Source: Taibaiella lutea
GTDB taxonomy: Bacteria > Bacteroidota > Bacteroidia > Chitinophagales > Chitinophagaceae
Assembly: GCF_008629695.1 (NCBI RefSeq)
Contig: NZ_VWSH01000001.1
Location: 957,990 to 1,021,989 of the forward strand
Direction: 5' to 3'
Length of the DNA: 64,000 bases
Under the pieces are notes generated by a model, which worked only from the letters and a program-made list of their open reading frames with translations, was not told the DNA's origin and did not search any database. Of the stretch, positions 1-64,000 are shown one piece after another. Within the stretch, counting starts at the first letter, position 1. Each line of letters opens with the position of its first letter. A program made the position numbers and the translations under genes.

Positions 1-325
1 TTACAATCTTCGCTATCGTTCCAAAAGAATAAATATCATCTGGCGTAGGATCTTCGTTATTCTGGTCTTTTTGTGCCAAAACGCCGATTAATCCGCCATG
101 TTTAGCAGCATCGGCAATGGCTTTTACCGACTTTTCTCTTGAAACAGTAATCGGAAGCACTACGTTAGGGAATAAAACCGTATTGCGTAAAGCAATAATC
201 GGAATATCTTTTGGCAGTTCTTTTTTTTCCTTTTCATCCATTTCCACTTCGCCCAAAGGCACTATGGGCATGAATTCCATTTCATTTTCCGTATTACTGT
301 TAAATATTATTTCTCTAAATTCCAT
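1..325 (-). CDS. lon: Lon protease, N-terminal fragment (runs off the window)
   Basis: Only the first 108 codons are present; the gene continues beyond base 1. The start is the ATG at 325-323, and an in-frame TAA lies three codons upstream of it. The visible part is the Lon substrate-binding (LAN) domain. After an acidic, Bacteroidota-style N-terminal extension comes IPIIALRNTVLFPNVVLPI, the usual opening strand of Lon, then the REKSVKAI helix. Lon is the ATP-dependent cytosolic protease for misfolded and regulatory proteins. The AAA+ and Ser-Lys protease parts lie outside, so completeness cannot be judged. Confidence 0.9.
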   Translation of the reverse strand, partial: MEFREIIFNSNTENEMEFMPIVPLGEVEMDEKEKKELPKDIPIIALRNTVLFPNVVLPITVSREKSVKAIADAAKHGGLIGVLAQKDQNNEDPTPDDIYSFGTIAKIV

Positions 326-514
326 GAGTATTTAAGACATTTTGTCAACCGGCAACAATTTCTTCGTCGATTTTTTACGAATTTATATTGTTCAATTTAC
401 ATGCCAATTAGTGGTTTCGGAAATTTTTGCAGACAAATACTTATATTTTGAGTAAAATTGACTTTATATTTACATCGTCAAAGCAAAAAGGTCATTTACC
501 AAATAAATACATAC

Positions 515-1225
515 ATGAAATCCAAAACTACACTTAAATTTTTAACATGTGCATTGCTCTCCACAGGAATGTGTATGAATGCAAATGCCCAGTCCGTTGA
601 AAACAGGCAAGTTAATAAAGCCTATTGGACATCCGGTATTGACGGATATGTACTGAGCACTGCCATTGACAGCAGAAATATAAAACCTGCGAACAGCGCC
701 TCTGTCAGCACACCCCGTTTTACAGCGTTTTTTCATATCGGAGCAAATGTAAATTATGACATAACCAAACATGTCGGCATATTTACCGGCCTTAGCATCA
801 AGAATATTGGTTTTATTGAAAAATATAACAATCCTGATTCCACAGCTAAAAGGAGAGTATATACTTTCGGTATTCCGCTGGGCTTCAAATTTGGGAATTT
901 AAAATATGGCAGTTTCTTAATTGCCGGCGGTGGTGTTGATTTTCCGTTCAATTATAAAGAGAAAGGTTTTATTGACCGTGGCAATAAAACAAAATTCAAT
1001 GAATGGTTCAGCTCAAGAACGCCTGCCGTAATGCCTTATTTCTTTATCGGAGCACATTTACGTCCGATTGTGGCGGTTAAATTACAGTACTATCCTGCAA
1101 ATTTCATGAATCCTAATTATAGCGAAACCGTTGGAAACACAACCGTTAAGCCTTATGCAAATTATGATGTACAATTACTTATGCTGACTTTAGGATTTGA
1201 TATTAATTACAGACCAAGATCGTAA
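515..1225 (+). CDS. Outer-membrane beta-barrel protein with signal peptide
   Basis: 236 aa from the ATG at 515. An upstream in-frame start at 458 would put 19 residues before the signal peptide and is less likely. The N-terminus (MKSKTTLKFLTCALLSTGMC, then NANAQ) is a Sec signal peptide cut after AQ. The rest alternates short amphipathic strands with Gly and aromatic residues (VGIFTGLSIKNIGF, FGIPLGFKFGN, FLIAGGGVDFPF) and ends in LLMLTLGFDINYR, as in small PorT/OmpW-like barrels of Bacteroidota. The exact family and ligand are not recognised. A strong hairpin terminator follows. Confidence 0.75.
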   Translation: MKSKTTLKFLTCALLSTGMCMNANAQSVENRQVNKAYWTSGIDGYVLSTAIDSRNIKPANSASVSTPRFTAFFHIGANVNYDITKHVGIFTGLSIKNIGFIEKYNNPDSTAKRRVYTFGIPLGFKFGNLKYGSFLIAGGGVDFPFNYKEKGFIDRGNKTKFNEWFSSRTPAVMPYFFIGAHLRPIVAVKLQYYPANFMNPNYSETVGNTTVKPYANYDVQLLMLTLGFDINYRPRS

Positions 1226-1266
1226 TAAAGCCTTTCGTTTGAATTTTTCAATATCGCAATAGTAAA

Positions 1267-1302
1267 AAAATAGCTTTTGAAATATTTTCAAAAGCTATTT
1301 TT
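1267..1302 (+). terminator. Rho-independent terminator after the beta-barrel gene
   Basis: A perfect 16-bp stem (AAAATAGCTTTTGAAA and its complement) with a 3-nt TAT loop is followed by a short T run, 42 bp after the stop at 1225. The stem has A's on one side and T's on the other. Confidence 0.75.
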
Positions 1303-1323
1303 GGTTTTACTCTCATTAGTTTT

Positions 1324-1500
1324 ATGCGAATTGTGTCAATTGTATTCTGCATTATTATAATTGCGTTAGCTGCTTTCTTTGTATTTACCGACCATTTAGA
1401 TGCGCTATTCGGTTCAGAAAGCTCGCGTAATCCACCATTGATACTGGTACTTATATTAGCTATTGCCGGTTTATGGGCAAATCTGAAAAAGCAATATTAA
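1324..1500 (+). CDS. Small two-helix membrane protein (58 aa)
   Basis: A short open frame, ATG 1324 to TAA 1500, with good codon content. It has two hydrophobic helices, roughly residues 2-22 (MRIVSIVFCIIIIALAAFFV) and 38-52 (LILVLILAIAGLW), joined by a polar loop (FTDHLDALFGSESSRNPP), and a basic tail (NLKKQY). It lies between a terminator and the convergent DUF2461 gene. No family is recognised. The function is unknown; an inner-membrane location is inferred from hydropathy only. Confidence 0.55.
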   Translation: MRIVSIVFCIIIIALAAFFVFTDHLDALFGSESSRNPPLILVLILAIAGLWANLKKQY

Positions 1501-1506
1501 TAAACA

Positions 1507-2163
1507 CTATTCTACAGCCCTGTTCAGAAAATCAATAAAAGGTTTCATGGTTTCAAAAGAGCTTAAAACCTTATCTACCGCCTGCTTCGAGACAAATTCT
1601 TTATCCGGTACGGAATGCCCGACTGTAAAACTTTTATGTTTCAGGTATTCTATAGCAGGGTTTTCGACATCATAACCTTGCGGGGCTTTTTTTAGTTGTT
1701 CACCGTCAATTTTAGGATAAAGTTTTTTAAAACTCTTACCCTGAATAATTGCTTTGAAAGCATCAAAATCATAATCTATTTCCTGACGTATGCCTTTAAG
1801 CATAGCAGCTTCAGGCATCCAGCAACCTCCGCCAATAAAGGATTGACCGGGTTCTACATGTAAATAATAACCTGCATGCGGCGATTTCTTTCCACCGATG
1901 CTAAAGTATGCGCCGAAGTGGGATTTGTAAGGTGATTTATCATTTGAAAAACGAACATCTCTGTTCAACCTGAAAATACATTGCTTTGCAGTCAATTCAC
2001 CCATCAAGGGTTCCATTTTTGACAATCCTCCAATAATCTGGGTTACAAACGACTCATAATCTGCTTTTGCTGCTTCATAAACCTTTCTGTTTGCATCCAT
2101 CCATTCCTTATTATTATTCAATTTCAGTTGTTCCAAAAACTGAAAAGTTTCTTTTTGCAGCAT
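1507..2163 (-). CDS. DUF2461 family protein
   Basis: 218 aa. The start is the ATG at 2163 (MLQKETFQFLEQLKLNNNKE); an upstream in-frame Met adds 18 residues that do not fit the family. The sequence carries the DUF2461/TIGR02453 signature: FLEQLKLNNNKEWMDANR near the N-terminus, then FRLNRDVRFSNDKSPYKSHF, AGYYLHVEPGQSFIGGG and a C-terminal region with KSFTVGHSVPD. The family is widespread and conserved, with no settled biochemical function. Convergent with the small membrane gene at 1324. Confidence 0.85.
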   Translation of the reverse strand: MLQKETFQFLEQLKLNNNKEWMDANRKVYEAAKADYESFVTQIIGGLSKMEPLMGELTAKQCIFRLNRDVRFSNDKSPYKSHFGAYFSIGGKKSPHAGYYLHVEPGQSFIGGGCWMPEAAMLKGIRQEIDYDFDAFKAIIQGKSFKKLYPKIDGEQLKKAPQGYDVENPAIEYLKHKSFTVGHSVPDKEFVSKQAVDKVLSSFETMKPFIDFLNRAVE

Positions 2164-2262
2164 AATTGATAATTTGATTTTAAAGTTTGCCAACCAAAAG
2201 TAATATTTTTGACACATCGATAATGGGCATCCCGAAAATTCATTTTAAAATAGCCATCTGAT

Positions 2263-2670
2263 ATGAAGAAAATATTTTACAATAGTTATTCGCCAACGGC
2301 TTTCAATATTGCCATGTTGGTTATGAGAATTGTTTTCGGGCTGATAATGATGCGTCATGGCTGGGAAAAATTATCGCATTTTGCAGACAAACAAGGAAAA
2401 TTCATGAATTTCATGGGAATGGGAACATCTGTGTCTTTGGGCCTTGCGACCTTTGCGGAGTTCTTTTGTTCTTTATTTATAATATTAGGTTTATTTACAA
2501 GATTGGCAACAATCCCATTATTGGTAACCGTTTTCGTAATTTTGAACCTTCATCATTGGGCGTTTTTTGGCGAACACGAACTGGTACCTTGTCTTGCTGC
2601 CGCCTACATAACTTTATTATTAGTAGGGCCGGGCAAATACAGTCTTGATGCGAAAATCAGTAAAAAGTAA
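2263..2670 (+). CDS. DoxX family membrane protein
   Basis: 135 aa with four hydrophobic helices. DoxX hallmarks are visible: LVMRIVFGLIMMRHGWEKL in the first helix, then FAEFFCSLFIILGLFTRLAT and LLVTVFVILNLHHW. DoxX proteins are small integral membrane proteins. Some are linked to quinone or thiosulfate redox chemistry or to oxidative-stress complexes, but most are unassigned. It is divergent from the DUF2461 gene, with about 100 bp between the starts. Confidence 0.85.
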   Translation: MKKIFYNSYSPTAFNIAMLVMRIVFGLIMMRHGWEKLSHFADKQGKFMNFMGMGTSVSLGLATFAEFFCSLFIILGLFTRLATIPLLVTVFVILNLHHWAFFGEHELVPCLAAAYITLLLVGPGKYSLDAKISKK

Positions 2671-2765
2671 AAGAGAAAGTTCCAAAATGAAAAATTCCAA
2701 ATTTCCAATAAATTGACTGGAAACTGAACAAGCCACGGCTTCATTTTAAATTTTAAAAAATCCGA

Positions 2766-3071
2766 ATGATTATTTATAACGTAACCATAAAAGTAGAAAC
2801 ATCTGTAGCTGACAAATGGGTGCAATGGATGAAAGAAGAGCATATTAATGACATGATGAATACTGGATTATTCAGCGATTACAGAATGTGCAAACTGATG
2901 GAACAGGACGAAGCAGAAGGCGTAACTTTTGTAGTGCAATATCATACCGACAGCATAGAAAACTATCAAAGCTACGTTAACGAACACGCACCAAAAATGC
3001 GTCAAAAGGGTCTTTCAAAATTTGCTGATAAGATGGTAGCATTCAGGACAGTCATGGAAGTTATTAATTAG
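2766..3071 (+). CDS. DUF4286 family protein
   Basis: 101 aa, starting MIIYNVTIKVETSVADKWVQ. The pattern (short beta strand, then VADKWVQWMKEEHINDMMNTGLF as a helix, then FVVQYHTDSIENYQSYVNEH) matches DUF4286, a small ferredoxin-like alpha/beta fold found almost only in Bacteroidota. The function is unknown. It is followed by a 106-bp spacer containing TTAGTCG/GATAG-type short repeats before the phosphatase gene. Confidence 0.75.
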   Translation: MIIYNVTIKVETSVADKWVQWMKEEHINDMMNTGLFSDYRMCKLMEQDEAEGVTFVVQYHTDSIENYQSYVNEHAPKMRQKGLSKFADKMVAFRTVMEVIN

Positions 3072-3177
3072 TCGTTAGCAGGCGGTGATTAGTCGATAGT
3101 ATTAGCACGATTGTTGAGAGATTGGTAAATTTTCCTCCAAAAACTAACGGCTATTCGACTAAAAAATTGAATAAAAA

Positions 3178-3876
3178 ATGAAAACGTACAAACACTTATT
3201 TTTTGATCTTGATCATACGCTTTGGGATTTTGAAACCAACTCCGGCATTACTTTGCAGCGGCTTTACAATCAATATGATTTAGCATCAAAAGGTATTTCC
3301 GATTTTGAAACGTTCAGGATTACTTATGAAAAGCATAATGAAAAATTCTGGGAGCGTTACAGAAAAGGTTTTATAAGAAGAGAAGAATTACGCTGGAAAA
3401 GAATGTGGCATACTTTATTGGATTTTAAAGTTGCCGATAATAAACTGGCACAGGAAATGAGCTCGGTTTATCTGGAGATGTTGCCGCAGCAAGGCCAATT
3501 AATGCCATACACAATAGAGCTTCTGGATTATTGCAAAGCCAAAAATTATCAATTACACCTTATAACTAATGGTTTTGAAACAACCCAATGGCAAAAAATG
3601 CGCACATCGGGTATTGACCATTATTTTCAGAAAGTAATAACTTCGGAAAACAGCAATAGCATGAAACCATTGAAAGGCATTTTTGATTTTGCTATTCAGG
3701 AATCAGGAGCATTGGTCGGGGAAAGTATTATGATTGGGGATGCTTTGGAAGCCGATGTTTTAGGTGCACAAAAATACGGAATGGATCAGGTTTATTTTAA
3801 TCCCTACAAAAAAGCACATGCTCATAAGCCGACTCATGAAATCAGCTGCCTGAGCGAGCTTAAACAATTATTTTAA
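3178..3876 (+). CDS. yjjG: YjjG-type HAD nucleotidase
   Basis: 232 aa HAD-superfamily phosphatase. Motif I is DLDHTLWDF (nucleophile Asp10, acid Asp12), motif II is LITNG, motif III lies in MKPLKGIFDFA, and motif IV is MIGDALEADVLGAQ. Motif I with WDF and the length match the YjjG subfamily, which dephosphorylates noncanonical pyrimidine nucleotides and so protects the nucleotide pool. It precedes gmhA by 33 bp on the same strand, so co-transcription is plausible. Confidence 0.85.
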   Translation: MKTYKHLFFDLDHTLWDFETNSGITLQRLYNQYDLASKGISDFETFRITYEKHNEKFWERYRKGFIRREELRWKRMWHTLLDFKVADNKLAQEMSSVYLEMLPQQGQLMPYTIELLDYCKAKNYQLHLITNGFETTQWQKMRTSGIDHYFQKVITSENSNSMKPLKGIFDFAIQESGALVGESIMIGDALEADVLGAQKYGMDQVYFNPYKKAHAHKPTHEISCLSELKQLF

Positions 3877-3909
3877 CAACAAAAGACAATTCAAAAACAT
3901 AAACTAACA

Positions 3910-4482
3910 ATGCAGGATAAAATCAAGTCTATTGTACAGGCGTCTGTAAGTGTGAAGGAACAAATACTGAATGATGCAGTGATGATAGCGAAAGTTGAAA
4001 CGATTACCAATGTTTTAATTGAAGCATTTAAGAATGGCAATAAGGTTTTATTCTGCGGGAACGGAGGAAGTGCAGCTGATGCACAACATCTTGCAGCGGA
4101 ATTTTCAGGACGTTTTTATAAAGACAGGAATCCATTGCCATCTGAAGCATTACATTGCAATACTTCTTACCTGACTGCGGTTGCCAATGATTATGGTTAT
4201 GAATTTATATATAGCCGCTTGCTTAAAGGCATGGCTGTAAAGGGAGATGTTATTGTAGGCCTGAGTACTTCCGGCAATTCAAAAAATATTTTAAATGCTT
4301 ATGAAGTTGCAAAAGAATCAGGTGTAATTATTGTAAGTCTTACAGGTAAAAGCGGCGGGCAAATGAAAGACGTTTCTGATTATCTTTTAAACGTACCAAG
4401 CAATGATACGCCACGCATACAGGAATCGCATATCATGCTGGGACATATCATTTGTGAATTGGTAGAGGCTGCATTGTTTTAA
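3910..4482 (+). CDS. gmhA: Phosphoheptose isomerase (SIS domain)
   Basis: 190 aa, the usual length for GmhA. The SIS fold is clear: FCGNGGSAADAQHLAAEF (phosphosugar loop), GLSTSGNSKNILNAYE (second Ser/Thr phosphate-binding stretch) and a C-terminal ESHIMLGHIICELVE helix that carries the isomerase His. GmhA converts sedoheptulose 7-phosphate to D-glycero-D-manno-heptose 7-phosphate for LPS core or S-layer glycans. DiaA-type SIS proteins are similar, but the motifs favour GmhA. A glycosyltransferase lies just downstream, beyond the nuclease gene. Confidence 0.85.
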   Translation: MQDKIKSIVQASVSVKEQILNDAVMIAKVETITNVLIEAFKNGNKVLFCGNGGSAADAQHLAAEFSGRFYKDRNPLPSEALHCNTSYLTAVANDYGYEFIYSRLLKGMAVKGDVIVGLSTSGNSKNILNAYEVAKESGVIIVSLTGKSGGQMKDVSDYLLNVPSNDTPRIQESHIMLGHIICELVEAALF

Positions 4483-4499
4483 AAATATTCAGACCTCCA

Positions 4500-5507
4500 A
4501 TGAATTCAGCAAACTCCGAATATTACAATCTTATTAATAATATAGGTTCTTCCTTGATTAAAGCAAGGGAGAATGCCATCAGGGCAATTAATATAGAATT
4601 AGTAAAAGCAAATTGGGAAATTGGCAGACAAATAGTTGAATATGAACAAAAAGGAAATGAAAAGGCAGAGTATGGAAGCGCATTGCTGACAAACCTCTCA
4701 AAAGATCTGAAGAATAAATATGGCAGAGGTTTTAGCAAAAGCAATATCTATCTCTTCCGGCAATTTTTTATCAAATATCCAATTTTCCAGACACTGTCTG
4801 GAAAATTAAGCTGGAGCCATTATGGAGAATTGATAACTATTTCAGATGATCTGGCGAGAAGCTTTTATGAGAAGCAGGCCCTTAAGGAAAACTGGAGTTA
4901 TAGGGAAATGAAACGTCAAATTGATTCAGCATTGTTTCAACGATTAGCTTTAAGTAAAGACAGAGAAGGAATAATTAAACTTGCCACAGATGGGCAGGAA
5001 ATATCCGAACCAAACGATGTCATAAAAGACCCTTACATTTTCGAATTCCTCAATATATCACACCAAGTTATTACTAAAGAGCGTGATTTAGAAAACAAAC
5101 TCATCAATAACCTGCAACATTTCTTATTAGAGTTAGGCAAGGGATTTTCATTCATTGCAAAACAATTCAAAATTACGATAGACAATGAGCACAATTTCAT
5201 TGACCTGGTTTTCTACCACCGCATTTTAAAGTGTTTTATTCTAATCGACCTTAAAATCAGGAAAGTAAAGCATAATGACATTGGTCAAATGAACTTTTAT
5301 CTGAATTATTTCAAAGAAGAAGAAAATGTTGAAGGAGATAATGAGCCAATTGGAATAATCATTGCTGCCGACAAACATGAATATCTTGTAAAATATGCCA
5401 CAGGCGGCCTTTCTAACAAAATTTTCGTTTCAAAATATCAGCTTTATTTACCGAATCAAAAACTATTAGAGGAGAAAGTAAAAGAGATAATGGAAGAAAG
5501 TAACTAA
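4500..5507 (+). CDS. YhcG-type PDDEXK nuclease (DUF1016)
   Basis: 335 aa. The N-terminal half is the DUF1016_N helical domain (LIKARENAIRAINIELVKAN, then WEIGRQIVEYEQKG and YGRGFSKSNIYLFRQFF). The C-terminal half is the PDDEXK-like domain, with FIDLVFYHRILKCFILIDLK, where the Asp and the D-L-K form the metal-binding core. YhcG-family proteins are predicted DNA nucleases often linked to restriction-modification or mobile regions. Here it sits 17 bp after gmhA and before a glycosyltransferase, an odd setting that suggests a single-gene insertion into a sugar operon (inference). Confidence 0.85.
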   Translation: MNSANSEYYNLINNIGSSLIKARENAIRAINIELVKANWEIGRQIVEYEQKGNEKAEYGSALLTNLSKDLKNKYGRGFSKSNIYLFRQFFIKYPIFQTLSGKLSWSHYGELITISDDLARSFYEKQALKENWSYREMKRQIDSALFQRLALSKDREGIIKLATDGQEISEPNDVIKDPYIFEFLNISHQVITKERDLENKLINNLQHFLLELGKGFSFIAKQFKITIDNEHNFIDLVFYHRILKCFILIDLKIRKVKHNDIGQMNFYLNYFKEEENVEGDNEPIGIIIAADKHEYLVKYATGGLSNKIFVSKYQLYLPNQKLLEEKVKEIMEESN

Positions 5508-5560
5508 TATAATCATCAAGGAAAGGAATTCCATTTTTGGTGAAATAAAACGTCATTCAT

Positions 5561-6691
5561 TTGAAAATCATAATCATAGGAACCGCTTATCCTTTTAAAG
5601 GAGGCCTTGCATCTTTCAATGAAAGATTGGCTTATGCTTTGCTGGAGCAAGGGCATGAAGTAAAAATCATTACATTCACTTTGCAGTACCCGGGCTTTCT
5701 GTTTCCGGGTAAATCACAATATTCTACAGAGGCGGCACCAAAGGATTTAAAGATTCAGCAATCATTAAGTTCGGTTAATCCGTTAACCTGGATAAAAACA
5801 GCACAAATTTTAAAAAGGGAAAAAGCCGATTTAATACTTATAAAATTCTGGCTTCCGTTTATGGGGCCTTCGTTTGGCAAAGTCTTAAGAGGGGCGAAAC
5901 AAAATAAACATACCAAAGTCATCAGTATTTTGGACAATGTAATTCCGCACGAAAAACGAGCGGGAGATGCAGCTTTCACCAAATACTTCCTGAAGCCTGT
6001 TGATGCGTTTATCAGCATGAGTCACCAGGTAATGGATGATTTAAGAACTTTCGAAAAAAACAAACCGGCCTTGTTTTCCCCGCATCCGGTTTACGATAAT
6101 TATGGTGATTTAATGGATAAGCAAGTAGCCAGGGAAAAGCTTCAAATTGCGAATGAAGGAAGGTATATTCTTTTCTTTGGTTATATCAGAAAATACAAGG
6201 GACTTGATATTTTACTGGAAGCTATGGCAGACCCGAGAATGAAACAGGAAAACATCAAATTGATTGTGGCCGGAGAGTATTATGGCGACAAAGATTATTA
6301 TGATGAAATAATTAACCGTTTGGGCATTCAGGACAGGCTTCATTTATTCACTGATTTTATTCCTAACGAAGAAGTCCGTAACTATTTTTCAGCAGCCGAT
6401 GTAGTGGTTCAACCATATAGAACAGCGACTCAAAGCGGCATTTCGCAGATTGCCTATCATTTTGAAAAACCTATGATTGTAACAAATGTTGGCGGGCTTC
6501 CTGAAATTGTCCCTGACAACAAAGTTGGCTTTGTAACGGATGTTGATAAGAATGCGATTGCGGATGCAATTATAAAATTCTATAAAGAAAACAAAGCTTC
6601 CGACTTTTCTGAAAATATTAAAGAAGAGAAAAAGCGTTATTCATGGCATTATTTTACAGATAACATCCTGAAGCTATTCAAGGATATTTAA
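5561..6691 (+). CDS. GT4-type glycosyltransferase
   Basis: 376 aa with a TTG start at 5561; the second codon onward reads KIIIIGTAYPFKGGLASFN, the expected first Rossmann strand with the GG loop, so a later start would lose it. The fold is GT-B: an N-terminal acceptor half, then YILFFGYIRKYKGLDILLEA and ADVVVQPYRTATQSGISQIA, which form the nucleotide-sugar site with its E-x7-E-like end. A GNT-I/GT4-type transferase is likely, acting on cell-surface polysaccharide. The acceptor and donor cannot be told from sequence. Confidence 0.8.
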   Translation: MKIIIIGTAYPFKGGLASFNERLAYALLEQGHEVKIITFTLQYPGFLFPGKSQYSTEAAPKDLKIQQSLSSVNPLTWIKTAQILKREKADLILIKFWLPFMGPSFGKVLRGAKQNKHTKVISILDNVIPHEKRAGDAAFTKYFLKPVDAFISMSHQVMDDLRTFEKNKPALFSPHPVYDNYGDLMDKQVAREKLQIANEGRYILFFGYIRKYKGLDILLEAMADPRMKQENIKLIVAGEYYGDKDYYDEIINRLGIQDRLHLFTDFIPNEEVRNYFSAADVVVQPYRTATQSGISQIAYHFEKPMIVTNVGGLPEIVPDNKVGFVTDVDKNAIADAIIKFYKENKASDFSENIKEEKKRYSWHYFTDNILKLFKDI

Positions 6692-6840
6692 ACCTTGCTT
6701 TCAGTGTTAATTATCGGTGAATAAAGCTCCTGATTTGCGCTTTCAATTAATAATATTAAATTTAGAACCGTTTAAATACCATTTACCGAAAATTTCCCCC
6801 GCTTTATCGAAAGCTTATAATCTATGAAATCAAGTACTTC

Positions 6841-6848
6841 TACTTTTG
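6841..6848 (+). promoter_or_regulatory. Candidate -7 element (TACTTTTG) of the LiaF-like gene
   Basis: Matches the Bacteroidota -7 consensus TAnnTTTG exactly and lies 20 bp before the ATG at 6869. No clear -33 TTTG is seen at the usual spacing, so this is half a promoter by eye. Confidence 0.4.
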
Positions 6849-6868
6849 TATTAACAAAATAAAATAAA

Positions 6869-7681
6869 ATGGAAAACGAGGAGAGAAGAGATTTCAGGCA
6901 GATGAAGCGGGAACAACACAGACGCTTCAGACGCATGAGACACCACACAAACGACAAAACAGGAGGCATAGTCCTTATTATTATAGGCGTGCTGTTTTTA
7001 TTGAACAGAATACCTCAAACAGCAGTACTATTTCCGACGTGGTTTTTTACATGGCCGGTATTGCTTATCGGCATTGCTTTGATAACGGCAATTAAAAGCC
7101 GGTTCCGAAATCCGGGTTGGGTAATTATGGGTGCAGTAGGCCTGTATTTTCTATTGGAAGAAAATGACCTGATAGGTCTTAACCTGAAACCTTTCATTAT
7201 TCCCGTAGGCCTTATTCTTCTTGGTATTTTTATAACTATAAAACGTAACAGGCAATGCAATAATCAAAAATTTAAAGGGAGATTCAAGCCCTGGCAACAT
7301 GAAGATATCAAGAAGGCTTTAGAAGAAACAACCGATTCATCAGAAGATATACTAAATGTGAGTTCTATTTTTGGCAGCATTGAAAGAAACGTATTTTCAA
7401 AGGACTTTAAAGGAGGCACCATATCGAGCGTATTTGGCGGCGCGCAAATAAATTTCACACAGGCTGATTTTGAAGGAACTGCCATTATTGACGTTTCAGT
7501 AATATTCGGCGGAGTGGATATTATCATCCCATCCAACTGGAACCTAAAAAATGAAATGTCTGTTGTTTTTGGTGGAATAGAAGACAGAAGGGCTGTAACA
7601 AACAACATAAGCGAATCAGGAAAGACCTTGATACTGAAAGGCGATATAGTATTTGGCGGTATAGAAATCAAAAGCTATTAG
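6869..7681 (+). CDS. LiaF-like / DUF5668 membrane stress protein
   Basis: 270 aa. A very basic, His/Arg-rich N-terminus (about 30 residues) is followed by four hydrophobic segments, the first being GGIVLIIIGVLFLLNRI, the DUF5668/LiaI-like helix. The C-terminal half is soluble and repeats FGG/FGS turns (SIFGSIER, SVFGGAQIN, VIFGGVDIII, VVFGGIED, IVFGGIEI), typical of the LiaF/YvqF-type parallel-beta C-terminal domain. In Firmicutes LiaF restrains the LiaRS system; here a LytS/LytTR pair follows directly, so a sensing role with that pair is inferred, not shown. Confidence 0.75.
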   Translation: MENEERRDFRQMKREQHRRFRRMRHHTNDKTGGIVLIIIGVLFLLNRIPQTAVLFPTWFFTWPVLLIGIALITAIKSRFRNPGWVIMGAVGLYFLLEENDLIGLNLKPFIIPVGLILLGIFITIKRNRQCNNQKFKGRFKPWQHEDIKKALEETTDSSEDILNVSSIFGSIERNVFSKDFKGGTISSVFGGAQINFTQADFEGTAIIDVSVIFGGVDIIIPSNWNLKNEMSVVFGGIEDRRAVTNNISESGKTLILKGDIVFGGIEIKSY

Positions 7682-7725
7682 TACTCCTGCACCATCACAA
7701 TTGAAATACACTAACCACTCATTTA

Positions 7726-8811
7726 TTGGCACATTATTTCAAACCATTGAACCTTAGGCTGAGCGCTGCTATCCTGCTATTGACTATTAGCACGGGGCAA
7801 TTCTACTGGCTATGTTCATTCAAAGAATTTCCTGTTGATATTGCACTGGCTGATGCATTAGGAACAAATATGCTTTTATATGGCATTTTTATGTTTCTGG
7901 AGTATGGATTCAGTTCTTATGTGCCGGTAATTGCCCGTTACGGAATCGTTGGTGCGCAAGGATTCGGATTAACTGCAGCATGGCTGTTTCTCTCTCAATG
8001 GACATTAAAGCATTCTTTTAACAACGAAGCTTATGCAAAATTCTGGAATGATACTTTTTATATAAGAGGCCTGATAGGATGGATTCTGATTTGTGATTAC
8101 AGTCTCATAAACCAGTTTGTAAAACATCTTATAAAACAAGATTCCTTTACCGAGCAGGAGCAACATAGTTTACAATTAAGGAAAGAAGCGGAACTGTTTA
8201 AATTACGGCAACAGTTACACCCGCACTTTTTGTTTAACAGTCTTAACTCCATCAATGCCCTGATAGGAAAGGAACCTAAGCAGGCGAGAGTAATGGTGCA
8301 ACAGCTTTCCGAATTTTTAAGACATACACTTAAAAAAGAAGACAATGACCTTATAACGATTCAGGAAGAACTGGATGACTTACGTATTTATTTGAGCATT
8401 GAACAGGTAAGATTCGGACATAGACTGACTATTGAAGAAAGTATTCATGCAGATTGCCTGGAGGCAAAAATACCACCCTTCCTGTTGCAACCTTTGGTTG
8501 AAAACGCTATTAAATATGGCTTATACGGAACTACAGGACAAGTGAACATTACCATAAACGGAACACTGGCCAATAATCAATTTACATTCGTCATAACCAA
8601 TCCTTATGATCCTGATGCAGTGAATACTAAAGGAACGGGCTTTGGCCTGGAATCTGTAAGAAGAAGGCTTTATTTGCTGTTTGCGAGGAACGATTTATTA
8701 ACAGTAATAAACGGCACAAAAGAACTGACGGCAGAAGATAAAACCATGAAGTTCTTTGAAGCTTCTATAAAAATACCTGTCGTTCCAAAAGATGCGGGAA
8801 GCCAGATATAA
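7726..8811 (+). CDS. LytS-type sensor histidine kinase
   Basis: 361 aa, TTG start at 7726. Four hydrophobic segments occupy about residues 10-140, followed by a coiled stretch and the His_kinase (PF06580) box QLHPHFLFNSLNSINAL with phosphoacceptor His167. The ATPase part has PFLLQPLVENAIKYGL (N box) and GTGFGLESVRRRL (G box). Kinases of this type are membrane sensors paired with LytTR regulators; the partner follows after 26 bp. The LiaF-like gene 44 bp upstream is probably in the same transcript. Confidence 0.88.
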   Translation: MAHYFKPLNLRLSAAILLLTISTGQFYWLCSFKEFPVDIALADALGTNMLLYGIFMFLEYGFSSYVPVIARYGIVGAQGFGLTAAWLFLSQWTLKHSFNNEAYAKFWNDTFYIRGLIGWILICDYSLINQFVKHLIKQDSFTEQEQHSLQLRKEAELFKLRQQLHPHFLFNSLNSINALIGKEPKQARVMVQQLSEFLRHTLKKEDNDLITIQEELDDLRIYLSIEQVRFGHRLTIEESIHADCLEAKIPPFLLQPLVENAIKYGLYGTTGQVNITINGTLANNQFTFVITNPYDPDAVNTKGTGFGLESVRRRLYLLFARNDLLTVINGTKELTAEDKTMKFFEASIKIPVVPKDAGSQI

Positions 8812-8837
8812 TAATTCAATTTTCAAATAAACCGAAG

Positions 8838-9566
8838 ATGAAAACAATATTAATTGATGATGAACCATTAGCAAGGTCTTTATTGGCAGAGCTTTTGGAA
8901 GATGAGAAGGATATAGAAATCGTGGCAAGTTGCAACGATGGTTTTGAAGGATTAAAAGCCATTCAGGAACATCAACCGGATTTGATCTTCCTTGATATTC
9001 AGATGCCTAAAATTACAGGATTTGAATTATTGGAACTATTGGAAAACCCACCCAAGGTAATTTTTACTACCGCTTACGATGAATACGCATTGAAAGCATT
9101 TGAAGTAAACGCACTGGATTATTTATTAAAACCTTTAAGCACAGAAAGGTTGAAAAAGGCTTTGGATAAAGTCCGCAATCAAATAACAGGCGGAACAGAA
9201 ACAGCAACAGATGTCCGCCAACTGCAGCTTCCGGAGCAATCACAAAGAATAGTAGTAAAAGACGGAGGACATATAAAAATCATTCCATTACCTGATGTAA
9301 TGTATATTGAAGCTGCCGACGATTATGTAAAAGTTACTACTGCTGATAAATATTTCCTGAAACATCAGCGCATGGCGCATTTCGAAGCGCAATTACCTTC
9401 ACATCAATTTGTGCGTGTACATCGTTCTTATATTGTCAATGTTCAGCATATTCATAAAGTAGAACTTTATGAGAAGGAAAGCTATTGCGTAATACTGAGA
9501 AACAATGTAAAAATTCCGGTGAGCAGAACCGGCTATGCTAAACTGAAAGCGGTTTTGGGGATATAG
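8838..9566 (+). CDS. LytTR response regulator
   Basis: 242 aa. The receiver domain (residues 1-115) has the acidic pair D7/D8, phosphoacceptor D53 in LIFLDIQMP and a conserved Lys in YLLKPLS. The C-terminal LytTR DNA-binding domain (about 140-240) shows IHKV, FVRVHRSYIVN and a final SRTGYAKLK. It is the partner of the kinase immediately upstream. Targets cannot be read from sequence, but linkage to the LiaF-like gene suggests envelope-stress control. A strong terminator follows at 9591. Confidence 0.92.
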   Translation: MKTILIDDEPLARSLLAELLEDEKDIEIVASCNDGFEGLKAIQEHQPDLIFLDIQMPKITGFELLELLENPPKVIFTTAYDEYALKAFEVNALDYLLKPLSTERLKKALDKVRNQITGGTETATDVRQLQLPEQSQRIVVKDGGHIKIIPLPDVMYIEAADDYVKVTTADKYFLKHQRMAHFEAQLPSHQFVRVHRSYIVNVQHIHKVELYEKESYCVILRNNVKIPVSRTGYAKLKAVLGI

Positions 9567-9590
9567 AGGTTTAGATATTAGACGTAAAAA

Positions 9591-9627
9591 CAAACGCTGC
9601 GAAAACCAATTCGCAGCGTTTGTTTTT
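9591..9627 (+). terminator. Terminator after the LytTR regulator
   Basis: A perfect 13-bp GC-containing stem (CAAACGCTGCGAA and its complement) with loop AACCAA is followed by TTTTT. It lies 24 bp past the stop of the regulator and faces a convergent ABC gene that ends at 9676. Confidence 0.85.
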
Positions 9628-9675
9628 ATATCCGAATTTAGGAACAAATAATCCAACGGTGAATATTTAACCAAT

Positions 9676-10320
9676 CTACAATATCATTTTTCTCGTATAA
9701 GGAAACCAATCATTATCCTCCAGATCAACAACCATCATTCCGGCATTTAATTCTTCAACACGATTTCTGATAAGGCTTGCAGCTTTCTGTGTATTGTCAT
9801 TATCTAAATGACTGAAAGGCTCGTCTAACAACAACCATTTAAAAGGTTGCAGTAAGCTTCTGATTATTGCAACGCGCTGTCTTTCGCCATAAGAAAGTGT
9901 TTCGGCCCGTTGATTCCATTTACCATCCAAACCTAATTGCTCTAACCATTGTTTTGCCTGTTCCATAGAAACAGAACCGGTCAGTGTTTGTTTAATAGCA
10001 ATATTTTCTTCGACGGTCAGATCACCAAACAGACGTAAATCCTGAAATACAATGCTCAAATCGTTGCTTCGGAGTTCAGCCCAGGTTTCATCATTATTTT
10101 TCTTTGTATCTTTTTGATTCCAGAGCGCAACACCATCATAATCATTTCGCAAACCATAAAGGATATGCATAAAAGTAGATTTTCCTTTTCCCGACGGTGC
10201 CTGAAAAAAAATCTTTTCACCGGCTTCTATCTTCTGTTGTTTTCCCCAAACATCAGAATACTGTGCATCCATGCGGCTTTTCAGCGGTTCAGGAATAATA
10301 TTCTCTAATTGTAACTGCAT
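9676..10320 (-). CDS. ABC transporter ATP-binding protein (orphan)
   Basis: 214 aa. The Walker A is APSGKGKST (residues 41-49), a variant in which the first Gly of GxxGxGKS/T is replaced by Ala. The Q-loop is in SIVFQDLRLFGDLTV, the signature is LSYGERQR and Walker B is WLLLDEPFSH. The overall shape resembles LolD/FtsE-type ATPases. The substrate is unknown. No permease gene is adjacent: the neighbours are a thioredoxin-like protein and pcm, so its partner must be elsewhere or the protein acts without one. Confidence 0.85.
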   Translation of the reverse strand: MQLQLENIIPEPLKSRMDAQYSDVWGKQQKIEAGEKIFFQAPSGKGKSTFMHILYGLRNDYDGVALWNQKDTKKNNDETWAELRSNDLSIVFQDLRLFGDLTVEENIAIKQTLTGSVSMEQAKQWLEQLGLDGKWNQRAETLSYGERQRVAIIRSLLQPFKWLLLDEPFSHLDNDNTQKAASLIRNRVEELNAGMMVVDLEDNDWFPYTRKMIL

Positions 10321-10326
10321 AATATT

Positions 10327-10872
10327 TTATTGTAGCTTCGATAAAACAGGTTGCCATTCGGCCAATACTTTTACTTTATCCATCCAACCACCCAGTTGAA
10401 CATCTTTCACAATTCCATCGCTACCAACAAAATATTTTGTAGGGAAACCATAAAACAAGTGCCTGTCGTAAAAATAGGCATACGGTTCATACATTACATA
10501 CAGATTGGGCAGGTTAAGGTCGTCTCCAAACTTTTTTATGATCACAGCAGTATCTACTCCATCCAAATCGGTATCAAAATATACAAAATCGAATTGCGGA
10601 TATTGCTTGCAGGCTTCAATGTACAAAGGCAATTCATACTTACATGGCAAACAGGATTCGGAACTTATATAAACGAAAGCTGGACGGTTTTTCTTATTGA
10701 AATTGTAGTTTTTCTGATTAAGCGTAACAAAGCTATCTCTTTCCGGATAAGGCTTTTCTTTCTTTTCCATTATGAACTGATCATTCCATGAAAGCTTTTT
10801 CTCTTGCTGTCCAAAGGAAAAAACAGACATACATAAGTTCAATGCAATTACAATAAGCGTAAACTGTTTCAT
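10327..10872 (-). CDS. Periplasmic thioredoxin-like protein
   Basis: 181 aa. An N-terminal signal peptide (MKQFTLIVIALNLCMSVFSF, then GQ) is followed by a thioredoxin fold with the redox pair C74-L-P-C77 in SSESCLPCKYELP, the strand FDFVYFDTDLDG and the cis-Pro region GFPTKYFVG. This fits a TlpA/ResA-like periplasmic thiol-disulfide protein. It sits between pcm and the ABC ATPase with gaps under 10 bp, so the three genes are likely one transcript. Confidence 0.8.
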   Translation of the reverse strand: MKQFTLIVIALNLCMSVFSFGQQEKKLSWNDQFIMEKKEKPYPERDSFVTLNQKNYNFNKKNRPAFVYISSESCLPCKYELPLYIEACKQYPQFDFVYFDTDLDGVDTAVIIKKFGDDLNLPNLYVMYEPYAYFYDRHLFYGFPTKYFVGSDGIVKDVQLGGWMDKVKVLAEWQPVLSKLQ

Positions 10873-10881
10873 ATTTATAAA

Positions 10882-11523
10882 TTAATTTCTTTCCCTGCCA
10901 TTAAGCATTGGCACGAAACTAAAATTGTCTAAAATTTCTTCATCGTAGCCATCTGTTGTTTTTATGATACGCCGCATCTGTTGCACATTTCCTTCAATAT
11001 CTGTATCAACGGGGATAATCATAATACCACCTACTTTCATTTGTTCAATCAGTTTAGGTGGAACATAAGGAGCGGCGGCGGTAATAATTACCTTGTCAAA
11101 CGGGCCATAAGAAGGCAATCCCTGAAAACCATCGCCATAAAAGCGCTTCAGCTGAGGATAATTTTTCAGATAAGGAAATGCATTGTTATGATCGAATAAT
11201 TGTTTTTGTCTTTCTATAGTAAAAACCCATGCGCCCAATTCGGCCAAAACACAAGCCTGATAAGCACTTCCTGTTCCTATTTCTAAAACTTTATCCATTT
11301 TCTTCACTTCAAGAAACTGTGTTTGGTAAGCAACGGTGTAAGGTTGTGAAATAGTCTGCCCTGATAAAATAGGAAATGCACGATCTTCATAAGCAATCCT
11401 TTCAAAAGCAGGATCCAGGAAAAAATGACGCGGGATGCGGTTCATGGCTTCTAAAACGGCTTCATCTTTAATACCTTTTTCGCGTAACTCTTCAATGAGC
11501 TGCTTTCGCATGCCCTTGTGCAT
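10882..11523 (-). CDS. pcm: Protein-L-isoaspartate O-methyltransferase
   Basis: 213 aa from the ATG at 11523 (MHKGMRKQLIEELREKGIKD). A further in-frame ATG exists at 11556, but a -7 element ends only 5 bp upstream of it, so the transcript would start at or inside that codon; the internal Met is preferred. SAM-binding motif I is KVLEIGTGSAYQACVLAELG, and FDKVIITAAAPYVPPKLIEQ with GGIMIIPV are the PCMT post-I motifs. The enzyme repairs L-isoaspartyl residues in aged proteins. Confidence 0.9.
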   Translation of the reverse strand: MHKGMRKQLIEELREKGIKDEAVLEAMNRIPRHFFLDPAFERIAYEDRAFPILSGQTISQPYTVAYQTQFLEVKKMDKVLEIGTGSAYQACVLAELGAWVFTIERQKQLFDHNNAFPYLKNYPQLKRFYGDGFQGLPSYGPFDKVIITAAAPYVPPKLIEQMKVGGIMIIPVDTDIEGNVQQMRRIIKTTDGYDEEILDNFSFVPMLNGRERN

Positions 11524-11560
11524 AAAACTGTCTTCCTTTTCCTTTCGATGTAACATACTG

Positions 11561-11568
11561 CAAAGATA
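11561..11568 (-). promoter_or_regulatory. Candidate -7 element (TATCTTTG) for pcm
   Basis: Exact match to TAnnTTTG on the minus strand. It lies 5 bp upstream of the first possible ATG (11556) and 37 bp upstream of the preferred ATG (11523), so it helps choose the start. No clear -33 box. Confidence 0.4.
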
Positions 11569-11616
11569 ATTTACAGGAATGACTTAAATTAGCCGTTATT
11601 AAATTAGAAAGCGCAA

Positions 11617-12234
11617 ATGCTCAAATATTTTACACCCTTATGTTTCATCTGTTTATCTGCATCTGCACAACAGACGGAAATCCCCATTTCTATAAGTGTC
11701 TTCAATAACGGCACTTCCTTACCCGGAAGCGGGATATTGGGTGTATTCAGCAAAACAATTCATCCGGGCTTTGATATCGGCACTTATCATCTTTACAAAT
11801 CAGCAACTAAACATGATTTTATACAAACATTCAAGTTAGGTTATTTTTATCATCAATTCAATCAACATGCCATTCAGCTTTATTCTGAATTTGGCTACAG
11901 ATATAAAACAAATACAGGTTTCTATGCAGAAGGGTTGCTGGGTGTGGGCTACTTGCATTCTTTTGCAGATGTGCAGCAATTCAAATTTAAAAATGGCCGG
12001 TATGTAAAGAAAGCAAATTGGGGCAGGCCGCAGTTAATGGCAACTGCTTCTATCGATGCAGGTTATAACTTTCAGACAAAACAACAATTACCGCTAAGAA
12101 TTTTCCTTCAATACCAATTCTGGATGCAGACACCATTTGTAAATAAGTATGTTCCGTTGTTACCCAATGCAGCATTGCACTTAGGGATTGTCTATACATT
12201 TAAAAAAGGGCAGGATTGCTGTCACAAAATATGA
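11617..12234 (+). CDS. Secreted/outer-membrane protein, barrel-like
   Basis: 205 aa with a clear signal peptide (MLKYFTPLCFICLSASAQ). The mature part is rich in aromatic, Gly-containing strands (FKLGYFYHQFNQHAIQLYSE, FGYRYKTNTGFYAEGLLGVG, LRIFLQYQFWMQTPF) and ends LHLGIVYTFKKG, suggesting a small outer-membrane beta-barrel. No family name can be given. The last bases overlap the start of the next gene (ATGA), so the two are translationally coupled. Confidence 0.7.
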   Translation: MLKYFTPLCFICLSASAQQTEIPISISVFNNGTSLPGSGILGVFSKTIHPGFDIGTYHLYKSATKHDFIQTFKLGYFYHQFNQHAIQLYSEFGYRYKTNTGFYAEGLLGVGYLHSFADVQQFKFKNGRYVKKANWGRPQLMATASIDAGYNFQTKQQLPLRIFLQYQFWMQTPFVNKYVPLLPNAALHLGIVYTFKKGQDCCHKI

Positions 12235-13412
12235 AGCACATTATCTACATTATAGCATTAAGCGGAATGTTTTTTACAATAGCTGCTTGCAGTAAAAAAA
12301 CGATTGAGGCAACACAAGTTTGCAATACGCCTTCATTTCCTCCTCATCCGAAAGCTGAAAAATTCCAAGCTGTTATTGATAAATTCACAGCACAAGGTTT
12401 GCCGGGCATCACTTTACTGGTAAGAGATTCCAACGGCACCTGGGCGGGTGCGTCCGGCATGGCTGATATTGATAAAGGCATTTTAATGCAACCTTGCCAT
12501 ATAGCCAAAGTAGCAAGTATTACCAAGATCTTCATGGCAACATTGGCTTTCAAACTTTCAGAAGAAGGAAAATTGAATATAGATGCGCCTATCAATACTT
12601 ATCTGGATGCGACGCAATTAAAAGACATTGCGAATGCGAATGATGTAACCGTACGTCAATTACTTACACACAATTCCGGAATATATGATGTGATTGAAGA
12701 CAATAATTTCTATCTGGATGTATTGAACAATCCTCCGAAACACAGGACACAAATGGATATCCTTGAATTTGTAAGAGGCAAAGATGCGGTGTTCCAGCCT
12801 GGAACAGGACCTGAATATTCCAACACAAATACATTGTTACTTAGTATGATAATTGACAAAATAGGTGGCAAACCCCATTGGGATTTATTGCATGAGAAAG
12901 TAATCGACAAGCTGCAATTACCCAATACTTATTATTTTTATCATGACGCATTACCGGAAGGAAAAATAGCACAAGGCTATTATGATTTATACAACAACGG
13001 CAATATAGAAAATTTATCAAGTTACAATACCGGCAGTGGCAATGGCTATACAGGTTTATATTCCAACGTTTTTGACTTACTGACTTTCATTGATGCTTTA
13101 TTTATCCAGAAAACCTTGGTTAATGAAAATTCTTTAAATCAGATGCTTGATTTCAACCCTAAATCAGAACCTGAAAGTGACAGGTTATTAGGTGCGGGAA
13201 CTATGAAAGATTTTATTGGCAGGTCAAATAATGAATATAGCTACGGACACCGTGGCCGTGACTTAGCTTATAGCGCCGACCTTGATTATTTTCCGGAAAG
13301 CAAACAAGTGATGGTTTTGATTGTGAATTACGGAACAGACGGCGATAGCAAATTGCGTCCGGCTTTTTATGAATTAAGGAAGGAAGTTGTGGATGCGATG
13401 ATGGAAAATTGA
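12231..13412 (+). CDS. Beta-lactamase-family serine hydrolase, lipoprotein
   Basis: 393 aa from the ATG at 12231, which overlaps the upstream stop as ATGA. The N-terminus is a lipoprotein signal ending IAAC with Cys20. The PF00144 (class C/esterase/DD-peptidase) motifs are present: S96-I-T-K99 in KVASITKIFMA, Y196-S-N198 in PEYSNTN and HRG in YGYGHRG-type context (SYGHRGRDLAY). It is probably a periplasmic, membrane-anchored D-alanyl-D-alanine carboxypeptidase or esterase; the sequence does not separate these. Confidence 0.85.
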   Translation: MKHIIYIIALSGMFFTIAACSKKTIEATQVCNTPSFPPHPKAEKFQAVIDKFTAQGLPGITLLVRDSNGTWAGASGMADIDKGILMQPCHIAKVASITKIFMATLAFKLSEEGKLNIDAPINTYLDATQLKDIANANDVTVRQLLTHNSGIYDVIEDNNFYLDVLNNPPKHRTQMDILEFVRGKDAVFQPGTGPEYSNTNTLLLSMIIDKIGGKPHWDLLHEKVIDKLQLPNTYYFYHDALPEGKIAQGYYDLYNNGNIENLSSYNTGSGNGYTGLYSNVFDLLTFIDALFIQKTLVNENSLNQMLDFNPKSEPESDRLLGAGTMKDFIGRSNNEYSYGHRGRDLAYSADLDYFPESKQVMVLIVNYGTDGDSKLRPAFYELRKEVVDAMMEN

Positions 13413-13467
13413 TTAAAATTGAAAGAAAACATAGAAATACATTTCGATTGCAATGCATTTCTATTCA

Positions 13468-13835
13468 TCAAAGCATTGGTCGTTTTGACTTAATGTTCAG
13501 CCTTTTAATACCGCCTTCACCTTTTTCCATTGTTATTTTCATAACAATTTTACCAGTGGTATAAAGCCGTTCGCCATAATAATCAATAGGTAAAAAAGCG
13601 ATTGTATCTTTTGGGGTTATTGCCCTTATAAAGCAGTAAGAATAGGTCTTGCTCACTTTAATGAATTTTGTGCTTTCTCCGCTTTCCAGATTTTCAAACT
13701 GAAACTTTTCACCAAGTACATTGACCTGAAGATTCATAAATTTTTCGGGACAATCATTCTTGAATTTCACAAATACTCGGTTGACGTGCAAGAGATGAAA
13801 AAAAAGGAAAAGGAAACAAGAAATATTTTTTTCAT
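13468..13835 (-). CDS. Small secreted protein with an apparent frameshift in its signal sequence
   Basis: The C-terminal 100-odd codons are open in one frame from about 13791, where the only available start is TTG. A better start, the ATG at 13835 (MKKIFLVSFSFFFISC), lies in another frame and hits a stop after 22 codons. A run of eight T's on the coding strand (13798-13805) separates the two frames; one added base would join them into a single protein with a normal signal peptide. The mature part (LQVNVLGEKFQFENLESGES, TYSYCFIRAIT) matches no family known to me. Confidence 0.45.
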
Positions 13836-13879
13836 TTTGAAGCTTTTATATCAGCACAGCCAGCCACAAATAGACTATA

Positions 13880-13925
13880 GGTTTTGAAGTTTGTCAACTT
13901 TTAAAAATTAACAAGCTTCAGAACC
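13880..13925. repeat. Degenerate palindrome downstream of the transglutaminase gene
   Basis: GGTTTTGAAGTTTGTCAACT pairs imperfectly with the following half, ending GCTTCAGAACC, around a TTTTAAAAA centre. It contains the GTCAACTTTT arm seen in the intact palindromes at 25444 and 52906, and lies 20 bp past the stop of the 13945-16569 gene. It is probably a decayed terminator of the same kind. Confidence 0.45.
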
Positions 13926-13944
13926 TGTGGAAATCAAGCTATCA

Positions 13945-16569
13945 TCACTCCTCTCCCACTCCAAAGAATGCAATACTTCTAAAGACTTTAAAGAAAGCCT
14001 TAAACCTGTACCCTGCACTTATTTGAGTTTTCAACCTGGAAATAAATGCAGGTAAAAATTTTTGAACAATATTTTCCTCCTGCTGCGTGAGCGCTTGTTT
14101 GGCATATTTCATTTTAAGATAAACAACCATAAAGGAAGCAAAGTTTGTGTCAAAAGTTTTATCAATAAACTGAGCATGTTGCAAGGCTGTATTTTGTTCT
14201 TTAAAATATCCCAGTTGATGCACATAAAATCCTGCGGAACGATAAGACCAGTAAGCTTTTTGCTGTGTATTTTTCGACAGATTATTTCTCATTTTGAAGT
14301 ATCCGTAAATAAACCTTGGCAACAATAATATCACGATAATTATAAACAAGACTACAGCCAAAGAAGCAATTGCAATTGCTTTCCAGTTAGTTGCTCTTTC
14401 TATAGTTTCTTTTGGCGCTGTATTATTTTCCTTTTGCTTAAAGCTGCGTTTGATATGAATTTCATCAATCGGTTCGGGGCTTGGAAAGCGTTTTATCAAT
14501 GCAATGCCCGTTTCGCTATTTGCCGGCGTCAGGTTTTTGAAAACCTCGGCATAGCTGACTGCGGTTATACTATCTCCATTTTGTAATTCGCTTAAAGCCA
14601 CATCTGTACTATCTTTCACAATAGATGCGATACTAACATCCAGGCTTACCTGAACCGGTTGCTGCAAGTTGTATTCTTTGTCATGATACACCATTCTTGA
14701 CATTTTCAGTGACACCAATTTACCTGCAGTATCAACAGAAGTTACAAGCCCGTCTCCGGCCAAATAGGCTTTAGGTGGCTGCATCGGCGGTGTTCCATCG
14801 GGAGCAGGACTTTGCTGGGCATCATCATTACCGACTGTGGTGTCAAAATCCAGCCAGCCATAACCCGGGAAATAAACCTGCACCCAGGCATGTGCCTGGT
14901 CTGCATAATACCAATACCACCCTTTATTTTTATTACTTCTGTCAACAGTCATAAAGCCGACTGTAATGCGCGAAGGAATGCCCAATGCACGTAACATAAA
15001 CAAGGTTGCCCCCGCATAATAAGCACAATAACCTTTCTTGTTTTCAAACAGAAAATACTGCAATTTAGAAGCATCGGGAATATCAGGAACACCCGGATTG
15101 TCGGTATAAGAATAAATAGGTTTCCCGTTTTCATCTTTCCCTAAAAAATAATCCCTTATTGCCAGAACTTTATCCACAGGTAATTGTACACCTTTGGCGA
15201 TCGAATCTGCCAATCTTTTAATGCGGTTAAATTTAGCATCGGAAGGCATGTAAGTATAATACTTCATCAATGCAGCATCTACACCGGCATAACCACTGAC
15301 TTTACGTAATATCTCAAACCGCTGTTCCTGAAACTTACGTACTTGTGGTTCATCGGCATTATAAACAAAGTAAGCACTGTTCAATTCGGATATATAGCTT
15401 TTGGCCCTGTAAGCAGACCTGAATTCATGCTGAAAGTCTTTTTCGATTGTAATCGGTTGAACAAAAAAAGAAGTGCTGGGCGCAATAAATGAGCTGGCAG
15501 ATAATTCCTTTTTATAAACTTCAATTTCAATTGTTTTTCTAAAATGTTCTGTCAAGGCATATTTCAGCACACTTGAATCTTGTTTGGGAAAAAACAAGGG
15601 AATCTGAGAAGGATCAGGTTCATACAAATCATTTGCAGGAATATGTTTGTCTCTTTCAAATGTTTCTGTTAACGTATCGAACTTTGAATAATAGAAAGCC
15701 GTTAAATAAAGCGGATTGGGAACATCTGAATCGGGAAAGAAGTTATTGATATGTGCAGCAAAAAGCAATTCATTACTGCGTCCCAGACTACCGCGTAATT
15801 TGGTGTATTGCTGTAAATCAAAGGTATTATCCTTGTTCTTTTTCAGCATGCTGTTTTTACCATCTTTGCCGCCACCGCCATATTCGGCAATCGTCTCTTT
15901 AATTTCTTTCTGATTCAAGAAAATAACTATGCCCAACAATAAGACACAAAGCCCTGCAAACAACAACAATCGCCTTGTTATATACCACCAGAAACTTTGA
16001 TTTTTATCTTTATAACTCCTGATTAGTTCAGATGTAAAAATGATATAGACTGAAAACAATATAATGGGCGCGACAACACTCGCAAATTGCAATAACAGGT
16101 CTTTATTGCTGTCAGGAAAAAACATTTCGCTACGTCTCGAAATCAGCAGAATGCAACAACCCAAAAACAAAGCCGCTATAAATATGGAGAAGAAGCGCAG
16201 CCTGATAAAACCATAAGCCAATATCCAACCAAACAAAAACGTAATAGTAAAGACTTTGAATTGAACAGAAATGAAGAAGAAATCAAACTCGCCTATGCTA
16301 ATTGCATCCAACCCTTTATACACAAGATAAAAACCTAAATAAAGCAAGGCAATTGTTGGCAGAAACCTGAAACGGAAACCATATAAAACAGCAGCCCCAC
16401 ACATTCCGGCTGCAACATATAAAGTTTGTTGCCACACCTGATTATTCAAAATAGTATAATACTGATTGGCATTCCACAACAAGAAATAGCAAACCAGCAA
16501 TGTGGGAACTAACAGAAAAATAATCCTTGCCAAAAGGTCATTAACAGGTGTGGCTCTCTGTATACGCAT
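13945..16569 (-). CDS. TgpA-like transglutaminase-domain membrane protein
   Basis: 874 aa from the ATG at 16569 (MRIQRATPVNDLLARIIFLL); an in-frame Met at 16602 adds 11 residues with no support. About six hydrophobic helices fill the first 215 residues. A long periplasmic region follows, with a transglutaminase core: Cys515 in KKGYCAYYAGATLFMLRALG, His560 in QAHAWVQVYFPGYGWLDFD and Asp576. A final helix near residue 735 precedes a cytosolic tail. The layout matches TgpA/DUF3488-type proteins, some essential for envelope integrity; the substrate is unknown. The usual MoxR and DUF58 partners are not adjacent. Confidence 0.82.
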   Translation of the reverse strand: MRIQRATPVNDLLARIIFLLVPTLLVCYFLLWNANQYYTILNNQVWQQTLYVAAGMCGAAVLYGFRFRFLPTIALLYLGFYLVYKGLDAISIGEFDFFFISVQFKVFTITFLFGWILAYGFIRLRFFSIFIAALFLGCCILLISRRSEMFFPDSNKDLLLQFASVVAPIILFSVYIIFTSELIRSYKDKNQSFWWYITRRLLLFAGLCVLLLGIVIFLNQKEIKETIAEYGGGGKDGKNSMLKKNKDNTFDLQQYTKLRGSLGRSNELLFAAHINNFFPDSDVPNPLYLTAFYYSKFDTLTETFERDKHIPANDLYEPDPSQIPLFFPKQDSSVLKYALTEHFRKTIEIEVYKKELSASSFIAPSTSFFVQPITIEKDFQHEFRSAYRAKSYISELNSAYFVYNADEPQVRKFQEQRFEILRKVSGYAGVDAALMKYYTYMPSDAKFNRIKRLADSIAKGVQLPVDKVLAIRDYFLGKDENGKPIYSYTDNPGVPDIPDASKLQYFLFENKKGYCAYYAGATLFMLRALGIPSRITVGFMTVDRSNKNKGWYWYYADQAHAWVQVYFPGYGWLDFDTTVGNDDAQQSPAPDGTPPMQPPKAYLAGDGLVTSVDTAGKLVSLKMSRMVYHDKEYNLQQPVQVSLDVSIASIVKDSTDVALSELQNGDSITAVSYAEVFKNLTPANSETGIALIKRFPSPEPIDEIHIKRSFKQKENNTAPKETIERATNWKAIAIASLAVVLFIIIVILLLPRFIYGYFKMRNNLSKNTQQKAYWSYRSAGFYVHQLGYFKEQNTALQHAQFIDKTFDTNFASFMVVYLKMKYAKQALTQQEENIVQKFLPAFISRLKTQISAGYRFKAFFKVFRSIAFFGVGEE

Positions 16570-16768
16570 AATAGTCAAATATAAGCATATCCTAAGTCGC
16601 AAAAAAGTAATTTTAACATTGCAATACTTCTACATTCATTCTTCAAAAGCGGAACAGGCAAAAATCATTTTTCAATAGTTACATTGTAAAATACAATCCG
16701 AAAATCTGTGTTTCAACCTTTTAAATGACTCACTGTTAGTACCTTTACAGTATCAAAATCGGAACATA

Positions 16769-18142
16769 ATGACTAATACCATCAGCTCCATTAATCCTTA
16801 TAATGGAAAGGAAATAAAACAATATAATATAGATACCAAAACCATCATAAAATTTAAATTGGAAAATGCTCATAAGGCATTTGAAAAATGGAGTAAGGTT
16901 TCGGTCCGTCAGCGCGCAGCTTACCTGAAAGCATTAGGTGATTATTTACAGAAGAATAAAAAGTCTCTGGCGGAAATGGCAACCATTGAAATGGGTAAGC
17001 CATATATTCAAAGTGTTACTGAATTAGAAAAGAGTGCAACAACCCTTCATTATTATGCTGACAAGGGACCCGGTTTCCTGGAACGGGAAATGGTTGAAAC
17101 TGAGGCTCAGAAAAGCTTTGTAAGTTTCCAGCCCTTAGGCACTGTTCTTGCTATTATGCCCTGGAATTTCCCTTACTGGCAGGTATTTCGTGCATTAGGC
17201 CCTATTTTGATGGCTGGTAATTCCATGGTGCTCAAACATGCATCCAATGTTACAGGTTGTGCATTGGCAATTGAAAATATAATAAAGGAAGCAGGCTTAC
17301 CCGAATATCTTTTTCAAACCATTATTGTACCATCTTCTGAAATGGAAGAAGTTATTGCGCACAGACTTATAAACGCCGTAACCTTTACCGGCAGCACTTC
17401 CGGTGGCAGCAAAGTAGCTGAACTTGCAGGCAAACATCTCAAAAAACAAGTATTGGAATTAGGCGGCAGCGATGCTTATGTTGTTTTGGAAGATGCGGAT
17501 TTGAAAAACGCAGTTGAAGTATGTGTTACATCAAGGCTGAATAATTCAGGGCAGAGCTGTATTTCTGCAAAACGTTTTGTGGTTGACAAAAAAGTGATTG
17601 GCACATTCCAGACACAAATGGTGGCTTTAATGGAGCAAAGAAAATACGGCGACCCTATGAATACTTCCACAACTGTAGGGCCATTGGCAAGACATGATTT
17701 GCGCGACCAGTTGCATCAACAGGTTATGGACAGTGTTTCAAAAGGCGCTAAAATACTTTGTGGTGGCTTTATTCCGGAAGAAGAAGGCGCTTTTTACCCT
17801 CCAACTGTTTTAACGAATGTAAAAAAAGGCATGCCCGCATACGATGAAGAATTATTCGGGCCCGTGGCAGCAATCATCGAAGCGCAGGATGAAGCTGATG
17901 CTATCAGAATAGCAAACGATTCTGTATTTGGTTTAGGTGGGGCAATATTTTCAAGAGATATAAAAAGGGCTGAAAGCATTGCTGAAGAACAGTTACAGGC
18001 CGGCAGTATATTCGTCAATGATTTTGTCCGTTCCGATGCGAGACTTCCTTTTGGAGGTATTAAACAAAGTGGATACGGAAGAGAATTAAGTTATTACGGT
18101 TTAAGGGAATTTGTAAACATCAAGACTATTTTTGTCAGATAG
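16769..18142 (+). CDS. Aldehyde dehydrogenase (succinate-semialdehyde type)
   Basis: 457 aa. NAD(P)-aldehyde dehydrogenase landmarks: MPWNFPYWQVFR (Asn of the oxyanion hole), FTGSTSGGSKVAELAGKHLK (cofactor turn), Glu230 in LELGGSDAYVV and catalytic Cys264 in NSGQSCISAKRF. The C-terminus FGGIKQSGYGRELSYYGLRE is typical of the GabD/Sad branch. It probably oxidises succinate semialdehyde or a related short aldehyde; substrate preference cannot be fixed. It stands alone between a divergent transglutaminase gene and the SGNH hydrolase. Confidence 0.88.
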   Translation: MTNTISSINPYNGKEIKQYNIDTKTIIKFKLENAHKAFEKWSKVSVRQRAAYLKALGDYLQKNKKSLAEMATIEMGKPYIQSVTELEKSATTLHYYADKGPGFLEREMVETEAQKSFVSFQPLGTVLAIMPWNFPYWQVFRALGPILMAGNSMVLKHASNVTGCALAIENIIKEAGLPEYLFQTIIVPSSEMEEVIAHRLINAVTFTGSTSGGSKVAELAGKHLKKQVLELGGSDAYVVLEDADLKNAVEVCVTSRLNNSGQSCISAKRFVVDKKVIGTFQTQMVALMEQRKYGDPMNTSTTVGPLARHDLRDQLHQQVMDSVSKGAKILCGGFIPEEEGAFYPPTVLTNVKKGMPAYDEELFGPVAAIIEAQDEADAIRIANDSVFGLGGAIFSRDIKRAESIAEEQLQAGSIFVNDFVRSDARLPFGGIKQSGYGRELSYYGLREFVNIKTIFVR

Positions 18143-18168
18143 TACATTATTTGCTGAATTTTTGAAAA

Positions 18169-18200
18169 GTTGACAAATCTGAAAAGGCGGATTATATTTG
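18169..18200 (+). promoter_or_regulatory. Bacteroidota-type promoter of the SGNH hydrolase gene
   Basis: A -33-like GTTGACA (TTG at 18170) and an exact -7 box TATATTTG (18193-18200) are separated by 20 bp, within the 19-21 bp expected for sigma-AB promoters. The ATG follows 23 bp later. Confidence 0.55.
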
Positions 18201-18222
18201 CGATGATCAAATACTAAAAATA

Positions 18223-18828
18223 ATGAAGCTTACATATCTTGCTTTGGGAGATTCCTATACCATTGGTGAACAAGTAGCCGCTGAAGAAAACTTCCCTCAT
18301 CAGACCACTGCAATATTGAAAAACAAATATAATATTGAAATCGTTGAGCCAAAAATTATTGCAGTAACGGGATGGACCACAGACGAGTTAAACGCAGCCA
18401 TCAAGGAAGAAAAAATACAAGAGCATTTTGATATTGTAACATTATTGATTGGTGTTAATAATCAATATCGTGGTCGTGATACCGAAAATTACGAAACGGA
18501 ATTCAGGGATTTATTAAATCAGGCGATTGCTTTTGCCAACGGGAGAATGAGTCATGTTTTTGTTTTATCCATTCCTGATTGGGGCGTTACACCTTTTGCT
18601 GAGGGGAAAGATAGGGTTGTCATTGCGAAGCAGATAGATGCCTATAATAAGGTCAATAAAGAGGTAACACTTTCTCTTTCCTGCAATTACGTAGAAATTA
18701 CGGAAAGCACACGCATCAATGGTTTGGATGAATCATACCTGACGCCCGACAAACTTCATTATGCTGCAAAAGAATATAAGATTTGGTCAGAAAAACTGGC
18801 AAAATCAATAGCTGAAAAAATAGATTAA
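18223..18828 (+). CDS. SGNH/GDSL-type hydrolase
   Basis: 201 aa without a signal peptide. Block I is YLALGDSYTIGE (nucleophile Ser11), block III is LLIGVNNQYRG with the conserved Asn, and block V is LTPDKLHYAAKEY with the catalytic Asp-x-x-His. It is probably a cytosolic esterase or lysophospholipase-type enzyme. It has its own promoter and is followed by a strong terminator shared with the convergent FKBP cluster. Confidence 0.85.
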   Translation: MKLTYLALGDSYTIGEQVAAEENFPHQTTAILKNKYNIEIVEPKIIAVTGWTTDELNAAIKEEKIQEHFDIVTLLIGVNNQYRGRDTENYETEFRDLLNQAIAFANGRMSHVFVLSIPDWGVTPFAEGKDRVVIAKQIDAYNKVNKEVTLSLSCNYVEITESTRINGLDESYLTPDKLHYAAKEYKIWSEKLAKSIAEKID

Positions 18829-18838
18829 GAAATATAAA

Positions 18839-18879
18839 AAAAGGAGAGGCCAGGTTTTTATAACCTGGCCTCTCCTTTT
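18839..18879. terminator. Bidirectional terminator between the SGNH hydrolase and the FKBP cluster
   Basis: A perfect 18-bp stem (AAAAGGAGAGGCCAGGTT) with loop TTTAT, A-rich on the left and T-rich on the right. It lies between convergent genes ending at 18828 (+) and 18900 (-), so it can serve both. Confidence 0.85.
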
Positions 18880-18899
18880 GGGAAAATAATTTTATAATA

Positions 18900-19880
18900 T
18901 TATTTGATATCAAGCAATTCAACATCAAAAATCAGGATGGCATTTGCAGGAATCTGCGCCGCTCTTGCATTTGGCCCATAAGCCATACCGGATGGAATGT
19001 ACAATGTTGCTTTTGAACCTTTATTTAACAATGAAAAACCTTCGTCCCAACCTTGAATTACCATGTGCTGACCTACATTAAATTCAAAAGGACTTACATG
19101 GTTAAATGCAGGATCAACATTTGAATCAAACTTTTCGCCTTGCATATTCTGACCTGTATAATTTACAGTGGCTTTTTGACCTGGCATTGCATTGGGTCCC
19201 TCGCCTTGCTTCTCCATTACGTAATACAATCCTGAAGCTGTTTTTTTAGCGCCTTTAATATTATTCTTTGCTAAATATTCCTGAATTAATTTATCGTCGA
19301 TGTCTGCCTGAACACTTTTCATAGAATCAGCAGATGCCATCATTTTCGACTGTTGTTCCTGTTGTATCTTTTCTTCGGCCTCTACCTGAGCTTTTGGCTT
19401 GATGCTCATCAATTTCACAATCCAAAATAAGTTGGCATCTTTTTTTGCCCAAGTCGGACGAGGTTGGTTATACCTTGTAACTATAGTATCTAATGGAATT
19501 CTGAAAATCGTACTGTCGCCCACTTTCATTTTCCTGATACCTTCCATTAAATCACCTTTTACAGGAACTTCCTGACATTTGAACGACACAGGGTTGCCAC
19601 CATTATTGATAACGGTGTTCATAACCACACTATCACCAACTTTCTGGATAATATGAGCTTCTACAACATCACCTATTTGTGGTGTAACAAGACCGGTGCC
19701 ATGCTTTAATACTTTATAGTCAAGGCTGTTTTCACCTTTAGTGTAACCGGTTCCGGCAACGCTTGCTGTCTTTGCAGGTGCTTTTTTCGCTGTACTTTTC
19801 CTGGCTGTTTGTGCATTTCCCTGTTGCGCCAGCATCAAAATGCCAGAGGCCAGGATAAGCGAACTATACTTTTTTAACAT
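18900..19880 (-). CDS. FKBP-type peptidyl-prolyl isomerase (copy 1 of 3)
   Basis: 326 aa with a signal peptide (MLKKYSSLILASGILMLAQQ, then GNAQ) and an Ala/Lys-rich linker. It contains two FKBP-like parts. The N-terminal one (about 50-160, DYKVLKHGTG then VGDSVVMNTV) looks degenerate. The C-terminal one (about 215-326) is canonical: GLYYVMEKQGEG, VNYTGQNMQGEKFDSN, VIQGWDEGF, YIPSGMAYG, ILIFDVELLDIK. It is exported and probably periplasmic, assisting outer-membrane or secreted protein folding. First of three adjacent paralogues on this strand; its neighbour starts 65 bp away. Confidence 0.88.
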   Translation of the reverse strand: MLKKYSSLILASGILMLAQQGNAQTARKSTAKKAPAKTASVAGTGYTKGENSLDYKVLKHGTGLVTPQIGDVVEAHIIQKVGDSVVMNTVINNGGNPVSFKCQEVPVKGDLMEGIRKMKVGDSTIFRIPLDTIVTRYNQPRPTWAKKDANLFWIVKLMSIKPKAQVEAEEKIQQEQQSKMMASADSMKSVQADIDDKLIQEYLAKNNIKGAKKTASGLYYVMEKQGEGPNAMPGQKATVNYTGQNMQGEKFDSNVDPAFNHVSPFEFNVGQHMVIQGWDEGFSLLNKGSKATLYIPSGMAYGPNARAAQIPANAILIFDVELLDIK

Positions 19881-19944
19881 GCTGAATAAAATTTTTATTT
19901 TTTTGAATCGGCAATATAAGATGCCATGTGTATATAATTATCAA

Positions 19945-20931
19945 CTATTTAAAACTTAACAACTCTATATCAAAAATCAATATAGAATTAGGTGGGATTT
20001 TCTCATCACCATTACGGTCGCCATAAGCAAGTGTCGAAGGGATATAGAATGTGGCCTTCGTTCCTTTCTTCATCAAAGCTATTGCTTCATCCCAACCTTT
20101 TATAACGTTCCGTTTACCTAATAAAAAACTGAATGGTTCCACATGATTAAAAGCAGGTTCTACATTTGAATCAAATTTTACTCCATCCAACCGCTTTCCT
20201 GTATAATTAACCGTTACCCGTTGTCCTGTTTTTGGCAAAGTACCCGAGCCCTGTTTTAAAATCGTGTAATAAAGTCCGGAAGCCGTTTTCTTTACATTCT
20301 GAATTTTGTGCGATTTAAAATATTCTGTCAATATTTTATCATCAATCGCCAATTGCCTGTTTTCTTTTTCAAGAGTGGCGGCTTCCATTTGGTCTTTTGT
20401 TTTGATGCTCACCATTTTCACTTCCCATGTTGCATAATCGCCCGGCTTTACCCAATTAGGTTTAGGTTGATTCGCTCTTTCGGCTAAAGTATCCATCAAC
20501 ATCCTGAAAACAACACTATCGCCCGCTTTCATTTTCAACAAACCACCCATTAAATCACCTTTCATACTTGGTGCCTGAAATTGTTGCGGAACCGGCATGT
20601 GGTTATTCATTTCCAGCGTATTTATCATTATTGTATCGCCTATTTTGAATACAACATTCATTTCACCGAAATCACCTACTCTGGCGGTTTGCGTATCTGT
20701 ACCACGTGTAATCCATTTATAATCCAAGCCGGTAGAATCTATGGTAAAACCAGGATCAACTACAGCTTGCAACCGTTTCTGTACTGCTGGTTTTGAAACG
20801 GAATCACTTTTCGAAACAACTGATTCCTTTATAAGAAAATCTGATTTTTGCTGGGCCTTTGCCGTTCCGGCAATAAAAATGACTGACAATAATAAGGTGT
20901 TACTTTTTTTCGACATACGCATACCATTCAT
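19945..20931 (-). CDS. FKBP-type peptidyl-prolyl isomerase (copy 2 of 3)
   Basis: 328 aa. Three closely spaced Mets (1, 4 and 6) are possible starts; MSKKSNTLLLSVIFIAGTAK at Met6 forms a standard signal peptide cut after KAQ. The domain plan is the same as in the flanking paralogues: a degenerate N-terminal FKBP part, a helical linker (TKDQMEAATLEKENRQLAID) and a canonical C-terminal domain with VNYTGKRLDGVKFDSN, VIKGWDEAIALMKKG and YIPSTLAYGDRNGDEKIPPN. Ser replaces the Gly after IP in the terminal loop. Probably periplasmic. Confidence 0.87.
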   Translation of the reverse strand: MNGMRMSKKSNTLLLSVIFIAGTAKAQQKSDFLIKESVVSKSDSVSKPAVQKRLQAVVDPGFTIDSTGLDYKWITRGTDTQTARVGDFGEMNVVFKIGDTIMINTLEMNNHMPVPQQFQAPSMKGDLMGGLLKMKAGDSVVFRMLMDTLAERANQPKPNWVKPGDYATWEVKMVSIKTKDQMEAATLEKENRQLAIDDKILTEYFKSHKIQNVKKTASGLYYTILKQGSGTLPKTGQRVTVNYTGKRLDGVKFDSNVEPAFNHVEPFSFLLGKRNVIKGWDEAIALMKKGTKATFYIPSTLAYGDRNGDEKIPPNSILIFDIELLSFK

Positions 20932-20967
20932 AGATAGATAACCAAAAATTCTACTGAAGAAAAACCC

Positions 20968-21930
20968 TTATTTAAAATTCAGTAATTCAATATCAAAAAT
21001 CAATACTTCATTAGCTCCGATTTTCTCATCTCTTTGTTGAGCGCCGTAAGCAAGACTGGAAGGAATATAAAAGGTTGCCTTCATACCTTTGTTCATCAAT
21101 GGCACAGCCTGACTCCAGCCTTGAATTACACCCTGACCGATTGTAAAAGTATAGGGTTCAACGTGATGGAATGCAGGATCAACACTCGAGTCGAATTTTT
21201 CTCCTTTTAAGTTTTGCCCTGTATAATTTACCGTTGCTGACTGGCCTTCTTTAGGGTGTGCACCGCTTCCCGGTTTACTAACAGTATAATACATTCCTGA
21301 TGCAGTTTTCTTTGCATTCGTAATGTTATGTGCTTTAAAATAGGCCTGCAGTTTTTTATCGTCAATATCATTCTGGCCTTTATTCCTTTTCGCCATTTCT
21401 GCATCCATCTGCGCTTTGGTCATAATATTTTCCATTTTTACCTGCCAGACAATGTAATCGCCCGGTTTTGACCAAGGTACCATGTGCTGATGCACTCTTG
21501 CAAAGAACGTATCGGCAAGCATTCTGAATACAGCACTATCGCCGACTTTCATTTTTACCAATCCCGACATTAAATCACCTTGCATGGAAGGCGCTGTAAT
21601 TTGTTGTTGAACAGGCTTGTTTTCATTTTGAACATTTGTATTAGCCAATACGCTGTCTCCGATTTTAAAAACAACTCTCAACTCTGCAATATCTCCCAAA
21701 GCAGGAGTTTGCGTACCCGTTCCGTGTGTAACCCATTTACAATCCAGGCCGGAACCATCTTTTACAAATAAAGAATCGTCAGCAGCAGGATGGCTTACTG
21801 TGGCTTCTGTCATTGTTGCCGTAGCCTCATTTGTCTTTCCTGCCTCATCGTTTGAGTGGTTATTACATGAAGCAAGCGCGGCCATTGCCACACAACCAAT
21901 TGTACCTAATGTGAATTTTAATTTCTGCAT
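20968..21930 (-). CDS. FKBP-type peptidyl-prolyl isomerase, lipoprotein (copy 3 of 3)
   Basis: 320 aa. Unlike its two neighbours it has a lipoprotein signal (CVAMAALASC), so it is membrane-anchored. The linker after the Cys is Thr/Glu/Ala-rich (EATATMTEATVSHPAADDS). The C-terminal FKBP domain shows VNYTGQNLKGEKFDSSVDP, GVIQGWSQAVPLMNKG and YIPSSLAYGAQQRDEKIGAN. It is promoter-proximal in the three-gene FKBP cluster, and nrnA ends 26 bp upstream of it on the same strand. Confidence 0.88.
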   Translation of the reverse strand: MQKLKFTLGTIGCVAMAALASCNNHSNDEAGKTNEATATMTEATVSHPAADDSLFVKDGSGLDCKWVTHGTGTQTPALGDIAELRVVFKIGDSVLANTNVQNENKPVQQQITAPSMQGDLMSGLVKMKVGDSAVFRMLADTFFARVHQHMVPWSKPGDYIVWQVKMENIMTKAQMDAEMAKRNKGQNDIDDKKLQAYFKAHNITNAKKTASGMYYTVSKPGSGAHPKEGQSATVNYTGQNLKGEKFDSSVDPAFHHVEPYTFTIGQGVIQGWSQAVPLMNKGMKATFYIPSSLAYGAQQRDEKIGANEVLIFDIELLNFK

Positions 21931-21955
21931 AATATTAAAATCTCTGAGTCTGTTT

Positions 21956-22954
21956 TTAATTTAACGGGATATTTAAAAGTTCTTTTAATTTTTTCAAAGT
22001 TACTTCCAGTGAATCTTTGGAACGGCCACCTGCTGCATTGAAATGCCCGCCCCCATTGAAATTTGTGCCGGCAAACGTGCTGACATCAATAGCTCCTTTG
22101 CTTCTGAAAGACATCCGTACTTCATCTTTCTTCTCTGTAAGCAGTACAGCCATGGTGACAGATTCAATGCTCAAAGGATAATTCACCATTCCTTCCGTGT
22201 CTCCCGTCGATATCTTGAATTTGCTTTGATCTTCCAAAGAAAGTGCAATAATACCGATATTTTGTTCAGGAAAAATCTGCATTTTTTCATACAGGACATA
22301 ACCCAGAAAACGCATACGCTCGGCACTCCAGCTGTCATAAATATGTTGGTGGATGATAGCATGATCCAATCCGCGATGTTTTAAATCGGCAATCATTTCA
22401 TGAACAGCAGCAGTTGTAATAGGGAAACGGAAAGAGCCTGTATCGGTCATCAGGCCTGTGTAAAGACATTGGCTGACCTCATTATTTATATATTTTTCTC
22501 CTCCTGCAATCTGAATGAAATCATATACCATTTCACAGGTAGAACTTTTCTCAGGTTCGCTCATACCATAAGCAAAGCTTACTTCATCGGGCCTTAGATG
22601 ATGATCTATTAATATTTTGGGCTGTGAAGCCGAAGCCAGCGGCTCTTCCATTGATTTGATACGGGAAAGATTATTGAAATCCAGGCAAAATATCAAATCC
22701 GCTTCTGTCAATACTTTTAAAGCCTGCTTAGGTTCCGATTCAAAATTCAATACCGTGTCAATTCCCGGCATCCACATTAAAAAATCAGGCACTTCAGAAG
22801 GCGATACTACAGTAGGCTTATGTCCCTGTTGAATCAGGAAATGATACAAACCCAAAGTAGAGCCAAGTGCGTCGCCATCAGGTTTATGGTGAGTAGTAAT
22901 AAATATTTTTTTCGGCTCTTGAAGAAGAGGTAATGCTTCACGGATGTTTTTCAT
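21956..22954 (-). CDS. nrnA: Bifunctional oligoribonuclease / PAP phosphatase NrnA (DHH)
   Basis: 332 aa. DHH phosphoesterase motifs: ITTHHKPDGDALGSTLGLY (motif I), LIFCLDFNNLSR (motif II), ILIDHHLRPDEV (DHH, motif III) and TGLMTDTGSFRFP (motif IV). The DHHA1 domain ends with FNGGGHFNAAGG. NrnA degrades nanoRNA and dephosphorylates 3',5'-adenosine phosphate. Length and motif order are standard. The start is the ATG at 22954. Confidence 0.9.
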   Translation of the reverse strand: MKNIREALPLLQEPKKIFITTHHKPDGDALGSTLGLYHFLIQQGHKPTVVSPSEVPDFLMWMPGIDTVLNFESEPKQALKVLTEADLIFCLDFNNLSRIKSMEEPLASASQPKILIDHHLRPDEVSFAYGMSEPEKSSTCEMVYDFIQIAGGEKYINNEVSQCLYTGLMTDTGSFRFPITTAAVHEMIADLKHRGLDHAIIHQHIYDSWSAERMRFLGYVLYEKMQIFPEQNIGIIALSLEDQSKFKISTGDTEGMVNYPLSIESVTMAVLLTEKKDEVRMSFRSKGAIDVSTFAGTNFNGGGHFNAAGGRSKDSLEVTLKKLKELLNIPLN

Positions 22955-23073
22955 AAATGTTATACAGTGCCTGTGTTACAAAAACGATGTAACCCGGCAG
23001 GGTAGCAAATGTAAAACAAAAAATGTCCGGAGATTGATTTTTTGATTACCATGACCAAAATCACGATTTTTCA

Positions 23074-23586
23074 TTATTTCGTTTCTGATAATCGTTCCAT
23101 CACATAAAAAACGGCAGGACAGCAAGTAGCATTCTTTAAAGTAAGATTAGGCTGTTTTAATAAAATATCTTCATCCGTATAAGGATAACGTTCGCAATCG
23201 CGCGGGCGGTCTTCGTAAATACTGCAATAATTATCTGCTCCTAAAAAAGGACATGGATGTGTAGTCACTACATAATCACCGTCATCATCCATTTTTAAAT
23301 AAGTATCTATAAAAACGGTTTCCTTCATTCTCAAACGCTTTGAAATACGCTTGATATCCGGCATTTTGAAACGCGGAGAATAGTTTTTACAGCAATTGGC
23401 ACATTGAAGGCAATCTATTTTACTGAATGCCTCTTCATGCAATGCAGGCAGCTTTGCAAGTGTTTTATTTTTATCAGCACGCTTTAAGAAATCACGATAA
23501 GATTTTTGATGTTCTTTGGCGATCTTCTGATAATTCTGTATATCGGAATCCTGTACCGTTGCGGGAATGATTTTATCTTTACTCAT
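23074..23586 (-). CDS. YkgJ-family cysteine cluster protein
   Basis: 170 aa. Cys residues occur as DCLQCANCCKNYSPRF in the middle and HPCPFLGADNYCSIYEDRPR then DCERYPY further on, the Fe-S/zinc-type cluster pattern of the CxxCxxCC (YkgJ/PF03692) family. The N-terminal third is helical and Lys-rich. The family is widespread with no settled function. The C-terminus has two more Cys (NATCCPAV). Confidence 0.85.
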   Translation of the reverse strand: MSKDKIIPATVQDSDIQNYQKIAKEHQKSYRDFLKRADKNKTLAKLPALHEEAFSKIDCLQCANCCKNYSPRFKMPDIKRISKRLRMKETVFIDTYLKMDDDGDYVVTTHPCPFLGADNYCSIYEDRPRDCERYPYTDEDILLKQPNLTLKNATCCPAVFYVMERLSETK

Positions 23587-23648
23587 TTTTGAATAAGCAA
23601 AGATAATTTAAAAATCTCATGTCAGATTTATAAACCGCTGAGATCCTT

Positions 23649-24716
23649 TTATGGAGCAGGATTCATAATTTGTATTGCTTTTCTGCTGACACCAAATTGT
23701 GGTGTATGATTATAATCACGGCTCATTCTGTATGCTCCGATACCTGCTCCGCCATTGGCTTTAACCCAATTTGCATAATCATATAAATCGGCAGTTGCTT
23801 TGGCATCGCCACCTGCAACATCTTCGTGGCCGTCAGGATATGTAAAGCTATCGCCATTAACAAGAAAAATAAGCTTATCCGAACCGTAAGTTGTTACTAA
23901 TGAACCAAAGCTTGCAGAACCGGAACCGTGCCAGGCATGGTTTCCTGTTGTGTAAGATTGAAACAAAATATTATCAAAGTCAGACTTGTGGTTGATACAC
24001 ATCTGTGTTTCAAAGCCGCCGGTACCATCCGTATCATAGAAGAAAGTAGGTTTTTTGCCGGCTGTAGTCAGGCCCGCAGTACTATTAGGGCCGAAATATC
24101 GTGCTACAGCAGTTATAAGACTATCACCATTAGCAGCATTATGTCCTACACCGCCACCAAATGTTCCGCTTTCTACATCCAAATCAATTCCATCCAGGCC
24201 TTCCTGAACAATATGTTGGTTATACATATTTTTAGCCCAATGTTTATAGCTTCTGTTACCTCCGGGAGTGTAATCATTATCTCCCGCATTAGGATCGTTT
24301 GAAGCGCCGTCGTAATAAGCATCTGCAAGGAAATGGCAAACCACGATTTTAGTTCCCTTAGCCTGTGCAGTGCGCCAATGAGACTGAACAGAGTCTTTGC
24401 CTGCAAAGAATTCAAGGTAATCGATACTGTCAGGGGCATTAGCAGGATTATATCCATTATAAGGATCATTTCCATCGCCTACCAAAAAACCTACGAACAA
24501 CTTATGATTGCTATTCTTATAATCAAGGATAGTTCCGTGAGAGTTATTATTGTTGTTGTTATTATTGTTGTTATTGTTGTTATTATTATTGTTGTTATTC
24601 GTGTTAGGTTCTTTTTTACAGCCGGAAACAATTAATACTAAAGAAAAAATTATAGCAATAGCGCTTATGAATCGTTTTGGGTTATTGTATTTTAAAGTTT
24701 GTTTTACGTATTGCAT
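23649..24716 (-). CDS. GH18-family endoglycosidase-like lipoprotein with poly-Asn linker
   Basis: 355 aa. A lipoprotein signal ends LVLIVSGC (Cys33). A linker with 19 consecutive Asn follows, then a GH18 barrel: KLFVGFLVGDGND (strand 1), GTKIVVCHFLADAYYDG, and the catalytic DxxDxDxE as D175-G-I-D178-L-D180-V-E182, with Glu182 the predicted acid/base. Later come FFYDTDGTGGFETQ and GIGAYRMSRDYNH. The closest recall is EndoF/EndoH-type endo-beta-N-acetylglucosaminidases that release N-glycans. The lipid anchor implies surface or periplasmic action. The gene stands alone. Confidence 0.8.
   Translation of the reverse strand: MQYVKQTLKYNNPKRFISAIAIIFSLVLIVSGCKKEPNTNNNNNNNNNNNNNNNNNNNSHGTILDYKNSNHKLFVGFLVGDGNDPYNGYNPANAPDSIDYLEFFAGKDSVQSHWRTAQAKGTKIVVCHFLADAYYDGASNDPNAGDNDYTPGGNRSYKHWAKNMYNQHIVQEGLDGIDLDVESGTFGGGVGHNAANGDSLITAVARYFGPNSTAGLTTAGKKPTFFYDTDGTGGFETQMCINHKSDFDNILFQSYTTGNHAWHGSGSASFGSLVTTYGSDKLIFLVNGDSFTYPDGHEDVAGGDAKATADLYDYANWVKANGGAGIGAYRMSRDYNHTPQFGVSRKAIQIMNPAP
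24543..24599. repeat. Trinucleotide tract encoding 19 Asn
   Basis: Nineteen consecutive GTT/ATT triplets on the plus strand (AAC/AAT on the coding strand) in mixed order, inside the lipoprotein linker directly after the acylated Cys. Codon mixing means it is not a pure microsatellite, but it may still vary in length. Confidence 0.9.
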
Positions 24717-24855
24717 TTTTTATAATTTTTTAAGCAATTAATGTTATTCGGAAATCTTTTTTAATATATCACGTAAATGTAGACGAACTTATTTTCACTT
24801 TTCCGGCATTTACCCAAATGTGTAGGCAGAAAGTTACTGGTATGAGCTAAAAAAA

Positions 24856-24888
24856 TAGTCCTTACAAGTCAAAGACCTGTAAGGACTA
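24856..24888 (-). terminator. Hairpin downstream of the asparaginase-like gene
   Basis: TAGTCCTTACA pairs with TGTAAGGACTA (11 bp) around AGTCAAAGACC, itself partly paired. It lies 32 bp past the stop at 24920, with A runs on its left that become U's in the minus-strand RNA. It resembles the AGGTTT/AAACCT palindrome class seen at 26488, 33381 and 39061. Confidence 0.65.
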
Positions 24889-24919
24889 CAAGAAAAAAAT
24901 CCCGGCATGGGAAAGCTTA

Positions 24920-25408
24920 TTATTTCAATTCTTCAAAATAGCCTGTCTTTTTATTTTTTCTGACATTATCCCAACTATAATAACGGCCATTCATCGCAAC
25001 GTAAACGCCATGCGGCAAGGTTTGTAAAAATGCCAGTGCAGAACCAAGATTGAAAAATCCATCAGAACTACCGAATTTATAAGGAATCATCGCGCCTGTA
25101 ATTACAATAGTCTTGTCCAATTTAGCTTGCGCTAAATAAGCTGCAGTAATTCCCATAGTATCTGTACCATGTGTAATCAGAATTCTTTCTTCAGGAACAG
25201 ACTTACAATTATGTAAAATCAACTCCCTGTCATTTTCTGTCATTTCCAGACTATCCACCATCATAAGCGTTCTCACCTCACAATCAACGGTACAGCGGCC
25301 AAGCTTCAACATTTCAGGAACATGCGTTTCTTCAAAATCAAGCTTGCCGTTAATCATATCGTACTCTTTATCAAAAGTACCGCCTGTAATAAGAATGCGA
25401 ATGGACAT
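24920..25408 (-). CDS. Asparaginase-domain protein (short form)
   Basis: 162 aa, about half a normal L-asparaginase. The N-terminal catalytic domain is present: ILITGGTFDKEYD (first catalytic Thr) and ITHGTDTMGITAAYLAQ (second Thr-Asp pair), then KTIVITGAMIPYKFGSSDGF. The C-terminal domain is absent and the protein ends KKTGYFEELK. Short forms of this kind recur in Bacteroidota, so this is probably a normal family member and not a truncation; activity is uncertain. It starts at the ATG at 25408. Confidence 0.8.
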   Translation of the reverse strand: MSIRILITGGTFDKEYDMINGKLDFEETHVPEMLKLGRCTVDCEVRTLMMVDSLEMTENDRELILHNCKSVPEERILITHGTDTMGITAAYLAQAKLDKTIVITGAMIPYKFGSSDGFFNLGSALAFLQTLPHGVYVAMNGRYYSWDNVRKNKKTGYFEELK

Positions 25409-25443
25409 TTAGATATTAGATGTTTAGATTTTTATCAAAAAGA

Positions 25444-25486
25444 GCAACAGATTTGACAACTTTCTTAAAGTTGTCAAATCTGTTGC
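25444..25486 (-). terminator. 20-bp palindrome after purC (GACAACTTT class)
   Basis: A perfect 20-bp inverted repeat (GCAACAGATTTGACAACTTT and its complement) with a 3-nt centre (CTT), starting 7 bp past the purC stop at 25493. Same core (GATTTGACAACTTT) as the palindrome at 52906. Confidence 0.75.
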
Positions 25487-25492
25487 GTATAA

Positions 25493-26413
25493 TTAAAATT
25501 TGCTGATAATCTCTGTAATTCCTTTTTGCAATTCTTCTTCACTAATAGCTTGCTTTACAAATTTCTTACCGGAAATATATTCGTATAATTCAATGTAACG
25601 ATCTGTTACGCTATTTACAAATTCATCTGTCATTTCAGGAACCTGCTGACCATCTTTCCCCTGGAAACCACCGGCCATCAACCATTCACGAACAAACTCT
25701 TTTGATAACTGACGTTGGTCTTCACCTCTTGCCTGACGGTCTTCAAAACCTTCACTGTAGAAATAACGGGAAGAATCGGGCGTATGAATTTCATCGATTA
25801 AATAAATGGTATCACCAATTTTACCGAATTCATATTTAGTATCCACTAAAATCAAACCACGCTCATTTGCCATTTCGCGGCCACGTTGGAACAATGCTTT
25901 TGTGTAGTTTTCCAATTGCTCGTATTCCTTTTCAGAAACCAAGCCTTGTGCAATGATTTCTTCACGTGAAATATCTTCGTCATGACCTTCATGCGCTTTT
26001 GTAGTCGGCGTTAGAATCGGTTCAGGAAAATAATCATTTTCCTTCATTCCTTCAGGCAAAGTAACACCACAAAGCGTGCGTGCGCCTGTTTTGTAAGTCC
26101 TCCACGCATGGCCCGTAAGGTTACCGCGAATCACCATTTCAACCGGATATGTTTCGCATTTCAAACCAACTGTTGCATTAGGCAATGAGGAGCCATCCAA
26201 TACCCAATTCGGAACGATGTCTTTTGTCGCATCTAAAAAGTAGGCAGCTAATTGGTTCAATACCTGACCTTTGAACGGAATAGGACGTGGCAAAACAACA
26301 TCAAAAGCCGAAATGCGGTCACTTACAACCATTGCTAAATGCTTATCGCCAATGGTGTATACGTCACGGACTTTTCCTTTGTAAAATGCAGTTTGATTTG
26401 GCAACTGTAACAT
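25493..26413 (-). CDS. purC: Phosphoribosylaminoimidazole-succinocarboxamide synthase
   Basis: 306 aa, the longer SAICAR synthase form. It begins [20 protein letters not shown] (GKVRDxY, nucleotide loop) and continues [51 protein letters not shown] and [15 protein letters not shown] with [14 protein letters not shown]. It joins CAIR and aspartate with ATP in purine biosynthesis. All active-site blocks are intact. A -7 box lies 38 bp upstream and a palindrome immediately downstream, so it may be monocistronic. Confidence 0.95.
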
Positions 26414-26451
26414 AATCTGATTTATGATTTTATATGAAAAAATTTGGTTTG

Positions 26452-26459
26452 CAAAGGTA
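26452..26459 (-). promoter_or_regulatory. Candidate -7 element (TACCTTTG) for purC
   Basis: Exact TAnnTTTG match on the minus strand, 38 bp upstream of the purC ATG. A TTG occurs upstream, but at 24 bp the spacing is longer than usual. Confidence 0.4.
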
Positions 26460-26487
26460 ATATATTTGGCTCAATGTCTTAACCAAG

Positions 26488-26520
26488 AAACTGTACAGGT
26501 TTTTTAAACCTGTACAGTTT
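26488..26520 (-). terminator. 15-bp palindrome after the DUF445 gene (AGGTTT class)
   Basis: AAACTGTACAGGTTT and its exact complement flank a TTT centre. It ends 3 bp from the stop codon at 26523. The A-rich and T-rich outer ends make it usable as a terminator in either direction. Confidence 0.75.
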
Positions 26521-26522
26521 AA

Positions 26523-27086
26523 TTAAAGCTTTTCCATAAAATGAAGCATTACGATTAATATCAATCCTATCACAAAACCGCTCATGGCGCCGAAAACCTG
26601 AAACAAATATTTTTCTCTTTTCAGGTTCTCGTTTAAAATAGCGCTAATTTTCTCTTCCGGAATTTCTGCCAGCTTAGTGGTTAAAGCTTTTTCAAAATTC
26701 ATTTTATTACCCAGATTACCTATAAATTTATTTAAAAGGCCGGGCAATAGACTGTCAATTTCCTCCATCAATGCGGTTTTCATCATGCCAATTGTCTTTT
26801 CGCCAATAAACATGGCTATAGTCGGCATTTTCTCTTTCAGCTTTTCATTCAGAAAATGATCGATGTGCCCTTCAATAAATGGCCTCACAGACTCCAATTG
26901 CTGAGGGTCGGTCAATTTTGAAGCCAATTGATCAATATTAAAGACTTTGTCTGAAACATATTTACCGGCCTTACTGCCTAATGAGGGAAGCTTTGAAGGC
27001 AATACGTTTTTAAACAAATACTGAATTAAGACAAGGTTAAATATCCAGCCTATTACAGCTGCTATAAATGGAAAGCAATAAATCAT
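26523..27086 (-). CDS. DUF445 family membrane protein
   Basis: 187 aa from the ATG at 27086 (MIYCFPFIAAVIGWIFNLVL). Helices at both ends (residues 3-23 and the final FGAMSGFVIGLILIVMLHF) bracket an amphipathic helical middle (LASKLTDPQQLESVRPFIEG). This is the DUF445/YheB-like layout: two terminal membrane helices around helical repeats. Function unknown. A -7 element lies only 4 bp before the ATG, so the mRNA may be almost leaderless. Confidence 0.75.
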   Translation of the reverse strand: MIYCFPFIAAVIGWIFNLVLIQYLFKNVLPSKLPSLGSKAGKYVSDKVFNIDQLASKLTDPQQLESVRPFIEGHIDHFLNEKLKEKMPTIAMFIGEKTIGMMKTALMEEIDSLLPGLLNKFIGNLGNKMNFEKALTTKLAEIPEEKISAILNENLKREKYLFQVFGAMSGFVIGLILIVMLHFMEKL

Positions 27087-27090
27087 GGCG

Positions 27091-27098
27091 CAAAAGTA
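27091..27098 (-). promoter_or_regulatory. Candidate -7 element (TACTTTTG), nearly leaderless
   Basis: Exact TAnnTTTG match whose last base is 4 bp from the DUF445 start codon. If real, transcription starts at or within a few bases of the ATG. There is no other Met nearby to use as a later start. Confidence 0.4.
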
Positions 27099-27354
27099 AA
27101 CATGAATTTGAAATGACCATAAATTGAAAGCAGAATAACAAGAAAAAAAACAACATAACACATGAAAGTATATAAATAACAATACGACACTTAACCGACA
27201 TTATTATTTTTTATAGGCGGGAACTCATTTAAGTGTAAACTCTCATTAACATATTTTTTATTAAAAAAAACTACATCTCTTTCCTATAATGCTTAATTTG
27301 TAAAAAAAATTGTAACTACTCATTATTTTTTAATTACTAAAAAAACAAGAACAG

Positions 27355-28407
27355 ATGAAAAAAATCTATTTATCTCTACTGAGTGTTGGATTATTAGCAA
27401 GCAGTGTTCTGGCGCAAACACCGGAAAAAAAATCAATGGCTCTGATTAATAAAATTACAGGCGTTAAGTGTTACTACTGTGGTGAATGGGGTTGGGATAT
27501 GGCAAAAGAGGTGAGTGAAGCAACAGAAGGCAAAGCGCTTTTTATGGAAGTTTTTGTGTCTTTTGGTGGCGACAACTCTTTAGCAAGCCCGGATGCTGTT
27601 GCTTTGAATTCAGCCTGGTTAAGCCCGGGTTGGGGTGGCATTCCTGACTTTGGTGTAAATGGAGTTGGGATAACTACAGGTTCAATAACTAATGCAACAC
27701 TTACAGGAGCTGTCAATACTTTCGACGCTACTGACCCCGTTGCAAGCCCTGCAAATAAAATGACAATCAGCGGTAACACAATGACTGTAAATGCAAAAGC
27801 TCAGTTCTGGTCTGCTGCTTCCGGAGAATATTATCTTGCTGCCTATATGGTTGAAGATAGCATTGTATGGGAACAATCAGGTCCAATCGGTGCAAGTGGT
27901 CCTGTAGCGCATCATGATGTGCTGAGAGGCTCTATGTCAACAGGTATGTCATTTGGAGAGCAAATTGCCAACGGCAGTGTTACTGCTAATCAAACCTTTG
28001 ATAAAACTTTTACTTTCAACATTACAGACGCAACATGGAGAAAAAGTAAAATGAGTGTTTACACTGTTATCTGGAAGAAAAACGGAACCAAATATGAGTT
28101 TGTTAATGCCAGCAAAACCAACAATGGCACTACTTCAATTGAAGATGTGATCAATACGGCAAGCGTGGATATTTTCCCTAACCCTGCAATGGGTAGTTTG
28201 TTTGTAAGTATGGATGTTGTAAAATCCTGCACTGCAACTTTCAATATTTGCGATATAACCGGTCGTCAGCTAAGCAGCACAAGTACGATGTTAAAACAAG
28301 GCAATAACAAGCAAACTTTGAACACAGCCACTCTTACTCCTGGCCTATATATTTTAAATGTACAAACTGAAAATGGTACTATTCAGAAAAAGTTTGTAAA
28401 AGGATAA
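27355..28407 (+). CDS. T9SS type A secreted protein with thioredoxin-like N-terminal part
   Basis: 350 aa. A signal peptide (MKKIYLSLLSVGLLASSVLA) precedes a thioredoxin-like region with a Cys pair in GVKCYYCGEW and a PDFGVNGVG turn, as in Omp28-like proteins of Bacteroidota. A beta-rich middle part (about 130-255) follows. The C-terminal 80 residues are a T9SS type A sorting domain: VDIFPNPAMGSLFVSM, ICDITGRQL, LTPGLYILNVQ, KKFVKG. It is therefore predicted to be exported through the type IX system and displayed or released. Role unknown. Confidence 0.8.
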   Translation: MKKIYLSLLSVGLLASSVLAQTPEKKSMALINKITGVKCYYCGEWGWDMAKEVSEATEGKALFMEVFVSFGGDNSLASPDAVALNSAWLSPGWGGIPDFGVNGVGITTGSITNATLTGAVNTFDATDPVASPANKMTISGNTMTVNAKAQFWSAASGEYYLAAYMVEDSIVWEQSGPIGASGPVAHHDVLRGSMSTGMSFGEQIANGSVTANQTFDKTFTFNITDATWRKSKMSVYTVIWKKNGTKYEFVNASKTNNGTTSIEDVINTASVDIFPNPAMGSLFVSMDVVKSCTATFNICDITGRQLSSTSTMLKQGNNKQTLNTATLTPGLYILNVQTENGTIQKKFVKG

Positions 28408-28429
28408 TAAAAATATAAAAAGGTTAATG

Positions 28430-28462
28430 AAAGGGAAATGGCTGCTGTCATTTCCCTTTTTG
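28430..28462 (+). terminator. Terminator after the T9SS protein
   Basis: AAAGGGAAATG pairs with CATTTCCCTTT (11 bp, 8-nt loop) and is followed by TTGC, 23 bp past the stop. Confidence 0.75.
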
Positions 28463-28509
28463 CTTATGTTTATATGCCTTTATTTACATCTCTCACAGAC
28501 AAAAAACAT

Positions 28510-28517
28510 TAACTTTG
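28510..28517 (+). promoter_or_regulatory. Candidate -7 element (TAACTTTG) for thrS
   Basis: Exact TAnnTTTG followed by CGCG, 32 bp before the thrS ATG. No -33 TTTG at standard distance is obvious. No T-box or other leader structure was seen. Confidence 0.45.
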
Positions 28518-28548
28518 CGCGTCTTTTAAAATTACAATTCTCTATAAA

Positions 28549-30486
28549 ATGATACATATTACACTACCCGATGGTTCTGTTCGTGATTACGAAGCAGGCG
28601 TTTCGGCTCTCGATGTGGCAAAATCCATCAGCGAAGGTTTAGCGCGCAAGGTTTTGGCCGCAGAAGTAAATGGTGCTGCGGTAGATGCTTTCGGCCCTAT
28701 TAATAACGATGCTTCCTTGAAACTACTGACATGGGACAATGACGGCGGCAAATCAACGTTCTGGCATAGTTCAGCCCACTTAATGGCTGAAGCAATTGAA
28801 GATATTTTTCCGGGAACGAAATTCGGTATCGGCCCTGCCATTGAAACAGGTTTTTATTACGATATTGATTTAGGCGACCGTAAGATTGAAGAAGAAGATT
28901 TGCGTAAAATCGAGAAAAAATTTAAGGAACTCGCTTCCAAAAAAGAACAATATAAACGCACAGAAGTATCTAAAGCAGATGCTATTAAATACTTTACAGA
29001 AAAAGGCGATCAGTATAAATTAGAGTTGATTGATGGTCTGGAAGATGGTAAAATCTCTTTCTATCAACAAGGTAATTTTACCGATTTATGCCGCGGACCG
29101 CATATTCCGAATACAGGTTTTATTAAGGCTATAAAGCTTACGAATATTGCCGGCGCTTACTGGCGCGGTGACGAGAAAAACAAAATGTTGACCCGTATTT
29201 ACGGCGTTACTTTTCCTGCGCAGAAAGAACTGGATGAGTATTTGCTGATGCTGGAAGAAGCTAAAAAGCGTGACCACCGTAAGCTTGGTAAAGAACTGGA
29301 ATTGTTTGCCTTCTCTGAAAAAGTAGGAAGCGGTTTGCCTTTGTGGTTGCCAAAAGGCGCTATGCTGCGTCAGCGTTTGCAGGATTTCTTACAGAAAGCA
29401 CAGCTTGAAAGTGGTTACCTTCCTGTAATTACACCACATATCGGAAATATCAATCTATACAAAACTTCAGGCCACTATGAGAAATACGGTGCCGATAGTT
29501 TTCAGTCTATTAAGACGCCGCATGAAGGTGAAGAGTTTTTCTTAAAACCGATGAACTGCCCGCATCACTGTGAAATTTATAAAACATCACCTAAATCTTA
29601 CAAAGATTTACCGGTACGTTTTGCAGAATTCGGAACTGTTTACCGTTATGAACAAGCAGGGGAATTGCATGGCCTGACCCGTGTGCGTGGTTTTACTCAG
29701 GATGATGCGCATCTATTCTGCCGTCCTGACCAGGTGAAAGACGAATTCAAAAAAGTAATCGATTTGGTATTGTATGTATTCAAATCATTAGGTTTCACAG
29801 AATACACTGCACAGATTTCATTGCGCGATTACAGCAATCTGTCTAAATATATTGGTGATACCCATAATTGGGATATTGCCGAAAATGCCATTCGTGAAGC
29901 CACAGCTGAAAAAGGTTTGGTAACGGTGGAGGAAGAAGGAGAAGCTGCATTCTACGGTCCGAAACTTGACTTTATGGTACGCGATGCCATTGGTCGTAAA
30001 TGGCAGTTGGGAACCATTCAGGTGGATTACAATTTGCCTGAAAGATTTGAGTTGGAATACGTGGACAGCGACAATACCCGTAAACGCCCTGTAATGATTC
30101 ACCGTGCACCGTTCGGTTCTATGGAACGCTTTGTGGCGGTACTTTTGGAACACTGTGGAGGTAATTTGCCATTATGGTTAGCGCCGACACAAGTAAAAGT
30201 GTTGCCTATTTCCGACAAATTCCTGTCCTATGCAAAAGAGGTGGAAGCAGAATTGAAAAAGCTTGATATCAGGGCAGAAACCGATGAGCGTCATGAAAAA
30301 ATAGGCAAGTTAATCCGTGATACAGAATTAGAGAAAGTACCATACATGCTTATTATCGGTGAAAAAGAAATGAACGACAGAAGTGTAGCTGTACGTCGTC
30401 ATGGACAAGGTGATTTAGGTGTGGAATCTATTGCTGATTTTGCTATGAGAGTGATAAAAGAAGTAAGTGAAAAGACGGATAAATAG
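28549..30486 (+). CDS. thrS: Threonyl-tRNA synthetase
   Basis: 645 aa, full length. TGS domain (residues 1-60: [20 protein letters not shown]), editing domain with [19 protein letters not shown] (HxxxH) and [13 protein letters not shown], then the class II core: [20 protein letters not shown] (zinc Cys), [20 protein letters not shown] (motif 2) and [11 protein letters not shown] (motif 3). The anticodon-binding domain is at the C-terminus. It charges tRNA-Thr and edits misacylated Ser. A terminator follows. Confidence 0.97.
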
Positions 30487-30513
30487 AATCACAAATTTCA
30501 AATAACAAGCTTC

Positions 30514-30552
30514 AATAAGACCTGATAACAATAGTTGTTAGGTCTTATTTTT
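30514..30552 (+). terminator. Terminator after thrS
   Basis: AATAAGACCTGATAACAA pairs with TTGTTAGGTCTTATT, with one bulged base and a TAG loop, followed by a run of T's (30547-30552), 27 bp past the thrS stop. Confidence 0.8.
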
Positions 30553-30579
30553 TGTAAATTTGTAAAAGAATTAAATAAA

Positions 30580-30834
30580 ATGCAAGATAAACCAGATATA
30601 CCCGGCAAGTTTCTATGGGAATTTGATACAGCAACTTTCAATTATCATAAATCTTACAAAATCGTAATTGAAAGAGTATTAGAACGTGGTAATTTTGAGC
30701 ATTGGAAAAGTATTATAAGCTTTTATGGGAAAGCCAAAATTTTAGAAACAATTGAATGGAGTGCCCAATTAAGTAATTATGATAAAGAATTTTCGAAACT
30801 TTTATTACAATCTGAATTGGTAAATGTTGCATAA
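30580..30834 (+). CDS. DUF6922 domain protein, likely antitoxin-side partner of AbiEii
   Basis: 84 aa from the ATG at 30580 (MQDKPDIPGKFLWEFDTATF); an upstream start at 30535 would lie in the thrS terminator. The sequence FLWEFDTATFNYHKSYKIVI, then ERVLERGNFEHWKSIISFYG and IEWSAQLSNYDKEFSKLLLQ, matches my recall of DUF6922, a small helical domain commonly encoded just before AbiEii nucleotidyltransferases in Bacteroidota. Its last 11 bp overlap the next gene. Antitoxin function is inferred from position only. Confidence 0.7.
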   Translation: MQDKPDIPGKFLWEFDTATFNYHKSYKIVIERVLERGNFEHWKSIISFYGKAKILETIEWSAQLSNYDKEFSKLLLQSELVNVA

Positions 30835-31456
30835 AGATCCGTTCATTATAGCTCCCGAAACTTTCAAATTAATACAGGAACTTCAGAAAATTGAAGAATT
30901 AAATTCGTTCAATTTGGTTGGAGGTACTGCTTTAGCATTAAAACTTGGACATAGAAATTCTATTGACATAGACCTCTTCACGCAAAATGAATTTGATACA
31001 GCATTTATTATTGATACACTCCGTAACTATTTCAAGATTGAATTAAACAAAACTTTCAGGAATGGAATTCTATGTTATATCAATGATGTAAAAGTTGATT
31101 TCATCCGGCACAATTATCCTTTCATTAATGAACCCCAGAATGAAGAAGAGATTACTTTTCTCTCTTTAGAAGATATTGCTGCTATAAAACTACATGCTAT
31201 ATCTAATTCCGGCAAACGATTGAAAGACTTTATAGATGCTTATTTTTTGTTAGGGCAATTTACATTAAATGAAATGTTACATTTCTATTCTATTAAATAT
31301 CCTGATTTTAATCCTGTAATTCCCGTAAGAGCCATTAATTATTTCGAAGACATTGACCCAACACTTGATCCTCCTTTAATGAAGATACCTTTGAGTCTGG
31401 ATAAAATTAAAAAGCGAATCAAAGAAGCCATTATACATCCTAATAAACGCTTTTAG
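30824..31456 (+). CDS. AbiEii/AbiGii-type nucleotidyltransferase (toxin family)
   Basis: 210 aa. The NTase motif is G33-G-T in NLVGGTALALKLGHRNSI, followed by D48-I-D50 (SIDIDLF), a DNA-polymerase-beta-like active site. DVKVDFIRHNYPF carries the third acidic residue, and LEDIAAIKLHAISNSGKRLK is the conserved helix with Lys. Members include the AbiEii toxin of type IV toxin-antitoxin systems and MenA-like tRNA-modifying toxins. It overlaps the DUF6922 gene by 11 bp, so translation is coupled. Toxicity is not shown. Confidence 0.8.
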   Translation: MLHKDPFIIAPETFKLIQELQKIEELNSFNLVGGTALALKLGHRNSIDIDLFTQNEFDTAFIIDTLRNYFKIELNKTFRNGILCYINDVKVDFIRHNYPFINEPQNEEEITFLSLEDIAAIKLHAISNSGKRLKDFIDAYFLLGQFTLNEMLHFYSIKYPDFNPVIPVRAINYFEDIDPTLDPPLMKIPLSLDKIKKRIKEAIIHPNKRF

Positions 31457-31457
31457 G

Positions 31458-32627
31458 ATGCAATATCTATTTTACTATGAGTTCTGGGTTTATTTTTTTT
31501 GCTTTGTATGTATCATACAAATTGTCTTCCTGTTTATTTTAAAATTCAACAAAAAACAATTTAACAATCCTCAACCATTAAACAATCCAATACCTGTTTC
31601 CATTATCATCTGCGCCAAAAACGAGGCACAAAATCTGCAACAATTCCTCCCTTTTGTTTTAGAACAGGATTATCCCAAAGATTTGTCTGAAGTCATTGTA
31701 GTCAATGACCAATCTGTTGATAACTCAAAAGAAATACTGGAAGCACTTGTTGAAAAATACCCGCAATTACACATTCTTAATATTCCTGTCGAAACAATAA
31801 AAACCTTACCGGGCAAGAAATTTGCATTATCAAAAGGTATTGAAGCTGCCAGATTCGAGAGGCTGTTATTGACAGATGCAGATTGTAAACCATCTTCGGA
31901 TCAATGGCTGCGCAAAATTTCTCAAATCTCAAACCTCAAACCTCAAATCTGTCTTGGTTACGGAGCCTATGAAGCTAAATTTGGTTTGCTAAACAAATTC
32001 ATCCGTTGGGAAACGGTCAATACCTGTATGCAATATGCTTCTTACACTGCTATAGGATTACCTTACATGGGTGTAGGCCGGAATCTTTCTTACGACAAAT
32101 CACTGCTAAAAGATTTAGATAAGGATATTGCTTTTCAGGAAGTATATAAGCATACACCTTCCGGCGATGACGATTTATTGATCTGTAAAATTGCAACCAA
32201 AGAAAACACAAGCGTGTGTTTAGATAAAGATGCCTTCACCATTTCTGTACCGCAATCAACCTGGAAAGACTGGTGGAAACAGAAAACAAGACATTCCAGC
32301 ACCGGAAAATATTACCCGGAGAAAGTGAAAAGCCTATTAGGCTTATACGCCATAAGCCATAGTTTGTATTGGTTTCTGGGAATCATTTTAATCAGTTGGA
32401 GTTTGAAATCCGGAACTTTTCTCTTGCAAAGCAAAATTTGGAATTTGGCCGTTTTCTTATTTCTGCTACGACTGTTCCTTTATTGGTTGAATGCAGCAAA
32501 ATGGTACAGGCAACTCAACGAAAAAAAAATATTGCTGTTTTATCCGCTCGGAGATTTGGGATGGGCTATCTATAACGTACTTTTGTCGCCATATATCTTT
32601 TGGAAAAATAAACAGAGCTGGAAGTGA
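31458..32627 (+). CDS. Family 2 glycosyltransferase, membrane-anchored
   Basis: 389 aa. An N-terminal helix (residues 6-28) is followed by the GT-A domain: VSIIICAKNEAQNLQQFLPF, VIVVNDQSVDNS, LLLTDADCKPSS (DxD) and GDDDLL, then the acceptor motif with KTRHSSTGKYY in place of the usual QxxRW. Two helices near the C-terminus (YWFLGIILISWSL, FLFLLRLFLYWL) complete a processive-type layout. It starts one base after the AbiEii stop and is probably in the same transcript. Product unknown. Confidence 0.82.
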   Translation: MQYLFYYEFWVYFFCFVCIIQIVFLFILKFNKKQFNNPQPLNNPIPVSIIICAKNEAQNLQQFLPFVLEQDYPKDLSEVIVVNDQSVDNSKEILEALVEKYPQLHILNIPVETIKTLPGKKFALSKGIEAARFERLLLTDADCKPSSDQWLRKISQISNLKPQICLGYGAYEAKFGLLNKFIRWETVNTCMQYASYTAIGLPYMGVGRNLSYDKSLLKDLDKDIAFQEVYKHTPSGDDDLLICKIATKENTSVCLDKDAFTISVPQSTWKDWWKQKTRHSSTGKYYPEKVKSLLGLYAISHSLYWFLGIILISWSLKSGTFLLQSKIWNLAVFLFLLRLFLYWLNAAKWYRQLNEKKILLFYPLGDLGWAIYNVLLSPYIFWKNKQSWK

Positions 32628-32679
32628 GCTGAAGGAAAGTTGGCAACTTTTTCGGAACGCATTCTTTTAAAAAATAAAC

Positions 32680-33303
32680 ATGGAAGTAATCTTAAAATAC
32701 TTCAGTGATTTCACTGAAACGCAAATAGAACAATTTACCAGGCTAAAGGATTTATACATAGAATGGAATCAACAAATCAATGTCATTTCGCGTAAAGATA
32801 TTGACGAATTATATACACGTCACGTATTGCACTCCCTGAGCATTGCTGCGGTTTGTCCGTTTAATCCCGGCATGAAGATTGTCGATATTGGCACCGGTGG
32901 TGGTTTTCCCGGCATTCCGCTGGCTATCTTTTATCCTGAAGTCGAATTTCTGTTGGTTGATTCTATTGGTAAGAAATTGAAAGTGGTACAAGGCGTTGCT
33001 GATGCCATTGGTTTAAAAAATGTGAAAATATTACATTCGCGCATGGAAGAGATTCCGCAGCAAACTTTTGACTTTGCCGTATCCCGTGCTGTGGCTCCTT
33101 TGAAAGATTTATGGAAATGGTGCAAACCTTATATTCAGAAAAGAAAATCGACAGAACTGGCAAATGGATTGATTTGTCTGAAAGGTGGCGATTTAGCACA
33201 GGAAATCAGCGAATCGGGTTTACGCCCCACTTTATGGGATGTGGACAGGATTTTTCCCGAACCGCATTTTAAAGATAAATATGTAGTTTGGGTTGGAAAA
33301 TAG
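32680..33303 (+). CDS. rsmG: 16S rRNA (guanine527-N7)-methyltransferase
   Basis: 207 aa. GidB/RsmG features: KDLYIEWNQQINVISRKDID near the N-terminus, LYTRHVLHSLS, SAM motif VDIGTGGGFPGIPLAIFYP, and FAVSRAVAPLKDLWKWC. It methylates G527 of 16S rRNA; loss of the E. coli enzyme gives low-level streptomycin resistance. Standard length. A palindrome follows at 33381. Confidence 0.93.
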   Translation: MEVILKYFSDFTETQIEQFTRLKDLYIEWNQQINVISRKDIDELYTRHVLHSLSIAAVCPFNPGMKIVDIGTGGGFPGIPLAIFYPEVEFLLVDSIGKKLKVVQGVADAIGLKNVKILHSRMEEIPQQTFDFAVSRAVAPLKDLWKWCKPYIQKRKSTELANGLICLKGGDLAQEISESGLRPTLWDVDRIFPEPHFKDKYVVWVGK

Positions 33304-33380
33304 TTTTGAATACATGATGTAAGATTCTGATTAAAAGCAATCATCATTAAAAGTGCCTTAATCATTATCATTTTTATTGC

Positions 33381-33411
33381 ATTCTTACAGGTTTTAAAAC
33401 CCTGTAAGAAT
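33381..33411 (+). terminator. Palindrome after rsmG (AGGTTT class)
   Basis: ATTCTTACAGG pairs with CCTGTAAGAAT (11 bp) around TTTTAAAAC, 78 bp past the rsmG stop. It shares the ACAGG core with the hairpins at 26488 and 39211. Confidence 0.65.
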
Positions 33412-33469
33412 TAACCGAAGACTATATTTTTATCATTCACCACATTTTCTTCTCTAAAACACCAATTCC

Positions 33470-34216
33470 TTGAGTTATTCCATTCAAATAGAAAATCTGC
33501 GAAAACATTATCCGGGTGCTGAAAATACAGCATTGCAGGGGCTTTCGTTGAATTTCAAAAAAGGAATCATTGCGGGTTTATTGGGGCCGAACGGAGCTGG
33601 CAAAACTACTACCATATCTATCATTTGCGGTTTGGTAAAAGCCGATTCGGGTCTTGCAAAAGTCCTGGAGCTCGATTGTTCAAATGATATTATAGAAATC
33701 AAGAAAAAGATAGGCGTCGTACCACAGCAATTTGCTTTGTATCCGCAATTAACAGGAAAAGAAAACCTGGAGTATGTAGGCAGGCTTTATAATATTCCTT
33801 CCAAAAGTCTGAAGGGAAAAGTAAGTGAAATGCTTGCTCACTTCGGATTGGAGAAACATGCAAATAAACGTGTAAGTCAATATAGTGGAGGCATGAAGCG
33901 AAGAGCCAATATAATTGCCGGATTATTACACAATCCTGAATTGTTGATTCTGGATGAGCCGACTGCAGGCGTAGATGTGCAATCGCGCAACATGATCCTC
34001 GATTTCCTTAAACAATACAATGTGCAGGGAAATACGATTATATATACTTCCCATTTATTGGAAGAAGCGGAAAAGATATGTGATGATGTAGCAATTATTG
34101 ATGAAGGGAAATTAATAGCACAGGCAAGCCCGAAGCAACTGATAGCATCCGCCGAAGGGTGCAACAGCCTCGAAGATGTCTTTCTTTTTTATACAGGCCG
34201 AACCGTAAGAGAATAA
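33470..34216 (+). CDS. ABC-2-type transporter ATP-binding protein
   Basis: 248 aa with a TTG start (then SYSIQIENLRKHYPGAENTA). Walker A is GPNGAGKTT (residues 39-47), the Q-loop is in GVVPQQFALYPQLTG, the signature is YSGGMKRR, Walker B is LLILDEPTAGVD, and the H-loop is YTSHLLEEAEK. The type matches drug/polysaccharide ABC-2 exporters. No ABC-2 permease lies next to it; a BrkB-type membrane protein follows after 12 bp instead, so its partner is unclear. Confidence 0.87.
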   Translation: MSYSIQIENLRKHYPGAENTALQGLSLNFKKGIIAGLLGPNGAGKTTTISIICGLVKADSGLAKVLELDCSNDIIEIKKKIGVVPQQFALYPQLTGKENLEYVGRLYNIPSKSLKGKVSEMLAHFGLEKHANKRVSQYSGGMKRRANIIAGLLHNPELLILDEPTAGVDVQSRNMILDFLKQYNVQGNTIIYTSHLLEEAEKICDDVAIIDEGKLIAQASPKQLIASAEGCNSLEDVFLFYTGRTVRE

Positions 34217-34228
34217 CCATTTTTCACC

Positions 34229-35176
34229 TTGACCAGCTTAAAATATAAAACAAACAAAAGAATCTCGCTGCTTGCTTCCGGACTAAAATACATCATTATT
34301 CCGGGTGCAAACGGCGCGAATGCTTATGAAGTCACCTCAACATTCGTAAAAAGCATTAAAGACATCCGTTTAACGGAAAGGGCAGCGGCCATTTCATATA
34401 ATTTTCTGCTGGCCATTCCGCCAAGCCTCATTTTTCTTTTTTCTTTAGCTACTTTTCTGCCACCCGCAACGGTGCATGATGTAGTGCTTAACTCTATTCA
34501 ATCCCTATCACCAAACCCAAAGCTGTTTGCAGCCTTAGAGGCTATCATTACAGACTTTATGAATAATAAAAAACGGGAGCTTCTTTCTTTCGGTTTTTTA
34601 TTTACCGTCATCGTTTCTTCAAACGGCGTAATGGGTATCCTGCGCAGCTTCGACCGCGACTCACCTGCTCAGATAAAAAGAACGGGCATAGCCAGGAGAT
34701 GGAAAGCATTATGGATAACACTCGGACTCATGTTACTGTTATTAATATCCATAACAGTCATTATCATCCAGACAAGCATCATTGACAAATTTATAATGGA
34801 GCATATCGGCAACGCAGTTCTTATAAAAATACTCAGTGGCTGCACTTTGTTCCTCGTGCTGTATTTTGCAATCTGCATTTTGTACAAATACGGCCCTTCT
34901 TTAAACCAGAAATTTCCGTTCTTCAGCACAGGCGCACTTCTTGCGAGCTTATTATTCGTAATGATATCCATTGGTTTCTTTTTTATCGCAAACAACTTTA
35001 TTAACTACAATAAAGTTTACGGATCTATAGGCACACTACTGATGCTGATGATCTGGACGTTCATTACAGGACTTGTGATACTCATTGGTTATGAAATCAA
35101 TCTCACCATCCTTTTGTTTGCAGAAAAGAAAAAGAATATTGCCGCAAAGGCAAATAAAGGCAGTTCAAAACCCTGA
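34229..35176 (+). CDS. YihY/BrkB family membrane protein
   Basis: 315 aa, TTG start. After a 50-residue cytosolic segment come six hydrophobic segments in the YihY pattern: RAAAISYNFLLAIPPSLIFL, LLSFGFLFTVIVSSNGVMGI, WITLGLMLLLLISITVIII, LSGCTLFLVLYFAICILYKY, LLASLLFVMISIGFFFIANN and GTLLMLMIWTFITGLVILIG. The family was once called RNase BN by mistake; the function is unknown, possibly transport. It is probably co-transcribed with the ABC gene. Confidence 0.87.
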   Translation: MTSLKYKTNKRISLLASGLKYIIIPGANGANAYEVTSTFVKSIKDIRLTERAAAISYNFLLAIPPSLIFLFSLATFLPPATVHDVVLNSIQSLSPNPKLFAALEAIITDFMNNKKRELLSFGFLFTVIVSSNGVMGILRSFDRDSPAQIKRTGIARRWKALWITLGLMLLLLISITVIIIQTSIIDKFIMEHIGNAVLIKILSGCTLFLVLYFAICILYKYGPSLNQKFPFFSTGALLASLLFVMISIGFFFIANNFINYNKVYGSIGTLLMLMIWTFITGLVILIGYEINLTILLFAEKKKNIAAKANKGSSKP

Positions 35177-35376
35177 ACGCTCCTTTCAACTTAGCTTTAG
35201 GAAATTTTTTCTGTAAAAAACAGCTAACTTGCTGTAGATAATTTTCTATTTAACCATTTCATTCCAAATACGATTATGAAAGGAGCATAAAAATCAGCAC
35301 GCTGAATTATACCCAAAGCGATAATAATTTTTATGTGAATTCCATCTTACTTTTAAAAACAATAAAAAACAAACAG

Positions 35377-35979
35377 ATGAAAAAGATATTGAGTTTATTT
35401 CTGGCTGCAGGCATTAGTATGGCCACATTTGCACAGGAAAAAAGCATGCCTATAGGTACCAAACTTCCGGCAGAAGGCTATCAGACAACCAATGTTTTTG
35501 ATGGTAAAATCATGCATCTGCCGGATGTAAAAACAGAGAAAGGATTGCTGGTCGTTTTCACCTGCAATACTTGTCCTTTTGTAATAAGAAATATAGAACG
35601 CACCGGCCAAGTGCTTAAATATGCGCATGAAAAAGGTTTGGGTGTTGTATTTATCAATTCCAATGAAGCCCAGAGAAATGATGCTGATGCGGTTAAGTCT
35701 ATGATTAAATTCGGCAAAGAACATAATTACCCTAATTACCTCGTCGATAAGAAATCAGCCCTTGCCGATATTTTCGGTGCATCGCACACACCCGAGGTTT
35801 ATTTATTCAACGGCGCACAGGCACTGGTGTACAAAGGTGCGATGGATGACAATCCGGCCAATCCTTCAGAAGCAAAAATCATGTACCTGAAAAATGCCAT
35901 CGATAATCTTTTGGCAGGAAAAGCCATCGATCCGGCTGAAACAAAATCTGTGGGTTGCAGCATTAAAAGATTGAATTAA
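35377..35979 (+). CDS. Exported thioredoxin-family protein
   Basis: 200 aa from the ATG at 35377; an in-frame start at 35335 adds 14 residues before the signal peptide. The signal is MKKILSLFLAAGISMATFAQ. The redox centre is C63-N-T-C66 in VFTCNTCPFVIRNIER, followed by VVFINSNEAQRNDADAVKSM and the cis-Pro stretch ASHTPEVYLFNG, as in AhpC/TSA-related thioredoxin-like proteins (PF00578). Predicted periplasmic; partner unknown. Confidence 0.85.
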   Translation: MKKILSLFLAAGISMATFAQEKSMPIGTKLPAEGYQTTNVFDGKIMHLPDVKTEKGLLVVFTCNTCPFVIRNIERTGQVLKYAHEKGLGVVFINSNEAQRNDADAVKSMIKFGKEHNYPNYLVDKKSALADIFGASHTPEVYLFNGAQALVYKGAMDDNPANPSEAKIMYLKNAIDNLLAGKAIDPAETKSVGCSIKRLN

Positions 35980-36063
35980 TTCAATCCTCCCTTCAAGATA
36001 TAATTTCATTAAGACCACAGAGAAATTTTTGCTTACAAATATTTTATCCATATTTGCGCTTCT

Positions 36064-36591
36064 ATGAGCCTGCCTGAAATAGAACAATTATTTAAAGAAC
36101 ATTACGAAGCGCTGTATCGTTACGCCTTTTCTATTTTGAAAAATGAAGAGGACGCTAAAGATGTTTTGCAAATCGTGTTCATTAATCTTTGGGAACGCAG
36201 GGAAACATTGCATATCAACAGCTCGTCAAAAGCATACCTCTACCGCTCTGTTTACAACGAAAGCCTGAACTATATCAAGAAAGAAAGCGTTCGCCAGAAA
36301 CACGAAACCGGTGCTTTCTCTTTACAGGAAAATCCGGGACAGGAAGATGCAAACGAAGCCGGAATATGGGAACAGAAAATCAACAAGGTTCTGGAGCAGA
36401 TGCCGCCGCAATGCAAGGCTGTATTTCTCAAAAGCAGGATAGAAAACAAAAAATATGCCGAAATAGCTGCCGAACTTGACATTTCCGTTAAGACAGTGGA
36501 AGCGCACATGAGTAAAGCTTTAAAAATAATCAGGGCAACAATAGGGGTTTTATGGCTATTGAGTTGTCTTCCGTTAGAATCATTAAATTAA
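36064..36591 (+). CDS. ECF-type RNA polymerase sigma factor
   Basis: 175 aa. Region 2: FKEHYEALYRYAFSILKNEE then DAKDVLQIVFINLWERRE. Region 4: QMPPQCKAVFLKSRIENKKY with EIAAELDISVKTVEAHMSKA (helix-turn-helix). This is the Bacteroidota ECF group coupled to FecR anti-sigma factors. The FecR gene follows after 6 bp. It probably controls the local STN protein or a remote outer-membrane uptake locus. Confidence 0.92.
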   Translation: MSLPEIEQLFKEHYEALYRYAFSILKNEEDAKDVLQIVFINLWERRETLHINSSSKAYLYRSVYNESLNYIKKESVRQKHETGAFSLQENPGQEDANEAGIWEQKINKVLEQMPPQCKAVFLKSRIENKKYAEIAAELDISVKTVEAHMSKALKIIRATIGVLWLLSCLPLESLN

Positions 36592-36597
36592 TCAGAG

Positions 36598-37539
36598 GTG
36601 GAATTTGATATAATCATAAAATACTTTGCAGGAAAAGCAACACCTGACGAAGCCATGCAAGTGGATGATTGGGCAAATGCTGCCGAAGAAAACAAGCTTT
36701 TTCTCGCCGAGACACACGCTTCATGGCTGGCGGCGGGAGAAGAAAACTATCAGGTTCCCGATATTTCCAGAGAATGGGAAAGTCTCCAGTCAAAAATCAA
36801 GCCGCAAAACGTTCAGGAACTTAAACCAGGCAAATATATATGGCCGGGCAGGATTGCAGCATTCCTGGCTGTTATTGTTACCGCTTTTGCAGGCTACTAT
36901 TTATTCAATACACGCAATCAGAATTTACCGACTTTAACCGCTCAGGCAAACGACAAGGGAATAGAATTAAACCTGCAGGACGGCAGCCATATTGCGCTTG
37001 AACCGCAAGGCGCATTGGTTTATCCGGTTACATTTGCAAAAGATACCAGAGAAGTTACATTAGTGGGAAATGGTTCATTTGATGTGAACCATGAAGCAGA
37101 AAGACCTTTTTACGTCCACATGGGACAATTGCATATAAAAGTGCTCGGCACCTCTTTTTCTGTCAACAGGAAAAAGGAAACCATCGATGTTTCGGTAAAT
37201 AAAGGCCTTGTAGCATTTTACAATGACAAAGATACTTTGCTGATTCCTGAAGGAAACACAGGAAGCTATATCAAAGATGACAGGAAATTTGTCTTGAAGC
37301 CATTTACAGGCTCTTTCCTGTTTAACAACACACCGATGAGCGAAGTTGCTTCACAAATTCAGGCGCATTTCAAAGTTAAAGTTCAGTTTGGCAATGCAGC
37401 ATTTAAAGACTGTAAACTAAGCGCGGGCTTTGAGAATCAGACATTGAAAGAGATATTAATCGCTATTTCCGCTACCTTCAATACCGAATACAAAATAGAA
37501 GGCAATGTGGTGCAGCTTTCCGGCAATGCTTGTAAATAA
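36598..37539 (+). CDS. FecR-family anti-sigma factor
   Basis: 313 aa, GTG start 6 bp after the sigma factor. The cytosolic N-terminal part (DUF4880-like, to about residue 80) has IIIKYFAGKATPDEAMQVDD; one membrane helix follows (GRIAAFLAVIVTAFAGYYLF). The periplasmic FecR part has GIELNLQDGSHIALEPQGAL, REVTLVGNGSFDVNHEAERP and IKVLGTSFSVNRKKETIDVS. A C-terminal DUF4974 domain (PMSEVASQIQAHFKVKVQFG) completes the usual plan. It holds the ECF factor inactive until signalled from the outer membrane. Confidence 0.93.
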   Translation: MEFDIIIKYFAGKATPDEAMQVDDWANAAEENKLFLAETHASWLAAGEENYQVPDISREWESLQSKIKPQNVQELKPGKYIWPGRIAAFLAVIVTAFAGYYLFNTRNQNLPTLTAQANDKGIELNLQDGSHIALEPQGALVYPVTFAKDTREVTLVGNGSFDVNHEAERPFYVHMGQLHIKVLGTSFSVNRKKETIDVSVNKGLVAFYNDKDTLLIPEGNTGSYIKDDRKFVLKPFTGSFLFNNTPMSEVASQIQAHFKVKVQFGNAAFKDCKLSAGFENQTLKEILIAISATFNTEYKIEGNVVQLSGNACK

Positions 37540-37543
37540 TTCC

Positions 37544-38785
37544 ATGAAATACTTTCTGGTTCTGGTGCTTTGTCTGGCATCCATCACATCGATGGGTCAG
37601 CAGACAAATCCCATGTTTTACAAAGAGATATTGCTGACGCATAAGCCTTATACCTTACAATCCATTACCGAAGAAATACAAACCCAAAGCGGCATTTCCT
37701 TTTCTTATAATGCCGACAATATCAATCCCGGTACAAAGATTAAAATAAAAGGCGACCGTATAACGGTAGCAGAGGTTCTGGCATTGATAAAAAAGCAAAC
37801 CGGCATTTCCTATAAAATAATCAGTCAGCGGCATATTATCTATACAGCCGGTGCGGGGAAAAAGCCCGCAGCATTCAAGCCAAAGAAAATAAAACATCAC
37901 ACACAGCGAACGGAGCAAGACGCCGAAGAACCCTTGCTTATAAATGAACCTGCCATTGCAACCCGTTCTTTCCGGACCGCAAAGACAACCACTTTTACAG
38001 ATACTGCAACCGATGCAACCATTGTTGTTGTGGGCGATTCCGGTCTGGTGGCCAATTATTATTTTGGCGGTGGCGGCTCAGGCGGTGGCGGTGGTAACGA
38101 CGAAACAGAGGAAGAAGAAATGGCTGCGCCCATTCCCGAACGCAAATGGCGGAGAGGTACTTCCAAAAGCTACGGAAGTGATAATTCCGGCGCAGGAAAT
38201 AAAACATTACATTATCTGGGCAATAACCTGCTGTTGTCACCAGGCATATCGGTCGATGAAGTTTATTACTGTAATCCCACTTTAAAATTCGGCATGAATT
38301 TTATTTATGGCATTGCTTCCTATAATATCGGCGGCGGACAAAATACCTGGCGTTACGGCATTGGCGGTTCGGCCAATATTGACGAACACTGGAGCATGCA
38401 TTTTGTGATAACAACAGGACAATCTGTTTCAAAAGCATACAGCATTCCTTCTTCAATAGATACTTCTGTTGCTGCCACACCATTGACAGCCACTTCCAAA
38501 TTGATGCGTTATGGCATCAGCACGCATTATAATTTCGGCGGCGGACTTGCAATAGAAGGCGGATTGACATTCAATTCGCTCAAAACAAATTATACGAGTA
38601 ACGGAAACCCTGTTTCGCTCAGCGATATCCTGCCCGCAGGTTATGATGCCGACAAAAGATATCCGGGCATAAAACCGCCTTATACGCTTGGCAACAGCTA
38701 TACAGGTAGCAGCACAGGCAATACTAAAACCTGGCTGGGCATTCAGCTTACATTGCTGTATCAATTACGCTTCTCGGGAGAATAG
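37544..38785 (+). CDS. STN-domain protein, stand-alone (no TonB receptor fused)
   Basis: 413 aa from the ATG at 37544, which gives a signal peptide (MKYFLVLVLCLASITSMGQQ); an in-frame start at 37505 would overlap fecR. The secretin/TonB short N-terminal (STN) domain covers residues 30-100: SITEEIQTQSGISFSYNADN, ITVAEVLALIKKQTGISYKI. A Lys/His-rich linker, a Gly-rich segment (YYFGGGGSGGGGGN) and an acidic stretch come next, followed by a barrel-like C-terminal half (FGMNFIYGIASYNIGGG to IQLTLLYQLRFSGE). It takes the third place of a sigma/FecR/receptor cluster but lacks a TonB-dependent receptor plug. Confidence 0.78.
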   Translation: MKYFLVLVLCLASITSMGQQTNPMFYKEILLTHKPYTLQSITEEIQTQSGISFSYNADNINPGTKIKIKGDRITVAEVLALIKKQTGISYKIISQRHIIYTAGAGKKPAAFKPKKIKHHTQRTEQDAEEPLLINEPAIATRSFRTAKTTTFTDTATDATIVVVGDSGLVANYYFGGGGSGGGGGNDETEEEEMAAPIPERKWRRGTSKSYGSDNSGAGNKTLHYLGNNLLLSPGISVDEVYYCNPTLKFGMNFIYGIASYNIGGGQNTWRYGIGGSANIDEHWSMHFVITTGQSVSKAYSIPSSIDTSVAATPLTATSKLMRYGISTHYNFGGGLAIEGGLTFNSLKTNYTSNGNPVSLSDILPAGYDADKRYPGIKPPYTLGNSYTGSSTGNTKTWLGIQLTLLYQLRFSGE

Positions 38786-38920
38786 GGGGTTAGTGGATAG
38801 TGGTTAGTGGATAGTGGATAGTGGATAGTGGATAGTTGATAGTGGATAGTGAGTAGGGAATAGGGAATAGGCAATAGTGAGTAGTCAATTGTGAATAGGG
38901 AATAGTGAGTAGGGAATGGT
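38786..38920. repeat. Short-period repeat, unit about TAGTGGA
   Basis: Directly after the STN stop comes a run of TAGTGGA-type heptamers (about eight near-identical copies to 38850), then diverged versions (TAGGGAA, TAGTGAG) to about 38920. No open frame or pairing structure is evident. It opens a 549-bp stretch without any gene. Confidence 0.85.
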
Positions 38921-38934
38921 CATTTAACGTGCTC

Positions 38935-39322
38935 TTACGCCGTCGTTGGTATTTTTCACCAACAACTATTTTATAGAATCCTTATAGGGTTTGAGAACCT
39001 ATAAGGATTGGCTTACTCATTTTACGCTGTTGTTAGTGTTTTTCACCAACAACTATAAAATCCCTATAGGTTTTGAAAACCTATAGGGATTGGCTTACTT
39101 ATTTTACGCCGTCGTTGGTGTTTTCTACCAACAGCTACTAATTCAATTATTTTATAAATCCTTTACGCCGTCGTTGGTGTTTTCACCAACAGCTATAGAA
39201 TCCTTACAGGTTTGAAAACCTATTAGGTTTGGCTCACTCATTTTACGCCGTTGTTAGTGTTTTTCACCAACAACTATAAAATCCTTATAGGTTTCGAAAA
39301 CCTATAAGGATTGACTTACTTA
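38935..39322. repeat. Five tandem units, each carrying two hairpins (about 80 bp period)
   Basis: Units begin TTACGCC/TTACGCT at 38935, 39022, 39104, 39163 and 39243. Each has hairpin A (CGTTGGTGTTTTTCACCAAC) and, in all but the third, hairpin B (a TATAGG arm, GTTTTGAAAAC centre, CCTATA arm) followed by GGATTGGCTTACT. B arms differ between units but stay largely paired. Imperfect flanks TTTAACGTGCTCTTA (38923) and TTTAAAGCGCTCTTA (39324) bracket the array. It lies between convergent genes ending at 38785 (+) and 39335 (-). Confidence 0.85.
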
Positions 39323-39334
39323 TTTAAAGCGCTC

Positions 39335-40696
39335 TTAAAAATATTTATCTACCAGCAGCACCATAGCAGCCATAGTCCATGCGCCGAGTTTTAATTCCCG
39401 GTGACTTACCGCTTCAAATACATCATTACGACTATGATGCAGGTCAAAATAACGTTGTGAATCCGGAAGCAAACCTGCCAACGGCACATTCAGCTTACGC
39501 ATCGGGCCTATATCCGTACCGCTTTCCTCCTGCATAAAATCATAAACACCATAAGGCATAAACAACGGAGCCCATCTCCTAATCTTTTGCTTTGGTTCCA
39601 AAGGCATTTCAAGACCCACTCCCCTCGGCGTAAACCCACCTGCATCGCTTTCCATCGCAAAAATAGGTTGTTCATTTGCTTTCTTACTCGAATCCGCATA
39701 AGCATTGCCACCCTTCGTGCCATTCTCCTCATTCATAAAAAGCACCGCCCTTATGGTATGTTTAGGTCTGATGCCCAGCGCTTTTATACTTCTTAAAACC
39801 TCTATAGACTGTACACAACCCGCACCGTCATCCTGCGCACCTTCGCCCACATCCCAGGAATCGAGATGACCGCCCACTACAATAATTTCATTCGGCTCTT
39901 CCGTACCTTTTATTTCACCTATCACATTATACGAACGCTTCGTACCATTCATGCCGCAATCAGATATCAGTTGTGCTTTAACCGTATGATTGGAACAGGC
40001 CGCTGCCAGCTTGGTGGCGGAAGTATTGCCTATTGCCACCGCAGGAATATGCCTCGTAGTGTCGGTATAATGACTGGTACCTGTATGCGGCGCATCATCT
40101 GCACCTGTGCTTACCGAACGTATAATAACCGCCGCCGCACCTCTGTCCGCTGCTTTGTTTACCGCCATCCATCTGTATTTCACGGCATCGCCGTAACCTT
40201 CAAAGGTGTTGATGATATCCTGCCGGAAGCTGTAATTAAAAAATATAATCTTGTCTTTCACCTTTTCGGCAGGTAAAGCCGCAAAGGCATCCATATCAGG
40301 CACACAAATAACTTCGCGTTCCAGCATTTTGCCACCTGTGCCGTCCGTATTACCCAGCGACAACATGGAAACGGTTACAAACTCTTTACCGTCCAGTTGC
40401 AGCTTCAGCGACTCAGCGCCGCGCCGCCATACCGGCACATCCACCGGTTGCAGCCATACATTTTCTGCGCCTGCCGCTGTCATTGCCTTCCTGCCCCACT
40501 CCACCGCCTTGTCCGCTTCCGGCGAGCCACTCAAACGATGCCCGATGGTTTTTGTAAGCACACGCAGGTTTTCATAGCATGTGCCATGCAGCATGATTTC
40601 ATCAGAAACATTTTTAAGCAAAACGGAATCGGCATTCTGGGAATACCCCATAAGCGTAGCAGCGAGACTTAATGCAAGACAGGCGATTTTTTTCAT
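39335..40696 (-). CDS. M28-family metallopeptidase with PA domain
   Basis: 453 aa with a signal peptide (MKKIACLALSLAATLMGYSQ). A protease-associated insert (about 115-240, VKDKIIFFNYSFRQDI, RGAAAVIIRSVS) is followed by the M28 zinc core: VVGGHLDSWDVGEGAQDDGA (His and Asp ligands plus bridging Asp) and FMNEENGTKGGNAYA (catalytic Glu and ligand Glu). LHHSRNDVFEAV near the end supplies the last His. Exported aminopeptidase/carboxypeptidase-type enzyme of the PGCP/CPQ branch; substrate unknown. No operon partners. Confidence 0.88.
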   Translation of the reverse strand: MKKIACLALSLAATLMGYSQNADSVLLKNVSDEIMLHGTCYENLRVLTKTIGHRLSGSPEADKAVEWGRKAMTAAGAENVWLQPVDVPVWRRGAESLKLQLDGKEFVTVSMLSLGNTDGTGGKMLEREVICVPDMDAFAALPAEKVKDKIIFFNYSFRQDIINTFEGYGDAVKYRWMAVNKAADRGAAAVIIRSVSTGADDAPHTGTSHYTDTTRHIPAVAIGNTSATKLAAACSNHTVKAQLISDCGMNGTKRSYNVIGEIKGTEEPNEIIVVGGHLDSWDVGEGAQDDGAGCVQSIEVLRSIKALGIRPKHTIRAVLFMNEENGTKGGNAYADSSKKANEQPIFAMESDAGGFTPRGVGLEMPLEPKQKIRRWAPLFMPYGVYDFMQEESGTDIGPMRKLNVPLAGLLPDSQRYFDLHHSRNDVFEAVSHRELKLGAWTMAAMVLLVDKYF

Positions 40697-40922
40697 TCAG
40701 GAAGTTTTGTGTTGATTGGAATAACCTCACAAATATAACCATCATTCTAAAAAACCATCTGAAAGTTTGAGAAATGAAACAGAAAATACAGGACAGCCGA
40801 TATATGATCTGTTTTCTTAAAAAAAGCGTGCAATATGTCGTTCGTGGACAAAAATTATACGGGATCAAAGCCATAGGGTTAGATTTGTTATACTGGATAA
40901 TAAACCATCCGCCCCCTTATCT

Positions 40923-41231
40923 ATGTGCCATCTTGAAACCCTGAAAGAAGCATTATTGCAAGTAATGCGTAAATATCCCGTCGATGCCTATACAGGTGAA
41001 ATTCCTTCAAAAGTAGTGCTTCAGCGATACCTTGCAGAAGCCACCTTTTTACAAAATGAAACGGCAACTATCCACAAGATGAGCATTGCGGTATTGCAGA
41101 ACGATTCTGTTACACTGGACGATGTACAAAGAGTGATAAACGAAGCCATACATCAGCACTTCCGTGTACGTGATTCCACCGTCATTTCGTATAACCGCGT
41201 ACAAAGCATACCCTCACCCCGACCGGAATAA
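40923..41231 (+). CDS. Hypothetical protein (102 aa)
   Basis: A soluble, mostly helical protein (LKEALLQVMRKYPVDAYTGE, then VVLQRYLAEATFLQNETATI and VTLDDVQRVINEAIHQHF). It is not recognised. It has no signal peptide or membrane segment. It stands alone, divergent from the M28 gene across 226 bp in which I see nothing else, and is followed by a 19-bp palindrome. The start at 40923 is the only ATG that gives the whole helix set. Confidence 0.55.
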   Translation: MCHLETLKEALLQVMRKYPVDAYTGEIPSKVVLQRYLAEATFLQNETATIHKMSIAVLQNDSVTLDDVQRVINEAIHQHFRVRDSTVISYNRVQSIPSPRPE

Positions 41232-41247
41232 ATATTTCAAAGCGTAG

Positions 41248-41288
41248 CATCAGGTGTGCCACACTTCAAAAGTGTGGCACACCTGATG
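41248..41288 (+). terminator. 19-bp palindrome (CCACACTT class)
   Basis: CATCAGGTGTGCCACACTT and its exact complement flank CAA, 17 bp past the stop at 41231. Four related elements occur at 41248, 45685, 47080 and 49115 and nowhere else in the window. No long T run follows, so termination is plausible but not certain. Confidence 0.65.
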
Positions 41289-41414
41289 AGATGAGTGGCA
41301 AAGACCTCAGGGTAAATACCGATATTATTTCCCTTTCAAATAAAAAAGCATATATAAATGTTGGATAATTGAAAAAAAATTTTAATCTTGGCATAACCTA
41401 AACCAACCCAAACC

Positions 41415-41642
41415 ATGATTAAAAAGCTATTGCTCCTTTCAGGATGCATTTTAGTATTCGCTTCGTGTAGTACTACTACTCCGCAAAATCATACTTCTTC
41501 TACATTAGTGGCGCAGACTGCCGACAGCAAAACGGGCACAGAAGGTAAATGCTCCGGCGACAAATCATGCAGCGCCTGCAAGAACTGTAAATATTGCAAA
41601 CATTGCAGTAAGGACGGCGGGACTTGTGGAGTGTGTAAGTGA
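41415..41642 (+). CDS. Small Cys-rich lipoprotein
   Basis: 75 aa. A lipoprotein signal ends LVFASC (Cys18). After a Ser/Thr linker, the last 31 residues hold eight Cys: a CxxCxxCxxCxxC ladder (CSACKNCKYCKHC) flanked by GKC before and TCGVC after. Lys and His fill the gaps. Such spacing suggests metal binding or a disulfide-rich knob at the outer membrane, but no family is recognised and its metal is unknown. It opens the accessory region. Confidence 0.7.
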   Translation: MIKKLLLLSGCILVFASCSTTTPQNHTSSTLVAQTADSKTGTEGKCSGDKSCSACKNCKYCKHCSKDGGTCGVCK

Positions 41643-41674
41643 GAATAAAGAATTAACCTCTAAAACATATCGTT

Positions 41675-42310
41675 ATGATAAGCGTAAGATGTTCTGCTCT
41701 TGAGCAAGCAAGAAATGATCCTTCTTTTTTTGTACAATCTCTAATAGAAGGAACAAAAGGAGGTGGGTCTTTTGGCATGTTTAGGCATTGGCAAAAGGCA
41801 ATTAAAGACATGCATGTAGAGAATTTAACTCCCTCAGAAGCTATTCGAAATTTACAAAACAGCTTTCTAAGGTTTAATGAAACTCGTGCCAATAAAACCA
41901 AACAGGAAAACTTAATCAGAAGTCTCGTTGCTTATGAAAAGGAGTTTAAGAAAATGAAATTTGAATTTGAAGAAGGCATTCGTAGGATTAAGTGGGATAT
42001 ACATAGCGAAGTACGGTTAACAGGAAATACACCTTGGATAGTAAATGATAAAAACAATTTCTTTGCTTTCTTTCCTATTGAAGAAGAAATTCCCTGGCTT
42101 ACTCAATTAAGATTTCCTTTATTACAAAAATACATTGCTGACAGAATCCTTAAATGTGATGTCAACAAAGTCAATATGGGAATATTTAGACTAAGCGAAA
42201 ATAAATTTGACTTTAAACGTTTTGATGAGGAGGAAATTGAAGATGCCCTAAATGAAACGAGGGGTATTTTTCAAAATGTTTATGATGAGTACGATAAAAG
42301 GAAAAAGTAA
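41675..42310 (+). CDS. Hypothetical protein (211 aa)
   Basis: Not recognised. Cytosolic, charged, alpha/beta mix. It shows HWQKAIKDMHVENLTPSEAI, a basic coiled segment (LIRSLVAYEKEFKKMKFEFE), a beta-rich middle (WDIHSEVRLTGNTPWIVNDK) and a C-terminal LPLLQKYIAD-like region (FPLLQKYIADRILKCDVNKV). It starts 33 bp after the Cys-rich lipoprotein and precedes the broken nucleotidase on the same strand by about 100 bp, so the three may share a transcript. Confidence 0.6.
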   Translation: MISVRCSALEQARNDPSFFVQSLIEGTKGGGSFGMFRHWQKAIKDMHVENLTPSEAIRNLQNSFLRFNETRANKTKQENLIRSLVAYEKEFKKMKFEFEEGIRRIKWDIHSEVRLTGNTPWIVNDKNNFFAFFPIEEEIPWLTQLRFPLLQKYIADRILKCDVNKVNMGIFRLSENKFDFKRFDEEEIEDALNETRGIFQNVYDEYDKRKK

Positions 42311-42412
42311 TAATATTAAAGCTTTTCAAAGCATACATTCAGCTGTATTTAAAAAAGTTTGAGAAGTTTCTCACTTAAAGCCAAAAAAATAATAATCATA
42401 AATCCTCCTTTA

Positions 42413-43454
42413 ATGCCAATTGATTTCACTAACACACTGGTGGTAGGTATTTCTTCAAGAGCTTTATTTGATTTAGAAGAAGAAAACAAAATATTTGAAG
42501 AGCAAGGTGTAGTTGCTTTTAGAGAATTTCAAAAGCAACATGAAACAACCATCCTTAAAAAAGGAACAGGTTTCCATATTGTAAAAGCTTTACTTAACCT
42601 GAATAAATTTGCGATTGACGACAAACGACTTGTTGAGGTTATTGTGATGTCTAAAAATAGTCCTGAAACAGGATTGCGTGTTTTAAATTCTATAATACAA
42701 TACGAATTGGATATAACACGTTCTGCGTTTACTGGAGGTGAGCCATTGTATGATTATATTGATGCATTCAGTGTTGACCTTTTTTTATCAAAAGATGAAG
42801 AAGATGTTCAAAAAGTAATTGATTCGAATTCAGCATCTGCTGCTTTTAATTTATGATCCGCCGAGTTCTTATATTCCTGATGAATCTACTGTAAGAATAG
42901 CTTTTGATGCAGATGCTGTTTTATTTTCTGATGAATCAGAAACAATCTATAAAACAAAGGGGATCGTGGCCTTTCACAATAATGAAAAGCAAAATGAAAA
43001 TAACCCTTTGCATGAAGGGCCACATGCTAAGCTATTAAAAATGTTATCTATTATTCAAAGGCAGATGAACACAGGAGTCGAATTATCGCCTTTAAGGATC
43101 GCAATAGTTACTGCAAGAAACAGCCCCTCACATATGAGAGTAATAAAAACATTGAGAAATTGGGATGTATATATTGATGAAGCATTTTTTTTAGGCGGGC
43201 TACCTAAGGATAAAATTTTAAAAGCATTTAAAGCCCACATTTTCTTTGACGATCAAGATGCCCATTTAAAAGATACAATGGCTTTGGTACCTTCAGCCAA
43301 AGTTCCATACGCCACTACATCTCCCTTGTATATTAAGAGGAAAGAGGTCAAAATTGCTAATCCTTTACTTGATTCAAAAAAGGAAATTGTAAAAATCCTT
43401 GTTCTCGGAGAAAACGGAATAGAGAACTTGAATCAAGATGAACATTTAAACTAA
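42413..43454 (+). pseudogene. 5'-nucleotidase (cN-I-like, PF06189) split by a +1 frameshift
   Basis: Two overlapping frames together encode one about 345-aa 5'-nucleotidase. The first (ATG 42413, ends 42856) gives PIDFTNTLVVGISSRALFDL, then EENKIFEEQGVVAFREFQ and FTGGEPLYDYIDAF. The second (in frame to 43454) resumes YDPPSSYIPDESTVRIAFDA, then DAVLFSDESE (HAD-type Asp motif) and IAIVTARNSPSHMRV. Removing one T from the run at 42844-42847 joins them as AALIYDPPSS. A real inactivating mutation, an assembly error or recoding are all possible. A TTG at 42359 is an alternative, less likely start. Confidence 0.8.
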
Positions 43455-43509
43455 CTTTTTTAATCTTCAGTAGCATTATCATATAAATACTTATATCGTT
43501 CACGCTAAT

Positions 43510-43782
43510 ATGCTTACAGAAAAAACAATTCATAAAGCTGGTCGTATTGATCAGGCAGTAAGAGATTATTTTAAGGATAATCCCGCTACAATTGAAATTC
43601 CTGCAAAGGACCTTATGAATTTATTTGTTTCAAAAGGCATCTTCAATAAAGATTATTCACGTCCTGGTTTACCGATAAGAAATTTATTGAGACAACTGGA
43701 TGTAGTAGACAAACTTTCTCTTCTAAAGCATTGCAAGGTTATTCGCAAGTCAGTTAATCGGAATTGGTATTTTACACGTTAA
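43510..43782 (+). CDS. Hypothetical protein (90 aa)
   Basis: Not recognised. A small basic protein: helical N-terminal half (IHKAGRIDQAVRDYFKDNPA), then ATIEIPAKDLMNLFVSKGIF and a basic C-terminus (HCKVIRKSVNRNWYFTR) whose last strand resembles the wing of a winged-helix fold; DNA binding is only a guess. It follows the broken nucleotidase by 55 bp and ends at a strong terminator. Confidence 0.55.
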   Translation: MLTEKTIHKAGRIDQAVRDYFKDNPATIEIPAKDLMNLFVSKGIFNKDYSRPGLPIRNLLRQLDVVDKLSLLKHCKVIRKSVNRNWYFTR

Positions 43783-43785
43783 TTT

Positions 43786-43828
43786 AAAAGAGATACCCAT
43801 CACGGATATCTCTTTTCTATTTTTTTGC
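43786..43828. terminator. Bidirectional terminator between the 90-aa gene and the XRE regulator
   Basis: AAAAGAGATA pairs with TATCTCTTTT (10 bp, 11-nt loop CCCATCACGGA) and is followed by CTATTTTTTT. The convergent stops are at 43782 (+) and 43837 (-). Confidence 0.8.
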
Positions 43829-43836
43829 TATAAATA

Positions 43837-44238
43837 TTATTTCTTCCCAATCAACCTCTCCAACCGCTCCATCATTTCATCCTTCTCCTTCAGCATCCTT
43901 TCATAAAGCGCAATCTTTTCTTCATGTAGTTGAACAATCTTTTCAATTGGATGAAAAGTAGGATAATTATTTAGCATCGCATTATCAGAAAAGTTACACG
44001 AGATATTATAAATCGCCTGTTCTTCATCAAAATTCTGAAAAGCTTCTACCGGTATTTTCAATACCGATGATATCTGTTGCAACAAGGCCGGGTCAACGAT
44101 TTCTTTCGATTCGAGGAGTGATATTTTCTTTTGGTTCCAGTCTTCGCCCAGGTCGGAGGCTAAGGCTTCCTGCTTTATGCCGAGCATTTCGCGGAAGCGT
44201 TTGATGTTGCGGCCTTCGTGTATTTTACTGTTTGACAT
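43837..44238 (-). CDS. XRE-family helix-turn-helix regulator
   Basis: 133 aa. The N-terminal HTH_3 domain (residues 10-65) has IKRFREMLGIKQEALASDLG then WNQKKISLLESKEIVDPALL. A linker follows, then a C-terminal coiled coil (IVQLHEEKIALYERMLKEKD then EMMERLERLIG), probably for dimerisation. Many Bacteroidota have this XRE form as a stand-alone regulator. It may act on neighbouring accessory genes; the inverted repeat at 46963 is one possible target (inference). Confidence 0.85.
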   Translation of the reverse strand: MSNSKIHEGRNIKRFREMLGIKQEALASDLGEDWNQKKISLLESKEIVDPALLQQISSVLKIPVEAFQNFDEEQAIYNISCNFSDNAMLNNYPTFHPIEKIVQLHEEKIALYERMLKEKDEMMERLERLIGKK

Positions 44239-44260
44239 AGCATTTGTGTGTTAGACGCAA

Positions 44261-44268
44261 CAAATATA
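44261..44268 (-). promoter_or_regulatory. Candidate -7 element (TATATTTG) of the XRE gene
   Basis: Exact TAnnTTTG on the minus strand, 22 bp upstream of the ATG at 44238. No convincing -33 box. Confidence 0.45.
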
Positions 44269-44356
44269 GTTTTTTATGCGGGTAATATGTTGCCACCGGC
44301 AGGAGAATGCGCGGATAAATTACCATCCTCCGCCGGATAGCTTATACCGTTTACAG

Positions 44357-44388
44357 CAAAAGAGACATACATGGATATGCCTCTTTTG
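44357..44388 (-). terminator. Hairpin after the 232-aa gene
   Basis: CAAAAGAG-A-CATA pairs with TATG-C-CTCTTTTG with one internal mismatch, 30 bp past the stop at 44418. No clear U run on the minus strand. Confidence 0.5.
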
Positions 44389-44417
44389 AATTAAGCCGTT
44401 GGCCATAACGGACGCTA

Positions 44418-45116
44418 TTATATGGTAAGCGATTTTATAAGCTTGTATTCTACCGAGCTTGCGGTGTACTGCCCTTTTACGGCTTCTTTTACTCTTTGGG
44501 TAACCTCATTGAGCTTTTCGTAGTTCTTTGTGCGAAGGTCACGGCATCTTTTCTGTGTACCTAATGTAGCTGCAACATTTCTGGCGCCATTCTCCATTTT
44601 GGTATGTAATTCCTGCAGGGCACTTATTGTTATGTGCTGATTGGATGGCGTGTATGTATTGCTGTGCCTGTCGAGGATAACAATAAGATCGGCAAGGGAC
44701 TGAGCGAGGCTACCATAGGAGCTTTCGCTTTCGCTGATGGCTGCTTCATCAGGATTTTTGCCGAGTTTCTTTATTTTCTTCCCTCTTATTTTGCGGGTCA
44801 ATGTCTTTATGGTTTCCACATGTTTTGAATTTTTACCTAAAGCGGCGGTAGCCGATGCATAGATGGGGGACACTAGTTTTAAAAGAGATGTAGGTTCTTT
44901 TTTAAAGAGCTTTTCTCTTTCGTTTACCGTTTCTGAATATTCATCGATGGCAAAGACGGTAATGTCATTGTGCGATTTGGTTTCGTTGATGAGGTCTTCG
45001 AGTGCAGCAACGGATAAATCCTGCGATGGCGGAGCATAACCGCTGAAGCTTTTAAGATGTGTAAGGAGGTCTTGTGCGTTGGCTATTTTTGCACCGAAGC
45101 CTCCTGAATAAGCCAT
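44418..45116 (-). CDS. Hypothetical helical protein with an internal duplication
   Basis: 232 aa from the ATG at 45116 (MAYSGGFGAKIANAQDLLTH); an upstream in-frame Met lies in the AT-rich leader. Residues about 7-50 (GFGAKIANAQDLLTHLKSFS, GYAPPSQDLSVAALEDLINE) and about 145-190 (SYGSLAQSLADLIVILDRHS, YTPSNQHITISALQELHTKM) align with each other. So it is a tandem duplication of a helical unit that starts with an aromatic-Gly/Ser turn and has a Y-x-P loop. A basic linker (KTLTRKIRGKKIKKLGKN) lies between. It resembles a family of unknown function that I recall only from Bacteroidota. The 21-bp minisatellite lies 190 bp upstream of its start. Confidence 0.65.
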   Translation of the reverse strand: MAYSGGFGAKIANAQDLLTHLKSFSGYAPPSQDLSVAALEDLINETKSHNDITVFAIDEYSETVNEREKLFKKEPTSLLKLVSPIYASATAALGKNSKHVETIKTLTRKIRGKKIKKLGKNPDEAAISESESSYGSLAQSLADLIVILDRHSNTYTPSNQHITISALQELHTKMENGARNVAATLGTQKRCRDLRTKNYEKLNEVTQRVKEAVKGQYTASSVEYKLIKSLTI

Positions 45117-45302
45117 GTTAATTTGAGTTTTAAAGGTTAAATATTTAATGATCCTATGCTTCATATATCAAATACCATGCCAAAAACCTATAAAACGGAA
45201 AATAATTTTTGAAAAAATATTAATTTATTTATTGTCAGTCTATTATAAAATATTTATTTTAACAATCCAAAAGAAGCATATTTATTTTACCATTGATGCA
45301 GG

Positions 45303-45554
45303 AGCCTATTCACCCGACGCAATGGTCCATTCACTCGTTGCACAGGGCAGTTCACTCGACGCACAAGGCAATTCACCCGACGCAATGGTCCATTCACTCG
45401 TTGCACAAGGCAATTCACTCGACGCACAAGGCAATTCACCCGACGCAAAGGGCAATTCACTCGTTGCACAGGGCAATTCACCCGACGCAAAGAGCAATTC
45501 ACTTGTTGCACAAGGCAATTCACCTGATGCAGAGGTCTGTACAATCGACGCAAT
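45303..45554. repeat. Minisatellite, 12 units of 21 bp
   Basis: Twelve contiguous 21-bp units of the form rGGCAATTCACYCGAYGCAMA. Variants combine two heads (GGTCCATTCAC, GGCAATTCAC) with tails CTCGTTGCACA, CTCGACGCACA or CCCGACGCAAT/AAA. Because 21 is a multiple of 3 and the unit lacks stops in several frames, long open frames run through it on both strands; none has a convincing start or conserved ends, so no gene is called. The 610-bp gap 45117-45727 holds this array, the 28-bp repeat at 45592 and the palindrome at 45685. Confidence 0.9.
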
Positions 45555-45591
45555 GGCTTGTGCAATTAATGAAGGAGTGTGTGCAATGGAT

Positions 45592-45646
45592 AATAGGATT
45601 TCATCCTATTCTGCTGTGAAATAGGATTTTATCCTATTCTATTGTG
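45592..45646. repeat. Two direct copies of a 27-bp palindromic unit
   Basis: AATAGGATTTCATCCTATTC (45592) and AATAGGATTTTATCCTATTC (45620) are each a small hairpin (ATAGGAT/ATCCTAT) plus a tail (TGCTGTG, TATTGTG). The period is 28 bp. They lie between the minisatellite and the palindrome at 45685. Confidence 0.75.
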
Positions 45647-45684
45647 TGTCGTCCTTTCAGGACTTGTAGGTATGCCGGGCAGGT

Positions 45685-45724
45685 AAGCATATAGGTATCC
45701 CACACTTCAAATTGTGGGATACCT
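45685..45724 (-). terminator. CCACACTT-class palindrome (copy 1 of a 40-bp direct repeat)
   Basis: AGGTATCCCACA pairs with TGTGGGATACCT around CTTCAAAT (14 pairs if the flanking AT is counted). It lies 4 bp past the stop at 45728. The 40 bp from 45685 (AAGCATATAGGTATCC and on) are identical to 47080-47119. Confidence 0.7.
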
Positions 45725-45727
45725 ATA

Positions 45728-46417
45728 CTATGAAAGGAGTCTATTATCTACGGGTTTCAATCTGGATAATGCAATGAGAAATAAGAAAGACTTTATAATT
45801 TCAAATGCGTTATTCATAACCCATAGATGCCCGAGGGCTTTTTTGTTAAGAAGATGAATACAAAGAAAAAGGATGCATACACCCGATGAATTAATAAATA
45901 TTGCGGTATTAGTCCAGAAAAAGGCTGATTTTCCCAGATACAGGTATTCTGCTTGCTTCAGAATGGAATTATAACTCACAAGGCATATCAAAATACAGAG
46001 AGCGGACAGACCCGACGCGCCGACATTATTAAATTCAAACAAATTATTCAAAATCTGATTGGCATCGAAATAACCGGAATGCAGAAAAGCCTTTTGACTA
46101 TAGAGAAATGTACTTCCTACTTCAATAATGAAGCAACAGACAACCGTCAGCCTGAGCCACGCAAACTGTATGAAAATCTTATTTTCACGGTAAATACAAT
46201 AGAGCAGCATAAAATCCACCCATATATATACATTGGCAACAAGCCCCTTGTATGCATCGGGAATTACAAATACCAGAAGCAGGTTAGATAAAAATGCTGC
46301 CGCTGCGTTCAGCCATAAAGCGGAACGCCATTTACCGGGGAAACCGCAAACGGGCAGCGATGAGGCCAGCACCGCAATAATGGTAAAGACGTTCCGAAAC
46401 AGTTCTTCTGTATTCAT
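45728..46417 (-). CDS. Polytopic membrane protein, about seven helices (229 aa)
   Basis: Not recognised by name. Hydrophobic segments are spaced through the whole length: VFTIIAVLASSLPVCGF, LWLNAAAAFLSNLLLVFVIP, ANVYIWVDFMLLYCIYR, FAWLRLTVVCCFIIEVG, GLSALCILICLVSYNSIL, FFWTNTAIFINSSGVCILFL and FEIIKSFLFLIAL. The plan resembles small seven-helix proteins of Bacteroidota that sit near sensor genes. It lies 16 bp after the 170-aa gene on the same strand, so the two form an operon. The block is flanked by 40-bp direct repeats. Confidence 0.65.
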   Translation of the reverse strand: MNTEELFRNVFTIIAVLASSLPVCGFPGKWRSALWLNAAAAFLSNLLLVFVIPDAYKGLVANVYIWVDFMLLYCIYRENKIFIQFAWLRLTVVCCFIIEVGSTFLYSQKAFLHSGYFDANQILNNLFEFNNVGASGLSALCILICLVSYNSILKQAEYLYLGKSAFFWTNTAIFINSSGVCILFLCIHLLNKKALGHLWVMNNAFEIIKSFLFLIALSRLKPVDNRLLS

Positions 46418-46433
46418 TCAATATATTCAGGTA

Positions 46434-46946
46434 TTACATTATCGGGTAAAGCCCTACTAAATCTGCAAAATAAACATCTCCTGTTCCACCGGCATTAAAT
46501 TTCACAGCAAGGGTAACATTCCCATCTGAGTCAATGGCTTTGTAAAAATGGAATTTATCATTATCATCGACACCATACTTTGCGATAATGCCTTTAAAAA
46601 AAGCGAGCGAATATCTACCTTTGGCGACATCTTTTTCATTCCCAAGTACAATATCGTTATTGGAAGTTCGTTCGTTATCATTTGCAGTAAATTCAATGAA
46701 ATGCCCTGCTGTACAATCCAGAGGTTCCATCATTTTTTCTATTTCAAGGCGTGTATAGGTTTTAGGGGCCAGAGGATGGGGTAATGTTGGTGTCTTGTCA
46801 CCGAATGCGCCTATCATTGTGTCGAACATCTCTTTGGTTATACAATGTCGGTCTACAATTTTTTGCTGGCATTCTTGTTTTAGGCAGTTCATGGCTTCAA
46901 AGCATGGTTCTTCTACCTGTTGTGGTCTTTCTTTTAAAGTTTCCAT
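46434..46946 (-). CDS. Hypothetical protein (170 aa)
   Basis: Not recognised. Cytosolic. The N-terminal part is Cys-containing (PCFEAMNCLKQECQQKIVDR then HCITKEMFDTMIG); the C-terminal part reads like a small beta fold (GRYSLAFFKGIIAKYG, FHFYKAIDSDGNVTLAVKFN, DVYFADLVGLYPIM). First gene of a two-gene operon with the seven-helix protein. A TACCTTTG -7 box and a perfect 8-8-8 inverted repeat lie just upstream, so it looks individually regulated. Confidence 0.6.
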   Translation of the reverse strand: METLKERPQQVEEPCFEAMNCLKQECQQKIVDRHCITKEMFDTMIGAFGDKTPTLPHPLAPKTYTRLEIEKMMEPLDCTAGHFIEFTANDNERTSNNDIVLGNEKDVAKGRYSLAFFKGIIAKYGVDDNDKFHFYKAIDSDGNVTLAVKFNAGGTGDVYFADLVGLYPIM

Positions 46947-46962
46947 TGGTAAATTTATTTAA

Positions 46963-46994
46963 GTGAACAATAATTAATTTGTTCACCAAAGGTA
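46963..46994 (-). promoter_or_regulatory. -7 element with adjoining inverted repeat (operator candidate)
   Basis: On the minus strand a TACCTTTG -7 box (46987-46994) is followed at once by a perfect inverted repeat, GTGAACAA and TTGTTCAC separated by 8 bp (46963-46986). The repeat covers the expected transcription start of the 170-aa gene, the place a repressor dimer would bind. No -33 box at normal spacing. Confidence 0.5.
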
Positions 46995-47079
46995 TTGAAC
47001 ATCACATATGTTACATAAGTACTATTACCCGAAATTGATGCGTAAAAATACGCGACTTTTGAATGCATGCCACAATTAA

Positions 47080-47119
47080 AAGCATATAGGTATCCCACAC
47101 TTCAAATTGTGGGATACCT
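47080..47119 (-). terminator. CCACACTT-class palindrome (copy 2 of a 40-bp direct repeat)
   Basis: Identical over 40 bp to 45685-45724 and in the same orientation; 24 bp past the arsC stop at 47143. Confidence 0.7.
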
Positions 47120-47142
47120 GACCCCGTCATCTCCACTGCCTG

Positions 47143-47559
47143 CTACAGATTATCTGCTACGAAGCGGGCGCAATAATCTTTTATTTGTTGCCTTACTAAG
47201 CTGAATTGTTTGCGGACTTCGGTCGGGGTGCCGGTTGTTTTTGCAGGGTCGGGGAAATTATGATGGAAGCGCTTTGCGTTGGATGGAAAATAAGGACAGC
47301 TTTCTTTTGCATGATCGCATACGGTAATGATAAAGTCAAAATCAATGTCGCGGTAGGCATTTATATTATCGGAGGTATGGCTTGAAATATCCATACCGTC
47401 TTCCTTCATTGTTTCTACAGCCAGCGGATTTACGCCATGCGTTTCAATACCTGCGCTGTAAACGGCAGCTTTTCCACCTGCAAAATGCCTGAGATAACCT
47501 TCTGCTATCTGGCTCCTGCAACTGTTTCCGGTGCAAAGCACCAATATTTTCTTCGCCAT
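47143..47559 (-). CDS. arsC: Arsenate reductase, thioredoxin-coupled (ArsC)
   Basis: 138 aa with the low-molecular-weight phosphatase P-loop CTGNSCRSQIAEG (nucleophile Cys9, Arg15) and the redox pair in TVCDHAKESCPYF. This is the S. aureus/B. subtilis ArsC type, which reduces arsenate to arsenite using thioredoxin. Last gene of the arsenic operon, 3 bp after the small membrane protein. No arsenite pump (acr3 or arsB) lies next to it within the window. Confidence 0.9.
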   Translation of the reverse strand: MAKKILVLCTGNSCRSQIAEGYLRHFAGGKAAVYSAGIETHGVNPLAVETMKEDGMDISSHTSDNINAYRDIDFDFIITVCDHAKESCPYFPSNAKRFHHNFPDPAKTTGTPTEVRKQFSLVRQQIKDYCARFVADNL

Positions 47560-47562
47560 TGT

Positions 47563-47688
47563 TTAAACGAATAACCAGATGATATTAATAATGCAAAACT
47601 TAGGGTCGAAACCAAAAATGATTTGCAACAGAATAACGCAGGTGGTAATAATAATAGGTTTCCTGTATTTAATGATATAGACTTTCAT
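47563..47688 (-). CDS. Small membrane protein of the arsenic operon (41 aa)
   Basis: ATG at 47688, one base after the acetyltransferase stop; it ends 3 bp before arsC. The sequence is one basic start (MKVYIIKYRK) and a hydrophobic remainder (PIIITTCVILLQIIFGFDPK, then FCIINIIWLFV), probably one or two membrane segments. The tight packing on both sides argues that it is translated. I recall similar short proteins in ars clusters of Bacteroidota, but no function is known. Confidence 0.6.
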   Translation of the reverse strand: MKVYIIKYRKPIIITTCVILLQIIFGFDPKFCIINIIWLFV

Positions 47689-47689
47689 A

Positions 47690-48178
47690 TTATAACCCGG
47701 CAATTGTGCTTCTACGTTCCAGCAAAACAGTATTGCGCCATACTCCATTCATCTGTCCTATCTTTTCACGATAACCTACCATACGGAATCCGCACTGTTC
47801 ATGCAGCTTTATACTTGCTTCATTTTCAGGAAATATACCGGCCTGCAAAGTCCATATACCATTGCTTTCGCTGTCGGTAATGATTTTTTGCAACAACTGT
47901 CTGCCTACTCCTTTGCCACGATGTTGTCCGGCAATATATTCGCTCACTTCTGCAACGCCGGCATATACGCACCGGCCGCTTACCGCCGAAAGTGCAGCCC
48001 AGCCAACGATTTCATTACCTTCTATGGCCACATAGCGGCAAAATTCCAGATGGCCCTTATTCCATGTTTCCCAATCGGGCGCTGTCTTCTCGAAGGTGGC
48101 ATTTTGGGTGGCAATACCTTCAAGGTATATCCTTGAAACATCTTTGTAATGCTGCTCTTTTAAATTTATTATTTCCAT
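47690..48178 (-). CDS. arsN1: GNAT acetyltransferase, PAT/ArsN1-like
   Basis: 162 aa. GNAT acetyl-CoA loop: YIAGQHRGKGVGRQLLQKII. PAT-family signatures are QNATFEKTAPDWETW, VGWAALSAVSGRCVYAGVAE and LQAGIFPENEASIKLHEQCG with RMVGYREKIGQM. Phosphinothricin and arsinothricin N-acetyltransferases share these. Within an ars operon the arsinothricin-detoxifying ArsN1 role is the best guess; substrate is inferred from context. It lies 12 bp downstream of the DUF6428 gene. Confidence 0.82.
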   Translation of the reverse strand: MEIINLKEQHYKDVSRIYLEGIATQNATFEKTAPDWETWNKGHLEFCRYVAIEGNEIVGWAALSAVSGRCVYAGVAEVSEYIAGQHRGKGVGRQLLQKIITDSESNGIWTLQAGIFPENEASIKLHEQCGFRMVGYREKIGQMNGVWRNTVLLERRSTIAGL

Positions 48179-48190
48179 GATGCAGGTTTT

Positions 48191-48664
48191 TTAACAACAA
48201 CCGGAACCGGGTGTACAGCAAGATGTTTTATCAGCAGTAAGATCGGCAAGGTTCTTTTTTTGCTTTACAGCAGGAATGCCACAGGCGTCTTGTGCAAGAC
48301 AGGCGGTCATTTTATTTTTCAATACAAAAACTTCGCCGTTAAAGGTCAGGTCGTATCTGCCTATGGTATTGCTCTGGTATTCTACTTCCACATCAAAGTC
48401 ACCGATGCCCAGCTGCTCTTCCGATAGCTTAATAATATGAAGCAGTTTGGCGGGCTTTAAGCGATGTTCATAATCGTCGGCATTCCAAAGCTGAAAGTTT
48501 ACTACGCGTTCCTTACGTACCACACCGCCACAGTCAATAAAATCTTTGGTAACCATTCCTACTTCCGTAACATGGAAGTGTTCAGGCACAAAGCTGCCGT
48601 CTTCCAATAGGAAAGCCACGTTGCTCAGTGCGGGTAATATTTGTTTCACTTCTGATAATTTCAT
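48191..48664 (-). CDS. DUF6428 family protein of the arsenic operon
   Basis: 157 aa from the ATG at 48664 (MKLSEVKQILPALSNVAFLL); an earlier in-frame Met would overlap the operator at 48686. It contains FVPEHFHVTEVGMVTKDFID, GGVVRKERVVNFQLWNADDY and a Cys-ending C-terminus (CCTPGSGCC). DUF6428 proteins are recurrent partners of arsR in Bacteroidota; the C-terminal Cys pairs may bind As(III) (inference). Confidence 0.75.
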   Translation of the reverse strand: MKLSEVKQILPALSNVAFLLEDGSFVPEHFHVTEVGMVTKDFIDCGGVVRKERVVNFQLWNADDYEHRLKPAKLLHIIKLSEEQLGIGDFDVEVEYQSNTIGRYDLTFNGEVFVLKNKMTACLAQDACGIPAVKQKKNLADLTADKTSCCTPGSGCC

Positions 48665-48683
48665 CTTTCTTTTATTAGAGGTT

Positions 48684-48703
48684 AATTGCAATATTGCGAT
48701 AAA
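48684..48703 (-). promoter_or_regulatory. Putative ArsR operator 2, upstream of the DUF6428 gene
   Basis: The 15-bp core TTGCAATATTGCGAT (48686-48700) matches 14 of 15 positions of the site upstream of arsR. It lies 20 bp before the DUF6428 ATG, in the 57-bp gap after arsR. Confidence 0.55.
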
Positions 48704-48721
48704 CATTATTAAAAAAAATGC

Positions 48722-49048
48722 CTAACAGCATTTTGCCTTTGATACTTTCTGAAGGATATCGGAAAAATAGGTGTTTAAAACAGCAATGTTCTTTTCGTCA
48801 AGGCAATAGCAGACTGCATTCCCTTCAATATTGCCTTTAATGATACCGGCATTTTTAAGTTCCTTCAGGTGCTGCGAAACGGTGGGCTGCGCCAGCGGCA
48901 ATTCATTTACGATATCGCCGCAAATGCATTCATTCACTTTCATTAAATACTCAATAATAGCAATCCTTGCAGGATGCCCCAATGCTTTGGCAAGTACTGC
49001 AATTTTATTTTGCCTGTCTGTAAAATGTTCCGTCTTTGTCGCGCCCAT
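48722..49048 (-). CDS. arsR: ArsR/SmtB-family repressor
   Basis: 108 aa winged-helix regulator. KALGHPARIAIIEYLMKVNE is helix 1-2; ECICGDIVNELPLAQPTVSQ and HLKELKNAGIIKGNIEGNAV form the recognition helix and wing. A Cys-x-Cys (CIC) at the start of the DNA-binding region and a C-terminal KAKCC are likely As(III) ligands. First gene of the operon arsR-DUF6428-arsN1-small protein-arsC. It is expected to bind the palindromes at 49061 and 48684 and release on arsenite. Confidence 0.9.
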   Translation of the reverse strand: MGATKTEHFTDRQNKIAVLAKALGHPARIAIIEYLMKVNECICGDIVNELPLAQPTVSQHLKELKNAGIIKGNIEGNAVCYCLDEKNIAVLNTYFSDILQKVSKAKCC

Positions 49049-49060
49049 ACTGCCTTAGTT

Positions 49061-49080
49061 TAATATTGCAATATTACGAT
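49061..49080 (-). promoter_or_regulatory. Putative ArsR operator 1 and arsR promoter
   Basis: A perfect 16-bp palindrome TAATATTGCAATATTA (49061-49076), then CGAT. On the minus strand TAATATTG also fits the -7 box with one mismatch, so the operator would cover the promoter, 12 bp before the arsR ATG. Confidence 0.55.
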
Positions 49081-49114
49081 TAATGTTTTTAAAACTCCAA
49101 ATTTTAAAAATAAA

Positions 49115-49175
49115 AACCGGAGGTGAATAGGTGTGCCACACTTTCAAAGTGTGGCACACCTATTCACCTCCGGTT
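49115..49175 (-). terminator. 30-bp perfect palindrome (CCACACTT class)
   Basis: AACCGGAGGTGAATAGGTGT, then GCCACACTTT, pairs exactly with its complement across a single-base centre (C at 49145). It starts 25 bp past the stop at 49200 and also separates the CHU_C gene from the arsenic operon. It is the longest of the four related palindromes. Confidence 0.7.
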
Positions 49176-49199
49176 CATAATAATCATTCAGATAAATGC

Positions 49200-51497
49200 T
49201 TATCGCACTACTGTTATATCGCCTTTCAATTCTGTTTCTTTAGGTCCGTTGAAAGATGCACAGGTGTATTTGATATAGTAAAAATAAGTACCTGCATCCA
49301 CGGGTTTGCCGTTTTGCGTACCATCCCAGCCTTCGCCCTGGTTAAAGCTGCCCCAGACTATCTGTCCGTAGCGGTTGTAAACAATCATTTTGTTCAGGAG
49401 TATCCTGCCGGTGGTTTCCATTTTGAAAATATCGTTCCTGCCATCCATGTTGGGTGTAAAAGCATTCGGCACAAATGCAAAGCAGCAAGGCACATGTTCA
49501 ATTGAGAAACTATCGTTTATCTTACAGCCATTGGCATCGGTAACATCGTAGGTATAATGGTCTTCTTTCAGATTGGTAAGCTTTAAAGAAGGGCCGATAT
49601 TGCTGCCGTTCAATGTAACATTGTAAGGAATGGTACCGCCCGTAAGCAGTATTTCGACATTTCCGTTAGGATTGGAACCTAATTCGCAATAATCGTCAAT
49701 CAGGTTCTTAAACTGCAAAGAAAGCCTGTCGGGTTCATTGATGCTTATGGTATCGTCTCCGGTACAGCCATTGATATCTTTAAGATAAACACGGTACAGA
49801 CCTGCGGAAAGGTTCTGAAACTGATTGGTCGTAACCCAGTTGGTCTGATTATTCAGCGAGTAGGAAAAAGCAGGCGTTCCGTTCGTATTTACTACTGTAA
49901 TACTTCCATTGTTGTCGCCATTACATCTGGCATTGGTGGCGGTTAATGTAGCCATAAGATCAATGATTTCATTTGCCATGGTTGCCGTTTGTGTATAGGC
50001 ACAACCTGCTGCCTGCGTTACCGTCACGGTGTAATTTCCTGCAGGTACATTGGTAGCTGTAGCTGTTGTTTGCGGAGGCGTGGTATTCCATTGATAACTG
50101 ATAGGAGCAAGGCCGCCTGTTACGTTTGCCGTCATACTACCGCCATTGGCGGCCTGACAGGTAAGATTTACCACATCAACGGAAACATCTAAAGGCGTAG
50201 CTGAAAATGTAAAGAATGTATTGTCCGAAGGCATTACAGCGTATTTATAAGTACCTGAAGTCTGCAATGGAATGGCTGTGGTGGCGGCTTCAGGGAATGT
50301 GTTGTTTGTTGAAACGAGCAAGGTAGTTATATCTGCAGGCAGTTCGGTAGCGGTAAAGGCAATGGTAACATCGCCAACCGTACCTGTTTTTACCATTTTC
50401 CAATGACGGTCCATTCTTACAGCTCTGCCGTTCATGGCACAAACGTTCAATAAAGTGTCGGCATTATTATCACCAAACATTACAAAGCTCTGATCGGCAG
50501 CAAAGGTGGTAGTATTATCCGCATTCATGGCAGGGAATATTCCGCCGGTATTATCATTAAAAATAAAAACTTTGGATTTGGCTGTTACTGCTCTTGATTG
50601 CTTTTGAATGAGGCCGGAAGCATCATCGCGGCAGATACCTGTAATGTTATTCTGGTAAGCAGCATCGCCCGGCCAGACGATGGCAGATGCAGAAGACAGA
50701 TAATCTACGGGAACAGCGGGTGTGCCCAATGAAATACCATATTTTATGGCAAAATAACTTTCTACTCTGCTGAATTCGTCGGATGTCAATTGACGGTTAT
50801 GGCAAACGGCTTCTGCTGATTTATTGGTACCGTAGAAGTAACCTGTGAAGGAGCCTATGGCAAACCTGTAGGAACCTGCCGGCCTGGTTGCAGCTACGCC
50901 GGTTGCTTTTATTCCGTTATAAGTATTCTGGTGGGCAGGTGCCGCACCAACCATTGCGCGCAGTCCGAATATATTGGCATTTCCTGTGTTTAAAACTGTT
51001 CCTGCGGCAAAATTGGCACCACCATTAGTTGTTCCGGAGCCAAATTCTGTCCTGTTACCTCTTGTGCCTGTATTAGCTCTGTTGTTGCCGAATTGCCCGG
51101 AAGTGCTATTGCCGGTCAGACAAATAAGCTGATCAGGTGCAGTGCCTGCACCCATCATAGAACCTTGTGTGGTAGTTACGACATCTGTATTGGTAACTGA
51201 ATTGGCAAGCCGCATACAGCCAGCGGCATGTTGCAAATAACTATGAAAGTTAAAAGGAACAGGATTATTGTTTACTAATGTTGTGGCGCCACCGTCGGGC
51301 GTAAGGTTAGTCAAGTTAGGATTAGTGGCCTGATTAGCCCATGTTGTCAACACATTGGCAGGTGAAACGGTAGTACCTGCTTCGGCATGATACCATGCCG
51401 TTAACCCTAAGGCAACACCTCCCGGAGCTTGTGCAAAAGCACCATTATTCAAACAAAGTCCTGCAAAGGCTGCAAAAAAGATGGAAATACGATTCAT
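49200..51497 (-). CDS. T9SS type B (CHU_C / gliding-motility-type) secreted protein
   Basis: 765 aa. A signal peptide (MNRISIFFAAFAGLCLNNGA, then FAQ) is followed by a lectin-like region (LTAWYHAEAGTTVSPANVLT, FAIGSFTGYFYGTNKSAEAV) and ESYFAIKYGISLG, as in DUF8202-type surface proteins. Next come Ig-like/SprB-style repeats (PISYQWNTTPPQTTATATNV, YTVTVTQAAGC). The final 85 residues are the CHU_C sorting domain: VPNAFTPNMDGRNDIFKMET, YNRYGQIVWGS, GWDGTQNGKPVDAGTYFYYI. It is expected to be displayed on the cell surface through T9SS. No operon partners. Confidence 0.87.
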   Translation of the reverse strand: MNRISIFFAAFAGLCLNNGAFAQAPGGVALGLTAWYHAEAGTTVSPANVLTTWANQATNPNLTNLTPDGGATTLVNNNPVPFNFHSYLQHAAGCMRLANSVTNTDVVTTTQGSMMGAGTAPDQLICLTGNSTSGQFGNNRANTGTRGNRTEFGSGTTNGGANFAAGTVLNTGNANIFGLRAMVGAAPAHQNTYNGIKATGVAATRPAGSYRFAIGSFTGYFYGTNKSAEAVCHNRQLTSDEFSRVESYFAIKYGISLGTPAVPVDYLSSASAIVWPGDAAYQNNITGICRDDASGLIQKQSRAVTAKSKVFIFNDNTGGIFPAMNADNTTTFAADQSFVMFGDNNADTLLNVCAMNGRAVRMDRHWKMVKTGTVGDVTIAFTATELPADITTLLVSTNNTFPEAATTAIPLQTSGTYKYAVMPSDNTFFTFSATPLDVSVDVVNLTCQAANGGSMTANVTGGLAPISYQWNTTPPQTTATATNVPAGNYTVTVTQAAGCAYTQTATMANEIIDLMATLTATNARCNGDNNGSITVVNTNGTPAFSYSLNNQTNWVTTNQFQNLSAGLYRVYLKDINGCTGDDTISINEPDRLSLQFKNLIDDYCELGSNPNGNVEILLTGGTIPYNVTLNGSNIGPSLKLTNLKEDHYTYDVTDANGCKINDSFSIEHVPCCFAFVPNAFTPNMDGRNDIFKMETTGRILLNKMIVYNRYGQIVWGSFNQGEGWDGTQNGKPVDAGTYFYYIKYTCASFNGPKETELKGDITVVR

Positions 51498-51717
51498 ATC
51501 GGCTTATTATTATTTTCATTTAAAAAAACCCACATCTTTAGACAGCTACATTTTGATGGAGGTTGGACAAAAATAGAAAAATTCAGATACTTAGTGAATG
51601 TTTATTTATAGAGGAATACATTAGTGAATAAGAAATACTTTATATAATATAAACGGAACAAATAAGCTTCCTGAAATTTCTTTCCTTTTTTTATAGAGCA
51701 GGCTACCTCAAAAATCG

Positions 51718-51725
51718 TAAGTTTG
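51718..51725 (+). promoter_or_regulatory. Candidate -7 element (TAAGTTTG) of the reductase gene
   Basis: Exact TAnnTTTG, 18 bp before the ATG at 51744. It overlaps a TTG at 51723 that could be read as an earlier start, which argues for the ATG. Confidence 0.45.
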
Positions 51726-51743
51726 AGGCCACATTATTGCAGC

Positions 51744-52793
51744 ATGCCGGACGAATCCAATCCATACCAGATACTGACTATTCAAAAGATTATTGAAGAA
51801 ACACCTGATGCAAGGACTTTTATTTTAGAAGCGGCAGGACAAAACATTTATAATTATAAAGCCGGACAATTTCTGACTTTCAATTTTGAAAGGATAAGCG
51901 GACCGGCACGCCGTTCTTATTCCATATCTTCTTCGCCTGTAACAGACGAGCCATTATCCATTACCGTAAAGCGTATTGAAAACGGGGAATTTTCGAGATA
52001 TTTTATTGATCATGCGCAGGTAGGCGATAGGTTACAATGCGCAGGTGTTGGCGGACTTTTTACATTGCCGGAAGATATTGATAACTATACGCAGATATTC
52101 TTTTTAGCGGCAGGAGGAGGCATTACGCCTGTTTACTCGCTTATAAAAACTATACTGAAACAATACCCGCATCTTTCCATAGTACTGATTTACAGCAACA
52201 GGAGCACGAAGGAGACCATTTTCTATAATGCATTACTGCAATTGGCGGTTGAAAGCAAGGGACGATTAAAAATAGATTTTCTTTTCAGCAGCTCCAATAA
52301 TATCCTGAAATCGAGGCTGAACAACAGCTTGCTTTCTTCTTTATTGAACGAATACCTGGATACGTCAAAGGAAAAAACACTTGCTTATATCTGCGGCCCT
52401 GTGGAATATATGGACACGGTAAATATTACTTTACTGACCGACGGCATTCCGAAAGCAAATATCCATAAAGAGGTTTTTGTGCCGTACAAGCCTGAAAGCA
52501 TAGAATTGCCGCCTGATACTTTACCACACAAAGTGCGCATCAGGCTTAACAACAGAACGGAAGAAATAACGGTACAATACCCTGTTTCCATTCTGCACCA
52601 GGCAATGAAAGATGGTATTGCCCTGCCCTATAGCTGCGAATCGGGCCAATGCGGAAGTTGTGTGGCACGCTGTACTTCGGGCCGTGTATGGATTGCTTAC
52701 AATGAGGTCTTAACAGAGCGTGAAATGAATCAGGGATTGATTCTTACCTGTCAGGGTTTTCCTGTTGGGGGTGATGTGGAACTGGAATATTGA
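51744..52793 (+). CDS. PaaE-like FAD/2Fe-2S oxidoreductase
   Basis: 349 aa from the ATG at 51744 (MPDESNPYQILTIQKIIEET). FAD part: PARRSYSISSSPVTDEPLSI (RxYS). NAD(P) part: IFFLAAGGGITPVYSLIKTI and YICGPVEYM. C-terminal plant-type ferredoxin: LPYSCESGQCGSCVARC and LILTCQGFP, four Cys ligands. It resembles PaaE/HmpX-type reductases that feed electrons to oxygenases. No oxygenase subunits are adjacent, so the partner is unknown. Confidence 0.87.
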   Translation: MPDESNPYQILTIQKIIEETPDARTFILEAAGQNIYNYKAGQFLTFNFERISGPARRSYSISSSPVTDEPLSITVKRIENGEFSRYFIDHAQVGDRLQCAGVGGLFTLPEDIDNYTQIFFLAAGGGITPVYSLIKTILKQYPHLSIVLIYSNRSTKETIFYNALLQLAVESKGRLKIDFLFSSSNNILKSRLNNSLLSSLLNEYLDTSKEKTLAYICGPVEYMDTVNITLLTDGIPKANIHKEVFVPYKPESIELPPDTLPHKVRIRLNNRTEEITVQYPVSILHQAMKDGIALPYSCESGQCGSCVARCTSGRVWIAYNEVLTEREMNQGLILTCQGFPVGGDVELEY

Positions 52794-52827
52794 TATTAGA
52801 TGTTAGGCAAAATAGTGTTGTGTGGAG

Positions 52828-52938
52828 ATTGACACCTTTTAAAAGGTATTCATGATGCCGTTTTAGATTTGACAACTTTTAAAAAGCTATTCATGACGCC
52901 CTTTTAGATTTGACAACTTTTTAAAAGTTGTCAAATCT
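52828..52938. repeat. Three tandem degenerate units ending in a 16-bp palindrome (GACAACTTT class)
   Basis: Units start at 52828, 52867 and 52908 (39-41 bp), each beginning ATT(T)GACAMCTTTT. The first two continue with TATTCATGAYGCCSTTTTAG. The last is a perfect palindrome, AGATTTGACAACTTTT and complement (52906-52938). It lies between convergent stops at 52793 (+) and 52985 (-), and may terminate both. Confidence 0.75.
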
Positions 52939-52984
52939 ATGAATCAAATATCAATTCATCTCAGATTTCAATACTAACAATCTC

Positions 52985-53692
52985 TTAAGCCATCAGGAGA
53001 AATATGGTAGGCCGTTTATGCAAATCGGGCATTTCTTTTGCCCATTCGCCCACTGTTTTGGTTTTTATAAATTCTTTTTCATCCGTAATATCAGCAGCAA
53101 TGCAAAGTTTTGTTTGTTGCTTGCAAAGACGGATAATGTCTTTCAGCATCTGGTTATTACGGTAAGGTGTTTCTATAAAAAGCTGCGTTTCTTTTCTTTC
53201 TGCAGAAATAGTTTCCAGTTCCTTAATGGCTTTGCCACGAATAGGTTCTTTGATAGGCAGATAACCGGCAAAGCGAAAGCCTTGTCCGTTAAAACCTGAA
53301 GCCATCAAAGCTAATAATACCGAACTTGGTCCTACCAATGGAATAACCGTTGCACCCATCTCTTGTGCTACGGCAGCCAAATCACTTCCCGGATCTGCCA
53401 TACCGGGACAACCGGCTTCACTCATCATGCCAACATCATTGCCTTCTTTCAGCCATTGCCTGAATATATTCAAATCGGGCGACGTCTGACTGTTGATCTC
53501 CTGAAATTGAATAGCGTCAATATCCACCGATTTATCAATGCTTTTAAGATACCGGCGGGCGGTGCGCACGTTTTCAACAAAGAAATATTTAAGGGAACAA
53601 CTTAATGTTTTTACATTTTCAGGAATGGTTTCCAATGCATTTTCTGCAAGGGGAACGGGAATGAGATATAGTTTTCCAATAACTTTTGTCAT
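52985..53692 (-). CDS. RsmI-type SAM-dependent methyltransferase
   Basis: 235 aa from the ATG at 53692 (MTKVIGKLYLIPVPLAENAL); an in-frame start at 53776 would add 28 residues. Tetrapyrrole-methylase fold: GKLYLIPVPL, DVGMMSEAGCPGMADPGSDL, ATVIPLVGPSSVLLALMASG and ETQLFIETPYRN. This is the 16S rRNA 2'-O-methyltransferase (RsmI) family, but it is shorter than typical RsmI and may be the second, less studied paralogue of Bacteroidota. Product assignment beyond the family is uncertain. Confidence 0.8.
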   Translation of the reverse strand: MTKVIGKLYLIPVPLAENALETIPENVKTLSCSLKYFFVENVRTARRYLKSIDKSVDIDAIQFQEINSQTSPDLNIFRQWLKEGNDVGMMSEAGCPGMADPGSDLAAVAQEMGATVIPLVGPSSVLLALMASGFNGQGFRFAGYLPIKEPIRGKAIKELETISAERKETQLFIETPYRNNQMLKDIIRLCKQQTKLCIAADITDEKEFIKTKTVGEWAKEMPDLHKRPTIFLLMA

Positions 53693-53780
53693 GTATTTGC
53701 TTATTATAAATTCTCGCTGCATCGCGGCCAGAAATAGGATATTACGATGGATTAAGATCCGGACAAAGGTAGGCATAAAA

Positions 53781-53811
53781 AATAGCCGCCCTTTAAACAG
53801 GGCGGCTATTA
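53781..53811 (-). terminator. Terminator after hpf
   Basis: AATAGCCGCCCT pairs with AGGGCGGCTATT (12 bp, loop TTAAAC), with A's on the left that become U's in minus-strand RNA; 26 bp past the hpf stop at 53837. Confidence 0.85.
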
Positions 53812-53836
53812 TATTTTATCTCGACTAAGATTAGAG

Positions 53837-54136
53837 TTAAGCGTACATCTTCTCTTTTGACTTTTTAATCTGACTTACTAAAGAATCGAAAGCTTCGTCG
53901 AAAGACTCTTCAAACACTTTTGATTCATGCTTTGCAAACAAAGACTTTTTGGGTATGGACACTTTGATTTCGGCTACTTTGTCTTTAACTTTCTGCGATA
54001 AGTTTTCTAATCTCAGAAACACTTCCACGCCGGTTATTTTATCATGAAAGGTTTTCAGTTTGTCAATTCTCTTTTGTACGTGTTCCAGCAGTTTCTCGTC
54101 TGCATCAAAATGAACAGTCTGAATTTGTACATTCAT
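53837..54136 (-). CDS. hpf: Ribosome hibernation-promoting factor
   Basis: 99 aa, the short HPF/RaiA (YfiA) form. It begins MNVQIQTVHFDADEKLLEHV and has RIDKLKTFHDKITGVEVFLR then KVSIPKKSLFAKHESKVFEE-type text (EIKVSIPKKSLFAKHESKVF) and FDEAFDSLVSQIKKSKEKM. It binds the 30S subunit and inactivates ribosomes in stationary phase. It follows xerC and rpsU on the same strand, an order common in Bacteroidota. Confidence 0.9.
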   Translation of the reverse strand: MNVQIQTVHFDADEKLLEHVQKRIDKLKTFHDKITGVEVFLRLENLSQKVKDKVAEIKVSIPKKSLFAKHESKVFEESFDEAFDSLVSQIKKSKEKMYA

Positions 54137-54219
54137 AGTTCGTCATTTTTTAAGTTAAAAAAAATATTCTAAATGTAGTGTTATTCCATATTCGAAAGGT
54201 ATAAAATAATAATGATAAA

Positions 54220-55113
54220 TTAACTTTTAGGATGCGCTTTTCTGTAAACTTCCTGCAACCGGCTGATATTTGTTTGTGTATATATCTGAGTGGCTGCCAG
54301 ACTGCTGTGACCCAATAATTCCTTAATCGCATTTAAATCCGCACCATTATTGGATAGCTGTGTTGCAAATGTATGCCGCAACACGTGAGGACTTTTTTTA
54401 ACCAATGTCGTTACGTTTTTCAAATGTCTGGTAACAACCCTGTAAACGTAATTGGGATATAATTCTTTACCGCTCATCAAACACAACAAATTGACTGATG
54501 GTTGGTTGAAAATTTTTCTTTTTTCATCCATATAATGCTTGAGGTCAATCAGCAATTCATCGCTCACGGGAATCATTCTTTCTTTATTGCGCTTACCCAG
54601 CACTCTTATCTGCTTCCTCGAAAATTCAATATCCGATTCTTTAAGTCCTATTAGTTCCGCCCGACGTAATCCGCATTGATAGAGCATTTCAATAATAAGC
54701 CGTTCGGTATCGCCTTCAAATCCATCAGGATAATTGCGCATGGCTTCAATGGCAACAGTTTGTTCCTGTTCTAAAAACACAGGTAACCTTTTAGGGGCTT
54801 TTGGAGCTACTAATAATTTAGTAGGATTGCTTTGCACCAGTTTCAGGCGCATGGCGTATTTAAACAAAGATTTTAAGGTGGAGATTTTACGTTGTAATGT
54901 ACGTTCACTCAAGCCTTCTTCTTTCATTCCCGCCAACCAGGAACGGAGATGTATATGCTTGATGTCGTCAGCATCTTCCAGTTCATACTCCTTCTGAAGG
55001 TAACTGGTAAATTGAAGCAGGTCATTATGATAAGCTGTGAAAGTCAGTTCGGACATGCGCTTTTCAAAGCGGATGTATCGGAGGAATTCGGGTATAATGT
55101 TTCGTAAAGTCAA
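54220..55113 (-). CDS. xerC: XerC/XerD-type tyrosine recombinase
   Basis: 297 aa, TTG start at 55113. A later ATG (MSELTFTAYHNDLLQF) would cut into the N-terminal SAM-like domain FLRYIRFEKRMSELTFTAYH, so the TTG is preferred. The catalytic set is intact: Arg in CGLRRAELIGLKESDI, Lys in VLGKRNKERMIPV, HVLRHTFATQL (H-x-x-R), LGHSSLAATQIYTQ (His and nucleophile Tyr). Its place between rpsU and hpf marks it as the chromosomal dimer-resolution recombinase, not a phage integrase. XerC versus XerD cannot be separated. Confidence 0.88.
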   Translation of the reverse strand: MTLRNIIPEFLRYIRFEKRMSELTFTAYHNDLLQFTSYLQKEYELEDADDIKHIHLRSWLAGMKEEGLSERTLQRKISTLKSLFKYAMRLKLVQSNPTKLLVAPKAPKRLPVFLEQEQTVAIEAMRNYPDGFEGDTERLIIEMLYQCGLRRAELIGLKESDIEFSRKQIRVLGKRNKERMIPVSDELLIDLKHYMDEKRKIFNQPSVNLLCLMSGKELYPNYVYRVVTRHLKNVTTLVKKSPHVLRHTFATQLSNNGADLNAIKELLGHSSLAATQIYTQTNISRLQEVYRKAHPKS

Positions 55114-55276
55114 AAACAGGATAATTAAGCAATGGAAAATACTGCTCCCGAAACATTATAGAAACAAGAATCGGGACTGTAAATATACGTATTTACAATC
55201 CCGATTTCAAAATAAATATTGATAACAAACAGCCAAAAAATGACTGCAGTTTTTGTTTTAAAATTTAAGGAAAAAC

Positions 55277-55474
55277 TTAAATTTCAACTTTACCAGCCAT
55301 GATTTGCTGACGGTAAGCAGCTTTAAGAATTTCTTTACGACGTTCTACAGAAGGCTTAGTGAAAGCTTGACGAGCGCGTAATTGGTTCAAAGTGCGAGAT
55401 TTCTCAAATTTCTTTTTGTACTTTTTGAGAGCTTTATCAATATTTTCGCAATCTTTTGCATCTAAAATAAGCAT
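55277..55474 (-). CDS. rpsU: 30S ribosomal protein bS21
   Basis: 65 aa from the ATG at 55474 (MLILDAKDCENIDKALKKYK); an upstream in-frame Met falls in the promoter. It contains FEKSRTLNQLRARQAFTKPS and VERRKEILKAAYRQQIMAGK, typical bS21 with a basic C-terminal helix. In Flavobacterium bS21 helps hide the anti-Shine-Dalgarno end of 16S rRNA. A strong SD sequence sits in front of this gene, unlike its neighbours, pointing to autoregulation. Confidence 0.95.
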   Translation of the reverse strand: MLILDAKDCENIDKALKKYKKKFEKSRTLNQLRARQAFTKPSVERRKEILKAAYRQQIMAGKVEI

Positions 55475-55482
55475 AGTTATAT

Positions 55483-55490
55483 ACCCCCTT
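55483..55490 (-). promoter_or_regulatory. rpsU: Strong Shine-Dalgarno sequence of rpsU
   Basis: On the minus strand AAGGGGGT can pair over 8 bp with the anti-SD end of 16S rRNA (one G-U pair); the G run ends 9 nt before the ATG. Other genes in the window have A/T-rich leaders without such a site. Confidence 0.7.
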
Positions 55491-55507
55491 TTTTTCCTTT
55501 GGGATGG

Positions 55508-55539
55508 CAAAGGTAATTTCTTTTTTTAAATTGAACAAA
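55508..55539 (-). promoter_or_regulatory. rpsU promoter (TTTG, 20 bp, TACCTTTG)
   Basis: On the minus strand the -33 TTTG (55536-55539) and the -7 TACCTTTG (55508-55515) are 20 bp apart, an exact match to the Bacteroidota housekeeping consensus. The ATG is 34 bp downstream. Confidence 0.65.
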
Positions 55540-55644
55540 TGAGAATGAAGAAAATTAATATTTCTTCAAACGTTATTTATCTATCTCATGCAAAATCGTT
55601 ATGTCAATACGCGAAATATGGTATCGTGATAAATTTTTAGATTG

Positions 55645-55652
55645 TATTTTTG
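55645..55652 (+). promoter_or_regulatory. Candidate -7 element (TATTTTTG) for tsaD
   Basis: Exact TAnnTTTG, 10 bp before the chosen tsaD ATG (55663) and inside the longer possible reading, which argues against the start at 55642. The 5' leader would be very short. Confidence 0.4.
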
Positions 55653-55662
55653 CTATCTATTT

Positions 55663-56679
55663 ATGCAAAGCGTTCATTCTATTATTTTAGCTATCGAGTC
55701 TTCCTGCGACGAAACGTCTGCTGCTATTGTCAAAGACGGACAGGTCATCAGTAATATTATTACTACCCAAAGCGTACACGAGCAATACGGCGGCGTGGTT
55801 CCCGAACTGGCTTCGAGGGCGCATTTGCAGCAAATAGTCCCCGTGGTAGATGCTGCCATTCAGAAAGCAGGTATTTCCAAAAAAGACATTACGGCAGTTG
55901 CTTTTACTCAGGCGCCGGGTTTAATCGGTTCTTTATTGGTAGGTGCATGCTTTGCAAAGGGCTTTGCACAAGCATTGAATATTCCTTTAATTGCCGTGCA
56001 CCACATGCAGGCACATGTTCTGGCACATTTTATTGAAGATCCCAAACCTGCATTTCCATTTTTATGCCTGACCGTTTCGGGAGGCCATACGCAAATTGTA
56101 TTGTGCCATTCCCATCTTGAAATGGAAATATTGGGCGAAACGTTGGATGATGCTGCCGGAGAAGCTTTTGACAAAATAGCCAAAATGCTGCAATTACCTT
56201 ATCCCGGCGGGCCTTTAGTTGATAAACATGCAGCGAAGGGTAATCCTGAAAAATTTCCATTCCCGATTCCGGATATAAAAGAATTTGATTTCAGCTTCAG
56301 CGGCATCAAAACGGCCGTGCTTTATTTTCTTCAAAAACAACAAAAAACAGATCCTGATTTCATACAAAATAATATAGACGACATCTGCGCTTCGGTTCAA
56401 CATACTATTATTAAAGCTTTAATGAAGAAATTTGAGAAAGCGGCAAAAGCTTATAAAATCACACACGTTGGAATTGCGGGTGGTGTTTCGGCTAATAGCG
56501 GATTGAGGAAGGCATTGCAGGAATATGGCGTTAAAAACAAATGGAATGTTTACCTCCCTAAATTTGAATACTGTACCGACAATGCAGCGATGATAGGTAT
56601 TACTGCTTATTATAAAATGATGAAAGAACAGTTTGCAGATATGAGCGTAGTACCTTCTGCACGCACACAATGGACTTAG
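55663..56679 (+). CDS. tsaD: tRNA N6-adenosine threonylcarbamoyltransferase
   Basis: 338 aa from the ATG at 55663 (MQSVHSIILAIESSCDETSA). The ASKHA nucleotidase fold has ILAIESSCDETSAAIV at the start, the metal pair H114-x-x-x-H118 in HHMQAHVLAHF, FLCLTVSGGHTQIVLCHSHL, DDAAGEAFDKIAKMLQLPYP and HVGIAGGVSANSGLRK, with a C-terminal CTDNAAMIGI metal Asp. It attaches threonylcarbamoyl to A37 of ANN-decoding tRNAs with TsaB and TsaE. Divergent from rpsU. Confidence 0.96.
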   Translation: MQSVHSIILAIESSCDETSAAIVKDGQVISNIITTQSVHEQYGGVVPELASRAHLQQIVPVVDAAIQKAGISKKDITAVAFTQAPGLIGSLLVGACFAKGFAQALNIPLIAVHHMQAHVLAHFIEDPKPAFPFLCLTVSGGHTQIVLCHSHLEMEILGETLDDAAGEAFDKIAKMLQLPYPGGPLVDKHAAKGNPEKFPFPIPDIKEFDFSFSGIKTAVLYFLQKQQKTDPDFIQNNIDDICASVQHTIIKALMKKFEKAAKAYKITHVGIAGGVSANSGLRKALQEYGVKNKWNVYLPKFEYCTDNAAMIGITAYYKMMKEQFADMSVVPSARTQWT

Positions 56680-56711
56680 GCTTAAATTTCAAACAAAAAA
56701 GATCCAAATAC

Positions 56712-56757
56712 CAATTTTAGATTTCTAATATCTAACATCTAATTTCTAATTCCTAAA
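56712..56757. repeat. TTAGATRTTAGA-type spacer
   Basis: Repeats of TCTAAT/ATCTAA hexamer-like text (TTTCTAATATCTAACATCTA) between tsaD and trmN6. The same text, in either orientation, recurs at about 9569, 25409, 52794 and 62115, always in gaps at gene ends. Confidence 0.6.
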
Positions 56758-56759
56758 AG

Positions 56760-57503
56760 ATGCCTAACGATTGGTTTCAGTTTAAGCAGTTCAAAGTCCA
56801 TCAGGAAAAATGTGCCATGAAAGTATCTACGGATGCCTGTATTCAGGGCGCATGGGCAGCGGCTGAATTTGCTGCATTATGCAAACCCGAAGCTAAGGTT
56901 TTAGACATCGGAACGGGTACAGGTTTGCTGACACTTATGTTGGCACAAGCCATGCCTGATGCACATTTTGATGCTATTGAAATCAATGAGGATGCATATC
57001 TTCAGGCTGTTTCCAACTTTGAAGCATCTGACTGGAAACAACATTTAAATACATTCCATACTTCACTTTCCGACTTTGCAGGTACAGCTGAAAGCACATC
57101 AAAATATGATTTCATTATTTGCAACCCGCCTTTTTTTCAAAATCACCTGGAATCTCAATCAAAAGCCAGAAATGACGCTCGTCATAGTCAATCGTTAAGC
57201 AAGCAAGAACTGGCAGATGCAGTAGCCGGCTTATTAAAAACTGATGGTGTTTTTTGTGTAATGTTTCCCGAAACAGAATGGGACAATTGGTTAAGTGCTA
57301 TGAAAGAACATGGATTTGCTTTATTAAAACAATTGACGGTTCAACCGAGTATTTCAACCAAACCAAACAGAACCATCGGACTTATTGCTAAAAAAGATAC
57401 ACAATCTTTAATAAAGGTCGGGCTTACGATATATAATGACGACAGAAATTATACAGCATCAATGAGGCTCCTATTAAAGGATTATTATTTAAAATTAAAT
57501 TAG
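56760..57503 (+). CDS. trmN6: tRNA1(Val) (adenine37-N6)-methyltransferase
   Basis: 247 aa. KQFKVHQEKCAMKVSTDACI is the family's N-terminal motif; SAM motif I is KVLDIGTGTGLLTLMLAQAM, and the catalytic N6-adenine motif is IICNPPFF. SQSLSKQELADAVAGLLKTD follows. It matches YfiC/TrmN6, which methylates A37 of tRNA-Val. It follows tsaD, another A37-modification gene. After it, 264 bp (57504-57767) hold no gene or structure I can support. Confidence 0.88.
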   Translation: MPNDWFQFKQFKVHQEKCAMKVSTDACIQGAWAAAEFAALCKPEAKVLDIGTGTGLLTLMLAQAMPDAHFDAIEINEDAYLQAVSNFEASDWKQHLNTFHTSLSDFAGTAESTSKYDFIICNPPFFQNHLESQSKARNDARHSQSLSKQELADAVAGLLKTDGVFCVMFPETEWDNWLSAMKEHGFALLKQLTVQPSISTKPNRTIGLIAKKDTQSLIKVGLTIYNDDRNYTASMRLLLKDYYLKLN

Positions 57504-57767
57504 AAGCCCGGATATATCCTATTTGCCGGCGCTTTAGCTAAGGAACAATTGAACTGGTTCTGGCCTACAATAATATACTGTTGTTCAACGCATGGTATGC
57601 ATCTTACAATATCATTAAATCCAACAAGCGGCATTATTACTTTAGAGCCATTTGTCACCATACTTCCAACTTACGTTCTCAAGAAATACATCTACGTATT
57701 CAAGAATTAATGAAAGACATGCAGAATTATCTGATATCTTTAGATTTCACTAATAATTATATTAATT

Positions 57768-59942
57768 ATGAAAAAGATGTTAAGATTTTTATTTGTTCTT
57801 ACTATGCTGTTTAGCACGAAACTTTTTGCACAAACAGATAATGAATTTTGGTTTGTAGCGCCTGAAATTTCAAAAACTGCTCCCATTATTCTTGACAGCC
57901 CTGTTGTGCTTCGTATCACGGCGTATTCTTCTGCTGCAAGCGTTACAATAGACATGCCTGCGGATCCGACATTTCCAATCCTGACACCAACTGTGGCGGC
58001 AAATAGTACTATTACGGTACCGTTAGGCCTTTATTTAAGTAAACTCGAAAACAAACCGGCCAACACGGTACTACAAAAGGGCCTCAGAATTATTTCAACA
58101 TCACCTGTAACAATTTATTATGAAGTAGTTACAGGTGCAGGGTCGTCACCAACTCAGGATAATCCGGAAATATTTGTATTGAAAGGAAAGAATGCCCTCG
58201 GAACAGATTTTATAATCCCGTCCCAAAATCTGCTCGACAATGACCCCGTAAGATTTAACCCTCAGCCTTATTCTGCATTTGATATTGTCGCTACGGAAGA
58301 TGCCACAACGGTTGTCATTACACCTTCCAATGACATTGTCGGCCATCTGGCGAGCAGCGGGGCTTTTTCAATTGTTCTTAATAAGGGAGAAACCTATTCT
58401 GCTACGGCAAGTAGTCAATTAGCCGGCCAGCACTTGGGTGGTTCTACTGTAACATCAGATAAACCAATTACAATCACTGCAAAAGATGATTTATTGTTGG
58501 CATTAACTCCCTATGTAGGTGGTTGTGGCGACTTAGGTGGTGATCAAATTGTACCTGTTCCTTTATTAGGTACCCAATATATAGCAATGAGAGGGCAAAT
58601 GAATGGTTCAGGCGATGATTATGTTTTTATAACCGCAACTACAAACGGAACACAGGTGTCAAAAGATGGCTCAGTTGTGTCAACAATAAATGCGGGACAA
58701 ACACAACAAATTCCATTTTCCGCAGGATCTACTTTTATTGAAACCACCCAACCGACTATTGCATGGCAATTAAGCGGGATTGGCTGTGAAGTAGGCCTTA
58801 CGCAACTACCTCAAATTAACTGTACCGGCAGCAGGTCTGTTTCTTACGTAAGATCCACTAATATGCAATTATGGATCAATCTTTTTACTCAAACAGGAAA
58901 TGAAACCAATTTTACTATTAATGGTGCCCCCTTATCGACCTTATCTCCCGTTTTTACTGCAGTTCCCGGCACAGGCGGGCTATGGGTAGCAACAAAAGTA
59001 CAACTTTCGCTTTCCAGTTATCCTCAGGGAAGTGTAATAAACATAGCTAATTCGACCGCAAATTTCCATATGGGTGTTTTAGATGGTGGACCGGGCAGCG
59101 GAACAAGCTTCGGATATTTCAGCAATTATGGCTCTCTTAATCTGACTGCAACAGCAACGCCTAATCCGGCTTGCATAGGAGACAATATTCAATTGGATGT
59201 TACAAGTTTCCCGGGCGCAACTTATAACTGGTCAGGCCCCGGGTTTATAAGCAGTATTCAAAGCCCGGTAATTACCGGTGCCGGATTTGGCAATACAGGA
59301 ATATACACTGTTGACGCAGTTTCTTCTGACGGATGTCATGCTTCTGCTACTGTTAATGTCAACGTTATTAAGTGTCCTAAAGATTCATGCATTATTGACG
59401 CCGGGTACAGTATTAACTTCAACAATCCTTATACGCTTAACTTCTGGGCAAATGGTAATCCTCCCGGAGGAATATATACCTGGGACTTTGGCGATGGCAC
59501 CCCTCCGTTTTCTACAAGCGCAACCTTCGTGTCGCACACTTATCCTGGCCCGGGAAGTTACTCTATTACTATAGTGTATCAGAATCCGCAACGTGAGAAA
59601 TGCTTTAAGAAATATGAAATCTGCATCGCTAAAAACAATGTTGATCCTAAAAAAGATGCGAAAAAAACGGGTTTAGAATCAGGAAAAAACAATATTGGAG
59701 AACTGTATCCTAATCCTGCAAATTCAACTATCAATATTGCTTTTCAAAATACAGTTAAAAACAACAATCTGGTAGTTTCTGTTTTCTCTGTAGAAGGCAA
59801 ATTAATAGCAAAGCATAACTTCACTCAAAAGGGAGGAAGTGAGACAATATCTATTCCGATTAATAAATATGCTCCAGGTATTTATATTGTTGAAATTAGC
59901 AATAACGGCATTTCTGAGAAAAGAAAATTCGTAAAACTATAG
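57768..59942 (+). CDS. T9SS type A secreted protein with IgGFc-binding-like and PKD domains
   Basis: 724 aa. Signal peptide MKKMLRFLFVLTMLFSTKLF, then AQ. Residues about 25-430 resemble the IgGFc-binding N-terminal domain (PF17517-like): NEFWFVAPEISKTAPIILDS, TDFIIPSQNLLDNDPVRFNP, YVGGCGDLGGDQIVPVPLLG. Next comes an Ig-like segment (CIGDNIQLDVTSFPGATYNW) and a PKD domain (YTWDFGDGTPPFSTSATF). The last 75 residues are the T9SS type A sorting domain (ELYPNPANSTINIAFQN, APGIYIVEISNNGISEKRKF). It is exported and probably surface-attached; ligand unknown. Confidence 0.85.
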   Translation: MKKMLRFLFVLTMLFSTKLFAQTDNEFWFVAPEISKTAPIILDSPVVLRITAYSSAASVTIDMPADPTFPILTPTVAANSTITVPLGLYLSKLENKPANTVLQKGLRIISTSPVTIYYEVVTGAGSSPTQDNPEIFVLKGKNALGTDFIIPSQNLLDNDPVRFNPQPYSAFDIVATEDATTVVITPSNDIVGHLASSGAFSIVLNKGETYSATASSQLAGQHLGGSTVTSDKPITITAKDDLLLALTPYVGGCGDLGGDQIVPVPLLGTQYIAMRGQMNGSGDDYVFITATTNGTQVSKDGSVVSTINAGQTQQIPFSAGSTFIETTQPTIAWQLSGIGCEVGLTQLPQINCTGSRSVSYVRSTNMQLWINLFTQTGNETNFTINGAPLSTLSPVFTAVPGTGGLWVATKVQLSLSSYPQGSVINIANSTANFHMGVLDGGPGSGTSFGYFSNYGSLNLTATATPNPACIGDNIQLDVTSFPGATYNWSGPGFISSIQSPVITGAGFGNTGIYTVDAVSSDGCHASATVNVNVIKCPKDSCIIDAGYSINFNNPYTLNFWANGNPPGGIYTWDFGDGTPPFSTSATFVSHTYPGPGSYSITIVYQNPQREKCFKKYEICIAKNNVDPKKDAKKTGLESGKNNIGELYPNPANSTINIAFQNTVKNNNLVVSVFSVEGKLIAKHNFTQKGGSETISIPINKYAPGIYIVEISNNGISEKRKFVKL

Positions 59943-59960
59943 ATATTATCAAATTATAAG

Positions 59961-60004
59961 AAAACCCCCAAATGCAATATCTGTTTATTGCGTTTGGGGA
60001 TTTT
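59961..60004 (+). terminator. Terminator after the 724-aa T9SS protein
   Basis: AAAACCCCCAAATGCAATA pairs with TATTGCGTTTGGGGATTTT (two mismatches, loop TCTGTT) and ends in TTTT, 18 bp past the stop. Confidence 0.8.
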
Positions 60005-60057
60005 CATTCCCTTCCATGAAAGTTTAAAAAACTATTTCCGGCGTTACTTAAATAAAA

Positions 60058-60083
60058 AAGCCTCCTGATAAATCAGGAGGCTT
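60058..60083 (-). terminator. Terminator after the lipoprotein gene
   Basis: AAGCCTCCTGAT and its exact complement flank AA; A's on the left become U's on the minus strand. It is 20 bp past the stop at 60104. Confidence 0.85.
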
Positions 60084-60103
60084 AATATTATTCAGCAAAT
60101 AGA

Positions 60104-60862
60104 TTAATTATTTTCTACTGCTTTCAAAATTACTTCATAACCTTTACGGAAACCACTGCCACCGCTACCGCCTATTTTAGGCTGAAATTCCCAATAAGTC
60201 CTTTTACGGTAAATCATCCCGACGTTATAAGCATACACTTCCTGAGCATAATTCTTATAAGCATAAGCTGTAGAATCTTCATCCGGATTGTTTAAGGAAT
60301 CATCAATCTGATTAACCGTTACTGTATTGTTATAAACCTTTGCAGGTGTAGTATTGTAATCAGTATTGAAATTAGCGTAGGTATAAACCCATTTATCATT
60401 ACCAAACTCTTTAGTATAATCCTGATCGTCAATCGGAATCATAGCATTACCATTCCATGTTACACCGTTACTTACCGGAAAAACCATTTTAATAAATTTC
60501 ACATTACGTTCTTCCATTACAACATTATTATCAGATGGTGTAACGTAAATCACGCTGCTCGGCTCGAAAGGATCGGTGTTATTGGCGCGTCTTTCTACAT
60601 CAATTCTGTATGCCAGCCGGCCTTCATGTTCCGTATCGCGGAATGTATCAACTGTAGTATAACGCAATTGGCCCTGATAATAGAATATCTTTTCTTCGTG
60701 ATCATCCCAAATGGTAGAATCGTAGTTATAGATGATATATTTACCTATTTCAGTAGGATAAAAATTATTACCCTTATTTATATCAGAAAGACTGGTCGTT
60801 TCCTTCTTACAGGAAAATAGTCCAACAGTAATCAAAAAAACAGGTAGTATTAATTTGCGCAT
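60104..60862 (-). CDS. Lipoprotein of unknown function (252 aa)
   Basis: A lipoprotein signal (ITVGLFSC, Cys18) followed by KKETTSLSDINKGNNFYPTE and a beta-rich body: GKYIIYNYDSTIWDDHEEKI, LAYRIDVERRANNTDPFEPS and KWVYTYANFNTDYNTTPAKV. The C-terminus is Gly-rich (QPKIGGSGGSGFRKGYEVIL). No family is recognised, though similar lipoproteins are common in Bacteroidota. It probably lies on the periplasmic or outer face of the outer membrane. Monocistronic, with its own terminator. Confidence 0.75.
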   Translation of the reverse strand: MRKLILPVFLITVGLFSCKKETTSLSDINKGNNFYPTEIGKYIIYNYDSTIWDDHEEKIFYYQGQLRYTTVDTFRDTEHEGRLAYRIDVERRANNTDPFEPSSVIYVTPSDNNVVMEERNVKFIKMVFPVSNGVTWNGNAMIPIDDQDYTKEFGNDKWVYTYANFNTDYNTTPAKVYNNTVTVNQIDDSLNNPDEDSTAYAYKNYAQEVYAYNVGMIYRKRTYWEFQPKIGGSGGSGFRKGYEVILKAVENN

Positions 60863-61008
60863 AGTTCATTTTGTTTTTAGGTGCTTTGACCAAAAAGCCT
60901 TGAATGTAAAACGGACGTAAGATAAAAAATATTTTTCCCATTTGAAAACATTTTTTAACCTACGTCCGAAAAATTATCAATTAAATTTTAAAAGTCGGAG
61001 CAAACGTA

Positions 61009-62109
61009 CTATCCTTTCATACCTGCCCGTATAATTCCGCCTGCAATCACATCATCGCCTTCATAAAAAACAGCAGACTGGCCGGGCGCTATACCTTTTA
61101 CATCTTCATAAAAATGCACTTTAACTTCAGCACCCTCTGTATGCAAATGGCTTAAAGCTCCGGAATCCTTATATCTTATTTTAGTGGTGACTTCCATACC
61201 TTGCGGAATAGTGTCGTACTTAATCATATTAATGCCTCCAACGGTCATGATATTCTGATCCAGTTCATGCATATCGCCCAAAACAACAGTGTTGGTTTCA
61301 GGAATAATTTTAGTTACAAAAACGGGGCGCCCCATGGCTATATCCAGGCCTTTCCGCTGACCAATGGTATAAAAAGGGTAACCTTTGTGTTTACCAACGA
61401 TACTTCCATCGGCCAATACAAAATTACCGCCGTTCACTCTTTCTTCCAGTCCTTCCACATTGCGTTTCAGGAACCCACGGTAATCATTATCAGGCACAAA
61501 GCAAATTTCATAGCTTTCTGCCTTCTTCGACAATTCCGGATAACCCATGTCCAGAGCTATCTGACGCACTTCTGTTTTCAGATAATCGCCTAACGGATAA
61601 ATACTCCTGCTTAAACAATCCTGTCCCAGCCCCCAAAGCACGTAACTCTGATCTTTGGTTAAATCTTTTGCTTTCGAAAGTATGAAACGTTCATTTTCTT
61701 CACGCACTTTTACATAATGTCCCGTTGCTATGAAATCACAATCCAATGCATTGGCACGCTTCAGCAATGCAGACCATTTAATGTGCGTGTTACAAAGTAC
61801 ACAAGGGTTAGGGGTACGTCCGGCTATATATTCATCAATAAAATTTTCGATTACGGCACCACCAAATTCCTCCCTGATATCAATTACATAATGCGGAAAT
61901 CCGTGCTGCACTGCCGCCTGGCGCGCATCATTGAAAGAATCCAGATTACAACAACCTGTTTCTTTACGGCTGCCGCCGGCAGAGGCATAATCCCATGTCT
62001 TCATGGTAACGCCCACCACTTCATAACCTTGTTGATTCAACATCAAGGCTGTAACGGTACTATCTATACCACCGCTCATCGCTACTAATACTTTTCCGTT
62101 GCGGCTCAT
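61009..62109 (-). CDS. mnmA: tRNA-specific 2-thiouridylase
   Basis: 366 aa. The PP-loop is SGGIDS (residues 12-17) in VLVAMSGGIDSTVTALML. Catalytic Cys residues are in NPCVLCNTHIKW and ESYEICFVPDNDYRG. FIATGHYVKV, KDLTKDQSYVLWGLGQDCLS and GHKGYPFYTIGQRKGL complete the family pattern. The enzyme makes s2U34 in tRNA-Lys, Glu and Gln using sulfur relayed from IscS. The ATG is 63 bp downstream of a TAACTTTG -7 box. Confidence 0.95.
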   Translation of the reverse strand: MSRNGKVLVAMSGGIDSTVTALMLNQQGYEVVGVTMKTWDYASAGGSRKETGCCNLDSFNDARQAAVQHGFPHYVIDIREEFGGAVIENFIDEYIAGRTPNPCVLCNTHIKWSALLKRANALDCDFIATGHYVKVREENERFILSKAKDLTKDQSYVLWGLGQDCLSRSIYPLGDYLKTEVRQIALDMGYPELSKKAESYEICFVPDNDYRGFLKRNVEGLEERVNGGNFVLADGSIVGKHKGYPFYTIGQRKGLDIAMGRPVFVTKIIPETNTVVLGDMHELDQNIMTVGGINMIKYDTIPQGMEVTTKIRYKDSGALSHLHTEGAEVKVHFYEDVKGIAPGQSAVFYEGDDVIAGGIIRAGMKG

Positions 62110-62172
62110 TTTTATTTAGACATTAGATGTTAAATATTAGGTATCAGACATTGTAAAATATCTGAGAAGGCG

Positions 62173-62180
62173 CAAAGTTA
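62173..62180 (-). promoter_or_regulatory. Candidate -7 element (TAACTTTG) for mnmA
   Basis: Exact TAnnTTTG followed by CGC on the minus strand, 63 bp upstream of the mnmA ATG. The leader between them carries TTAGATGTTA-type spacer repeats. No clear -33 box. Confidence 0.45.
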
Positions 62181-62237
62181 CACAATAAAATAAAAGGAGG
62201 GAAAATGTGTGGATTGGAAAAAACTATCGTGATGCTT

Positions 62238-63284
62238 TTAATTAAAATCTTCCGCCCTTAAGTCAGAAAATTTCTTTTTCCCGTTCAGGAAATATTGAAT
62301 GATAATACTCTTTTTGTAGATACCGGTTTTGCTTCTTACAGTTACCAATTCTTTATGAATCCTGCGCTTTTTATACCATTTCCCGAAGGTGAAGAAGAAA
62401 TTCCAATGCGCTTTAACAATGGCCAGTATATTATTTATTTTACCGCCGGCTAAAAACTGCAATGCGGCAATGCCATCCAGAATAAGCCTTAAAGGCAAAA
62501 GCCATAAGAGTTTGCCAGCACTTTCATTCTTTAATAAAAGTACCAGGCTATTGCGAAAATTATAGTAGGTTTTCTGAGGACTTCCGTAAGTAATGACGCT
62601 GCCGCCTACATGAAAGACTGTACTATCGGCAACATAACCAATATCGTATCCGGCATTTTTCATCCGCCAACAGACATCAATTTCTTCCATGTGGGCAAAT
62701 AAATCGGGATCAAGCCCGCCCAATTTGTGGTAAACATCAGCGCGGACTACAAAACAGCCGCCGGATGCCCAAAACAGGTCGTTCGTGCTGTCATTATATT
62801 GACCTTCGTCTTTTTCAAGGGTGGAAAAAATACGCCCGCGACAAAACAGATAACCCCATTTATCCATGAAACCACCTGCTGCGCCTGCGTATTCGAAGTA
62901 TTCTTTGTCTTTATAGTAACGGATTTTAGGCTGACAGGCAACCAGATTCTTATTGGTTTCCATTGCAGTATGAATTGCAGGAAACCAATTGTCTGTTACT
63001 TCAAAATCCGAACTTAATAAAATGTAGTATTTTGATTGAATTTGCTTCAATGCCTCTGCGTATCCCCAGGCAAAACCATGATTTTCCTTTAATTCTATTA
63101 ATTGTATATACGGAAAATGATGACGCACGTATTGGGCCGTATCATCAGGCGAAGCATGATCTACCACAATAACATCATAACCATCTTTAGCTTGTTCCAC
63201 TATTTTTGGCAGAAACAACTCGTGCCATTTACGGCTGTTATAGCTTAAAATGACAACTGCTGTGTCTTGTCGGGTAACAATCAT
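62238..63284 (-). CDS. Family 2 glycosyltransferase (rhamnosyltransferase-like)
   Basis: 348 aa. GT-A motifs: TAVVILSYNSRKWHELFLPK, VIVVDHASPDDTAQYVRHHF, LIELKENHGFAWGYAEALKQ, ILLSSDFEVTDNW (DxD position shows S-D-F-E) and GGCFVVRADVYHKLGGLDPD with EEIDVCWRMKNAGYDIGYV. This is the WsaE/rhamnosyl-type GT2 group, which adds sugars to O-antigen or exopolysaccharide. A C-terminal hydrophobic stretch (LLWLLPLRLILDGIAALQFL) may associate with the membrane. Confidence 0.86.
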   Translation of the reverse strand: MIVTRQDTAVVILSYNSRKWHELFLPKIVEQAKDGYDVIVVDHASPDDTAQYVRHHFPYIQLIELKENHGFAWGYAEALKQIQSKYYILLSSDFEVTDNWFPAIHTAMETNKNLVACQPKIRYYKDKEYFEYAGAAGGFMDKWGYLFCRGRIFSTLEKDEGQYNDSTNDLFWASGGCFVVRADVYHKLGGLDPDLFAHMEEIDVCWRMKNAGYDIGYVADSTVFHVGGSVITYGSPQKTYYNFRNSLVLLLKNESAGKLLWLLPLRLILDGIAALQFLAGGKINNILAIVKAHWNFFFTFGKWYKKRRIHKELVTVRSKTGIYKKSIIIQYFLNGKKKFSDLRAEDFN

Positions 63285-63299
63285 AAGATAGCCTCAATA

Positions 63300-63518
63300 T
63301 TATTGAGGAGTTTCGTATTCAGGATTGTAAAGAGAGCTTTTGTTGATTTTTACCTGATCGTTTGGGTGAAAGGAAGTTGTCCATAACTTATAGCATCCTG
63401 CCCAGGCAAAAATAAACATGCCGAAAAAGCCCATTAAGAAAAAGAATCTTGAGGTAGAGGTTTTCGACGTTCTGATGTCTAATTCGTCGTCAATAAGTGG
63501 GATATTGTTATTTTCCAT
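63300..63518 (-). CDS. Small single-helix membrane protein (72 aa)
   Basis: ATG at 63518 (MENNNIPLIDDELDIRTSKT); a longer in-frame reading from 63599 adds 27 residues that overlap the queA leader and lack support. One hydrophobic helix (FFFLMGFFGMFIFAWAGCYK) is followed by a short periplasmic tail (LWTTSFHPNDQVKINKSSLY). 15 bp upstream of the GT2 gene on the same strand. Not recognised; the role is unknown. Confidence 0.65.
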   Translation of the reverse strand: MENNNIPLIDDELDIRTSKTSTSRFFFLMGFFGMFIFAWAGCYKLWTTSFHPNDQVKINKSSLYNPEYETPQ

Positions 63519-63680
63519 TGAAAAAGCATTGCAAATTGAGAGCACAAAAGTAAGAGAATTTGGCAAAAAGTCTAATTTTTTTTCTCTTGTCAGCAACAAT
63601 TTAATTTCGGTTAAAACGTTCTTTTAAAAACCATTAGACCACCTTACAAAAACAATTAGATATTTTCAGTTTTTTCTTCT

Positions 63681-63688
63681 TATTTTTG
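63681..63688 (+). promoter_or_regulatory. Candidate -7 element (TATTTTTG) for queA
   Basis: Exact TAnnTTTG, 46 bp before the queA ATG, followed by CAAAC. No clear -33 box. Confidence 0.4.
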
Positions 63689-63734
63689 CAAACTTTTTTT
63701 CCTCACAAATTAAAATAGACATATCCTGTAAGAT

Positions 63735-64000
63735 ATGAAGTTATCCCAATTTAAGTTTGATCTCCCCATCAATCTGATCGCTCAGCATCCATCCAAACAA
63801 CGTGACGAAAGCCGTCTGATGGTTATCCATCGTGATACAGGCAAAATCGAACACAAGATCTTCAAAGATGTGATGAATTATTTTGAGGACAGAGATGTAA
63901 TGATTGTCAATAACACCAAAGTATTTCCGGCAAGACTTTATGGCCGCAAGGAAAAAACAGGTGCGCGCATCGAAGTATTTTTATTGCGCGAATTAAGTAA
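63735..64000 (+). CDS. queA: QueA, N-terminal fragment (runs off the window)
   Basis: ATG at 63735; 88 codons are visible and the frame is still open at base 64000. [40 protein letters not shown] and [20 protein letters not shown] are the opening of S-adenosylmethionine:tRNA ribosyltransferase-isomerase, which builds epoxyqueuosine from preQ1 at position 34 of tRNAs. Its divergent neighbour is the small membrane protein. Confidence 0.93.

Follow-up and report, generated by a model that had tools for sequence, protein, structure and literature searches.

The closest described system is rpsU of Flavobacterium johnsoniae, which encodes ribosomal protein bS21. In that species, translation initiation on rpsU mRNA is faster when ribosomes lack bS21, an effect that requires an extended Shine-Dalgarno (SD) sequence, and bS21 together with bS18 and bS6 hides the 3' tail of the 16S rRNA (PMC9976891). 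The same paper reports that replete ribosomes of Bacteroidia make no use of SDs, that rpsU of F. johnsoniae is transcribed alone, and that rpsU stands out across the Bacteroidota by its exceptionally strong SDs, with about half of the Chitinophagales having one by its criteria. The subject of bS21 and SDs is treated in PMC9976891, PMC8710568, and PMC10783764; the terms "wobble" and "GGGGG" are absent from the main text of PMC9976891. An earlier note on the DNA analyzed here had referred to the feedback on rpsU and bS21 in Flavobacterium, and its description agrees with the account in PMC9976891.

The window, a stretch of 64,000 nucleotides from the genome of Taibaiella lutea, contains an open reading frame of 65 aa on the minus strand (55277..55474) that encodes bS21 (Pfam PF01165, E 3.9e-14), with its ATG start codon at 55474 and its end at 55277. 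This protein aligned to bS21 of F. johnsoniae (7jil chain z, E 7.4e-18) with Y54 opposite Y54, and the closest rpsU among the matches was that of Taibaiella helva (92% identical). According to Pfam, bS18 and bS6 are also present in the genome, and the bS18 has its match in chain w of the F. johnsoniae structure 7jil. The rpsU gene is followed by xerC and hpf, and a divergent gene, which we take to be tsaD, lies in front of it. Together with xerC and hpf, which encodes a hibernation factor, rpsU occupies 53837-55474. In a set of 110 rpsU loci (101 distinct), all found by similarity to the T. lutea bS21, there was a xerC homolog in 108 and an hpf homolog in 99. The start of xerC is either a TTG at 55113 or an ATG at 55056, and neither start in this region (55056-55113) has an SD.

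The sequence AAGGGGGT is found at 55490..55483 on the minus strand, with a spacing of 8 nt to the rpsU ATG. It is part of an extended SD, AAAAAGGGGGUAU (55481..55493, minus strand), predicted to form 13 contiguous pairs with the 16S tail of the family, AUACCUCCUUUUU, at -16.4 kcal/mol. Within the core, the U of CCUCC faces a G, which makes one G.U pair. The strong SD that had been proposed at rpsU was therefore confirmed, at good spacing, and the proposed 8 bp of pairing are present, but one of the eight is this G.U, which had gone unmentioned, and the length was understated, because the helix with the family tail extends to 13 bp. With the Flavobacteriales tail, ACACCUCCUUUCU, the same SD forms 9 bp at -12.7 kcal/mol, so that it lies beyond the -13 kcal/mol criterion of PMC9976891 with the tail of its relatives and short of it with the Flavobacteriales tail, although the energies here were calculated with RNAduplex and those of PMC9976891 with free_scan. 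The ceiling for pairing with the tail is about -16.3 kcal/mol for a bare complement and -17.3 kcal/mol in context. In an energy scan of the core, the change from A to G cost 0.9 kcal/mol, while every other core change cost at least 4.4 kcal/mol. The G.U is most likely a near-neutral replacement that leaves the helix close to full strength.

The tail of T. lutea was inferred from its relatives because its own 16S was not found: pattern searches and a search with the Rfam model gave no match in this genome, and the Rfam model also missed five of 14 control genomes. No match to the 16S end was obtained in T. helva (L002), the sole genus mate searched with a sound pattern. In an order-wide search, the 16S-end pattern matched 54 of 396 genomes. 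The tail was visible in 32 of the 133 genomes of the same family (a hand count within the order-wide set), and 31 of these 32 read AUACCUCCUUUUU, the remaining one ending in C. Among the 30 genomes reached through named loci, the 16S end was found in five, three of them Chitinophagaceae-like with AUACCUCCUUUUU and two Flavobacteriales with ACACCUCCUUUCU. Another genome of the order (G115:C46:2912-2940) has a 16S tail whose core is changed, AUAUCUCUUUUUU.

The leader upstream of the rpsU ATG reads TCCCAAAGGAAAAAAAGGGGGTATATAACT. Farther upstream is a match to TTTG-N20-TACCTTTG (55508..55539, minus strand), which we take to be the Bacteroidota promoter consensus, and the position of this putative promoter would place the transcription start so that the mRNA leader is about 30 nt long (55475..55504, minus strand). 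The consensus promoter had been part of the original claim. Within the window, the consensus was matched 4 times, against 5.35 matches expected, and so is no rarer than by chance; the assignment is instead supported by the recurrence of TANNTTYGC within the last 45 nt upstream of rpsU in 81 of 92 relatives. Between rpsU and xerC, folding predicted a terminator-like 17-bp hairpin with a T-rich stretch (55169..55206, minus strand; -22.3 kcal/mol, z -6.65). Because it has its own putative promoter upstream and this hairpin downstream, rpsU is probably transcribed alone, as its own short unit. An inhibitory hairpin within the leader was ruled out, since the leader fold was weak (-3.2 kcal/mol) and no better than that of shuffled sequences.

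SDs of this strength were rare in the genome. The best of the 60 other open reading frames in the window, a set restricted to frames of 120 aa or more and thus longer than rpsU itself, paired at -8.1 kcal/mol. In 299 frames sampled from 20 stretches of 20 kb of the same genome (400 kb in total), the best value was -7.5 kcal/mol with first-ATG starts and -10.7 kcal/mol if any early ATG was allowed. With these predicted starts, pairing of -4 kcal/mol or stronger was found at the SD position in 26 of the 299 versus 53 of the 299 at mock positions; since the SD hits fell below the mock hits, this agrees with the SD depletion reported for Flavobacteriales. The neighboring genes had no SD, as had been claimed for them (tsaD -0.9, hpf -0.7, and xerC 1.1 or -2.4 kcal/mol depending on the start codon), and neither did the three ribosomal protein genes that were scored (rpsF 0.0, rpsR 0.4, and rplI -0.8 kcal/mol).

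A genome-wide scan for AAGGRGGT-N4-13-ATG, the only form of SD covered, found 20 sites, fewer than the 27 obtained with the pattern reversed. In eight of them the frame that follows is no longer than 26 aa, and another seven fall within longer frames, including one at -16.3 kcal/mol and one at window position 41757. The latter, AAGGAGGTGG (41757-41779), precedes an in-frame ATG inside the open reading frame 41675..42310 (211 aa from its first ATG) and is most likely coding sequence rather than an SD. The other five are plausible gene starts, of which rpsU has the strongest pairing (-16.4 kcal/mol), followed by a RibD_C protein (-15.5), a 291-aa frame (-15.1), a 385-aa frame (-14.8), and a doubtful 106-aa frame (-13.2). 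None of these four is a ribosomal protein according to Pfam. The 291-aa protein had no Pfam match, and the 385-aa protein had beta-barrel Pfam matches below the curated cut-offs; the SDs of both overlap upstream frames (68 and 173 codons, respectively) and may be coding sequence. The gene for the RibD_C-domain reductase (L178; G000:C2:406462-406480, minus strand) has the leader AAAAAGGGGGTAAATCAAT before its ATG, which pairs with the family tail at -15.5 kcal/mol and is close to the rpsU leader, and it may respond to the same ribosomes as rpsU. The claim that a strong SD occurs only at rpsU must be narrowed slightly: it is the strongest of five plausible starts, but three other gene starts lie at -14.8 to -15.5 kcal/mol. 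Many equally strong SDs, which the earlier note had named as grounds for abandoning its reading, were not found, though these three come close.

The 101 distinct loci were grouped by record title into six Flavobacteriales, five others, and a remaining 90, including that of the window, called Chitinophagaceae-like, a label that is approximate because many of the titles read just "Bacteroidetes bacterium". Y54 was present in all 101 (a set gathered by similarity to the T. lutea bS21). The core was GGAGG in 29 of the 90 family-like leaders, GGGGG in 38, and neither in 23. Comparison of leaders across relatives, which the earlier note had proposed, thus showed that the SD is conserved, though not in these 23. 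In the 67 family-like SDs, the variable core base was always A (29) or G (38) and never C or U, and all 67 paired at -14.2 to -17.3 kcal/mol, with a median of -15.8 kcal/mol for both cores. The three bases 3' of the core were UAU in 66 of the 67, and UGU or UGA in all six Flavobacteriales. An SD ending in GGUAU goes with U1533 in the tail, and one ending in GGUGU or GGUGA goes with C1533; because A pairs with U1533 in one tail and G pairs with C1533 in the other, this represents a two-sided compensatory change at position 1533. As judged from sequence, such substitutions are those expected if selection acts on pairing and not on the bases themselves.

The order-wide search gave a similar picture. 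In 79 of the 133 genomes of the family, from 37 genera, GG(A/G)GGUAU was found at rpsU-like starts; 65 of the 79 (27 genera) had the A core and 14 (10 genera) had the G core, and no genus had both (hand counts from lists that were recounted). On a quick tree inferred from XerC and Hpf (92 rows: 40 with the G core, 31 with the A core, and 21 with none), at least seven changes between A and G were needed on the best tree. A run of four or more A was found in 30 of the 38 G-core leaders and six of the 29 A-core leaders. A longer A run as compensation for the G.U was nevertheless set aside, since there were just four independent pairs on supported branches, too few for the comparison.

Losses of the SD were also seen. 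The 23 family-like leaders without it belong to loci that kept Y54, which suggests that the loop is dispensable. Near Flavipsychrobacter, seven loci (L030, L032, L033, L036, L039, L049, and L056) have an eroded rpsU SD (GGG or GGGG), and within one sublineage such eroded leaders adjoin relatives with an intact GGGGG on the tree. Of 26 further rpsU places without a locus, leaders were taken for 20 (18 from other families and two, L205 and L206, from the same family), leaving out those in G004, G041, G044, and G049 and two in G052. Three of these 20 had a strong SD (L189, L190, and L204), all from other families, and 18 had Y54, the exceptions being F in L200 and H in L187. L187 belongs to G050, a genome from another family whose 16S tail is altered (UCAUCUCCUUUUU) and which also lacks an rpsU SD and carries H at bS21 position 54; it is one case in which the SD, the canonical tail, and Y54 are missing jointly. 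A distant bS21 match was found in an uncultured phage. The four viral bS21 loci (L183-L186, two pairs with identical leaders) had no strong SD (0.2 and -4.3 kcal/mol), and because these leaders are A/T-rich without one, viral bS21 might escape the feedback.

The reading favored here, with a probability of roughly 0.8, is that bS21 is under translational feedback control, with the 13-base rpsU SD as the sensor. As in F. johnsoniae, the 16S tail of replete ribosomes would be enclosed by a pocket that bS21, bS18, and bS6 form, so that SDs would be ignored, and most genes would have none. In 30S subunits without bS21, the tail would be free to pair with the long rpsU SD, and this pairing would boost bS21 synthesis until the ribosomes were replete. 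This reading is proposed because of the mechanism described for F. johnsoniae (PMC9976891) and because Y54 stands opposite Y54 in bS21. The length and strength of the helix, the scarcity of such SDs in the genome, the conservation of the SD, and the compensatory changes also speak for it; the missing 16S of T. lutea, the SD losses in relatives, and the three other strong SDs speak against it. The layout appears to be the one known from Flavobacterium, as had been suggested, with Y54, pairing beyond -13 kcal/mol, a probable transcription unit of its own with a short leader, and conservation.

An ordinary strong ribosome-binding site, providing high constitutive synthesis of bS21 with no feedback, is one alternative. 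Strong SDs raise translation in most bacteria, and that 23 of the 90 family-like relatives do without an SD would fit such a site. However, the absence of an SD from rpsF, rpsR, and rplI and the scarcity of SD pairing relative to mock positions in the 299 sampled frames make it quite unlikely, as does the reported failure of replete ribosomes in Bacteroidia to use SDs (PMC9976891). It is far less probable that the anti-SD has itself changed to CCCCC, of which GGGGG would be the perfect complement. Natural covariation of the rpsU SD and the anti-SD is described in Chryseobacterium (PMC9976891), and in the order-wide search ten genera have GGGGG in every matched member, although seven of them are represented by a single genome. 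Yet CCUCC was found in all seven GGGGG genomes in which a 16S end could be assigned alongside rpsU (G020, G335, G421, G425, G248, and the genomes of L071 and L013), which rules out a CCCCC anti-SD as the cause of GGGGG in these relatives.

The least credible explanation is that the G run arose by chance in a leader rich in A and G and serves no function. Leaders in the Bacteroidota are A-rich, with upstream adenines (PMC9976891), A runs by themselves are able to base-pair with the tail's U run, and equally strong sites occur inside genes, as with the one at -16.3 kcal/mol. Chance would not be expected to place GG(A/G)GGUAU at rpsU-like starts in more than half of the family's genomes, nor to leave core substitutions that preserve pairing and a compensated position 1533.

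A wider reading is rather doubtful. It holds jointly that selection in the Chitinophagaceae acts on the stability of the helix between rpsU and 16S rather than on its sequence, with the core flipping between A and G, the A run and tail bases adjusting, energies staying in a band of -14 to -17 kcal/mol, and at least one lineage (G050) lacking SD, canonical tail, and Y54 together, and that the leader of the RibD_C reductase (-15.5 kcal/mol) may be under the control of this bS21 sensor. The idea of a tuned set-point is weakened because the band lies just below the ceiling of the tail, so that pairing as strong as possible would fit as well. If the wider reading is true, the regulon that senses bS21 would extend beyond rpsU to the reductase. 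The rpsU feedback would itself extend specialized ribosomes, of which clear bacterial cases are rare, to a named subgroup that has a 16S tail of its own. The comparison also gives evidence of natural compensation at a position of the tail beyond the anti-SD core, and the natural variants (the G.U core and the losses) could be used to measure the energy threshold of the switch.

The feature is real, conserved, and explained by a published mechanism. The additions to the known system are modest, namely a family-specific tail, a core G.U that recurs among the relatives, and a few further genes whose SDs are almost as strong; the tail, the G.U, and the covariation are not claimed to be first reports. 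The T. lutea gene resembles rpsU of F. johnsoniae as described in PMC9976891 in its strong SD, Y54, SD-poor genome, probable short transcription unit of its own, and pairing beyond -13 kcal/mol. It differs in that the F. johnsoniae SD ends in GGUGU, whereas that of T. lutea ends in GGUAU, has a G.U in the core, and would face the family tail AUACCUCCUUUUU; the predicted helix is also weaker, at -16.4 kcal/mol versus about -20 kcal/mol (PMC9976891), and the Flavobacteriales loci analyzed here gave -20.6 and -20.7 kcal/mol with the Flavobacteriales tail. In other Bacteroidia orders, SDs are found on rpsR, which encodes bS18, likewise a protein of the tail pocket (PMC9976891), whereas rpsR of T. 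lutea has none (0.4 kcal/mol). The covariation of SD and anti-SD in Chryseobacterium (UCUCA; PMC9976891, PMC8710568) is similar in that the rpsU SD follows the changes in the tail of its lineage, but in the relatives of T. lutea whose tails were seen the core CCUCC is unchanged, and the changes are instead at the flanking positions 1533 and 1543, together with the G.U.
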